From: Helicobacteraceae bacterium | GTDB lineage: Bacteria > Campylobacterota > Campylobacteria > Campylobacterales > SZUA-545 | NCBI GenBank assembly: GCA_031258155.1 | Contig: JAIRNH010000052.1 | Coordinates: 1 to 41,485 of the forward strand | DNA: 41,485 nt | Reading direction: 5' to 3' | Shown here: one piece after another, positions 1 through 41,485 of the stretch | How positions within the stretch are numbered: position 1 is the first letter of the stretch | How the letters are laid out: each line of letters opens with the position of its first letter | Program-made: the position numbers and the translations under genes | Notes under the pieces: model-generated | Told to the model about the DNA's origin: nothing | The model's database searches: none | Seen by the model: only the letters and a program-made list of their open reading frames with translations

Positions 1-4
1 TCAT
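1..4 (-). CDS. start codon of a gene running out of the window
   Basis: Only the ATG (complement of bases 2-4) and one further base of this gene lie in the window. It is called because a good Shine-Dalgarno sequence, AGGAGA (complement of 11-16), sits at correct spacing in front of it. Nothing can be said about the product. It lies downstream of the gene debris at 5-255 and of the efflux operon on the same strand. Confidence 0.4.
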
Positions 5-255
5 TTATATTCTCCTTAAAAGTCTATTCGTCCAAATCAAAAGTAACATTGATATCGCCGGTATTTTTAAAAACTTCAACACCCGAATCAATCCGCCCGA
101 TTTTTTGCATACCAAAACGCTCGCTATTTTACGTAATAGAAACGCCATGTTTTGTCCTAAGTTTTTCATGTTGGCTATGCCTTCCTCATCCTGCCGAACA
201 TCGCCCGGATTTGTACCGTAGGCCATGTTCCAGTAAGTGGAACCGACCGCAAGAG
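5..255 (-). pseudogene. 3' remnants of a flavodoxin-family gene and perhaps a cyclophilin-like gene
   Basis: Translated on the minus strand, bases ~250-125 give GSTYWNMAYGTNPGDV followed by DEEGIANMKNLGQNMAFLL. I recognise this as the C-terminal part of NADPH-dependent FMN reductase/flavodoxin-family proteins. The N-terminal flavodoxin fold and phosphate-binding loop are absent. The open frame extends back only into the end of the outer-membrane lipoprotein gene, with no start signal. In a second frame, bases 110-24 encode 28 residues (begins MQKIGRIDSGVEVFKN, ends GDINVTFDLDE) that resemble the last strand region of cyclophilin-like fold proteins. This second assignment is weak. I infer that two neighbouring genes lost their 5' parts in a deletion. 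Confidence 0.4.
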
Positions 256-257
256 AG

Positions 258-1643
258 TTAGTTTTCCGTATTATCAACCTTGTAGCCGCCGCCAAGCGCT
301 TTATACAGCTCTACTTGAGCGGCGATGTTTTCGGATTCCGCGCCGTTTAGGTTGAGCTGCGCGGTAAGCAGATCGGTTTCCGCGTCGATCACGGCTATAT
401 AGTCGCTGTAGCCCGCTTCGTATTGCTCTTTGGTAAGTTTCAGCGCTTGGCGCAGATATGACGCCTGCTCCTTGAGTTGCGTAAGGCGGGCGGCGGCTTG
501 CTCCCTGCGGCTTAGCGCGTCTTTTACCTCGCTGAAGGCGGTTGCCACGCTCTTTTGGTACTGCGCGATCGCGATCTCTTTCGCCGCGCGCGCCGAATCG
601 ACCTGCGCGCCAATGCGCCCGAACGAGAAAATCGGCAGATTGATCCCGATCCCAGCTCTCGCGCTTTGCGACTCGCTATCAAACAGATCGCCAAGCTCGG
701 CGCTCCCAAATCCAGCCGTCCCCGTGAGCGAAATGGAGGGCAGATATTGCGCTCTAGCCGATCCGATCGAGTAGTTAGCCGCCTTTAACTCCTCTTCGGC
801 GGCTTGAATGTCCGGACGGCGCAAGATCAGATCGCTAGGCAGATTGGCGCTTGGAAGCGCGCTGGAGGGAAATCTGCCATTAAGCTTGGCTTTTTCCTCA
901 AAAATCGCCTTAGGCGTTCGCCCAAGCAAAATAGCAAAAGCGTTCTGCGCCGCCTCTTTTTGGCGCTTAATATCGATTAGCTGCGCTCTCGTGCCGTTTA
1001 GATTCGCCGCTACCTGACTTAGGATCAGCTCGGTTAGCGCTCCCGCTTTGGCTTGCGATTTTCTAAGCGCGTAGGCTCGCTCTTTGCCCTGCAACATCTC
1101 CTCTATATCGCGCTCGTTGTAGGTCAGCGCGAGCAGAGCGTAATAACTCTCAATCGCGCCGCTGATCAGCGAAAGCCTGATCGACTCCTGCGTGGCTTGC
1201 ATAGCCAGCAGTTGCGAGAGCGCCGATTTTTTGCTATCGCCAAGCCTAGACCACAGATCAACCTCGTAACTAAGCGTTCCGCTCAAAGCGAAGCTGTCGC
1301 TATCGATAAACTTGGAGCTGTCCGTCGGATCGCGCCTCCATGCGCGAGCGCCTTCGCCCGAAGCCGAGAAATTCGGATAGCGCTGCGCCTTCGCCAACCC
1401 CAGAGCGGCGCGCGCGCGCGCCACGTTGCCCGCCGCGATCGCCAGATCGTAGTTGCGTTCTAAAGCCTCTTTTACGATCTCGTTGAGACTAGGATCGTTA
1501 AAACCCTCCCACCACGAATTGCCGATTTGCACGGCGTCGCTCGCGTTTGCGGGCAGTTCGTTTTTCGGCGCGACATAATTGGGCGCCAGCGAGCAACCGC
1601 AGAGAAAGAAAACGGTCGTCAATAATATAGAGAGGTTACGCAT
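258..1643 (-). CDS. outer-membrane efflux lipoprotein (TolC/OprM/CmeC-like, NodT family)
   Basis: This is the outer-membrane channel of a tripartite drug efflux pump, expected to extend through the periplasm as a trimer. The preferred start (complement of 1641-1643) gives a lipoprotein signal MRNLSILLTTVFFLCGC with the lipid-attachment Cys at residue 17. A start 27 bases upstream is open but would put a charged stretch before the signal. The body, about 460 residues, has the two repeated OEP domains typical of the family, including the motif SANLPSDLILRRPDIQAAEE near the middle. The start overlaps the end of the pump gene by 8 bases, so translation is probably coupled. It is the last gene of the adaptor-pump-channel operon. 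Confidence 0.93.
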   Translation of the reverse strand: MRNLSILLTTVFFLCGCSLAPNYVAPKNELPANASDAVQIGNSWWEGFNDPSLNEIVKEALERNYDLAIAAGNVARARAALGLAKAQRYPNFSASGEGARAWRRDPTDSSKFIDSDSFALSGTLSYEVDLWSRLGDSKKSALSQLLAMQATQESIRLSLISGAIESYYALLALTYNERDIEEMLQGKERAYALRKSQAKAGALTELILSQVAANLNGTRAQLIDIKRQKEAAQNAFAILLGRTPKAIFEEKAKLNGRFPSSALPSANLPSDLILRRPDIQAAEEELKAANYSIGSARAQYLPSISLTGTAGFGSAELGDLFDSESQSARAGIGINLPIFSFGRIGAQVDSARAAKEIAIAQYQKSVATAFSEVKDALSRREQAAARLTQLKEQASYLRQALKLTKEQYEAGYSDYIAVIDAETDLLTAQLNLNGAESENIAAQVELYKALGGGYKVDNTEN

Positions 1644-4600
1644 TGGCGCCCTTTTTGAACAATTTCGCAAAAAAGTCTCCTATCTTGCCCATATGGACAT
1701 AAAACAACGGGATGTAAAAGACCGCGATAAAGGTCGCGGCGAGCATACCGCCGATCACGCCCGTGCCGATCGAGTGGCGAGAGGCTTCGCCCGCGCCGGA
1801 GCTAATAGCGAGCGGCAACACGCCCAGCATAAACGCGAGCGAGGTCATAATGATCGGGCGAAATCGCAGTTTCGCCGCCTCGATCGCCGCCTCGACGTGT
1901 CCGTAACCTTCCTCGCGCTTGTTCATCGCAAACTCGATAATAAGAATGGCGTTTTTCGCCGCAAGGGCGATCAGCACCACAAGCCCTATCTGAAAATAGA
2001 TGTCGTTGTTAAGCCCTCTAAGCGCCACGGCGCAAATCGCGCCGAATACGGCAAACGGCACCGCCGCGACGACGGCAAGCGGCATTAGCCAGCGCTCGTA
2101 TAGCCCCGCTAGGATTAAAAACACCAGTATTACGCCAAATACGAAGGCTTGGATGCCCGTGCCGCTCATCGCTTTTTCCTGATAAGAGCTACCAGACCAC
2201 GCGAGCGTGTAACCTTCGGGCAATATCTTGGCGGCTATCTCCTCGATCGCCTCGATCGCCGCGCCGCTGCTGATCCCCGCTTTTGGCTCGCCCGTGATCT
2301 GCGCGCTATTGAACAGGTTGAAGCGTTGCACGACGTCCGGTCCCAACACGCGATTTACCGTTACTAGAGCGCTAAGCGGGATCATCTGACCCGTATTGGA
2401 TCGCACAAACACGTCCTCGAGATTTTCGGGGCTTTTTCTGAAATCGCCCTGCGACTGCATCATTACGCGAAAGGCGCGGGCATACATATTGAAGTCGTTG
2501 ACGTAATAGGCGCCAAACGTCGCCTGCATCGCGCCGAAGAGATCGCCTACCGATACCCCTAGCATTTTCGCCTTGTCGCGGTCAAGCTCGATCTGATATT
2601 GCGGCGTATCGACGTCGATTGTGCTTCGCACCTGCGTAAGCGACGGGTGTTGATTAGCCTCTCTGACAATCTCGTTTATATATTTCGCCAGATCGCGGAC
2701 GCCGCCGCCCGTGCGATCTTGCACGTGCATCTCGAAGCCGCCGCCAATGCTTAGCCCCATAATAGGCGGCGGGTTTATAGCGAAGATCAGCGCGTTGGGA
2801 TTGCGCATAAACTGCCCGATAAACTGCCCCGCCAACGCCTGCGAATGCTGTTCGGGTCTTGTGCGCTCCGACCAATCGATAAGGTTGATAAATCCAGCGC
2901 CCGCGCTAGGTTTAAGCGCGTTAGACATCATATCGATCCCGCTCATCAGCGTAGCGTATTGCACAAGAGGGTTTGCCGCCGCTATATCGGCGACTTCGTC
3001 CATCACCTCTTGCGTGCGCTCCAGCGACGAGGCGGGAGGCAGATTGGCGATCACCATCAAACCGCCTTTATCCTCCATTGGCACCAGCGCGCCCGGCACG
3101 CTGTCAAAGAGCCTGTAGGCGATATACATCAGCCCGATAAAGATCAGCACGAAAACCGCGCCGAAGCGCACCGTCTGACGAACCCCTTCGGAAAAATGCT
3201 GCGTAATCCACATAAACGCGCGGTTAAACAGACGAAGCGGCAGTATCGGCTCCGGATCGTGAGCGCGTAGCAGCACGCCGCACAGCGCGGGGGTAAGCGT
3301 CAGCGCCACGAAGCCGGAGATAATTACGCTAAGGACGATTGTCGTGGCAAACTGCTTATACATTTCGCCCGTGAAACCGCCCATCAGCGAGACGGGGATA
3401 AATACGGCGCACAACGTCAGCACGATCGCCACGATAGGACCCGTAACCTCGCTCATCGCTATGACCGTCGCCCGTTTGACGCTAAAATCGGGGTGCGTTC
3501 TAAGTATCCGCTCGACGTTCTCGATCACGATAATCGCGTCGTCCACCACGATCCCAATCGCCAACACCAGCGCGAAAAGCGTCAGCAGGTTGATCGAAAA
3601 ACCTAGCGCGTAAAGTCCCGCGAACGCGCCGATGATCGACACCGGCACGGCGAGCATAGGTATAAGGGTGGCGCGCCAATTTTGTAAGAAAAAGTAGATG
3701 ATTAGCATCACAAACAGAAGCGCCTCGACAATCGTTTTCATCACCTCGTTAATCGAAACGCGCACAAACTTTGTCGTGTCGTAAGGGATTACGTAACCGA
3801 TCCCTTCGGGGAAGTTCTTGCTCAGGTTTTCCATAACGGCGGCTACCGCGTCGGCGGTCTCCAGCGCGTTCGCGCCCGATTGCAAAAAGATGCCGATCGG
3901 CACGGCGGGCTGCTTGTTTTGTCTGGCGTTGAAGCTGTAGTTTTGCGCGCCTAGCTCGATCGCGGCTACGTCCTTTAGCCGCAAAAAGGTTCCGTCCGCG
4001 TTGGCTTTTATAATGATATTGCCAAAACTTTCGGGGTCGGCGAGTCGCCCTTGCGAGACGATGGTGTAGGTGTACATCGCCGCGCCGTTTTCAAGCGGCG
4101 CCTGCCCAAATTGCCCCGGCGCGTATTGCGCGTTTTGCTCGCGGACGGCGTTTATCAGATCGGTGGGCGTAAGAGAGTATTTTGCCAAGAGATCGGGGCG
4201 CAGCCAGATTCGCATAGAGTAGTCTTTGCTGCCAAAAATCATCGCGTCGCCCACGCCTTTGATCCGTTTTAGATCGTCTAGCACGTTTAATAGCGCGTAG
4301 TTGCTGATATAGATGGCGTCGTAGCGATCCGGATCGCCGCGCATAGCGATAATCTCCAGCATAGTGTTGGTGCGTTTGCGCACCGTTACGCCCTGTTGCT
4401 GCACCTCTTGGGGCAGACGGGAGATCGCGCCTTGGACGCGGTTATATACGTTGATCGTCGCGTCGTCGGGATCGGTTCCCGTTTCAAAAAAGACGCTGAT
4501 CATCACCTCGCCGCTCGCCGACGCGCTCGACTGCATATAGATCATATTCTCCACGCCGTTGATCGCCTGCTCGATAGGCGAGGCGACGGTGGCGGAAGCG

Positions 4601-4770
4601 GTCTCCGCCGACGCGCCCGGATAGCTAGTAAAGACCATAACCTGCGGCGGCACCACCTGCGGATACTCTTCGACAGGCAGGGATCGCATGGCGATCACGC
4701 CTCCAAGTACTATTATGATCGATATTACCGCCGCTAAAATCGGGCGATCGATAAAGATTTTCGAGAACAT
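1636..4770 (-). CDS. RND multidrug efflux permease (AcrB/MexB/CmeB-like, HAE1 family)
   Basis: This is an inner-membrane proton-driven pump of 1044 residues, the full length for hydrophobe/amphiphile exporters. The N-terminus FSKIFIDRPILAAVISIIIV is the usual first membrane helix. The proton-relay aspartates are seen in GIVVDDAIIVIENVER (about residue 405) and the partner lysine in AKNAILIIEFA (about residue 940). Two large periplasmic loops lie between the helix bundles, as expected. The start codon directly follows the adaptor stop (TAAATG), so the two genes are translationally coupled, and the 3' end overlaps the channel gene. Substrates cannot be read from sequence. The closest functional analogue known to me is Campylobacter CmeB. 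Confidence 0.96.
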   Translation of the reverse strand: MFSKIFIDRPILAAVISIIIVLGGVIAMRSLPVEEYPQVVPPQVMVFTSYPGASAETASATVASPIEQAINGVENMIYMQSSASASGEVMISVFFETGTDPDDATINVYNRVQGAISRLPQEVQQQGVTVRKRTNTMLEIIAMRGDPDRYDAIYISNYALLNVLDDLKRIKGVGDAMIFGSKDYSMRIWLRPDLLAKYSLTPTDLINAVREQNAQYAPGQFGQAPLENGAAMYTYTIVSQGRLADPESFGNIIIKANADGTFLRLKDVAAIELGAQNYSFNARQNKQPAVPIGIFLQSGANALETADAVAAVMENLSKNFPEGIGYVIPYDTTKFVRVSINEVMKTIVEALLFVMLIIYFFLQNWRATLIPMLAVPVSIIGAFAGLYALGFSINLLTLFALVLAIGIVVDDAIIVIENVERILRTHPDFSVKRATVIAMSEVTGPIVAIVLTLCAVFIPVSLMGGFTGEMYKQFATTIVLSVIISGFVALTLTPALCGVLLRAHDPEPILPLRLFNRAFMWITQHFSEGVRQTVRFGAVFVLIFIGLMYIAYRLFDSVPGALVPMEDKGGLMVIANLPPASSLERTQEVMDEVADIAAANPLVQYATLMSGIDMMSNALKPSAGAGFINLIDWSERTRPEQHSQALAGQFIGQFMRNPNALIFAINPPPIMGLSIGGGFEMHVQDRTGGGVRDLAKYINEIVREANQHPSLTQVRSTIDVDTPQYQIELDRDKAKMLGVSVGDLFGAMQATFGAYYVNDFNMYARAFRVMMQSQGDFRKSPENLEDVFVRSNTGQMIPLSALVTVNRVLGPDVVQRFNLFNSAQITGEPKAGISSGAAIEAIEEIAAKILPEGYTLAWSGSSYQEKAMSGTGIQAFVFGVILVFLILAGLYERWLMPLAVVAAVPFAVFGAICAVALRGLNNDIYFQIGLVVLIALAAKNAILIIEFAMNKREEGYGHVEAAIEAAKLRFRPIIMTSLAFMLGVLPLAISSGAGEASRHSIGTGVIGGMLAATFIAVFYIPLFYVHMGKIGDFFAKLFKKGANA

Positions 4771-5844
4771 TTAGAGACCTTGCTCTGGCGTTTCGATTAC
4801 GGGCGAGCCGGGGCGCAGTTTTTGCAGGTTGTTCAATATGATGCGATCGCCCTCTTTCAAGCCCGCGCTTATTATTAGGAAGCGATCGTTCTCGCCCTCT
4901 AGCGTTACGGCGCGCGTAACGGCTTTGCCGTTTTCGACCACATAAACGATCTTGCCTTCCGGCGTTTGCAACAACGCTTCCGAGGGAACGCGGAAGGCGT
5001 TCTTTCTGACGACGCCGCTTAACGCTACGCGCACAAACTGACCGGGCATAAGCTCTCCCTTGGGGTTTGGCATAACGGCGCGCGCTTTTACGCTTCCCGT
5101 ATTCATATCGATCGACGCGTCGATAAAGTCGATTTTGCCCTCGTTTGGATACTCCTCGCCGCTTTCGCTCTTGACGAGAACCTTAACGCCTACGGGATTA
5201 GCCCAGCTGCCGTTTTCGATCGCGTATTGGGTTTTAAGTTTCTCTATGTTGGCAAAGGAAAACTCCGCGTGCAGAGGATCGGTCTTGGTGATCGTCGTTA
5301 ATAGCGCGCCGGCGCTAATTAGGTTGCCCGCGTCATGTTCCGTCATGCCCGCAAAGCCGTCGATCGGCGCTTTTACGCGGGTATAGTCCAAATCCAGCGA
5401 GGCGTTTTTCAAAGCCGCCTCGGCGCTTTCGTAAGCCGCTAGAGTCGCGTCGCGATCCTTCTCGCTGATCGCGTTGCTAGAAAACAGCTGTCGCGCCCTG
5501 TTATACTCGCGGCTGGCTTGATTGAAGGCAGCCTGCGCCGCCGCTTTCGCCGCCTCATATTTGGCGGGATCGATGATAAACAAGAGCGCGTCTTTATCCA
5601 CCCGCGCGCCCTCTTTATACTCGCGGCTAAGCAGAGCGCCGCCCACTTTGGCGCGCACCTCCACAAAACCCGAACTAACAAGTTTCGCGGGATACTCCAG
5701 CGCGATAGGCAGATCGCCGCCTTGCGCCGTAACGATTTTTACCGGTATGGGCGGCATTTGCGGCGCGCCGTCTTGCGCTTTGTCTTGCTTGCCTTCGCAA
5801 CCTAGAAAAATTATACCGATCAGAACAATCAGCGCTTTTCTCAT
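4771..5844 (-). CDS. periplasmic adaptor (membrane fusion protein) of the RND pump (AcrA/MexA/CmeA-like)
   Basis: This protein connects the RND permease to the outer-membrane channel. The chosen start at 5844 gives the lipoprotein signal MRKALIVLIGIIFLGCEG with Cys at residue 15, and AGGACC lies 6-11 bases upstream. A longer frame back to 5901 would begin inside the palindromic operator, so it is rejected. The expected order is visible: a barrel-sandwich half (VEVRAKVGGALLSREYKEG), a helical hairpin rich in Ala/Gln, the second lipoyl half (LDYTRVKAPIDGFAGMTEHD) and a beta-barrel with GELMPGQFVRVAL. It is the first gene of the three-gene efflux operon and follows tetR on the same strand. Confidence 0.95.
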   Translation of the reverse strand: MRKALIVLIGIIFLGCEGKQDKAQDGAPQMPPIPVKIVTAQGGDLPIALEYPAKLVSSGFVEVRAKVGGALLSREYKEGARVDKDALLFIIDPAKYEAAKAAAQAAFNQASREYNRARQLFSSNAISEKDRDATLAAYESAEAALKNASLDLDYTRVKAPIDGFAGMTEHDAGNLISAGALLTTITKTDPLHAEFSFANIEKLKTQYAIENGSWANPVGVKVLVKSESGEEYPNEGKIDFIDASIDMNTGSVKARAVMPNPKGELMPGQFVRVALSGVVRKNAFRVPSEALLQTPEGKIVYVVENGKAVTRAVTLEGENDRFLIISAGLKEGDRIILNNLQKLRPGSPVIETPEQGL

Positions 5845-5876
5845 AATTGGTCCTTTTCTATTGTTTTCGACTCCCG

Positions 5877-5906
5877 ATAATGTGTAACAATGGTTACACA
5901 CTCAAA
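5877..5906 (-). promoter_or_regulatory. efflux operon promoter with a palindromic TetR-type operator in the spacer
   Basis: Bases 5881-5900 form a perfect inverted repeat: TGTGTAAC, spacer AATG, GTTACACA. On the minus strand a -35-like TTTGAG (complement of 5901-5906) and a -10-like CATTAT (complement of 5877-5882) enclose an 18-bp spacer covering 5883-5900. The operator therefore sits between and partly over the promoter boxes, 37 bases upstream of the adaptor ATG. This is the usual layout for steric repression by a TetR protein such as CmeR or AcrR. The binding protein is inferred to be the adjacent tetR product. Confidence 0.7.
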
Positions 5907-5940
5907 GCCGCTAATCCTACCCGATCTAAACTTAAACGAA

Positions 5941-6615
5941 TTAGGCGTGAAAACCGTAAAGAAAAAAGCGCGTCGCCTCCGTAGCGAGCGCTTGCGTTTG
6001 CGACCTGTCCATAGTCTCCCACTCGCCCGTAACGATCGCGCGAATATGGCGCGATCCTTTTAGGCAGCCGACAAAGCGCATCGCCGCCACCAGCGGATCG
6101 CCCTCGCGGAGCAGCCCTTTTTCCTGTTGCTTTTGTATGTAGTCGGCGAGTATTTGCATATGCCCCTCGATCGCGGCTTTGGCTAACCTGCGCCCTAATT
6201 TCGCGTCGCCTTTGACTCCTTCGCTTATCAGCAAGCGGTGTATGCGCGCGGTTTTTTCGTTGAACATCAGTCCGAGAAGCTCCATCGCGAAAGCGTTTAA
6301 GCACTCCTCTAGCGGAGCGTCTTTGAAATGTTCGGCTACGCGCTCGAACTCCCGCGCAACACTTTGCATTTTATGCTCCAGCGCGGCGGCGAGCAACCCC
6401 TCTTTGCAACCAAACCACTTATAAACCGTGCTGAACGATCCGCCGCTTTTGCGGATAATTTCGCGCATGCCAACCTTGCTGAAGCCGCGATCCGCGAATT
6501 CGTCGAACGCCGCCTCCAAAAAGCGGTTGCGGTTGGGATATTGACGCTCCTCTTGACTCTCTTCCGCCCTACGCTCTTTTTTTAACTTTGAACGCAATAG
6601 TCTATCGATTATCAT
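5941..6615 (-). CDS. TetR/AcrR-family transcriptional repressor, probably of the efflux operon
   Basis: The protein has 224 residues. The DNA-binding domain lies at about residues 28-75: RFLEAAFDEFADRGF, then VGMREIIRKSGGSFSTVYKWF, a standard TetR helix-turn-helix. The C-terminal ~150 residues would form the ligand-binding and dimer part. Residues 1-27 are a highly charged extension. It lies directly upstream of the adaptor-pump-channel genes on the same strand, with a palindromic operator between, so a local repressor role is likely. The start at 6615 has only a weak AGAGAA upstream. The same frame remains open further upstream to the C15 tract, so the true N-terminus and the influence of that tract are uncertain. 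Confidence 0.88.
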   Translation of the reverse strand: MIIDRLLRSKLKKERRAEESQEERQYPNRNRFLEAAFDEFADRGFSKVGMREIIRKSGGSFSTVYKWFGCKEGLLAAALEHKMQSVAREFERVAEHFKDAPLEECLNAFAMELLGLMFNEKTARIHRLLISEGVKGDAKLGRRLAKAAIEGHMQILADYIQKQQEKGLLREGDPLVAAMRFVGCLKGSRHIRAIVTGEWETMDRSQTQALATEATRFFLYGFHA

Positions 6616-6620
6616 AGTTT

Positions 6621-6788
6621 TTAGTTCTCTTTGTAACTCGTAGATATTTTCTTGTAGTTTGCGAATCTTCCGAGCGCCGCATCCAAGAAGCGATCGCGCG
6701 GACGCCCCCCCCCCCCCCCGTTATAGGGCGCTCTTGTTAGTTGCGTTTGCTGTAGTTCAACTTTTGCCGTTTTCAAACCTTTCGCCAT
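6621..6788 (-). pseudogene. 55-codon ORF with a G15 tract and a TetR-like N-terminal fragment
   Basis: On the minus strand an ATG at 6788 opens a frame of 55 codons that reads through the homopolymer as five glycines and continues GRPRDRFLDAALGRFANY before ending at 6621. The segment RDRFLDAALGRFAN resembles helix 1 of TetR proteins and matches RNRFLEAAFDEFAD of the adjacent regulator in protein and in DNA (about 26 of 35 bases by eye). Changing the tract by +1 base would instead fuse the ORF in frame to the downstream tetR gene. No convincing Shine-Dalgarno sequence is present. It may be a decayed tetR copy or a phase-variable leader. Expression is unproven. Confidence 0.35.
6705..6719. repeat. 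homopolymeric C15 (G15 on the minus strand) tract
   Basis: Fifteen consecutive C. The tract lies 90-104 bases upstream of the tetR start codon (tetR is on the minus strand). Such tracts change length by slipped-strand mispairing in Campylobacterota. Here a length change could alter the distance or frame upstream of the efflux regulator. Confidence 0.95.
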
Positions 6789-6951
6789 TTTTTCGCGGGC
6801 TCAACCCGTATCGGTCGCCTATAATACCTTAAATTCGCTATCGGCGGTTAAAAAATCGCTCTAAGGCGCGCGAACGCCGCTTTGGCGGCGCAAAAACGAA
6901 AACTCGCGCCGTTTGCCAAAACGAAAACAGACGCCTTTAACGCGACGAACG

Positions 6952-9033
6952 CTAATTTAGCGCGATTCGCGCTTGAAGCCATACCGTGCGACCGGGCTCG
7001 TTTATCCGTTTAGTTTGCTCGTAGCCCGCAACGTTCGATCCCGCTTTGCTGATAAACTCCGCGTAAGTTTTATCGAACAGGTTATCGACTCCCAGCGCGA
7101 TCTCCGCCGTTTTGTTTAAGCGGTAGCCGACGTTAAGCGACGCTATACTGAACGACTTTGAGCTTCCTATATCCTGCCCTACGATATTGCCTTGTTTCTT
7201 GGCATATCGGGTTTGAGCGTCCGCGTAACGCCACGCCGCGCCCGCCGAAAAGGTCCCGTTGTCAAAATCTAGTCCAACGCGGCTTTCAAACGGCGGAATC
7301 TGCCCCAAAGGCTTATTGTCCGAATCGTTTTCGCCGCGCGTATAGGCGAGGCTCGTCGAAACCTTGAAGCTATCGCTTAAGCGGTAATCCAAGCCCGCTT
7401 CGCCGCCAAACGTCGTAGCGTCGATATTGCGCGCGATGCTTCTTGTGGCGGCGTCGATCAAAATATAGTCCGTAGCTTTGTTGTAAAACGTCGAAACAAA
7501 GGTTTGCAGCCGATCGGATTTGTAGGTAAAACCAATATCAAACTGATTGGTTTTTTCGGGATCTATCTCGTTAAAAGCGGCGTAATTCGAGGCGATCTTT
7601 TCGCTCTGCTTAATGACCTCCCAAAAATCGGGCGCCCTTTCGCTATGCCCAAACCCCGCGTAAGCCAAGCCGTTATCCAACACGCCAAACTCGTAGCGGA
7701 TAAAGCCCGCAAATAGCGTTTCGTCTCGCTTTTTGCCCGCGGCGACGAGCGCGTTTTCTTTGCCCTCCGCTTCCCAAGCGTCGGCGCGCGCTCCGACAAT
7801 CAGTTTATTCTCCGCGTCCGCTTGCCAAGCAAGCTCGCCGAATAGTCCGTAGTCTTTGAATAGGACGTTCTTGGCGAACTTATTTTTATCGTAAGGGTTC
7901 ATAGCCGATCCCTGCGGAGCGCCGCTTCGACCTCTATGCAGATTGACCTCCATATCCGCGCCCGCTATCAGCGAAAGCGAGTCGGCGGGCAAAAAGGTAA
8001 GCTCCAGCCGTCCGCCTTCGGTTTTGCGATCGGGGTTGGAAACCATACCCATACCAGAGTTCGGACGCATACTGAAATTGTCCATAATATGATCGATGTA
8101 GTTATGGTAGGCTTGGGCTTTGATCTCGTATAGCGTTTTGCCTATTTCGGATTTATCGAATTTGATCGCGTAGTTTTCGCGATCGAACGCGCCTCCGTCC
8201 ATGCCGCGATCGGCGTAAGCCGCGACCGCTTCGCTTCTTATGCCCGAAACCTCTAAGAGCGTATTTCTATCCGGCGTCCAGCCCAAAGCCGCGCTTACGC
8301 TTTCGCGCTCGTATTTTGAATGAACCTTTTCGCCGTCGCCGTCCTCGTAATCGCCCGATTTGGCGAAGCTATAAACGCTTTGGACGTATAAATCGGAATT
8401 GCCCGCTTTAATATCCGCGTATTGATCAAGGCGATCAAAACTTGCCGCCGTTAGCGCCAACGTAGCTTTCGCGCCCGCGCGCGCTCCAAACTCGTCGCGT
8501 TTTCGCTCGAACAACACCGAACCTGCCGAGGCGCCGGAGCCGTAGATAACGCTTTGCGGACCTTTTAGCAACGTTACTCGATCGTATGATTCGGGAAAAA
8601 CGTAGGCGGTAGGCGGATCCATTCGCCCGCCGCAACCGCCAAGTATATGCGCGCCGTCAAGCAGTATATTTAAGCGGGACGCCGCCGCGCCGCGAAACAT
8701 CGGATCGCCGTCCGTGCCGCCCTTGCGGGTTACGCTCACGCCGGGGATGTTTTTAAGAAAGCTCGCGCCGTCGTTTGCGGGCAGAGGCTGCTGCGGTTTT
8801 TTGGGATCTAGGCTAACCTCCAGCGCTTTGTTTGCCGTCGGCGCGGTAATAACGATCGGCTCGAACGATACGACCGAGGCGTTACGATCCGCGCCGTCGC
8901 CGATTGACTCGTTTTGATCGATATGCCCTTCATGATGCGCCTGCGCCGAAGAGGCAAAAAGCGCCGCCAACGCGACCGAGTAAGATATTTTTCGCGCAAA
9001 GATCGCGCTAAACGCGAATGTTGTCGAATGCAT
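6952..9033 (-). CDS. TonB-dependent copper receptor (OprC/NosA-like)
   Basis: Outer-membrane beta-barrel receptor of 693 residues. A Sec signal ends at AQA (residue 32) and is followed by HHEGH, a metal-binding-like stretch. A TonB-box-like segment (EPIVITA, ~58-64), a plug domain (PGVSVTRKGGTDGDPMFRG, then LLDGAHILGGCGGRMDPPTA) and a C-terminal barrel ending in a typical aromatic/Asn strand follow. The copper-site pattern known from Pseudomonas OprC, CxxxM and HxM, is seen as Cys134-Met138 and His315-Met317, at positions close to those in OprC. AGGAG lies just before the start. It stands alone, divergent from polA. Copper acquisition is the likely role, although related receptors may accept other metals. 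Confidence 0.88.
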   Translation of the reverse strand: MHSTTFAFSAIFARKISYSVALAALFASSAQAHHEGHIDQNESIGDGADRNASVVSFEPIVITAPTANKALEVSLDPKKPQQPLPANDGASFLKNIPGVSVTRKGGTDGDPMFRGAAASRLNILLDGAHILGGCGGRMDPPTAYVFPESYDRVTLLKGPQSVIYGSGASAGSVLFERKRDEFGARAGAKATLALTAASFDRLDQYADIKAGNSDLYVQSVYSFAKSGDYEDGDGEKVHSKYERESVSAALGWTPDRNTLLEVSGIRSEAVAAYADRGMDGGAFDRENYAIKFDKSEIGKTLYEIKAQAYHNYIDHIMDNFSMRPNSGMGMVSNPDRKTEGGRLELTFLPADSLSLIAGADMEVNLHRGRSGAPQGSAMNPYDKNKFAKNVLFKDYGLFGELAWQADAENKLIVGARADAWEAEGKENALVAAGKKRDETLFAGFIRYEFGVLDNGLAYAGFGHSERAPDFWEVIKQSEKIASNYAAFNEIDPEKTNQFDIGFTYKSDRLQTFVSTFYNKATDYILIDAATRSIARNIDATTFGGEAGLDYRLSDSFKVSTSLAYTRGENDSDNKPLGQIPPFESRVGLDFDNGTFSAGAAWRYADAQTRYAKKQGNIVGQDIGSSKSFSIASLNVGYRLNKTAEIALGVDNLFDKTYAEFISKAGSNVAGYEQTKRINEPGRTVWLQARIALN

Positions 9034-9074
9034 AACAACTCCTTTTTAAGTTTGAAAGGCGTTATCATATATAG

Positions 9075-9104
9075 TTGAACCTTAAATCTAAGAGTTAGGT
9101 TCAA
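9075..9104 (-). promoter_or_regulatory. inverted repeat upstream of the copper receptor gene
   Basis: TTGAACCT (9075-9082) and AGGTTCAA (9097-9104) are perfect 8-bp arms 14 bp apart, 42 bases upstream of the receptor start. A TATATATGATAAC stretch on the minus strand between the repeat and the gene could hold the -10 box. This makes the repeat a candidate operator over the -35 region. The binding protein is unknown. Confidence 0.45.
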
Positions 9105-9298
9105 GTTTTTTAGCGCTTATATCGGAGGAGACCGCGCGAATAGGCGTTTGAACGCGATACGCCAACGCTAAACAAGGCGGCGCTCGGCGATACGCGAAAC
9201 GGGTTAAAGGCGGCTGGCGCGTAATCCGTTTACGCTCGTCTATGCCGATTCGGATTAGCCGTTACCGACTTTTTAAACGGCGGCGCTAAACTACGCCG

Positions 9299-11986
9299 AT
9301 GAAAACAATTGAAATCATCGACGCCTTCGGCTTCTTTTTTCGCAGTTATCACGCTTTGCCCAAGCTAACAAGCTCCGGCGGCTTTCCGACGGGATTATTA
9401 ACGGGTTTCGCCAACTTTATCGCTCGCCTATCAAAGGGCGGCGGCGATTATATTGTTTTTGCGTCCGAAAGTCCCGAAAAGACCTTTCGGCGCGAGATAT
9501 TCGAGGGTTACAAAGCCAATCGCAAACCGCTGGAAGAGGATCTGGCGCGCCAGATTCCGATCGCGCTAGAGTGGATCGAAAAATCGGGCTTCGCGCTCGC
9601 GCGCAAAAGCGGCTTTGAAGCCGACGACGTTATCGCCTCGATCGCTACGCGGGCAAAAAACGACGGATTATTCGCGCGCGTAATTAGCGGCGATAAAGAT
9701 ATGTATCAACTGATCGACGACGGGCGAATCGCGGTTTTTGATCCGATCAAGCAAAGAGAGATAGACGGCGCGTTTTGCGTGGAAAAGTTCGGCGTGGAAC
9801 CAAAGGATTTTATCGAGTTTCAAGCGATTCTAGGCGACTCCGCCGACAACGTGCCGGGCGTAAAAGGCATTGGTCAAAAGGGCGCGGCGAGACTGATCGT
9901 CGAATACAAAACGCTGGAGAACGTTTACGACAACATAGCGCGGATTACGCCCGAAAGAACGCGGCGACTGTTGATCGAGGGGAAAGAGGCGGCGTTTTTA
10001 TCGCGCAAGCTGGTAACGCTGGATCTAAACGCCGTCGATCGGTTGAACTACGTCGATTTCGCGTTTCCGTCCGATCCTATCGCGCGAATCGCGGACGAGC
10101 TTATTAAATACGATATTAGATCGGCGTTAAAACGCGGCGAAGCGAGCCGTCCGATCGTAGCCGCGCCTCATAAAACTCGCCGCGAAAACGCCGCGAAAAC
10201 GCTAACGAATCAGCCCTTTGAAAGCGTTCTGATCGCGGACGAAAAAACGCTGTTTGAAACGATCGACAGGGTTGCCGAAGGCGCGATCGTCGCCTTTGAC
10301 ACGGAAACCGACAGCCTCGATACGCGCGCGGCGCGATTGGCGGGCTTTAGCTTCGCTTGGCAAGAGGACAAAGGCTACTACGCCGCCGTCGGGCATCGCT
10401 ATTTGGGCGCGCCGCCGCAAATATCGCTAGAAGCCGCGAAAGAGGCGATCAAAAGGCTGTTTGCCAAGGCTAAGATCATCGGGCAAAATCTTAAATTCGA
10501 TCTGCATATCCTAAACCATACGCTAGGTCTTAGCGATCTGCCGTTTGAAAACGACACGCTTTTGATCGCGTGGCTGATCGATCCCGAAAAATCAATCGGA
10601 CTTGACAAGTTGGCGCGGGAGTATCTAAACCATGAGACAATCAGCTTCAAAAGCGTTACGAAGGGCTTAAACGATTTTAGCGAGGTCGAGCTTGGCGCCG
10701 CTTGCCGTTACGCGAGCGAAGACGCGGTTATGACGTTAAGGCTCTATCCGATTTTGCTAAATCTGCTACGGACAAAAGACGAGGCGGCTCTGAAGATATT
10801 GCGCGAAATTGAACTGCCGTTTATGCGGGTTTTATTGGAGCTAGAGGATACGGGGCTGGAGATCGACGCGCCGTTTTTCGCCGCCTTGCAAACGAAAATG
10901 CAAGAGGAGATCGCCTATTTAACGGAGCGCATTTACGAGCTATCGGGCGAATATTTCAACATCAACTCCCCTCAACAGCTTGGCGTTATACTATTCGAGC
11001 GGCTAAAATTGCCTAGCGGCAAAAAGACGAGAACGGGCTACAGCACGGACGAATCTGTGCTGTCCGCTTTGGCGGCGGATTATCCGATCGCTGGCGAGAT
11101 TTTGAGTTACCGCGAATTAACCAAGCTGCGATCAACCTATATCGAGCCGCTTTTGGCGATCGCCGCGCGCTCGAAGCGCGTTCATACGCACTTTTCGCAA
11201 ATTGGCACGGCGACGGGCAGATTAAGCTCCAGCGAACCGAATCTGCAGAATATCCCGACGCGCACGGAAACGGGACGGCAGATACGGCGCGGTTTCGTAG
11301 CCAAAAAAGACTTTTTGCTACTTAGCGCCGATTACTCCCAGATTGAGTTGCGATTATTGGCGCATTTTAGCGGCGATCCGACGCTAATCGAAGCGTTCAA
11401 AAACCGCCGCGACATTCATTTGGAAACCGCCAAAGCGCTCTTTGGCGATCAGGCGCAAGCTATGCGGCACGTCGCCAAAAGCGTCAATTTCGGGCTGATC
11501 TACGGTATGGGGCGGCGCAAGCTCTCCGCCGACGTGGGCATTAGCGCCGAAGAGGCGAAAAGGGTGATCGACGACTACTTCGCAAAGTTTCCGACGATTA
11601 AATCGTATATCGATTCGATCAAGCGTAACGCGCATAAATACGGCTTTGTCTCCACGCTGTTCGGACGCAAGCGTTATTTTGATTTCGAGGGCGCGGGCGA
11701 TCGGTTTGTCGCCGCGTTCGAGCGCGAAGCGGTCAATACGCTGTTTCAAGGAAGCGCGGCGGATCTGATCAAGCTCGCGATGCTAAATCTACGCCGCCTT
11801 TTTCGCGGCGACGATCGAATAAAAATGGCGTTGCAAATTCACGACGAGCTGCTCTTTGAAACGCGGGAGGATTTTGCGGACGAAGCGGCGAGAACTATCA
11901 AACTCGAAATGCAAAACGTTTACGCGCTAAACGTGCCGCTGGAGGTTTCGGTTTCGGCGGCGAAAAATTGGGCGGAGTTGAAATAA
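9299..11986 (+). CDS. polA: DNA polymerase I
   Basis: 895 residues with the three classical domains. The 5' flap exonuclease lies at about 1-290 (ASESPEKTFRREIFEGYKAN, GDKDMYQLI). The 3'-5' exonuclease lies at about 305-500, with its motif FDTETDSL intact near residue 332, so proofreading may be active. The family A polymerase holds motif A SADYSQIELR (~676), motif B RHVAKSVNFGLIYGMG (~725-740) and motif C QIHDELLF (~847). It acts in gap filling, Okazaki fragment maturation and repair. It is a single gene divergent from the copper receptor. No strong Shine-Dalgarno sequence precedes the ATG, but no other start fits the conserved N-terminus MKTIEIIDAFGFFFRSYHA. Confidence 0.97.
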   Translation: MKTIEIIDAFGFFFRSYHALPKLTSSGGFPTGLLTGFANFIARLSKGGGDYIVFASESPEKTFRREIFEGYKANRKPLEEDLARQIPIALEWIEKSGFALARKSGFEADDVIASIATRAKNDGLFARVISGDKDMYQLIDDGRIAVFDPIKQREIDGAFCVEKFGVEPKDFIEFQAILGDSADNVPGVKGIGQKGAARLIVEYKTLENVYDNIARITPERTRRLLIEGKEAAFLSRKLVTLDLNAVDRLNYVDFAFPSDPIARIADELIKYDIRSALKRGEASRPIVAAPHKTRRENAAKTLTNQPFESVLIADEKTLFETIDRVAEGAIVAFDTETDSLDTRAARLAGFSFAWQEDKGYYAAVGHRYLGAPPQISLEAAKEAIKRLFAKAKIIGQNLKFDLHILNHTLGLSDLPFENDTLLIAWLIDPEKSIGLDKLAREYLNHETISFKSVTKGLNDFSEVELGAACRYASEDAVMTLRLYPILLNLLRTKDEAALKILREIELPFMRVLLELEDTGLEIDAPFFAALQTKMQEEIAYLTERIYELSGEYFNINSPQQLGVILFERLKLPSGKKTRTGYSTDESVLSALAADYPIAGEILSYRELTKLRSTYIEPLLAIAARSKRVHTHFSQIGTATGRLSSSEPNLQNIPTRTETGRQIRRGFVAKKDFLLLSADYSQIELRLLAHFSGDPTLIEAFKNRRDIHLETAKALFGDQAQAMRHVAKSVNFGLIYGMGRRKLSADVGISAEEAKRVIDDYFAKFPTIKSYIDSIKRNAHKYGFVSTLFGRKRYFDFEGAGDRFVAAFEREAVNTLFQGSAADLIKLAMLNLRRLFRGDDRIKMALQIHDELLFETREDFADEAARTIKLEMQNVYALNVPLEVSVSAAKNWAELK

Positions 11987-12407
11987 TCGCCCAACGCCGC
12001 AGTCGTTGCCGTTTTTTTGCGCGCGTAAGGCGGGCGCTATCGAGCGCTTGTCAAACTTTATCTAACGGGAACTATGCCGCGCTATGCCTTCAAACGCCGA
12101 TTTTGAAACTCCGCGCCCCCGTAAAGGCGCGAATAAAACGCGATGTAGCGGAAAATAAGAATAAAGCTATTCGCCGCGCCGATTTGTCGGCTTTTAAACC
12201 GCGTTTATCGCGCCCTTTGAGGGCGCGTTTCGTAATTCTGTCGATTGGTCGCGGCGCGAGCTTTTGCGCGATCGGTCAATATATACGGCGAGAGGTTCGC
12301 TTGCGTTAAAACGTTTTATGGCGCGGGTTATCGGCGCTTAAAGCCGTTTCTTGCTACATTGAGCAAATGGCGTTTTCGTAAACGCCGACTTCTCTAAAAG
12401 AGGAAAA
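11987..12407. other. 421-base gap between polA and a lipoprotein gene
   Basis: No convincing gene. An Arg-rich open frame overlapping the polA end looks accidental. The only structure seen is the hairpin listed at 12209-12230. A promoter for the downstream lipoprotein gene is presumably near its 3' end, but no clear boxes were found. Confidence 0.5.
12209..12230 (+). terminator. hairpin with a short T-run, possible terminator
   Basis: CGCGCCCT, loop TTG, AGGGCGCG forms a perfect 8-bp stem followed by TTT. The T-run is short and the site is 220 bases beyond polA, so termination is possible rather than certain. Confidence 0.4.
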
Positions 12408-12743
12408 ATGCGGATTTTTTGGCTTGTTTTCGTAGCTCTAGCGCTTTGCGGGTGCGCCGCAAAATCGCCCAAATGGGAGGACCTCGGCGCGTGCTACGGT
12501 TACGGCTGCGAGCAATACGGACGCGCCAAAGCCATCGTGAGTTACGCGAGAGTTACCCGCTCGTCGGCGCAGGATTTGGAGCTGATATTGGACGACGGGC
12601 GGATATTTACCGTTTACGATTACGCGGCAAAACCGCGCTTTAAAATCGGGGATCGAGTGATTGTGGATTATCGTTTTCGCAACGCAAAAAAGATCGAGTT
12701 GATAGGCGACATATACGACGAGGGTTACTATTACGCCGATTGA
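12408..12743 (+). CDS. small lipoprotein of unknown function
   Basis: 111 residues starting MRIFWLVFVALALCGCAAKS, a lipoprotein signal with the modified Cys at residue 16. The mature part is short and rich in Tyr and Asp, contains VYDYAAKPRFKIGDRVIVDY, and looks like a small beta-rich domain. It may resemble the glycine-zipper/OB-like surface lipoproteins, but I do not recognise a family. AGAGGAAAA immediately before the ATG is a good ribosome binding site. It is a single gene between polA and the DUF2156 gene. Its location is probably the periplasmic face of the inner or outer membrane. Confidence 0.8.
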   Translation: MRIFWLVFVALALCGCAAKSPKWEDLGACYGYGCEQYGRAKAIVSYARVTRSSAQDLELILDDGRIFTVYDYAAKPRFKIGDRVIVDYRFRNAKKIELIGDIYDEGYYYAD

Positions 12744-12872
12744 CGCGCGCAAAGCGATAGGGCGACGCCGCCTTAAATAAAAATTATGTAGCTTTTTAAT
12801 GAAAAAACGCCGCAATTATTCGCAACTTTGCTATGCTTGCGCTCGCATTTTACCCTAACGTAAAGCCGACAA

Positions 12873-13853
12873 ATGGTATCGCTTACTATCAAAGAATATC
12901 AACTGATCCCTTTTACCATCGAAGCTAAAGAGATTATGGAGCGCTATCTCTCCTTTGTTCAGACAGAGGCGAGCGACTATACTTTCGCCCAAAATTACGT
13001 ATGGTTGAGCTACTCCAGCGGTTTTTACGCGATCGTGAAAGACGCGTTCTGTCTTTTTTTGCTAAGCGGCGAAGAGCTGACTATGCTTCTGCCTCCGCTT
13101 GGGAGTAAAGATCGCGTCAACGACGCGCTGATCGAGTGTTTCGCCATTATGAACGAGCATAACAGCTCGATCTACTATTCGCGCATAGATTACGTTTGCG
13201 AGTTCTTTTTGCAGGGTTTTGTCGATTATTTGGAAAAGGGCGCGGAGATTTTTGAAATTTTTGAAAATTTCCTCGTGGAAAAAAAATACGCCGATTATAT
13301 CTATCTCGCAGACGATCTCATCGAGCTTAAAGGCAACGCGTTCCACGCTAAGCGCAACGAAATCAACAAGTTTCGCAAAACCTACCCGAACACGACGATC
13401 GAAATCCTAGAACCGCAAAAGCACGGCGAGGCGATCAACGAGCTTTTGAACCGCTGGATTGCCAACCGCATGCGATACCTGCCCAAAGATCAAACCGAAC
13501 AGTTTTTAGACGGCATTAGCCACGAACGCTTTGCGATCAGGCGGATATTGAAACGCTATCGCGAGCTTTCGCTGATTGGAATCGTTTTGAAAATGGGCGA
13601 GGACACGGTTGGCTTCACCGTCGGGGAGAAGCTCGGCGAAACAAGCGCGAGCGTGCTGATTGAAAAAACCGATTTCGACGTGTTGGGCAGCGCGCAATAC
13701 ATTTTTCGCGAATTTTGCAAGATATTAAAAGCCGAATATAACTGTATCTATATCAACGTGGGCGACGATATGGGCTTTGAAAATCTGCGAAAAGTCAAAC
13801 TTTCTTATCGCCCATATAAACTCGCGACAAAATACGCGATCTATCAAAAATAA
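12873..13853 (+). CDS. DUF2156 / phosphatidylglycerol lysyltransferase C-terminal domain protein
   Basis: 326 residues with a two-lobed GNAT-like fold typical of DUF2156 (LPG_synthase_C). Diagnostic segments are YLADDLIELKGNAFHAKRNE with NKF following, and near the end YINVGDDMGFENLRKVKLSY. Family members in MprF transfer aminoacyl groups from tRNA to lipid. This stand-alone soluble form has no membrane helices and its substrate is unknown. It begins with ATG at 12873. No strong Shine-Dalgarno sequence is visible (preceding bases GCCGACAA). It converges with queD on the other strand across a 201-base gap. Confidence 0.85.
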   Translation: MVSLTIKEYQLIPFTIEAKEIMERYLSFVQTEASDYTFAQNYVWLSYSSGFYAIVKDAFCLFLLSGEELTMLLPPLGSKDRVNDALIECFAIMNEHNSSIYYSRIDYVCEFFLQGFVDYLEKGAEIFEIFENFLVEKKYADYIYLADDLIELKGNAFHAKRNEINKFRKTYPNTTIEILEPQKHGEAINELLNRWIANRMRYLPKDQTEQFLDGISHERFAIRRILKRYRELSLIGIVLKMGEDTVGFTVGEKLGETSASVLIEKTDFDVLGSAQYIFREFCKILKAEYNCIYINVGDDMGFENLRKVKLSYRPYKLATKYAIYQK

Positions 13854-14054
13854 ATTGGTTGTCGCTGCGGCATATGCGTTTCTTTTGCCGCGCGAGATTT
13901 TATAGGACGCTTGCAAAACAATCCAATTTATAAAATATCGAGCGCGTAAATATGGCGGCGATATAGTTCCGTTTTTCGCGTTCCTAAAATATTAAAATCT
14001 AACCGTTTGCGGCGTTATTACAAATATAATTTAACGATAGTCGCATTAAAATCA

Positions 14055-14597
14055 TTAAGATAAATCTAAAAATAATTTTTCAAAACGATCGCGTTTTTTC
14101 CAGTCTTTTCTAACCGCTTCCGAAAAACTAAAATCTTCATATTTTATAACGCCCATTTTTGGATTTGTTATATCCTCTTTAAACGCTTGGGCGTAGGAGC
14201 TTTGCGTTTCATGAACGATCACGCTGTTCACGTCGATATTTTTTTCGCCCTTTAGCGCGCGCCGCGCAAACCAAAATATAACTCTGGCAAACTGCTCCGC
14301 GCTTGGATTGACGGGCATAACGACCCATCGATCGCTATGCGCTTTCATAGCCTCGATATACGCGCTTTTATCTTTATTCCAAATCGCGACGCTATGATCG
14401 AAACTGTCTATAAACCAGCCGAACAACTCTTTAACTCTGGTAAAATCAAGCGCGATCTCGCCCGTTTTAAATCTGTCCGCCCAAAGCAACGTCTCAATTT
14501 TATAACTATGTCCATGAAGGCTTAGCGCGCACTTTTTACTAACCGATCCGCGGACGATATGCGCGTTTTCAAACGTAAACATTTTTCTTATAATCAT
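14055..14597 (-). CDS. queD: 6-carboxytetrahydropterin synthase family protein (QueD-like)
   Basis: 180 residues of the 6-pyruvoyltetrahydropterin synthase fold. The zinc-binding histidines are seen in ENAHIV (near residue 13) and LHGHSYKIE (near 28-30). Further family landmarks are LDFTRVKELFGWFIDSFDHS and VIVHETQSSYAQAF, whose Glu is a conserved pterin anchor. The predicted role is conversion of 7,8-dihydroneopterin triphosphate to 6-carboxytetrahydropterin for queuosine synthesis, consistent with queF in the same window. The protein is longer than E. coli QueD (about 120), as is common in Campylobacterota. The ATG directly follows the ruvC stop codon, so the two form an operon. Confidence 0.88.
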   Translation of the reverse strand: MIIRKMFTFENAHIVRGSVSKKCALSLHGHSYKIETLLWADRFKTGEIALDFTRVKELFGWFIDSFDHSVAIWNKDKSAYIEAMKAHSDRWVVMPVNPSAEQFARVIFWFARRALKGEKNIDVNSVIVHETQSSYAQAFKEDITNPKMGVIKYEDFSFSEAVRKDWKKRDRFEKLFLDLS

Positions 14598-15074
14598 CTA
14601 CTTCCTTATTGCCGTTCGTTGCGCGTGCGTTATGGCTACGGCGATCGCGTCGGTTATATCGAGCGGTTTAATCTCGCGTTTTATGCCTAAAAGAACCTTA
14701 ACCATATATGCCACCTGTTCTTTATTCGCCTTGCCTTTGCCCGTTACCGACTTTTTCACTTGCAGCGGGGTATATTCGTGAAAAACTCCAAAATCCTGAA
14801 TTAGCTTTAGTAAAATCGCGCCGCGAAATTGGGCTAGTTTTAAAACTGTCTTTGGATTATAGGCAAAGAACACGTCCTCGACTGCCGCTTCGTCAATTCT
14901 GTAATTCTTAAAAATTACGTCTAATCCTTCTATAAGTTCTGGAAGTTGCGCCACAAGAGGGTTGGGAGCGATTTTAATAAAACCGGCTTCAATCAAACTC
15001 ATCTTTTTCGATTCAACGTTCAAAAGCGAGTAACCGCACTTGACCGTCCCAGGATCGATGCCCAAGATCACCAC
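14598..15074 (-). CDS. ruvC: Holliday junction endodeoxyribonuclease RuvC
   Basis: 158 residues, normal family length. The four acidic catalytic residues can be placed: Asp7 in [12 protein letters not shown], Glu in [14 protein letters not shown] (about 66), and the pair in [15 protein letters not shown] (about 139-142). It cuts Holliday junctions together with RuvAB. The gene points away from dnaA across a short origin-like intergenic region, and queD follows without a gap. ruvC next to dnaA is a common arrangement in Campylobacterota. Confidence 0.96.
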
Positions 15075-15177
15075 TATTCTAAAACCTCGCCCGCTATATT
15101 TTCACCAGAATTTCACAATGTGAATAACTTATAAACGTTATGCTATAATTTTTTACTTTAAGAGGCGGAGAGGCGCT
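15075..15177. other. ruvC-dnaA intergenic region with DnaA-box-like sites and the dnaA promoter
   Basis: Bases 15119-15127 read TTATTCACA on the minus strand, close to the DnaA box TTATNCACA. They overlap an inverted repeat TTCACA-A-TGTGAA (15112-15124), and ATTTTCACC lies at 15098-15106. TATAAT at 15144-15149 is a -10 box suited to dnaA. This probably serves dnaA autoregulation and the first half of a bipartite origin like that of Helicobacter. Confidence 0.6.
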
Positions 15178-16500
15178 TTGTTAATCTTCGATTTGCTGTG
15201 CGGCGAGCTGAAAAAGCAGATTTCAAGCGACGAATTTGAACGCTACGTCGCGCCGCTTAAATTATTAGAAAAGCATTTAAAGTCCGATCTTGCCGTCTTT
15301 GAGGCGCCAAATCCTTATATAGCGTTATGGGCGCAGAGCAAATACGCGGCAAAAATAGCCGATTTTTTCGAGAAAGAGAGCGGCGTTCGACCAGCCGTAC
15401 GCATAACGGCAAAGAACTTGGAACCAAAAAAATATCCGCAAGCGACGACAAAAGGCGACGGGATAACCATCAAAAGCGCGACGTTGAATTTAAGCTATAC
15501 CTTCGACAGCTTCGTCGTCGGCGCGTCGAACAAATTCGCTTACACCGTCGCTAAAGCGGTCAGCGAAAATCTGGGAGCGGCTTATAATCCCGTAGTTATA
15601 TTCGGAGGCGTGGGTATAGGCAAAACGCACCTGCTGCAAGCCATAGGAGCGAGCGCAAGCGCGCAGAAAAAGACCATTATATACCGCCAATGCGAACATA
15701 TGCTAAATGATTTTACGGAACATATGAGACTAAAAACGATGGATCGCTTCCGCGAGCAATATCGAAATTGCGACGCGCTACTAATTGATGATATACAATT
15801 TCTTAGCGGCAAAGAGGGATTGCAAGAGGAGTTTTTTAATACCTTTGAAGAGCTTCATTCGCGCAAAAAACAGATTGTGTTAACGGCGGATCAGCCGCCA
15901 AAGATGATCGCGGGGCTTACCGAACGACTAAAAAGCCGTTTTATGTGGGGTCAATTAGCCGAAATCCAACCGCCGGAGCTTGAAACCAAAATAGCTATCA
16001 TCAAAACAAAATGCGAAATACTTAAAATCTCGCTAGATAAAGAAATTATCAATCACATCGCAAGCCGCCTCGACAATAACGTGCGCGAAATCGAAGGCGT
16101 GCTTAGCAATATAAACCTATATTGCACCATGTTGGCGCGCCCCGTTTCGCTGGAGCTTGTCAAAGACATACTTAAAAACTACCTTAAAGACAAGCGAGAA
16201 AACGTTACAATAGATGATATAACGCAAACCGTCGCCAAAGAGATGAACTGTAAAATATCCGAAATCAAGAGTAAATCACGCGTGCAACAGATCGTGGCGG
16301 CGCGTAAAATGGTCATCTACCTAGCCAGAAAACTCACCCAAAACTCAATGCCGCTTATAGCGGAATACTTTGGAATGAAAGACCACTCCGCGGTAAGCCA
16401 CGCCTACCGAGTCATAACGCAAATCATCGAAAACGACGCCGATTTTAAGCTAAAAATAGACGCTCTAGCCGGAAAAATAACGGAATCAAAAGAAACCTGA
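15178..16500 (+). CDS. dnaA: chromosomal replication initiator protein DnaA
   Basis: 440 residues. Domain I is at about 1-85. The AAA+ module has Walker A GGVGIGKTHL (~143) and Walker B LLIDDIQFLSG (~201). Domain IV carries the signature KDHSAVSHAYRVI (~400) for binding DnaA boxes. The start is TTG at 15178. No ATG or GTG is in frame nearby, and purine-rich AGAGGCGGAGAGG lies upstream. The first residues LIFDLLCGELKKQISSDEFE fit DnaA proteins of Campylobacterota. It opens the dnaA-dnaN-gyrB cluster. Confidence 0.98.
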   Translation: MLIFDLLCGELKKQISSDEFERYVAPLKLLEKHLKSDLAVFEAPNPYIALWAQSKYAAKIADFFEKESGVRPAVRITAKNLEPKKYPQATTKGDGITIKSATLNLSYTFDSFVVGASNKFAYTVAKAVSENLGAAYNPVVIFGGVGIGKTHLLQAIGASASAQKKTIIYRQCEHMLNDFTEHMRLKTMDRFREQYRNCDALLIDDIQFLSGKEGLQEEFFNTFEELHSRKKQIVLTADQPPKMIAGLTERLKSRFMWGQLAEIQPPELETKIAIIKTKCEILKISLDKEIINHIASRLDNNVREIEGVLSNINLYCTMLARPVSLELVKDILKNYLKDKRENVTIDDITQTVAKEMNCKISEIKSKSRVQQIVAARKMVIYLARKLTQNSMPLIAEYFGMKDHSAVSHAYRVITQIIENDADFKLKIDALAGKITESKET

Positions 16501-16572
16501 ACAAAAATTTTGGTAAAAAGATCGTATAATCCAGAATTAAAACAAATCGCTCAACAAGAGAGTCGGCGCGCG

Positions 16573-16613
16573 TTTTTCACGTTTTCACGCCGCCTACTAC
16601 TGCTACTAAAATA
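16573..16613 (+). other. oriC unwinding element: two DnaA-box-like sites followed by DnaA-trios
   Basis: In the dnaA-dnaN gap (16501-16630), TTTTTCACG (16573-16581) and TTTTCACGC (16582-16590) are tandem DnaA-box-like sites in the same orientation. After a short GC-rich stretch come the triplets CTA CTA CTG CTA CTA AAA (16594-16611). This is the box/GC spacer/DnaA-trio arrangement described as the basal unwinding system in Bacillus subtilis and found between dnaA and dnaN in many bacteria. I infer that strand opening of the chromosome origin occurs here. Confidence 0.75.
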
Positions 16614-16630
16614 CAAAGAAAGGAACTTGA

Positions 16631-17698
16631 GTGAAGTTCGTTATAGCAAAAGCGGAGCTTGAAAACACCCTATCTACCTTACAACCATTTTTAGAAAAAA
16701 AAGACAACTCGCTTATCACGGCGCACGTTCTCTTCGAGACTAAAAACGACGAGCTAAAGATACGCGCTACCGACAACGAAATAGGTCTAGTTATCAAAAC
16801 TACGGAATTCGACCTAGAAAGCGAAGGTTCTTTTACGGTAAACGGCAAAAAAATCCTAGACGTGGTCAGGGCTTTAAACGACGATCAAATATTGTTGGAG
16901 GGAAATGCGGAATCGCTTCAGATCAAGCAAAATCGCTCAAAATACAAACTTCCGTCGTTTAATCCAGATCTATTTCCGCATTTTAATATGGAAACAGGCG
17001 ATGGCGAAGTATCGATCGATGGTAAAAAGCTGATTCAAGCTTTAAGAAAGATTACGCCCGCGATCGCAAACGCTAATCCAAAATTTGAGTTAAACGGCGC
17101 ATTGATCGACGTTCGCGCGAGTTCAATCAACGTCGTTGCAACCGACACAAAACGGTTAGCGCTCTACAAAATTGAACAGAGTTCGGATAAAAACTATCCT
17201 ATTATTATTCCAAAAAAAGCGATAGCCGAAATGGTAAAAATATTTACCTCCGACTTAAAGCTGTATTACGACGAAACCAACTTAACAATTACCAACGATA
17301 ACTATTTCTTTTACACTAGAGTAATAAACGGTAAATTTCCGGATTACGAGCGAATTGTTCCGCGAGAACTTAAACGATCGTTCTTGTTTAACGTAAATAA
17401 GTTTATAGACGCGATAAGACAGGTAAGCACGCTTTCGACTGAAATTAAAATTACCTTTGAAAGCGGTTTAATAAGGTTTGAGACTCTTAACGAGAGTATC
17501 GAAGAGGCAAAAACGGCTATCGAGACTGATATTTCGGTAGAAGATCCTATTTCGATCGCGGTGAATAGCAGATTTATTCTTGATTTTCTTACACAAACGC
17601 AGAGTGAACAGTTTGCTATTGGCGTTAACGACTCGTCTTCGCCGTTTATTTTACGATCGGAAAATTTTTCCACGATTGTAATGCCAATCATTTTATAA
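16631..17698 (+). CDS. dnaN: DNA polymerase III beta subunit (sliding clamp)
   Basis: 355 residues, standard length, three clamp domains. Typical segments are FVIAKAELENTLSTLQPFLE at the N-terminus, LNGALIDVRASSINVVATDT in the middle, and the C-terminal SPFILRSENFSTIVMPIIL, which fits the last strand IMPM-like motif. The start is GTG at 16631, preceded by AAAGGAAC at good spacing. As in other Campylobacterota it lies between dnaA and gyrB. It is more AT-rich than the flanking efflux and alaS regions. Confidence 0.97.
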   Translation: MKFVIAKAELENTLSTLQPFLEKKDNSLITAHVLFETKNDELKIRATDNEIGLVIKTTEFDLESEGSFTVNGKKILDVVRALNDDQILLEGNAESLQIKQNRSKYKLPSFNPDLFPHFNMETGDGEVSIDGKKLIQALRKITPAIANANPKFELNGALIDVRASSINVVATDTKRLALYKIEQSSDKNYPIIIPKKAIAEMVKIFTSDLKLYYDETNLTITNDNYFFYTRVINGKFPDYERIVPRELKRSFLFNVNKFIDAIRQVSTLSTEIKITFESGLIRFETLNESIEEAKTAIETDISVEDPISIAVNSRFILDFLTQTQSEQFAIGVNDSSSPFILRSENFSTIVMPIIL

Positions 17699-17716
17699 AT
17701 ACAAAACTTGGGTTAA

Positions 17717-20035
<2,319 letters not shown>

Positions 20036-20047
20036 TTATTTATAATA

Positions 20048-21247
20048 ATGATCTCGCCAGAGTTAATAGCCTTTTTTTATAATACCGCGTCGATACAGCG
20101 ATGGAACGATTATCCGCGTTTTACGGACTTAACGGAACTTGACAAGCAATCGCATAAATTTATTATCGCATTTTTTCTAGCTTCGCAGAATGAGCAAATT
20201 AACTTAAAAAAACTAATCGAGGCTGGCATTTTTGAATTTTTGCGTCGCGCGATAGTTACCGATATTCGCCCCGACGTTTATCGTCGCGCGATCAAAGAAA
20301 AAGAAAAAGAAATTAACGAATGGTTTTTGAATAAAATTAGACCTGTAACTAACGGCGATTTTTTTATGAAAATAGAAACCTATTTCGCTGATATTAGCGC
20401 TTATAAAAACGAGAGAAAACTATTAGAAGCGGCGCATTATCTATCGACGCGATACGAGTTTAAAATTATTTATCAAAGCGGCGGTTTTTTAAGCGATATA
20501 GAGGAGCTTCGTCAATCTGTCGAGTCGGAAATTTTCATACATTTGGATTGTAAAGGCGTAGAGGAGGTAGGATTAAACGGCAATCTGGCGAAAATTGTGG
20601 ATCTATGCGGAAGATTACGTTATCAAATCAGATGGTCGCAAACGCCGCGCCTGCCAAAAACCAGCGTGCTTGGACATCAACTTATAGTCGCGCTTTTTTC
20701 GTATTTTTACTCCGTGTCGGCAAGCGCTTGCGAAAAGCGGCTGGCGAATAATTTTTACTGCGCGTTATTTCACGATCTGCCCGAAGTTTTAACGCGCGAT
20801 ATTATCTCTCCCGTTAAATACAGCGTGGGCGGGCTTGAACGTTTTATTTCAAACTACGAAATCGAGTTGATACGCACCCGTATTTTGCCGCTTGTTCCGG
20901 ACAATATTCAGGGCTATTTCGCTTATTTATTGGGACTTGATAATTCGCGCAAAAACGAGTTTATGAACCGCGTTATAAAAGATGGAAAAATTGTGGAGAT
21001 TGACGATTGCGCCGATTATAACGACGATATATTTGAACCGATCGACGGAGTTGCGCTAAAGGCGTGCGATCATCTCGCCGCTTTTACCGAAGCCGCCCTC
21101 TCCAAAAGCTACGGCATTCGATCAAAAGATCTTGAAAACGGATTTGCGGTTAAAAATAAACATCGATCGCCAATCGGCGGCGTTAATTTTTATGCTATTA
21201 TGAGCAATTTTGAAAAATATTTGGGAATTAACGAGGAGAGCAGATGA
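20048..21247 (+). CDS. HD-domain phosphohydrolase-like protein
   Basis: 399 residues. The HD metal site is visible as ALFHDLPEVLTRDIISPVKY in the middle, with an upstream histidine in LGHQLIVALFSYFYS and a later Asp in ALKACDHLAAFTEAAL. This is the pattern of YfbR/HDDC-like metal-dependent nucleotidases. The first ~150 residues contain no domain that I recognise. The exact substrate is unknown; deoxynucleoside monophosphates are one possibility by analogy. It follows gyrB by 12 bases and overlaps queF by ATGA, so the genes are co-transcribed. An HD gene between gyrB and queF occurs in other Campylobacterota. Confidence 0.85.
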   Translation: MISPELIAFFYNTASIQRWNDYPRFTDLTELDKQSHKFIIAFFLASQNEQINLKKLIEAGIFEFLRRAIVTDIRPDVYRRAIKEKEKEINEWFLNKIRPVTNGDFFMKIETYFADISAYKNERKLLEAAHYLSTRYEFKIIYQSGGFLSDIEELRQSVESEIFIHLDCKGVEEVGLNGNLAKIVDLCGRLRYQIRWSQTPRLPKTSVLGHQLIVALFSYFYSVSASACEKRLANNFYCALFHDLPEVLTRDIISPVKYSVGGLERFISNYEIELIRTRILPLVPDNIQGYFAYLLGLDNSRKNEFMNRVIKDGKIVEIDDCADYNDDIFEPIDGVALKACDHLAAFTEAALSKSYGIRSKDLENGFAVKNKHRSPIGGVNFYAIMSNFEKYLGINEESR

Positions 21248-21621
21248 GATACGGCGAGAAAATTATAAACGAATTTAGCGTCGATAAAGATTTGGAGCTA
21301 TGGGATAATCCAAATCCAGAAAACGATTACGAAATAAATATATCGCTTCCAGAGTTTACCGCATTATGTCCTAGGAGCGGTTATCCGGATTTTGCCATGA
21401 TAAATATATCCTATGTTCCCGATAAAAAAGTAGTTGAATTAAAAGCGCTTAAACTCTATATTAACTGCTTTAGAAACCGTTATATTTCGCATGAGGCGGC
21501 GGCAAACGAGATATATAACGCGCTACTGACGGCGCTTAAACCTAGATCGCTTAGACTAACCGCCGATTTTTCCCCTCGCGGCAATGTTCATACGACTATT
21601 ATTGTCGATAGTAAAAAATAA
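21244..21621 (+). CDS. queF: NADPH-dependent 7-cyano-7-deazaguanine reductase
   Basis: 125 residues, the short single-domain (type I) QueF. The catalytic Cys lies in FTALCPRSGYPDFA (~40). The family signature E-hK-hK-hY appears as VVELKALKLYINCFRNR, and HEAAANEIYNALL follows. The enzyme reduces preQ0 to preQ1 in queuosine synthesis, the same pathway as queD at 14055. Its ATG overlaps the HD-gene stop codon (ATGA). Confidence 0.96.
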   Translation: MRYGEKIINEFSVDKDLELWDNPNPENDYEINISLPEFTALCPRSGYPDFAMINISYVPDKKVVELKALKLYINCFRNRYISHEAAANEIYNALLTALKPRSLRLTADFSPRGNVHTTIIVDSKK

Positions 21622-21756
21622 GCGCAAACCGTATAACCGTTTTATTCGCCGTTCGGTATTCGATTATGCGGTTTGCCGCCCTTTTATCGCATCTTTAATC
21701 AATATAGGTCGTATAAAATCTATCGTAGCGGCTTTATAACTTTTGCGAGGAAAGCA

Positions 21757-21865
21757 AAAGGCTTCTTCCCAGATGGCTGCGGCGCACAGTCTAGCAAGCT
21801 GGGCTGCTCGGTTCCCCGCCTGACCCGTTTTCTTTTAAAACCGCCGCACAGGTCTAAGAAGAAGC
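21757..21865 (-). ncRNA. ffs: signal recognition particle RNA (4.5S-like)
   Basis: The minus strand contains the SRP core: GGTCAGG, then GGGGAA, then GAGCAGCC (complement of 21802-21825), the hallmark of the Ffh-binding helix and GNRA-type tip. The outer arms pair perfectly (GCTTCTTC, complement of 21858-21865, with GAAGAAGC, complement of 21761-21768), enclosing GCGGCG/CGCCGC. A TATAAT -10 box is found on the minus strand at 21871-21876, six bases before the predicted 5' end. TTTT follows the closing stem, so the RNA supplies its own terminator. Ends are estimated to within a few bases. Confidence 0.9.
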
Positions 21866-21929
21866 GCGTAATTATACATAATTTTATTGTATTTATGGCG
21901 CCGGCGTAAAAATTGTTATACAATAAACT

Positions 21930-22496
21930 ATGCGAAAAAGAAACAATCTTTTGGAAGCGTTTGCTCTGGATCGGGCGTTTACCTTTTTTGAATGCGGTCC
22001 CGTTATGCTGCTTAGCACGGCGATCGACGGGCAAAATAACGTTATGACCGCTAGCTGCCACGCCTCGATGGGTTTTGAGCCGACAATAGGCGTTATGTTG
22101 GGTCCTTGGAATCATTCATATCATACGCTGCTAAAAACGGGCGAATGCGTCGCGGCGGTTCCCGGCGCCGATCTGATGAAAAAGACGATCGCCATAGGCA
22201 ACTGTTCGGGCGCGGACGTTGATAAATTTAAGACCTTTCGCCTTACGCCGCATCCGTCAAAAATCGTTAAAGCGCCGCTAATCGGCGAATGTTTGAAATG
22301 TTTGGAGTGCGTTCTTGAAAGAAAAATCGCGGTAGGAGGCGCGTATCTGTTCGTTTTGCGCGGCGTTGCGGCGTGGCGCAATCCTCTTAGAAAAGATCAA
22401 CGCGCTTTTCACGCGATGGGCGACGGAACTTTCGTTATCGACGGCAGAGTCGTCGATCTGCGCGAGGAAATGACAAAGTGGCAAGACCGCATTTAA
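21930..22496 (+). CDS. flavin reductase family protein (FMN-binding split barrel)
   Basis: 188 residues. Features are GPVMLLSTAIDGQNNVMTAS near the N-terminus (the FMN-binding strand-loop), SMGFEPTIGVMLGPWNHSYH, a central DVDKFKTFRLTPHPS and EVMD-like later strands. This matches the flavin reductase-like family related to Desulfovibrio FMN-binding protein/HpaC. It may be an NAD(P)H:flavin reductase or an electron-transfer flavoprotein. The specific partner is unknown. The ATG follows a TTGTTATACAATAAACT stretch that looks more like a promoter than a ribosome site, so the mRNA may have a very short leader. It is divergent from the SRP RNA gene. Confidence 0.85.
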   Translation: MRKRNNLLEAFALDRAFTFFECGPVMLLSTAIDGQNNVMTASCHASMGFEPTIGVMLGPWNHSYHTLLKTGECVAAVPGADLMKKTIAIGNCSGADVDKFKTFRLTPHPSKIVKAPLIGECLKCLECVLERKIAVGGAYLFVLRGVAAWRNPLRKDQRAFHAMGDGTFVIDGRVVDLREEMTKWQDRI

Positions 22497-22850
22497 AACG
22501 TCGTTTAGCCTAGATAAAACCGATCGTCCTACTTAACGCGGAGTTTGAAAAAAACGAATAAACTAGATCGTTCGGGTCTATATAATTAACGCGCAAGCTA
22601 CGATTAACGGGCGAAAAATAGAATGTGATCGCTCGCTGGAGAAATCTAACCAACGCGCATATACAAACGGCGCGTTTTCGCCGACTTTTTCGATAATATG
22701 TCTCTTTATTGGCGGCGGCGGATATTTTCTAGCGCGTTTATTTATTTGGGCGGCGCGCGCAGATCGCTAGATCGCATAAAAGAGGCGTTGGGGAGGAGAT
22801 TGGTTAGGTTCCGTAACGAGCGACGGCTTACGACAAAAGCGGCTCTCTTA
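22497..22850. other. gene-free stretch after the flavin reductase gene
   Basis: No gene is supported. AACGCGC (22652-22658) and GCGCGTT (22670-22676) form a 7-bp stem followed by T's, perhaps a weak terminator. A 60-codon Arg-rich frame at 22698-22880 has no ribosome site and runs into repeats, so it is not called. Confidence 0.4.
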
Positions 22851-23070
22851 AACGGTTACCGCCCTACGCTACAAAGTTAGAGATGGGTCGCGCTCCTTGC
22901 GGGCGCGCGGGTTGAAACTACCCTACGTTATAAAAATTAGGGGGCGGGCAAGCATGTTGGGCTAAGTCTGGCGACGGGCGAAAGTAGCCGATAAGGACGT
23001 CGAAGGGGGATCGAGTAGTTAAAACGCGCGGGTAGCCATAACCGCGTTACGCTACAAGGTTGGGGGCAAA
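22850..23070 (+). repeat. degenerate tandem repeats with a ~60-bp period before alaS
   Basis: A motif like CCCTACGCTACAAAGTTAG recurs at 22861-22880, as CCCTACGTTATAAAAATTAG at 22921-22940, and as GTTACGCTACAAGGTTGGG near 23046-23064. The spacings are 60 and about 124 (twice 62), so one unit between may have decayed. A hairpin-forming segment GTCGCGCTCC-TTGC-GGGCGCGC followed by GGGTTGAAAC (22888-22918) resembles, in reverse orientation, the CRISPR-like repeats at 25846-26219. No coding potential is apparent. Confidence 0.5.
22903..23006 (+). repeat. left arm of a ~105-bp inverted repeat flanking alaS
   Basis: This segment matches the reverse complement of 25953-26066 at roughly 90 percent of positions. 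It includes a block without mismatch from TTGAAACTACCCTACG to AATTAGGGGGCGGGC (22912-22949), then ATGTTGGGCTAAGTCTGG and GATAAGGACGTCG. The right copy has about 6 extra bases after GGGCGGGC. The two copies enclose alaS, about 2.95 kb apart. Confidence 0.85.
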
Positions 23071-23240
23071 CAGCGGCAAAGGCGCCGCCGCGCCGCGCGC
23101 TTAGGTTATAATCGCCAGCGTTTGTCTTTTGTGGAGTTAATCTAGCCGAAAACATAGATGGTTTGCCGCTTATTTACTCGACTATTTTGGGCGGATTGGT
23201 TAAAATGTTAAAAACCACAAGGGCTTTGGAGCGCTAGATA

Positions 23241-25802
23241 ATGGATATTCGTAAGGCGTTTTTGGACTTTTTCGAGGCTAAGGGACACACTAAAGCGCCC
23301 TCGTCGCCGCTTGTGCCAAACGACGCTACGCTACTATTTACCAACGCGGGCATGGTGCAATTTAAGCCGATATTTTTAGGCGAAACGCCCGCGCCGAATC
23401 CGCCTCGCGCCGCCAGCAGTCAAACCTGCTTGCGCGCCGGCGGCAAACACAATGATTTAGAGAATGTCGGCTACACGGCGCGGCATCACACCTTTTTTGA
23501 GATGTTGGGCAACTTTAGTTTCGGCGACTACTTCAAACAAGAGGCGATCGCTTTTGCTTGGGAGTTTTTAACGCAAATTATCGCCCTGCCCAAAGAGAAG
23601 CTCTACATTTCCGTCCATGAGAGCGACGACGAAGCCGAGTCGATCTGGCTGGATTTAGTGTCGCCGGATCGCGTTAAGCGTTTTGGCGATAAGGACAATT
23701 TTTGGCAGATGGGAGAGACGGGTCCGTGCGGACCTTGCTCCGAAATCTACTTCGATCAGGGCGCGGAACATTTCGGCTCGAACGAGGACTACTTTGGCGG
23801 CGACGGCGATCGCTTTATCGAGATATGGAACCTCGTCTTTATGCAGTATAACCGCGACGAAAACGGGGTTTTACATCCGCTTCCCAAGCCGTCGATCGAT
23901 ACGGGAATGGGGCTTGAGCGCATTACGGCGGTTAAAGAGGGCGCGTTGTCCAACTATGAAACGTCGTTGTTTAAGCCGATTTTAGACGCTATAGTTGGGA
24001 TTACCGGCAAGCCCTACGAGCCAAAAAACGGCTCTAGCCATCGCGTGATCGCCGATCATATTCGTTCGGTTTGCTTTCTGCTGGCGCAGGGGGTGAATTT
24101 CGACAAGGAGGGGCGCGGCTACGTTTTGCGCCGCATTTTGCGCCGCGCCGCGCGGCACGGCTATCTGTTGGGACTTCGCGCGCCGTTTTTACACGCGCTT
24201 GCGCCCGCGCTCGCCGAAACGGTTAAAGAGAGCTATCCGTATATCAACGAGCGTTTAAGCGCGATCTCCGAACAGATCAAAGAGGAAGAGAGCCGATTTT
24301 TTGCCACGATCGACAACGGAATGAAGCTGTTTAACGAAGAGCTTGCCAAAAATCCGTCCGTTTTCAGCGGCGAAACGGCGTTTAAGCTTTACGACACCTT
24401 TGGATTTCCTCTCGATTTGACGCAAGATATGCTTAGAGCAAGCGATACCGCGTTGGATTTGGCGGCTTTTGATCGGGCGATGGAGCGTCAGCGCGCGGCG
24501 GCCAAATCGGCTTGGAAAGGCAGCGGGGATAAAAACGCGCGGGGCGATTTTGGCGCGCTGATCGATAGTTTTGGCAAAAACGAGTTTGTCGGCTATGATC
24601 GCCTAAGCGCGGAAACGGAAATTTTGGCGCTGTTAAACGACGATTTTAAGCGCGTCGATCGGCTTGAAACAGGCGAGAACGGCTACGTTATGCTAAAGCA
24701 AACGCCGTTTTACGCCACCGGCGGCGGGCAGATTGGCGACGAGGGAGAGCTAATCGTCGGCGACGAGGCGATCGCGAAGGTAATCTCGACCGATAAATAT
24801 TTTGGACTGAATATCTCCAAAGTCACACCGCAAAAGGCGATCGCCGTCGGCGCGGCGATCGAGGCGAGCGTAGGCTTTGGGCGCGTTATGACGGCGCGTC
24901 ATCACAGCGCGACGCACCTTTTGCACGCGGCGCTAAACGAGATACTTGGCGCAAACGCGACGCAAGCGGGGTCGGAAGTTAGCGCGAATCGTTTGCGCTT
25001 CGATTTTAACTATCCGCGCGCGCTAAGCAAAGAGCAGTTAGAGGCGGTGGAAACGCGGGTGAATAAGACGATCTTAAACGCCGTGGCGGGACAAATCCGC
25101 GAGTTGCCGATCGACGAGGCTAAAAAGCTGGGCGCGAAGGCGCTTTTTGGCGAAAAATACGACGCGCTTGTGCGCGTGGTGAGCTTCGGCGAAGAGAGCG
25201 TCGAGTTTTGCGGCGGCTCTCACGTAAGCAACACAAGCGAGATCGGACTATTTGTTATAACAAAAGAGACGGGAGTCAGCGCGGGCGTGCGGCGGATCGA
25301 GGCGGCGGTCAGTCAAAGCGCCTACCGCTATCTCAAGGAGTTCAAAAGCGGTTACGAAGCGATTGTCGCGCAGCTGAAAAATCCCGATCCGATCGGCGCG
25401 ATCGCAAAGCTGACAAACGTAATTAAAGAGCAGAAAAAAGAGATCGAAAGATTGCAAAGCGGCGGCGATCGGCAGATCGACATAGCGGATATAAACGGCG
25501 CGAAGGTGGTTATCGATCTTATCTCAAGCGGCGATCCAAAAGCGCTAGTCGACGATCTAAAAAACCGCTTTGATCGGATCGCGGCGATGATACTTTGCCA
25601 GAGCGAGAACGGAATTACCGTAACCGCCGGCGTAAAAGGGCTGAGCTTAAAAGCGGGCGAATGGCTCAAGGCAAGCGTCGCAGAATTTGGCGGCAAGGGC
25701 GGCGGGCGCGACGATTTTGCCAGCGGCGGCGGCGTGGCTATCGAGCGGATCGAGGCGCTAAAAGCCAAAGCGCTCGCGCTTGCTAAAGCGAGAATCGTCT
25801 AA
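23241..25802 (+). CDS. alaS: alanine--tRNA ligase
   Basis: 853 residues with all domains. The class II catalytic core begins MDIRKAFLDFFEAKGHTKAP and holds the motif FTNAGMVQFKPIFLGE and HHTFFEMLGNFSFGDYFKQE. The editing domain has the zinc-site motif HHSATHLLHAAL (HxxxH, ~552) and FCGGSHVSNTSEIG (CxxxH, ~658). The C-terminal C-Ala region ends with GGKGGGRDDFASGGG. A TTGGAG ribosome site precedes the ATG. The gene stands alone between two non-coding repeat regions that carry inverted copies of a ~105-bp sequence, an unusual setting for a housekeeping gene. Confidence 0.98.
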   Translation: MDIRKAFLDFFEAKGHTKAPSSPLVPNDATLLFTNAGMVQFKPIFLGETPAPNPPRAASSQTCLRAGGKHNDLENVGYTARHHTFFEMLGNFSFGDYFKQEAIAFAWEFLTQIIALPKEKLYISVHESDDEAESIWLDLVSPDRVKRFGDKDNFWQMGETGPCGPCSEIYFDQGAEHFGSNEDYFGGDGDRFIEIWNLVFMQYNRDENGVLHPLPKPSIDTGMGLERITAVKEGALSNYETSLFKPILDAIVGITGKPYEPKNGSSHRVIADHIRSVCFLLAQGVNFDKEGRGYVLRRILRRAARHGYLLGLRAPFLHALAPALAETVKESYPYINERLSAISEQIKEEESRFFATIDNGMKLFNEELAKNPSVFSGETAFKLYDTFGFPLDLTQDMLRASDTALDLAAFDRAMERQRAAAKSAWKGSGDKNARGDFGALIDSFGKNEFVGYDRLSAETEILALLNDDFKRVDRLETGENGYVMLKQTPFYATGGGQIGDEGELIVGDEAIAKVISTDKYFGLNISKVTPQKAIAVGAAIEASVGFGRVMTARHHSATHLLHAALNEILGANATQAGSEVSANRLRFDFNYPRALSKEQLEAVETRVNKTILNAVAGQIRELPIDEAKKLGAKALFGEKYDALVRVVSFGEESVEFCGGSHVSNTSEIGLFVITKETGVSAGVRRIEAAVSQSAYRYLKEFKSGYEAIVAQLKNPDPIGAIAKLTNVIKEQKKEIERLQSGGDRQIDIADINGAKVVIDLISSGDPKALVDDLKNRFDRIAAMILCQSENGITVTAGVKGLSLKAGEWLKASVAEFGGKGGGRDDFASGGGVAIERIEALKAKALALAKARIV

Positions 25803-25845
25803 CGCTACAACCGCCTATCAGTAGAGATCGTTTAACGTCGCTCGC

Positions 25846-26219
25846 TTTTCAATCCGCTCGCTCGTTAAGAAGCGCGACGATCGCAAACGTCGTCGTTAAG
25901 GGAATTAACGACTTGTTTCAATCCGTTTTGTTTTAACTATTCGACTTCCCGCGCCTTCCGACGTCCTTATCGCGCGACTTGCGCCCGTCGCCAGACTTAG
26001 CCCAACATGTTGTTTGCCCGCCCGCCCCCTAATTTTTATAACGTAGGGTAGTTTCAATCCGCGCGCTCCTTAACGAGCGCGACGATAAAAAGATAATTCG
26101 ACTGCACAAATGCGGCGTTTCAATCCGCGCGATTGTTAAAGAGCGCGATAATAGCGTCGGCGCGTTTCTCGCCAAAAACGCCGAGTTTCAATGCGCTCGC
26201 TTTTTCGATCCCCTCGCGT
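25846..26219 (-). repeat. degenerate CRISPR-like repeat array (no cas genes in the window)
   Basis: About 35-bp repeats begin at 25846, 25915, 26051, 26117 and 26185. All carry (G/T)TTTCAAT followed by a partly self-complementary GC-rich part. The best copy, at 26051, has arms CGCGCTC and GAGCGCG around CTTAAC. Starts are 69, 136, 66 and 68 bases apart (136 is twice 68), with intervening 31-34-base sequences of unrelated content. Read on the minus strand the repeats end in ATTGAAAC, the 5' handle type of many type I and III CRISPR repeats. Copies differ at 5-6 of 35 positions or more, so this is a decayed array or another interspersed family. Confidence 0.5.
25953..26066 (-). repeat. right arm of the ~105-bp inverted repeat flanking alaS
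   Basis: This is the inverted partner of 22903-23006. It occupies the double-length interval between the CRISPR-like repeats at 25915 and 26051 and ends inside the latter. Strong identity extends through CCAGACTTAGCCCAACATGT and CCCCCTAATTTTTATAACG. Confidence 0.85.
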
Positions 26220-26402
26220 TTTGATCGCTAATCGCGCTCGAATGCGTTCGCGCAAAAATAGAAATAATCGCGCCCGATAGGCGGCGCAACGATCGCTGCG
26301 AGTTTCCTTTTCGCCCGCGTTTTAAGCGGCGCGACGAGCGAAACGGGCGACGTTAAAGGGCTAGGATTTGGTTTCGATCGGCGCGATCGCGCGAAGGAGC
26401 GA

Positions 26403-26953
26403 TTAGGGCTTTACGCATTCGACGTTTAGGCTGACTAATATGCCGTTCTCTTTGTCCATATGCGGGATATAGGCTTGCGAATAGTCGTCGATCGCGGCGT
26501 GTTCGGTTTCGCGCCAGTCGTAGCGGCGAATCTCGCCCCCCCCCCCCCCCGTAAAACCCGTTTCGACAAGGAGTTTTGAAAGAGAGGCGTAATCAAATAC
26601 GTTGTAATGAATGTTGTATAGATAATCCTGCCGTCCGTAGATCAGACCGACTACTAGATCCAATCTGCCGTATTTTTGATAAACTTCGCATGCCGCGCCA
26701 AAATCGGGAACCGCGAGGCGCAAAACGCCTTTTGGCTTTAAAACGCGCTTCCATTCGGCAAGAACGCGCGCCGTATCGCTTCGCTTGAAATGCTCTAAGA
26801 CGTGGCAGGCGTAAATTAGATCGACGCTGTCGTCGGCGATAAACGGCAGGCTGTCTATCTGGCTTACATGATCGACATGAGGATAATCTACGGCGTCAAT
26901 ATGAACAAACCCCGGAATATATCGTTTGCCGCACCCTAGGTGTAACCTCTCAT
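26403..26953 (-). pseudogene. SAM-dependent methyltransferase gene with an in-frame G15 tract and a 5' frameshift
   Basis: From 26954 down to 26403 one frame encodes a methyltransferase: ERLHLGCGKRYIPGFVHIDA (SAM loop), LPFIADDSVDLIYACHVLEH, KRVLKPKGVLRLAVPDFG, then the G15 tract as five glycines, and RRYDWRETEHAAIDDYSQAY to the C-terminus. Relatives known to me run from GF directly into RRYDWRxTEH, so the glycines are an insertion that keeps frame at 15 G. The only plausible start, ATG at 26953 with AGGAAAG before it and 11 bases after the nusA stop, is one base out of frame and reaches TAG after five codons. No in-frame ATG, GTG or TTG precedes the SAM motif. As sequenced the gene is therefore off. 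The natural substrate is unknown; glycan or lipid modification is possible. Confidence 0.75.
26536..26550. repeat. homopolymeric C15 (G15 on the coding strand) tract inside the methyltransferase gene
   Basis: Fifteen consecutive C, read as Gly x5 in the methyltransferase frame. One base gained or lost would truncate the last ~40 residues. This is the standard form of a slipped-strand phase-variation tract in Campylobacterota. Confidence 0.95.
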
Positions 26954-26963
26954 CGCTCTTTCC

Positions 26964-28076
26964 TCAATTGTTGAACAGCGCGCTTAGCGCGCTCGAGTCT
27001 TCGCTTTTTTCGCTCTCCCTCAGATCGCCGCCGATCTCTTGCAATTCGATTTCGTAGCCGGTTAGCATAGAGGCTAAACGGATATTAACGCCCGCTTTTC
27101 CGATCGCCTTAGCTTTCTGCGCCGAGTCGATTACGGCGATCGCTTTATTGTCGTCCTTGCAGACCACGCTGCTTACGATCGATGGTCTCATAGCGCGAGC
27201 GATAAACTCTTCGGGGCGATCGGAATAGACGATCGCGTCTATATTTTCGCCGTTTAGCTCGCCGCCAACGGCGTTAATCCTCATTCCTTTTGTGCCGACC
27301 GTGGCTCCTACCGGATCGACGTACGGTTTGTGGCTTATCAGCGCGACTTTAGCGCGCTCTCCGGGTATTCTCGCGCACCGCTCGATACTGACGGAGCCGT
27401 CGGCGATCTCCGGAATCTCGAGGCGCAATAGCTCCTCTAAGAATTTTGGCGTGGTGCGGCTAAGCTCTATTCTGATCCCGTCTTTGATATTCATCGTTAC
27501 GCGCCTGACAATCGTTTTGATCGTTTCGCCTACCTTAAATTTTTCGCCTTTGATCCTGTTCTTTTTCGGCAAAATCGCCCGCACCTCGCCCATCTCCACA
27601 TAGGTGTTTTCATCGCTATCGACGCGCTCCACTATGCCGTTGATCAGCTTGCCGACTTTGGATTTATAGCTTTCGTAAACCGCGTTTTCCGTTACCTTTT
27701 GCAACGCGCGCTCAAGCTCGGCGTGAAAAGCCATAGCCGCCGTCCGCCCGAAAGCCTCTAAGCCGATCTCCTTTTTTATCTCGTCGCCGACTTCGGCTTC
27801 GCCGTCCGTTTTAAGCGCCTCTTTTAGGCTAATTACGCCGTCTTTTTCTTCCGTGCTAAGACGCGGATCGTCGTTTGAGACCACCTCGATCTCCTGATAG
27901 AGACGGTAAGCCTTTTTCTCCTCGTCGAGAATCGCGTCAAACTCCAACTGTTTCCCTAAAATTCGTTTCGCGCTGTTTATATAAGCGACCTTCAGCGCGC
28001 TATGCACCGCTTCCGAATCAAGTCCTTTTTGGTTTGCTATAGAATCGACCACGTCTAGTATTTTTTCCAAAATCAA
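26964..28076 (-). CDS. nusA: transcription termination/antitermination factor NusA
   Basis: 370 residues. The N-terminal RNA polymerase-binding domain begins MILEKILDVVDSIANQKGLD. The S1 domain (~130-200) has LINGIVERVDSDENTYVEM. KH1 and KH2 follow, with GERAKVALISHKPYVDPVGA, GTKGMRINAVGGELNGENID and AKAIGKAGVNIRLASMLTGY. The acidic C-terminal repeats of E. coli NusA are missing, as in Campylobacter and Helicobacter. The protein binds RNA polymerase to tune pausing, termination and rRNA antitermination. The methyltransferase gene begins 11 bases after its stop. The gene is divergent from the HP0268-like gene, as nusA is in C. jejuni. Confidence 0.97.
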   Translation of the reverse strand: MILEKILDVVDSIANQKGLDSEAVHSALKVAYINSAKRILGKQLEFDAILDEEKKAYRLYQEIEVVSNDDPRLSTEEKDGVISLKEALKTDGEAEVGDEIKKEIGLEAFGRTAAMAFHAELERALQKVTENAVYESYKSKVGKLINGIVERVDSDENTYVEMGEVRAILPKKNRIKGEKFKVGETIKTIVRRVTMNIKDGIRIELSRTTPKFLEELLRLEIPEIADGSVSIERCARIPGERAKVALISHKPYVDPVGATVGTKGMRINAVGGELNGENIDAIVYSDRPEEFIARAMRPSIVSSVVCKDDNKAIAVIDSAQKAKAIGKAGVNIRLASMLTGYEIELQEIGGDLRESEKSEDSSALSALFNN

Positions 28077-28154
28077 TTTCCTTTTCCCGAACGATATTTT
28101 ATGCGAAATCGCGCTACAATAGCCCTAATCAATTATAACAAAAGGCGTATTCAA

Positions 28155-28397
28155 ATGGAATTGAAATTGGCGAGAACCGAATTGACGGCTAAACCGAAGA
28201 GCGTTTTGATCGATAAACTACTAGAAACTATAAAGCAGAATAACGCGGCGATTTTTTATTTTGACAAGACCAACTCGCATAAAGATCTGATGGCGGCTAT
28301 CAAAAAATTTGAAGCCGAAGGCTTTAGCGCGTATCTAAAAGAGATTCGTTACGGGCTTGATCAAGAGGATTATCTCTATCAGGTTCACGTTTTATAA
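28155..28397 (+). CDS. HP0268-family small nuclease-like protein
   Basis: 80 residues from ATG at 28155. An upstream in-frame start would add 18 unrelated residues. It begins MELKLARTELTAKPKSVLID and ends YGLDQEDYLYQVHVL. It matches the HP0268 family of H. pylori, which has been reported as a small metal-dependent nuclease with a ferredoxin-like fold and is confined to Campylobacterota. miaB follows after 6 bases, the same neighbour as in H. pylori (HP0268-HP0269). A TACAAT -10-like box lies at 28115-28120. The biological role is not established. Confidence 0.88.
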   Translation: MELKLARTELTAKPKSVLIDKLLETIKQNNAAIFYFDKTNSHKDLMAAIKKFEAEGFSAYLKEIRYGLDQEDYLYQVHVL

Positions 28398-28403
28398 ATT
28401 GCC

Positions 28404-29681
28404 GTGCCGAAGGTTTTTATAAAAACGCTTGGTTGCGCGATGAATACGCGCGACAGCGAACTGTTATTCGCCGAACTGCGGGATAAGGAGGGCTACGAGA
28501 AAGCCTCTAGCGCCGAAGAGTCCGATTTGATATTGATTAACGCCTGCAGCGTGCGCGAACGCCCGATAAGCAAGCTCTTTAGCGAGCTTGGCGCGTTTAA
28601 TCTGATTAAAAAACCGACCGCCAAGATCGGCGTCTGCGGTTGCACCGCCTCTCATCTGGGCGCCTCGATCTTTCGCCGCGCCCCGTATGTCGATTTTGTG
28701 TTGGGCGCGCGCAACGTTTCCAAAATAACGACGGCGCTTAAAGAGCCGCGATCGGTCTATATCGACGCGGCGAACGACGACAGCGAATATGTTTTCGCCG
28801 ATTATCGATCCAATAAATATCAGGCGCTAATCAATATCTCCTTTGGTTGCGACAAGCGGTGCGCCTACTGCATTGTGCCATATACGCGCGGCAAAGAGGT
28901 AAGCGTGCCGTTTAAGATAGCGTTGAACGAAGTCAAAAGAGCGGCTGATAACGGCGCGATCGAGGTTGTGCTATTGGGGCAGAACGTCAATAGCTACCTT
29001 GACGATCGCGGCGAAAAGATCGATTTTCCGACGCTGCTAGAGAAGGTCGGCGAGATAGACGGCATAAAGCGCATTCGCTTTCAATCGCCGCACCCTTTGC
29101 ATATGGACGATCGCTTTTTGGACGTTTTCGCGAATAACCCTAAAGTGTGCAAGCATATGCATATGCCGCTTCAAAGCGGCTCTACCCGCGTTTTGAAAGC
29201 GATGAAACGCGGCTACACAAAAGAGTGGTTTCTGCAAAAGGCGGAGAGGGTGCGCTCTCTCGCGCCCGAAGCGACCATTTCTACGGATATTATCGTCGGT
29301 TTTCCGAGCGAGAGCGATAAGGATTTTGAGGATACGCTAGACGTAATGAAAATCGTTAAATTCGAGCGGCTCTTTTCGTTTAAGTTCTCGCCGCGCCCGA
29401 TGACGCTCGCCGCCAAAATGGAGAACCGAATCGACGATAAAACCGCCTCCGCTAGGCTAAATATCGCGCAATCGCTCTACAAAAAACATCTTGGCGAGGC
29501 GATGAACGCGCAGATCGGCAAAACCTTCGAGGCGTTTTTAGAGGAAGCCGACGAGGGATTTTTCGCTAAGACGAATAATTTTTACGCCCTGAAGGTGCTG
29601 GAGGGCAAAGCGGGAACTTTTGCGCGGGTAAAGGCGACGAGAGTCGATCGCGGCGCGTTGCAAGGCGAAATCGTTGGCTAA
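28404..29681 (+). CDS. miaB: tRNA-2-methylthio-N6-dimethylallyladenosine synthase MiaB
   Basis: 425 residues, start GTG at 28404. The N-terminal UPF0004 domain supplies three cluster cysteines in KTLGCAMNTRDSE, LINACSVRER and GVCGCTASH. The radical SAM cluster is Cys149/153/156 in CDKRCAYCIVPYTRG. A C-terminal TRAM domain follows. The enzyme adds the 2-methylthio group to i6A37 of tRNAs. It overlaps the next gene by 8 bases and belongs to an operon of at least eight genes beginning with the HP0268-like gene. Confidence 0.96.
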   Translation: MPKVFIKTLGCAMNTRDSELLFAELRDKEGYEKASSAEESDLILINACSVRERPISKLFSELGAFNLIKKPTAKIGVCGCTASHLGASIFRRAPYVDFVLGARNVSKITTALKEPRSVYIDAANDDSEYVFADYRSNKYQALINISFGCDKRCAYCIVPYTRGKEVSVPFKIALNEVKRAADNGAIEVVLLGQNVNSYLDDRGEKIDFPTLLEKVGEIDGIKRIRFQSPHPLHMDDRFLDVFANNPKVCKHMHMPLQSGSTRVLKAMKRGYTKEWFLQKAERVRSLAPEATISTDIIVGFPSESDKDFEDTLDVMKIVKFERLFSFKFSPRPMTLAAKMENRIDDKTASARLNIAQSLYKKHLGEAMNAQIGKTFEAFLEEADEGFFAKTNNFYALKVLEGKAGTFARVKATRVDRGALQGEIVG

Positions 29682-30327
29682 AAAAAGACCTTTTTGGCAG
29701 CGATTTGTCAGGGGCGCGGGGCTGAAAATCCTGCCTTTTTTCGGCTATTTGCTCGTTTGCCTTATCTATATAACCAGCCGCAAACGCTTTGTTGGGCTGG
29801 ACACGATCGATCCCGACAAACCCGTAATCGTCGCCTTTTGGCACGAGCATATTCTTATGGCGTCTTTTCACTGGAAGAGACTGCGCGGAACAAAACGAAA
29901 TCCGCGCGTTTTCGCGATGGTAAGCGATCACAGAGACGGCGAATATATCGCTAGAATCGTGAATTTTCTCGGTATAGGAACGGTGCGCGGCAGCAGCAAC
30001 AAAGGCGGCGCAAAGGCGCTGATCGCGGCGTTAAAAGAGCTAAAAAACGGCGCCGACGTAGCCTTTACGCCCGACGGTCCGCAGGGTCCAAGACACAGCG
30101 TCGCCGACGGAATTATTCTCGCGGCGCAAAAAAGCGGCGCGGAAATTCTGCCGATGCGCTACGAGGCGAGCGCGTGCTGGAGGCTTACTAGTTGGGATCG
30201 TTTCGTCATACCAAAACCGTTTGGTACGATCACGTTTATGGCTTACGGGCTAATCGACGTGAAAGGAGAGTCGGCGGATGTCGCAAGAGAGCGAATCAAA
30301 GCGGCGCTCGAGCGTTTGGAGGCTTAA
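29674..30327 (+). CDS. DUF374 lysophospholipid acyltransferase-like protein
   Basis: 217 residues from TTG at 29674, inside the end of miaB. It has one N-terminal hydrophobic segment (ILPFFGYLLVCLIYI). The LPLAT-type elements are FWHEHILMASFHW, VSDHRDGEYIARIVNFLGI and TPDGPQGPRHSVADG (~131-145), which is the DUF374 hallmark. Related proteins transfer acyl chains in lipid A or phospholipid synthesis. The donor and acceptor cannot be deduced here. It is the equivalent of HP0270/Cj0457c beside miaB. Confidence 0.88.
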   Translation: MAKKRPFWQRFVRGAGLKILPFFGYLLVCLIYITSRKRFVGLDTIDPDKPVIVAFWHEHILMASFHWKRLRGTKRNPRVFAMVSDHRDGEYIARIVNFLGIGTVRGSSNKGGAKALIAALKELKNGADVAFTPDGPQGPRHSVADGIILAAQKSGAEILPMRYEASACWRLTSWDRFVIPKPFGTITFMAYGLIDVKGESADVARERIKAALERLEA

Positions 30328-30787
30328 CGTAGGCGCGCTTGGCGTCGCGTGTCTGGTCGGGCTTTTTCTGCTAGGCTACTACCATTTCAGTCCCACATAC
30401 GGCGGCGCGAGAGAGGCGAGAGCGCTATACGATCGCGGTTTATTTGACGAGGCTTCGGCGTTGGCGCAGAGAGTTTATGGCGAAAATCCCTATAACGTGC
30501 TTGCCTATTCGGTGGCGGAGCAGTCGAAAAAAGCGATTCGCTGGAAACGTTACGCGCTGGATTCTCAAGGTTACTCGCGGCGTATTCAGATCATTACCGC
30601 CCAAGAAAATATCGATCCTGCCGATATGTTAACAATAAAAATAATACTGGAGACGGCGATCGCCGATTACGCCAGACTTGGCGAGTCGGACACGATGTGG
30701 GATCGCGAGTTGGTCAGGGAAGCAAATGGGTATCATCAAGAGTTCTCCGCCCTTTACCAAAAGCTATTTCGCGGCGCGAATCGATAA
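30278..30787 (+). CDS. membrane-anchored protein of unknown function
   Basis: 169 residues overlapping both neighbours by about 50-60 bases. One transmembrane helix (~19-38, VGALGVACLVGLFLLGYYHF) follows a charged cytoplasmic tail. The rest, predicted periplasmic, is helical and resembles one or two TPR-like repeats (AREARALYDRGLFDEASALA, ENPYNVLAYSVAEQ). I do not know its function. Its place in the miaB operon suggests a conserved Campylobacterota protein. Codon use looks like that of its neighbours. Confidence 0.75.
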   Translation: MSQESESKRRSSVWRLNVGALGVACLVGLFLLGYYHFSPTYGGAREARALYDRGLFDEASALAQRVYGENPYNVLAYSVAEQSKKAIRWKRYALDSQGYSRRIQIITAQENIDPADMLTIKIILETAIADYARLGESDTMWDRELVREANGYHQEFSALYQKLFRGANR

Positions 30788-31586
30788 TTTTCTAATCTAT
30801 TTGCAGAAAAATCGCGGGCGAGGCGCTTTGACGATCAAGGTTTATAAGCAGGCGCTCAAAGAGGCGTTTGACGCGGCGATCTTTGACGAGCGGCTAAAAA
30901 CGATAGATTTTATGCCGTATAGAGAGGCTATTTCAACGCAAGCGCCCAAAACGATCGCCAAAAAGTTAAGCGCGATCAGATCCTATTTGGATTATATGCG
31001 AAGTTTTGGCTCGCGTTTTCACGCTTACGCGCTTGAAAGCGCGAAAGTTCCAAAAAGTTTGCCAAAACCCGCCTCGCACAAGCAGATTATGCAAACGCTA
31101 AGCGGCGGCGGCGAAAACGCGCTACTGATCGAGTTTATATACGGGCTTGGCTTGCGAATTAGCGAGGCGGCGAACATAAAAGTAGGCGATATTAAATCCG
31201 ATTGGTTAAGAGTAACGGGCAAAGGCGGTAAAACTCGTCAGATTCCGATCATAAACGAGCTTAAAACGAAAATAGATCGCTACTTGCTGGAAAGAAAACC
31301 GAGAGTTTTTCTCTTTGAAAAAAACGGCGAGCCGTTAAGCGACAATCAACTAAGATACAAGATTGTTAGGTCGTTTAAGGGGGCTGGTCTGAAGATAACG
31401 CCGCATCAATTGCGCCACGCGTTTGCCACCGAAATGCTAAACGGCGGAGCTAGGATTGCGGACATAAGCGAGATTATGGGGCATTCTCAAATGGCGACGA
31501 CGGAGATATACGCCAAACTATCCTCGCCGACAAAACTTAAAAACTATCTGCAAGCGCATCCGCTCTGCAAAGGCGGTTTTGGATGA
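30726..31586 (+). CDS. tyrosine recombinase (XerC/D/H-like)
   Basis: 286 residues from ATG at 30726. An earlier in-frame start would add a stretch coded only by the overlap. A core-binding (SAM-like) domain lies at about 10-95. The catalytic domain contains Arg in GLGLRISEAANI, HQLRHAFATEML, the second His in IMGHSQMATT and the nucleophile Tyr in EIYAKLSS, so the R-H-R-H-Y set is complete. It may be the single-recombinase chromosome dimer resolvase of Campylobacterota (XerH) or a related integrase. No dif site was recognised in the window. It is embedded in a housekeeping operon with overlaps on both sides, which argues for a chromosomal rather than mobile role. Confidence 0.88.
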   Translation: MGIIKSSPPFTKSYFAARIDNFLIYLQKNRGRGALTIKVYKQALKEAFDAAIFDERLKTIDFMPYREAISTQAPKTIAKKLSAIRSYLDYMRSFGSRFHAYALESAKVPKSLPKPASHKQIMQTLSGGGENALLIEFIYGLGLRISEAANIKVGDIKSDWLRVTGKGGKTRQIPIINELKTKIDRYLLERKPRVFLFEKNGEPLSDNQLRYKIVRSFKGAGLKITPHQLRHAFATEMLNGGARIADISEIMGHSQMATTEIYAKLSSPTKLKNYLQAHPLCKGGFG

Positions 31587-32647
31587 GCGGTTATATTGGC
31601 AGATTGTTGTTCCCGCTGCTTCGCGTAGCTTACGCGGGGATCTATTTGAGCCGCAAAAAGGCGAGTTTGCATACTCGCATATATCAAAACAGAAAGCTGA
31701 TCAAAGAGGAGCGGCGCGAGTTCGAGGCGCCAAACGGCGTTCCAAGCCGCGCTATGTTCGAGTACCTGCAAAAGCTGGAAAAACGTAGCGCCTACGTTTA
31801 TGTCGCCGCCGCTTTGGCGAGCATCAATCAGGGCGCGTTGCCAAGTTGCGATCCAAAGTTTTTTCGCAAAATGCGTATAGAAACCGACAATATATCCACC
31901 GTTTATATAGACGATAAATGGTCGATCTACGCCAGCGTTTTCGATCTTGAGGAGATGCAAAAAAAATACGCGCCGATCGACGGTTTAGATTATATTTTTC
32001 CTACCGAAGCGGTAATTGATTATTATAGGCGAAAGATCAAAATAGAAAACGATAAAAACGACGCGATCGCCTTTTTACTATACGCAAAATCCAGCTCCAC
32101 GTTAGCTATATATCAAAACGACGCGATCATGTATAGTTCGCACATTATTTTCGACGAGGACGACGAAAACGAAGAGGCAAACGCGCAAAACGATATGGCA
32201 GATTTTTTTGACGAAACGTTAAGCGACGAAACGCTAACGGATAACGCGGCGGAATTAAGCGCCGCGGGCGATGATTTCGGCTCCATAGAAGACCTTAACG
32301 ATTTTATCGCCTCCGACGATCCGTCCATTTTAGACGCCCCCTCCGAACCCGCGTTGAGCGACGATCAAGAAGCGCCGGAACTCGATCTTGACGAAAACGC
32401 TCCGCGATTTAATATGCGCAGAGATATGTTGTTGTTTAATTTTTTAAAAAACTCTTTCACCGCATACTATAAGAACGAAAATTTTGCCAGCGCGTTTATC
32501 AATTTCGCCGCCGTTTTTGAAGGCTACGAAGGCGCGAAAAGCGCGATGGATTTTCTAAAAAAAGAGCTGTGCATAGACGCCAAAATTTATCCGATCGATA
32601 TCGACGAAACCGTTTGTAAAATGGCATACGACGAGGCGGCGTTATGA
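31583..32647 (+). CDS. conserved protein with an acidic linker, PilM-like by context
   Basis: 354 residues. About 1-185 form one folded part (YVYVAAALASINQGALPSCD, DKWSIYASVFDLEEMQKKY). Residues ~190-273 are an Asp/Glu-rich low-complexity linker. The last ~80 residues form a second folded part (RRDMLLFNFLKNSFTAYYKN). It corresponds by position to an unannotated C. jejuni gene downstream of miaB. The next two genes look like PilN and PilO, so this may be the cytoplasmic PilM/GspL-like actin-fold partner. I see no clear ATPase motif. The ends overlap neighbours by 4 bases (ATGA type). Confidence 0.72.
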   Translation: MSGYIGRLLFPLLRVAYAGIYLSRKKASLHTRIYQNRKLIKEERREFEAPNGVPSRAMFEYLQKLEKRSAYVYVAAALASINQGALPSCDPKFFRKMRIETDNISTVYIDDKWSIYASVFDLEEMQKKYAPIDGLDYIFPTEAVIDYYRRKIKIENDKNDAIAFLLYAKSSSTLAIYQNDAIMYSSHIIFDEDDENEEANAQNDMADFFDETLSDETLTDNAAELSAAGDDFGSIEDLNDFIASDDPSILDAPSEPALSDDQEAPELDLDENAPRFNMRRDMLLFNFLKNSFTAYYKNENFASAFINFAAVFEGYEGAKSAMDFLKKELCIDAKIYPIDIDETVCKMAYDEAAL

Positions 32648-33174
32648 GATACTCTCTAACGCAAGCGCGCGAGAAAAAACTCTTCAATACGGATACAAAG
32701 CTATGGATACTGTTTTCCTGCTCTATGATCGCGCTGTTTATCGCGATAAAAATACTGTTAACCGTTTTGATAGCCGCGCAAGAGGTTCAAATGGAATCTT
32801 CCCGTCGGGAGCGGTTGCGATACGAGGCGCAAATAGGCGAGTTGCAAGAGCAAGCGCAACTAATTATGCAAGATATCGAAACGGTATCCAGAACCGCCGC
32901 GAAAAACAAGGTGATTAAAGATAGCTTAATAAACCTTTTGGATCTTATTCCCGATCAGATATATCTTACCGAAGCGCAGGCTTCGGAAAAAGCGCTTCGC
33001 ATTAAAGGTTACACGCCAAGCCAAGAGATATATAACTATCTGTTAAAACCGCCGCTAGAATCAATATTCGCTAAAACTAACGCGTCGTTTTTGCCCAACG
33101 GCAAAGGCGGATATGTGTTTGATAGTTTAAGCGTGATGGACGACGAGGAAAGATTGTTTTATGGCGAACAATAG
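32644..33174 (+). CDS. PilN-like inner-membrane protein
   Basis: 176 residues: a short cytoplasmic tail, one transmembrane helix at about 24-44 (LFSCSMIALFIAIKILLTVL), a coiled coil (~48-85, ERLRYEAQIGELQEQAQLIM) and a small alpha-beta domain with LLDLIPDQIYLTEAQASEKA followed by LRIKGYTPSQEIYNYLL. This is the layout of PilN/GspL-type bitopic proteins of type IV pilus and type II secretion platforms. The assignment rests on architecture and neighbours. It overlaps the PilM-like gene by 4 bases and the PilO-like gene by 14 bases. Confidence 0.75.
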   Translation: MRYSLTQAREKKLFNTDTKLWILFSCSMIALFIAIKILLTVLIAAQEVQMESSRRERLRYEAQIGELQEQAQLIMQDIETVSRTAAKNKVIKDSLINLLDLIPDQIYLTEAQASEKALRIKGYTPSQEIYNYLLKPPLESIFAKTNASFLPNGKGGYVFDSLSVMDDEERLFYGEQ

Positions 33175-33718
33175 ACCGAGAAATATAGACGTTACAAAAG
33201 CTACCTTGTTTACGCTTTTTATTTTTTTTACCATATTGGCTCTGATCTATTTTTTCTTTGTTCCGGACGTGCGCCGTCTAAAACTTGTTACGATGTCCAA
33301 AAGTCGCTCGGATATATCGCTACAGCAGATCAAAGCGGAGTTGAAACTGCGCGAATCCAACTTAGAGGGAACAAAACTTGAACATAACGATAGGCTAAAA
33401 GCGCTAGCAAACGATTTCCCAATCGACGATTTTCATAAAGAGGCTTCGCGTTTTTTCTCAAAGTTCGATCTAACGCCAGTTAAGATAAATTCCGATTCCC
33501 CGCCGAAATCGCTTCGCGTAAATATTTACGAATACAATGTCGGCGCCGAATTAAGAGAGCCTAGCGATTTCTACGATTTTGTAGAATTTATAAATAATTA
33601 CAGAAATGCGATAGAGTTAACGTTGCCGATTACGATCAAAGCCGATCAAAACAATCGCCTATCGTGGGACTTTGGCTTAAAGGTATATCGATCGAGCGCG
33701 GATCGATCCGAGCGTTAA
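33161..33718 (+). CDS. PilO-like inner-membrane protein
   Basis: 185 residues. A single transmembrane helix (~16-34, LFTLFIFFTILALIYFFFV) is followed by a coiled coil (~45-85) and a ferredoxin-like domain with LRVNIYEYNVGAELREPSDF and FVEFINNYRNAIELTLPITI. This matches the PilO/GspM plan, and with the previous gene it would form a periplasmic heterodimer. Its last 83 bases overlap the convergent tilS gene, which is unusual. Confidence 0.75.
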   Translation: MANNRPRNIDVTKATLFTLFIFFTILALIYFFFVPDVRRLKLVTMSKSRSDISLQQIKAELKLRESNLEGTKLEHNDRLKALANDFPIDDFHKEASRFFSKFDLTPVKINSDSPPKSLRVNIYEYNVGAELREPSDFYDFVEFINNYRNAIELTLPITIKADQNNRLSWDFGLKVYRSSADRSER

Positions 33719-34655
33719 AGATATAACCCCTTATATGAGGCGGTATCTTTAGTTTTCTGCATAATTCGCGAAACTCTTTGATCATTGTCGCTTTTTCATA
33801 GGGCGCAACCCAAATAAAAGCGCCGTCAAAGCAGACGGCGATCTTGCGCGAGGCGATAAAATTTTCCTCTTTTTGCATCTTTAAGCGTTCGGCTTTGCTT
33901 GGCAAAACGCCCGATTTCTTCAGCGTTAGATCCGTTTGGAAAATCGCGTCCGGCGCGCTCTTATCTATAACGGTTAATCTCTTTGTGGTTTTTTGCGAGG
34001 TAGTCGTTTGGAATCTATCGCGATCGCTATGTAACGCCGCGAAGGTTCTTTTGATCCCCTCTTTATATCGATCGATTAACGGCGCGGCAAAATCGGCGCG
34101 AAACCTATTTCTTAGAAAACGCCGATCGGCGTTGCTAGAATCTATAAAAAACTTTACCCCGAGTTTTTCTATATAATCTTGCAGTTCGTCTTTGCTTATA
34201 TTAAGAAGCGGGCGGACTAATCGATAAGCGTCTCGATCTTCCTCGCGCCGCATCCCGCTTAACTCGAAAAACCCCGCGCCTTTGCATAGCTGCATTAAAA
34301 ACCATTCCAGTCGGTCGTTTAATTGGTGCGCCGTAATTAACGTATCGTAACTATGTTTGCCAATAACCTCTTCAAAAAAATCATATCTAATTTTTCTCGC
34401 GTTTGCCTCAAAATTGCTTTGCTCCAGTTTCGCGTCGCGAATATATAGAGTTTTATCGTATTTTTCGCATAGCTCTTTGGCGTAAGATACCTCTAAATCG
34501 CTCTCTTTTCGCGTATGGTAATTAACGATCGCGCAATCAAAGGCTATCTTGCCGTCCATTAGTAGAAAAAAGAGCGCGGTCGAATCTACGCCGCAAGAAA
34601 ACGCCAACAAATTTTTGCTATTTTTTAGCGCGGATAACAGATTGCGATCGATCAT
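33636..34655 (-). CDS. tilS: tRNA(Ile)-lysidine synthetase TilS
   Basis: 339 residues. The PP-loop ATPase motif is AFSCGVDSTALFF (~18-30), with Cys in place of the usual first Gly of SGGxDS. Further TilS features are IVNYHTRKESDLE, TAHQLNDRLEWFLMQLCKGA and RPLLNISKDELQDYI. The enzyme attaches lysine to C34 of tRNA-Ile(CAU), which then reads AUA. The C-terminal ~25 residues (after IPPHIRGYIFN) look like an extension read through into the opposite-strand PilO-like gene. Its ATG overlaps the cmoA stop. Confidence 0.93.
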   Translation of the reverse strand: MIDRNLLSALKNSKNLLAFSCGVDSTALFFLLMDGKIAFDCAIVNYHTRKESDLEVSYAKELCEKYDKTLYIRDAKLEQSNFEANARKIRYDFFEEVIGKHSYDTLITAHQLNDRLEWFLMQLCKGAGFFELSGMRREEDRDAYRLVRPLLNISKDELQDYIEKLGVKFFIDSSNADRRFLRNRFRADFAAPLIDRYKEGIKRTFAALHSDRDRFQTTTSQKTTKRLTVIDKSAPDAIFQTDLTLKKSGVLPSKAERLKMQKEENFIASRKIAVCFDGAFIWVAPYEKATMIKEFRELCRKLKIPPHIRGYIFNARIDPRSIDIPLSQSPTIGDCFDRL

Positions 34656-35359
34656 TTAACGGCGATAAAAGCGGCGAAATTATTCCACCGCAAAACGCAC
34701 TCGACAAACGAAAAACCCGCGCTCAACATCATCTCTTTATTCTCTGTTTCGTTATACGGCACCAGCACGTTTTCCAGCGCTTCGCGCTTTTGCGATATTT
34801 CATAGTCGCAATAGCCTTGATCGCGCTTAAAATCATAGTAGCGATCGATCAGTATTTTATCCAGTTTCTTATGTTCGCAGGCAAGTTTTTCGCTAAAAAC
34901 AAAAATCGCGCCGCTTTTTAGCCAACCGTAGATCTTTTTTACGAACTCGCCGCGTTTTGGCGGACGTATAAATTGCAAAAGATAGTTCGCGCATACGGCG
35001 TCGATACTATCAAACGATAATTTAGTCGCGTCGGCGGTTATAAGTTCAATCGCCGCTCTAAACGCCGCCGCTTTTTCTCTTGCTTTGTCGATCATCGCTT
35101 CGGAGTTATCTACGCCGATCAGTTTTAGTTTGGGATTTATTTTATGTAGTTTCAAAAGAAGCGTCGCGGTGGAGCAACCCAGATCGACGACAGTTCCGCC
35201 GCCAATCCACCGCGTAATCAACTCCGCCGCGTAGTCTAGGCTCTCTAAATATCGCGGCACGCTTCTAGCGAGCATATCGTCAAACACGCCCGCCACCGCC
35301 GCGTCGAACTCGAACTGCTTCTCTCTAGGTTTTGCGAAACGATTATCTGCCGCGGACAT
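34652..35359 (-). CDS. cmoA: carboxy-S-adenosyl-L-methionine synthase CmoA
   Basis: 235 residues. Diagnostic CmoA segments are FDAAVAGVFDDMLARSVPRY, TVVDLGCSTATLLLKLH, LIGVDNSEAMIDKAREKA, ANYLLQFIRPP, DFKRDQGYCDYEISQKREAL and ENVLVPYNETENKEMM. It makes Cx-SAM from SAM and prephenate, used by CmoB to complete cmo5U34 in tRNA. cmoB is not in the window. It is cotranscribed with tilS (ATGA overlap), so both genes concern tRNA anticodon modification. Confidence 0.94.
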   Translation of the reverse strand: MSAADNRFAKPREKQFEFDAAVAGVFDDMLARSVPRYLESLDYAAELITRWIGGGTVVDLGCSTATLLLKLHKINPKLKLIGVDNSEAMIDKAREKAAAFRAAIELITADATKLSFDSIDAVCANYLLQFIRPPKRGEFVKKIYGWLKSGAIFVFSEKLACEHKKLDKILIDRYYDFKRDQGYCDYEISQKREALENVLVPYNETENKEMMLSAGFSFVECVLRWNNFAAFIAVK

Positions 35360-35386
35360 AAGAGCGGGGCGCGTTTAACGCGGAAA

Positions 35387-35662
35387 TTAGGCTTTGTCTT
35401 TTAGACCAAGCTCTTTAATAACCGAAGCGTATCTGTGAATATCTTTTTGTCTAAGATAACGCAAAAGCCTTTTGCGCTGTCCGACAAGTTTCAACATTCC
35501 AAGTTTTGAGCTGTGATCTTTAACGTTGCGTTGCAAGTGCGCGGTCAGCGACTCGATTCTTTGAGTCAGCAACGCGATCTGAATAGCGGGCGAACCCGTG
35601 TCCGATTCTTTGGAGCCAAATTTACCGATAATCTCGGCTTTTTTCGCCTTATCCAAAGCCAT
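35387..35662 (-). CDS. rpsO: 30S ribosomal protein S15
   Basis: 91 residues. Typical S15 segments are GSKESDTGSPAIQIALLTQR, LQRNVKDHSSKLGMLKLVGQ and RKRLLRYLRQKDIHRY. It binds the 16S rRNA central domain. The Shine-Dalgarno AGGAGG (complement of 35668-35673) is strong, as expected for a ribosomal protein. It lies 27 bases upstream of cmoA on the same strand. Confidence 0.98.
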   Translation of the reverse strand: MALDKAKKAEIIGKFGSKESDTGSPAIQIALLTQRIESLTAHLQRNVKDHSSKLGMLKLVGQRKRLLRYLRQKDIHRYASVIKELGLKDKA

Positions 35663-35765
35663 AACGACCTCCTGATAGGTAATTTAACGGCGAAATAATA
35701 CCCGCATCGCCTTAAACCGCGCCGCCGCCGGCTGTTCGCGCGGATTTTTAAGCGTCTTCCGCGCG

Positions 35766-36836
35766 CTAAACAATCGCGCGCTTTAGCGTTTTGTCGGTTT
35801 CTATCAGCGCCAAAGCGCGCTCGTAGCTGTCGCTTTCGCTTAAAATCGTGTAGTAGTCGCTTTTGATCGACGGCGCGGATTTTAGCGCGGCGATAAACTC
35901 CTCTTTAGCGATCGGATCGCGCGCGGCGAACTCCCAAAAACCGATCTTCTCCAGAGTTTCGTTTAGCAACGGCGCGTTAGGATTGTTTTGCAAAAGCGCG
36001 CACAGATAGGAGGCGATCGCAGCCTGAACGCCGTGCAATTTCGGTTTGGCGCAGATCGAATCGAGCGCGTGCGAGATTAGATGCTCCGATCCGCTCGCGG
36101 GGCGCGAAGAGCCGGCGACCTCCATCGCGATGCCGCTAATAGTTAGCGACGAAGCGAGCGATCGCTGAAACTCCGGCGCGTAAATATCGAAGCTGTGCTT
36201 TAAAAAGAGCAGATCAAGCGAGTTATACGCAAGCATAGAGGCAAAATCGTTGAAACGTTCGTATCCGCGGTTAAACGCCTCTTTCCAGTCAAAAAGCGCC
36301 GTAATTTTTGAAACCATATCGCCCGCTCCCGAATAAAGAAAACTCGCGGGCGATCCTTTGATAATATCTAAGTCGATCACGACGCCAAACGGCATTTTGG
36401 ATTTGACCGATTTGCGTTTGCCCTCCACAAGTAGCGACGATCCGGACGAACAGAAACCGTCGTTTGAGAGAATCGTGGGCGCGCATATGCACGGTTTTTG
36501 CAGTAAAAACGCCGCGTATTTCGCCGCGTCCAGCGTCTTACCGCCGCCGACGCCAACAATCGCGTCGATCTCGCTTGGAAGCGAAAAAGCGGCATGCGCG
36601 ATCGCTTCTAATTCTATTGATTCGACCGTCTTTTGCTTCAGTATCGTTATTCGGTATTCGCTAATCGCGTTTGAAAAATGCGGCTCTATCAAATTCAACG
36701 TGTTTTTGCCTAAGAAAACCGCGATCTTTTTCATCTCTTTGTCAAACAGATATTTGCCGATTCTTCCAATTTTTCCCGCGCCGATTTTTAATAGATACGG
36801 AATGTTAATCTGTTTAGCTATGGGGGCGATTGTCAT
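35766..36836 (-). CDS. sn-glycerol-1-phosphate dehydrogenase-like protein (AraM/EgsA family)
   Basis: 356 residues of the iron/zinc alcohol dehydrogenase superfamily. The nucleotide-binding segment is AIVGVGGGKTLDAAKYAA. Metal and substrate sites are GAGDMVSKITALFDWK, SGSEHLISHALD and LHGVQAAIASYL, as in glycerol-1-phosphate dehydrogenases. The enzyme would reduce dihydroxyacetone phosphate to sn-glycerol-1-phosphate, the archaeal-type lipid backbone, which in bacteria serves special glycolipids or glycans. The start overlaps the upstream HAD phosphatase by ATGA, so the two are coupled. The identity of the polyol substrate is inferred and could differ. Confidence 0.82.
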   Translation of the reverse strand: MTIAPIAKQINIPYLLKIGAGKIGRIGKYLFDKEMKKIAVFLGKNTLNLIEPHFSNAISEYRITILKQKTVESIELEAIAHAAFSLPSEIDAIVGVGGGKTLDAAKYAAFLLQKPCICAPTILSNDGFCSSGSSLLVEGKRKSVKSKMPFGVVIDLDIIKGSPASFLYSGAGDMVSKITALFDWKEAFNRGYERFNDFASMLAYNSLDLLFLKHSFDIYAPEFQRSLASSLTISGIAMEVAGSSRPASGSEHLISHALDSICAKPKLHGVQAAIASYLCALLQNNPNAPLLNETLEKIGFWEFAARDPIAKEEFIAALKSAPSIKSDYYTILSESDSYERALALIETDKTLKRAIV

Positions 36837-37486
36837 ATCTCTTCTCTTAATAAAGACGCTATATCGCCGAAGTTATCAAATTTTCTCGTTTTTATATTTG
36901 TCGCCGCGCACTTTTCCAACAAGATTTTTTTGGCGAAAACTATATCCGAAATCCGCGCCGGCTCAAAATCCGGAGGTCCGTCGCCCGCAAAGATCAATCT
37001 ATAACCTTGATCTTTAAGAGTTTTTGCGAGCTTATATTTTGATACGCCTACTAATGGATCGTAAAACGGATCGCTTGTGTCGGGCGCGATCATCGTCAGC
37101 CCGCTCTCCTGCGCGTATTCGCCGCGATTGCTTAACAGCGTTATTTGAAACCTGTCGATCAGATCGCCTATAAGCCTTTTAATATAATAATCGCACCCCG
37201 CGCTAGCTATATAGATCGGTATCTTTTTTTCGCGGCAGAGCGAGAAAACCTCGCCTATGCGCGGATCGATCCTCACGCCGTTGATAAAGGCGTCGAACTC
37301 GCCGCGAGAGAGGCGAAGCGAGCCGAACATCTCTTTAAGCGCGTCAAAATGGCTCTTCTCGCCCGCCAAATACGCACGCCACGGCGCAAGCGCGTCGTCG
37401 TCAAAAAACGCTTGGGCTGTATAGTAAAAGAAATCGTCGTCGCTGATCGTGCCGTCAAAATCGCTTAGAAAAACATATTTGTTCAA
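36833..37486 (-). CDS. HAD-family phosphatase (MtnX/PSP-like)
   Basis: 217 residues. HAD motif I is LSDFDGTISDDDFF (nucleophile and acid Asp at ~9 and ~11), motif II is IYIASAGCDYYIK, and motif III/IV is RLIFAGDGPPDFEPARISD. The helical cap inserted after motif I places it with MtnX and phosphoserine phosphatase-like enzymes. It is translationally coupled to the glycerol-1-phosphate dehydrogenase-like gene, which suggests it acts on a polyol phosphate in the same route. No methionine-salvage neighbours are present. The substrate is unproven. Confidence 0.82.
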   Translation of the reverse strand: MNKYVFLSDFDGTISDDDFFYYTAQAFFDDDALAPWRAYLAGEKSHFDALKEMFGSLRLSRGEFDAFINGVRIDPRIGEVFSLCREKKIPIYIASAGCDYYIKRLIGDLIDRFQITLLSNRGEYAQESGLTMIAPDTSDPFYDPLVGVSKYKLAKTLKDQGYRLIFAGDGPPDFEPARISDIVFAKKILLEKCAATNIKTRKFDNFGDIASLLREEI

Positions 37487-37614
37487 TTATTCCTCGTTTA
37501 TGCTCGCTTGTTTGAGGTCTGATTATAGGCTTTTTCAAAAAAACGCGGCGCGGCAAAACGACTTTGCGCGTATAATTCAGTTTTTCTTTATATTGTCGAT
37601 AAATAAGGTCAAGA

Positions 37615-38517
37615 TTGAAGAATAATCTATTTTTGCTCGCCATATTTTGCGCGATGATCGCGTGGGGCGTTTCGTGGCCATGCATGAAAATATTGAACGA
37701 ATATTTAGACGCGGCGGAGCTTGTATTTGTGCGTTACGCGCTGACGGCGGCGGCTCTGATCGCAATCGCGGCGGTCGCGCGTCAAAAACTCGCGATCGAT
37801 CGCCGCTCGCTTTTGATCGCGATCGGCGCGGGAGCGATCACCGATATTTTTGGCTATCTGGTTTTTGTCGGAGTTACCTTTGGCGCGGCGGGACTCGGCG
37901 GCGCGTTTATCAACGCCGTTTCGCCGATTATCACCTACGCGCTGACTATGGCGCTGTTTCGGCGCAAAGCCGCGCCGCTTGATCTCGCCGCGCTGGCGAT
38001 CGGTTTTAGCGGCGCGCTACTTATACTGAACGTCTGGGAGTTCGAGGCGAGCGAAATTTTTTCTAAATACAACGCCGTATTTATCGCCGCCGCGTTTCTG
38101 TGGTCGATCGTAACGCTGCTAAGCGCGCGATCGCGCGCCAATATGATCGCGTTTTCGTTTTACCTGTACCTATCCGCGACGCTGTTTGCGACGGCTTTCA
38201 CAGATTTTGGCGCGATTGATTTGGCAAAAATGGACGCGCGGTTTTGGGGCGCGGCGCTGTTTGTAAGCGTAATTTCGACGGCGCTCGCCTCTACGCTCTT
38301 TTTTCTGGGTTCAAAAAGGCTCGGCGCCGATCGGGTTAGCGTCTTTATGTTTGTTACGCCCGCGAGCGCGATCATTGCGAGCGCGATCGCGCTAGACGAG
38401 CGGTTAAGCCGCGCCGAATTGGTAGGAATCGCGCTTGCGATCGCCGCCGTTTATATATTAAACCGCGCCGCGTTTTGCAAGCCGAAAACGGAACGCGCCG
38501 ATAGCAAACGATCTTAA
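37615..38517 (+). CDS. EamA/DMT-family inner-membrane transporter
   Basis: 300 residues with about ten hydrophobic helices in two EamA repeats. The first begins NNLFLLAIFCAMIAWGVSWP, with the typical Trp-Gly-x-x-Trp-Pro. The second ends in ELVGIALAIAAVYILNR. The start is TTG at 37615 with AAGGTCAAG before it, and TATAAT at 37571-37576 is a possible -10 box. It is probably an exporter of small metabolites. It is a single gene, divergent from the HAD phosphatase gene. Confidence 0.9.
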   Translation: MKNNLFLLAIFCAMIAWGVSWPCMKILNEYLDAAELVFVRYALTAAALIAIAAVARQKLAIDRRSLLIAIGAGAITDIFGYLVFVGVTFGAAGLGGAFINAVSPIITYALTMALFRRKAAPLDLAALAIGFSGALLILNVWEFEASEIFSKYNAVFIAAAFLWSIVTLLSARSRANMIAFSFYLYLSATLFATAFTDFGAIDLAKMDARFWGAALFVSVISTALASTLFFLGSKRLGADRVSVFMFVTPASAIIASAIALDERLSRAELVGIALAIAAVYILNRAAFCKPKTERADSKRS

Positions 38518-38695
38518 AAAGCCTCGCGCGCGAATAAACCGCCCTACATTGCGGAAACGAACGCCGCGCCAAAGGCAAAACGAGCGTTGCGCTAACGCGA
38601 TCTATTCGCGCCCATTGTCGGCTAAATCGTTATAAAAATCCGTTAAAAGCGGTAGAAAATAGCGAAAGATCGCAAATAAGCGGCTTGCGCTTTTG

Positions 38696-38932
38696 CTAAA
38701 TATACGAATTGGTTTGCGCGGCGCGGGGTTCCTCGTCGGTTTGGGCGATCTTTTGCAACGCTTCATAATGCCGCCGCGCCTCTTCGAGCGCCTTCTCTAG
38801 CTGAAAGCCCTGCATTACCTTTTTATATAGCGCGGGACGGTTCTTTTTCCAGTTGTGGAGGGTTTTTACATCGACGCCCAAGAAGCCCGCCATATCTCGA
38901 TTGGTCATTGCCGCCGTCCCTTTTGGGCGCAA
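38696..38932 (-). CDS. small HTH DNA-binding protein, candidate regulator of the adjacent peptide locus
   Basis: 78 residues from TTG at 38932, or 70 from ATG at 38908, which has GGGAC upstream; I cannot decide between them. The helix-turn-helix is TNRDMAGFLGVDVKTLHNWK (~10-29), a form seen in small Xre- or transposase-like HTH proteins. A charged helix follows (LEKALEEARRHYEALQK). It is transcribed away from the Cys-rich precursor gene, and the 131-base space between them holds three evenly spaced operator-like repeats. Regulation of that operon is inferred from position only. Confidence 0.75.
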   Translation of the reverse strand: MRPKGTAAMTNRDMAGFLGVDVKTLHNWKKNRPALYKKVMQGFQLEKALEEARRHYEALQKIAQTDEEPRAAQTNSYI

Positions 38933-38964
38933 TTTACAAAAGAAGCTCTGATGAAATCAACAGC

Positions 38965-39037
38965 GGAATTATTCCCTGTTTTAAGCCTATTATAAGGAAT
39001 AATTACATATCATTTACGCCAGAGAGGGAATAATTCC
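38965..39037 (+). promoter_or_regulatory. three 11-bp near-palindromes spaced exactly 31 bp apart
   Basis: GGAATTATTCC (38965-38975), GGAATAATTAC (38996-39006) and GGAATAATTCC (39027-39037). Starts are 31 bases apart, about three helical turns, so bound dimers would lie on one face of the DNA. They fill the space between the small HTH gene and the precursor gene. The last copy ends 15 bases before the ribosome site AAGGAGG (39052-39058). Confidence 0.75.
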
Positions 39038-39063
39038 TCTCCAACCCACATAAGGAGGTTGCT

Positions 39064-39369
39064 GTGGCAACTGGATCTAAAGACGAAACGACCAATGTCG
39101 GTCGTCGCAAGTTTTTAAAGGTTGCCGCCGTTAGCGCGGCTACGGCGGCGGGCTTTCTGGCGACCGCGACGTTTAACGCCAAAGAGGGCGTGAAAAGCTC
39201 CGATTCGACAAAGGGTTTAGGAAAAGGCTACGGCGAAGGCGCGTCGCTTGTCGCTACGTGCGGAATGAGCTATAGTTGCGGCGGAGGCGGCGGTCAATGC
39301 GGAATGAGCTATACTTGCCGTGGCGGCGGGGGAACGTGCGGAATGAGTTACTCTTGCTCTGGCAGTTAA
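39064..39369 (+). CDS. Tat-signal Cys-rich RiPP precursor peptide
   Basis: 101 residues from GTG at 39064, with AAGGAGG 5 bases before it. The N-terminal part is a twin-arginine signal: GRRKFLKVAAVSAATAAG (Arg14-Arg15). A Gly/Ser/Lys linker (~40-64) follows, and then the core: CGMSYSC (66-72), GGGGGQ, CGMSYTC (79-85), RGGGGT, CGMSYSC (92-98) and a short tail. The repeat period is 13 residues with six cysteines. A radical SAM/SPASM gene starts 5 bases after the stop. Repeated short Cys motifs beside such an enzyme are typical of RiPP precursors, where Cys sulfur or a side chain is crosslinked. Combination with a Tat leader implies folding or modification in the cytoplasm before export. I do not recognise a named family. 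Confidence 0.85.
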   Translation: MATGSKDETTNVGRRKFLKVAAVSAATAAGFLATATFNAKEGVKSSDSTKGLGKGYGEGASLVATCGMSYSCGGGGGQCGMSYTCRGGGGTCGMSYSCSGS

Positions 39370-39373
39370 AATT

Positions 39374-40693
39374 ATGCTACCTAAACTTGCCGACGGGATT
39401 TTTCATTTTGAAAAGTCCGAGAAGCAGCTATTTTTAGTTCCCGATCGCCCCGATTGGATAGTCGTTAACACAAACGGCGCGATTTTGCTTTTCGCTTGCG
39501 ACGGGACTCGCAACGAGGAGGATATTATCGCGTCGTTTGGCTTGAGCGATCAGGCTCGTTTGGACGCAAAAAAGCTGTTTGCGCGGGCGCGAGAGCGCGG
39601 CGTTTTGCAAAGCGAGGATCAAGGCGGCGATACTTCGCTCGCCCCCGCGTCGCGCAAACCAACCGGCGTAACGCCGCTAAGAACCGTGCATATCGAAATG
39701 AGCGACGGCTGCAATTTGCGCTGTAAATATTGCTACGCAAAATGCGGCAAATCCTCCAATATGATAAGCGCCGAAACGTTGGATAACATTCTCGACGAAG
39801 TCGGCGCGATTTCTGATTTTGTCGAATTTGTTCTCTCTGGCGGCGAACCGCTGTTAAATCCGCATACGTTAGACTTTGCCGAAAAAGCGGCAGCGGCAGG
39901 CGATTTTGTTCATCTGCTTACCAACGGAACGCTTATCGATTCCGACAAGATCGCCAAACGTATAGCCGCCTCCGCGAAATTAGTCAAAATCAGCATAGAC
40001 GGCTCGACGGAAGCGATTCATTCGATTACGAGAGGCAAGGGCAACTTTGACAGAGTAATACGAGGCGCAAATCTGTTGATCGACGTCGGCGCGAACGTAA
40101 CGATCGCAATGGTAGTAACTAGCAAAAACAAAGACGATATCGCCGCTATGAGCGAGCGTTGGGGCGGGCGTTTGAACTTCCAGCCGCTATTTCCCGCGGG
40201 GCGCGGCAAGGGGCGATCGGATTTAGCGATTAGCGGCGGAGAATATTACGGCGCGATGGCGGCGGTAAGAGGCGTAGCGCCAATGGCAAGAGTCGGCGCG
40301 ACGCTTGAGTCTTTGCGCGGCAGAGGCGTAAAGAAATGCGCGTTAGCCGATCGAGAGATCAGCATATCGGCTACAGGCGACGTCTATCCGTGCCAATTGC
40401 TTCACGCGCCCGAATTTCTGGCGGGAAATATCCGCGAGCGCCCGCTTAGAGAGATCTACCGCGAAAGCGACGCACTGAAAAGAGCGAGGGGCGTTACAAT
40501 CGATACGCTTGAAAAATGCTCGCGTTGTCCGATTCGTCTGCTCTGCGCCGGCGGTTGCCGCGCTAGAGACTACTACGAAGTTGGAAGCATAGAGAACGTG
40601 GGAGAGTTTTGCGAATACGAACAACTTGCGTTTATCAACGCTTTGTTTGATAATTCGGAATTAGCCGATATGGCAAGCGAGGAACGACAATGA
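39374..40693 (+). CDS. radical SAM/SPASM peptide maturase with an N-terminal PqqD-like domain
   Basis: 439 residues. Residues ~1-85 look like a PqqD/RRE fold (VNTNGAILLFACDGTRNEED) that would hold the precursor leader. The radical SAM cluster is Cys113-x3-Cys117-x2-Cys120 in CNLRCKYCYAKCGK, with LSGGEPLLNP and KISIDGS following. The SPASM domain carries seven cysteines: 322, 340, 382, 385, 391, 395 and 413 (spacing C-x17-C, then C-x2-C-x5-C-x3-C-x17-C), enough for two auxiliary clusters. Such enzymes make thioether or C-C links in RiPPs. The ATG has no strong ribosome site and probably depends on coupling with the precursor gene. Confidence 0.92.
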   Translation: MLPKLADGIFHFEKSEKQLFLVPDRPDWIVVNTNGAILLFACDGTRNEEDIIASFGLSDQARLDAKKLFARARERGVLQSEDQGGDTSLAPASRKPTGVTPLRTVHIEMSDGCNLRCKYCYAKCGKSSNMISAETLDNILDEVGAISDFVEFVLSGGEPLLNPHTLDFAEKAAAAGDFVHLLTNGTLIDSDKIAKRIAASAKLVKISIDGSTEAIHSITRGKGNFDRVIRGANLLIDVGANVTIAMVVTSKNKDDIAAMSERWGGRLNFQPLFPAGRGKGRSDLAISGGEYYGAMAAVRGVAPMARVGATLESLRGRGVKKCALADREISISATGDVYPCQLLHAPEFLAGNIRERPLREIYRESDALKRARGVTIDTLEKCSRCPIRLLCAGGCRARDYYEVGSIENVGEFCEYEQLAFINALFDNSELADMASEERQ

Positions 40694-41013
40694 AAAGAGC
40701 GATGCAGAGCGCGAGAATATGCGCGGCGATCCTGCTCGCAATCTCAATCGCTCGCGCCGATTGCGAAATGGAAGGCGTCGATAACTGGAAAACGACAGAC
40801 GGGCAAAGTTTGCTGTTGTATCAAAACGACAAGGCGCTCTGCCTAATAGAGTTAGACGTTTATTTCTGCGGGCTTAGCGGCGGCTTTACCAATAAGGCGG
40901 AGATTATTTTTACGGGCGCGTCAATCAAACGCGATTCAAAAATTATCATTGACGGGCATGTTTGCGATGTTTCCAAAGCAGAGCGCGTTACATTGTTTAA
41001 AATTGAAAAATAA
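40690..41013 (+). CDS. small secreted four-cysteine protein of the peptide locus
   Basis: 107 residues. A Sec signal (~1-23, ICAAILLAISIARA) leaves a mature protein of ~84 residues with Cys25, Cys51, Cys60 and Cys92, likely two disulfides. It is mostly beta by composition (QSLLLYQNDKALCLIELDVY, KIIIDGHVCDV). Its ATG overlaps the maturase stop (ATGA), so it belongs to the same operon. I recognise no family. A periplasmic partner, receptor or protector for the exported peptide is a guess from context. Confidence 0.8.
   Translation: MKRAMQSARICAAILLAISIARADCEMEGVDNWKTTDGQSLLLYQNDKALCLIELDVYFCGLSGGFTNKAEIIFTGASIKRDSKIIIDGHVCDVSKAERVTLFKIEK

Positions 41014-41485
<472 letters not shown>

Follow-up and report, generated by a model that had tools for sequence, protein, structure and literature searches.

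A probable sactipeptide-type RiPP cassette pairing a tandem-repeat, Tat-signal precursor with a radical SAM/SPASM maturase in a Helicobacteraceae bacterium

Gene content of the locus

The window analysed herein is a 41,485 nt stretch of DNA from a Helicobacteraceae bacterium (contig JAIRNH010000052.1), and all coordinates below refer to it unless a locus is named. Positions 38696–41013 harbour a repeat-bearing precursor gene and the radical SAM maturase gene behind it, together with a divergent gene on one side and a small overlapping ORF on the other:

38696–38932, minus strand: divergent HTH gene that probably regulates the cassette; a 47 % identical gene occupies the same place beside the cassette of genome G336
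38965–39037, no strand assigned: array of three operator-like sites GGAATWATTCC (at 38965, 38996 and 39027) with an exact 31-bp spacing
39052–39058, plus strand: Shine–Dalgarno sequence AAGGAGG of the precursor, identified by sequence
39064–39369, plus strand: precursor gene, 101 aa, GTG start; homologous repeat ORFs lie directly 5′ of related maturases
39103–39120, plus strand: twin-arginine motif R14-R-K-F-L-K19 of the precursor Tat signal (~residues 1–37)
39259–39297, plus strand: core unit 1, CGMSYSCGGGGGQ
39298–39336, plus strand: core unit 2, CGMSYTCRGGGGT
39337–39366, plus strand: core unit 3, CGMSYSCSGS, the C-terminal end of the precursor
39374–40693, plus strand: radical SAM/SPASM maturase, 439 aa
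39374–39613, plus strand: N-terminal PqqD-like winged-helix domain (probable RRE), maturase residues 1–80, from an AlphaFold2 model and a full-length structural match to CteB
39710–39733, plus strand: CxxxCxxC of the radical SAM [4Fe-4S] cluster, C113-x3-C117-x2-C120
40337–40612, plus strand: SPASM domain with seven invariant Cys (C322, C340, C382, C385, C391, C395 and C413)
40690–41013, plus strand: small Sec-type secreted protein, 107 aa, with an ATGA (4 nt) overlap with the maturase

A first-pass annotation, made from the sequence alone, had described these coordinates, the precursor with its three-copy repeat and the motifs of the maturase, all of which held against sequence and domain matches. 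It had also counted the product of the last ORF, described as a Sec-secreted four-Cys protein, as a component. Whilst the ORF is real, as is its Sec-like signal followed by four Cys, its membership of the system failed: it has no family match and no homologue in 15 family genomes or a 298-genome phylum sample, and it was dropped on those grounds.

Within the precursor, GRRKFLK is followed by a hydrophobic stretch, and three copies of CGMSY[ST]C, joined by GGGGGQ and RGGGGT, begin at residues 66, 79 and 92 and so recur every 13 residues exactly. A triple motif of this type was absent from all six frames of 200 order-2 Markov sequences built from the window (0/200). The first unit (residues 63–76) aligns weakly with positions 21–35 of the streptosactin model NF050037 (E 0.024), and the leader additionally scores 28 bits with TIGR02811 (formate dehydrogenase region TAT target), whose cut-off of 48.45 it does not reach.

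Distribution and conservation of the gene pair

A scan of genome contigs for maturase relatives returned 47 loci. The close maturases, which share 36–57 % identity with that of the window, belong to the Acidobacteriota (L009–L015) and Bacteroidota (most of L016–L042, and L047), with others found in the Armatimonadota (L030), one Treponema (L038) and an unassigned bacterium (L036). Many of the Bacteroidota carriers come from rumen or other gut samples. Searches of whole genomes contributed G336, which is of the same order as the window (L080/L087, 44 %), G850 (L091), and a further copy in G022 (L088). Each close maturase whose 5′ side is readable has a Cys/Gly-repeat ORF directly upstream (gap typically ≤ ~50 nt) or fused to it; this side could not be read for L039 and L040, which start at contig edges, or for L044, which is a fragment. 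L036 shows only its last unit (contig edge), L011 has approximately one and a half units, and the cores of L013–L015 and L091 are divergent and His-rich. In the Armatimonadetes locus L030 (2308–4482), nine units are in frame with the maturase within one reading frame, without a Tat motif. Beside all five distant homologues (25–29 % identity; L043, L045, L046, L048 and L049) no Cys/Gly-repeat ORF is present. The gene pair recurs in at least five bacterial phyla.

In the maturase tree the window groups with the Acidobacteriota (94/84), L087 stands beside that group (93/62), and the Bacteroidota form one clade (99/97). The DnaN encoded in the window has the Helicobacter pylori clamps of PDB entries 5fve, 4rki and 4s3i as its nearest matches by a wide margin, from which Campylobacterota is inferred as the window's phylum. 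Occurrence is patchy, both in the phylum (3 of 397 genomes at E 1e-30, counting the window and the more distant L081) and in individual families (4/201 genomes for the family of G022, 3/250 for that of G018). Horizontal movement of the cassette is considered likely, albeit not shown.

L088 is a second, diverged cassette copy in the Prevotellaceae genome G022, the two maturases being ~61 % identical. L044 (5989–6432) comprises only the C-terminal part of a maturase, with no repeat ORF found there, and is possibly a remnant. The cassette of G336 (L087, 5044–7511) lies downstream of a formate dehydrogenase-like gene. At L081 (G408; 1465–3203, minus strand), a more distant radical SAM gene of 35 % identity adjoins a different Cys/Gly-rich small ORF ending CSGCGCACFSSGGAGHGCGTHAGHWA; the two could conceivably represent another RiPP.

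The core units

The consensus unit across lineages is C-[GS]-x-[SAG]-x-x-C-x-G, in 1–19 copies. The 310 units counted, a set without the four acidobacterial precursors whose cores are divergent and His-rich, all keep the Cys-x5-Cys spacing and have Ser, Ala or Gly at residue 4 (310/310), and 309 of them have Gly at residue 9. The two Cys and a small residue 4 recur in nearly every unit. Residue 10, three positions after the second Cys, is more variable, being Gly in 166 and Gln in 111 units. At residue 5 most Bacteroidota units have Tyr, and other lineages show Ser, Gly, Thr or Ile. Immediately before Cys1, later units have Lys or Arg in 223 of ~248 instances in Bacteroidota and in 6 of 6 in L010, with Gln, Thr or Ile at this position in the window, L087, L030 and L038. 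Bacteroidota precursors mostly contain 12 units, the others having 10 (two loci), 19 (one) or 6 (two contig-edge loci).

For six close pairs, dN/dS of the precursor is 0.03–0.14, comparable to that of the maturase, and the Cys-rich ORF is conserved under strong purifying selection. Two results that had been named beforehand as refuting the RiPP reading, namely homologous maturases without such precursors and a Cys-rich ORF that is not conserved, were consequently not borne out, the former amongst close maturases with a readable 5′ side.

Leader sequences and the Tat motif

An RRx[FL] motif is carried by 25 of the 34 complete precursors: those of the window, L087, L010 and L088, plus 21 further Bacteroidota, such that all complete Bacteroidota precursors possess it. 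The nine without it (L009, L011–L015, L091, L038 and L030) derive from Acidobacteriota, Treponema and Armatimonadota. The culturable carrier Granulicella sp. L46 likewise has a precursor without the motif. Motifs were called by eye and by alignment; the Pfam and NCBIfam Tat models fall below cut-off for the window precursor (TIGR01409, 15.7 bits against 16.7; PF10518, E 0.021; both weak). The window precursor does combine what is expected of a Tat substrate, i.e. a twin arginine and a hydrophobic stretch, with TatC in the window's genome (G000). In the Treponema assembly, where the precursor has no Tat motif, TatC is absent. Co-occurrence with TatC was discarded as a general test, being uninformative (21 of 24 Bacteroidota carriers versus 160 of 201 genomes of one carrier's family). 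The initial proposal of cytoplasmic modification followed by Tat export is upheld with qualifications: the motif is widespread but not universal, and both bond type and dependence on Tat are inferred.

In Bacteroidota leaders, an LFFG[SA]K-like sequence that hardly varies forms the end of the hydrophobic stretch, and A-x-A often comes between it and the core; an [LVF]x[IM]G-like sequence occupies a comparable place in L010, L087, L030 and the Tat-less Acidobacteriota. This may be the element read by the RRE-like domain of the maturase, a tentative assignment.

The cassette had been said to lack both a protease and an ABC exporter. With regard to the protease this held, as none is found in the window cassette and none is conserved amongst the neighbours of relatives; nor is any immunity gene conserved beside the cassette. 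Six acidobacterial loci (L009, L012–L015 and L091) have a MacB-like permease gene convergent to the maturase. This was considered as a substitute exporter and dropped, being convergent and part of a wider synteny.

The maturase

The window maturase matches the Radical_SAM (E 5.9e-27) and SPASM (E 2.8e-9) domains, and none of its ten Fe–S Cys varies among 34 close relatives (34/34). The arrangement that marks a sactipeptide system, a radical SAM enzyme with a SPASM domain adjoining a Cys-containing precursor, is present. At the N terminus the PqqD sequence match is weak (E 0.23). In the AlphaFold2 model (pLDDT 89), residues 1–80 form strands and then three helices, the order of a winged-helix RRE, with a pLDDT of ~93. 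The best structural match of this model in the PDB is CteB, over the full length (E 5.4e-21), and the maturase family profile likewise returns CteB first (E 1.3e-46). The domain is thus predicted by the model to be a probable RRE. Folding of the L030 fusion gave a pLDDT < 50 for the precursor segment, too low to show the leader on the RRE.

Each of the four maturases scanned had StsB as its top NCBIfam model (177, 155, 206 and 183 bits, over 310–410 residues), about 18 to 70 bits ahead of the next model, and all four remain below the curated NF045574 cut-off of 625 bits. The nearest characterised enzymes are thioether-forming RiPP maturases.

The divergent gene and operator-like sites

The divergent HTH gene of the first-pass annotation is real, and the operator array and its conservation in G336 place it in the cassette in the window's phylum, with regulation itself inferred. 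Within the window's genome the HTH protein is without further homologues, and the nearest one outside the family is the divergent gene beside the G336 cassette. L087 in G336 has four such operator-like sites, also with 31-bp spacing. The triple array did not occur in any of 300 Markov sequences, and the paired operator pattern was detected in 4 of 397 genomes (G000, G336, G359 and G322). G359 has two sites only, and no repeat in any of its ORFs ≥ 60 aa; G322 was examined for operator sites only.

Comparison with characterised systems

Streptosactin is the nearest characterised system and has an equal Cys-x5-Cys spacing, although family cut-offs are not reached. It belongs to the GGG subfamily of streptococcal RaS-RiPPs (GggA/GggB; NF050037/NF045574), its family provides the best maturase match, and its bonds link Cys25 to Ser28 and Cys31 to Gly34 (PMC8172795). 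Beyond the spacing, both systems have a small residue at the first Cys+3 and a Gly run past the second Cys. Differences are equally evident. The window maturase scores 177 bits against the 625 required by NF045574, and its precursor 14.6 against 50 for NF050037, a model that did not appear among the hits of six relatives. The streptosactin core is a single 14-mer, as opposed to 1–19 units here, and it comes with an ordinary leader, a dedicated protease and Rgg-type regulators, where the present cassette has a Tat signal, another kind of HTH gene and no protease that is conserved.

Other systems resemble the cassette in single respects. SCIFF/CteB, amongst the ranthipeptides (TIGR03973/TIGR03974), offers the closest solved structure, N-terminal RRE and SPASM domain included, but the window maturase reaches only 79.7 bits for TIGR03974 (cut-off 425) and the precursor does not resemble SCIFF. 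Suisactin (QMP subfamily) has two sactionine bonds with one intervening residue (PMC13361665), a precedent for a Cys7 to Gly9 bond here, whilst its leader and context differ. In bufferins and oxazolins a signal peptide likewise replaces the typical leader of a Cys-rich peptide modified in the cytoplasm before export (PMC12452194), yet bufferins use an MNIO enzyme and Sec rather than a radical SAM/SPASM enzyme and Tat. TvgA/TvgB also involve a multi-unit repeat (TVGG) as the substrate of one radical SAM enzyme (PMC9062424), but with cyclopropylglycine chemistry, no Cys, and a dedicated peptidase and transporters.

Dedicated ABC exporters are the usual exit for RiPP precursors. A signal peptide that stands in for the typical leader has been called highly unusual, with Sec use in the natural host shown for bufferins only (PMC12452194), and a 2017 paper went no further than speculation on Tat as a display route for lanthipeptides (PMC5686179). 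No description of this precursor/maturase pair was found in the literature searched, most subscription journals being outside the reach of that search. The RiPP reading finds good support in the comparative evidence, and the cassette is probably a sactipeptide-type RiPP combining tandem units with a Tat signal; its chemistry, export route and role are inferred.

Proposed pathway

Sequence establishes the pairing of the genes, the conservation of the units, the Tat motif, the family of the enzyme with its cluster ligands, and the operator array. The reading that they favour, and which is likely, is a multi-ring thioether RiPP modified in the cytoplasm and then exported by Tat; the bond, its acceptors, Tat export, leader removal, regulation and role are inferred. 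The Tat signal of the GTG-started precursor would itself be the leader, or overlap it, with three Cys/Gly units following. In the cytoplasm the maturase, using SAM, its CxxxCxxC cluster and two SPASM clusters, would hold the leader via its RRE-like domain and link the side chains of Cys to backbone positions close by. On the model of streptosactin, α-thioether (sactionine) bonds appear most likely, from Cys1 to residue 4 (Ser/Ala/Gly) and, as a second bond in each unit, from Cys7 to Gly9 or residue 10. Gly9 is an alternative because suisactin allows a single intervening residue. Counting against the reading as a whole, residue 10, at which a strictly streptosactin-like bond from the second Cys would fall, is Gln in 111 units. 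Due to the two Cys in each unit, full thioether formation would be expected to give ~−4 Da per unit, and the −2 Da initially predicted is incorrect. Tat, which accepts folded substrates, would then export the finished peptide and general signal peptidase would remove the signal, so that neither a dedicated exporter nor a dedicated protease would be necessary. The divergent HTH protein would control both promoters via the 31-bp-spaced sites. As to biological role, a periplasmic or surface repeat protein is favoured, by inference, over a secreted bacteriocin.

A bolder reading, slightly less likely than not, is that of a multi-phylum RiPP class in which the Tat signal itself is the leader and a cytoplasmic radical SAM enzyme places as many as two dozen thioether rings, or more, on a repeat protein exported by Tat, giving a constitutive, ring-studded periplasmic or surface protein and not an antibiotic. 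If true, a Tat-signal RiPP family would explain how a cytoplasmic Fe–S enzyme finishes its work before export, would provide a protease-free display route for cross-linked peptides, and would supply repetitive substrates for the study of processive thioether formation.

Alternative explanations

The alternative that survives best, and remains possible, also has the repeat modified by a radical SAM enzyme, yet in a different way: by ranthipeptide (β/γ) thioethers, or at Tyr or Ser, in which case the Cys would stay available for disulfides or metal. In its favour, CteB, the best PDB match, makes a non-α thioether in SCIFF (PMC10352776), Tyr predominates at residue 5 of Bacteroidota units, and residue 10 is often Gln. 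Against this, the best family model, StsB, is an α-thioether synthase that leads the next by the margin given above, and Tyr is replaced elsewhere at residue 5, whereas both Cys and the small residue 4 are kept almost throughout.

It is unlikely that the repeats are cut after export into single, streptosactin-like antibacterial peptides. The Lys/Arg ahead of Cys1 in Bacteroidota and L010 would suit tryptic cleavage, and streptosactin does inhibit growth (PMC13361665). The window, L087, L030 and L038 have no such residue there, and neither a protease nor an immunity gene is conserved beside the cassette. Moreover, a fast-evolving bacteriocin is disfavoured because of the strong purifying selection and the usual count of 12 units in Bacteroidota.

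Less probable still, and very unlikely overall, is a Tat-exported Cys/Gly protein binding metal or acting in redox, on which the radical SAM enzyme acts only marginally or which its gene adjoins for some other reason. Paired Cys with Gly linkers could bind metal, and bufferins, which are exported Cys-rich RiPPs, chelate copper (PMC12452194); but the cross-phylum pairing with one maturase clade and the in-frame fusion of L030 tie the repeat to the enzyme. Lastly, a chance repeat ORF beside an unrelated radical SAM gene has no supporting point that could be found and is all but excluded, being already refuted by homology, conserved synteny, the shuffle test and selection.

Other features of the window

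Three features elsewhere in the window were recorded:

41415–41485: ~70 consecutive G that close the contig, most likely an artefact of sequencing or assembly
21763–21860, minus strand: bacterial small SRP RNA (48.2 bits)
15178–20035: dnaA, dnaN and gyrB in a row, a gene content that suggests likely proximity to the replication origin
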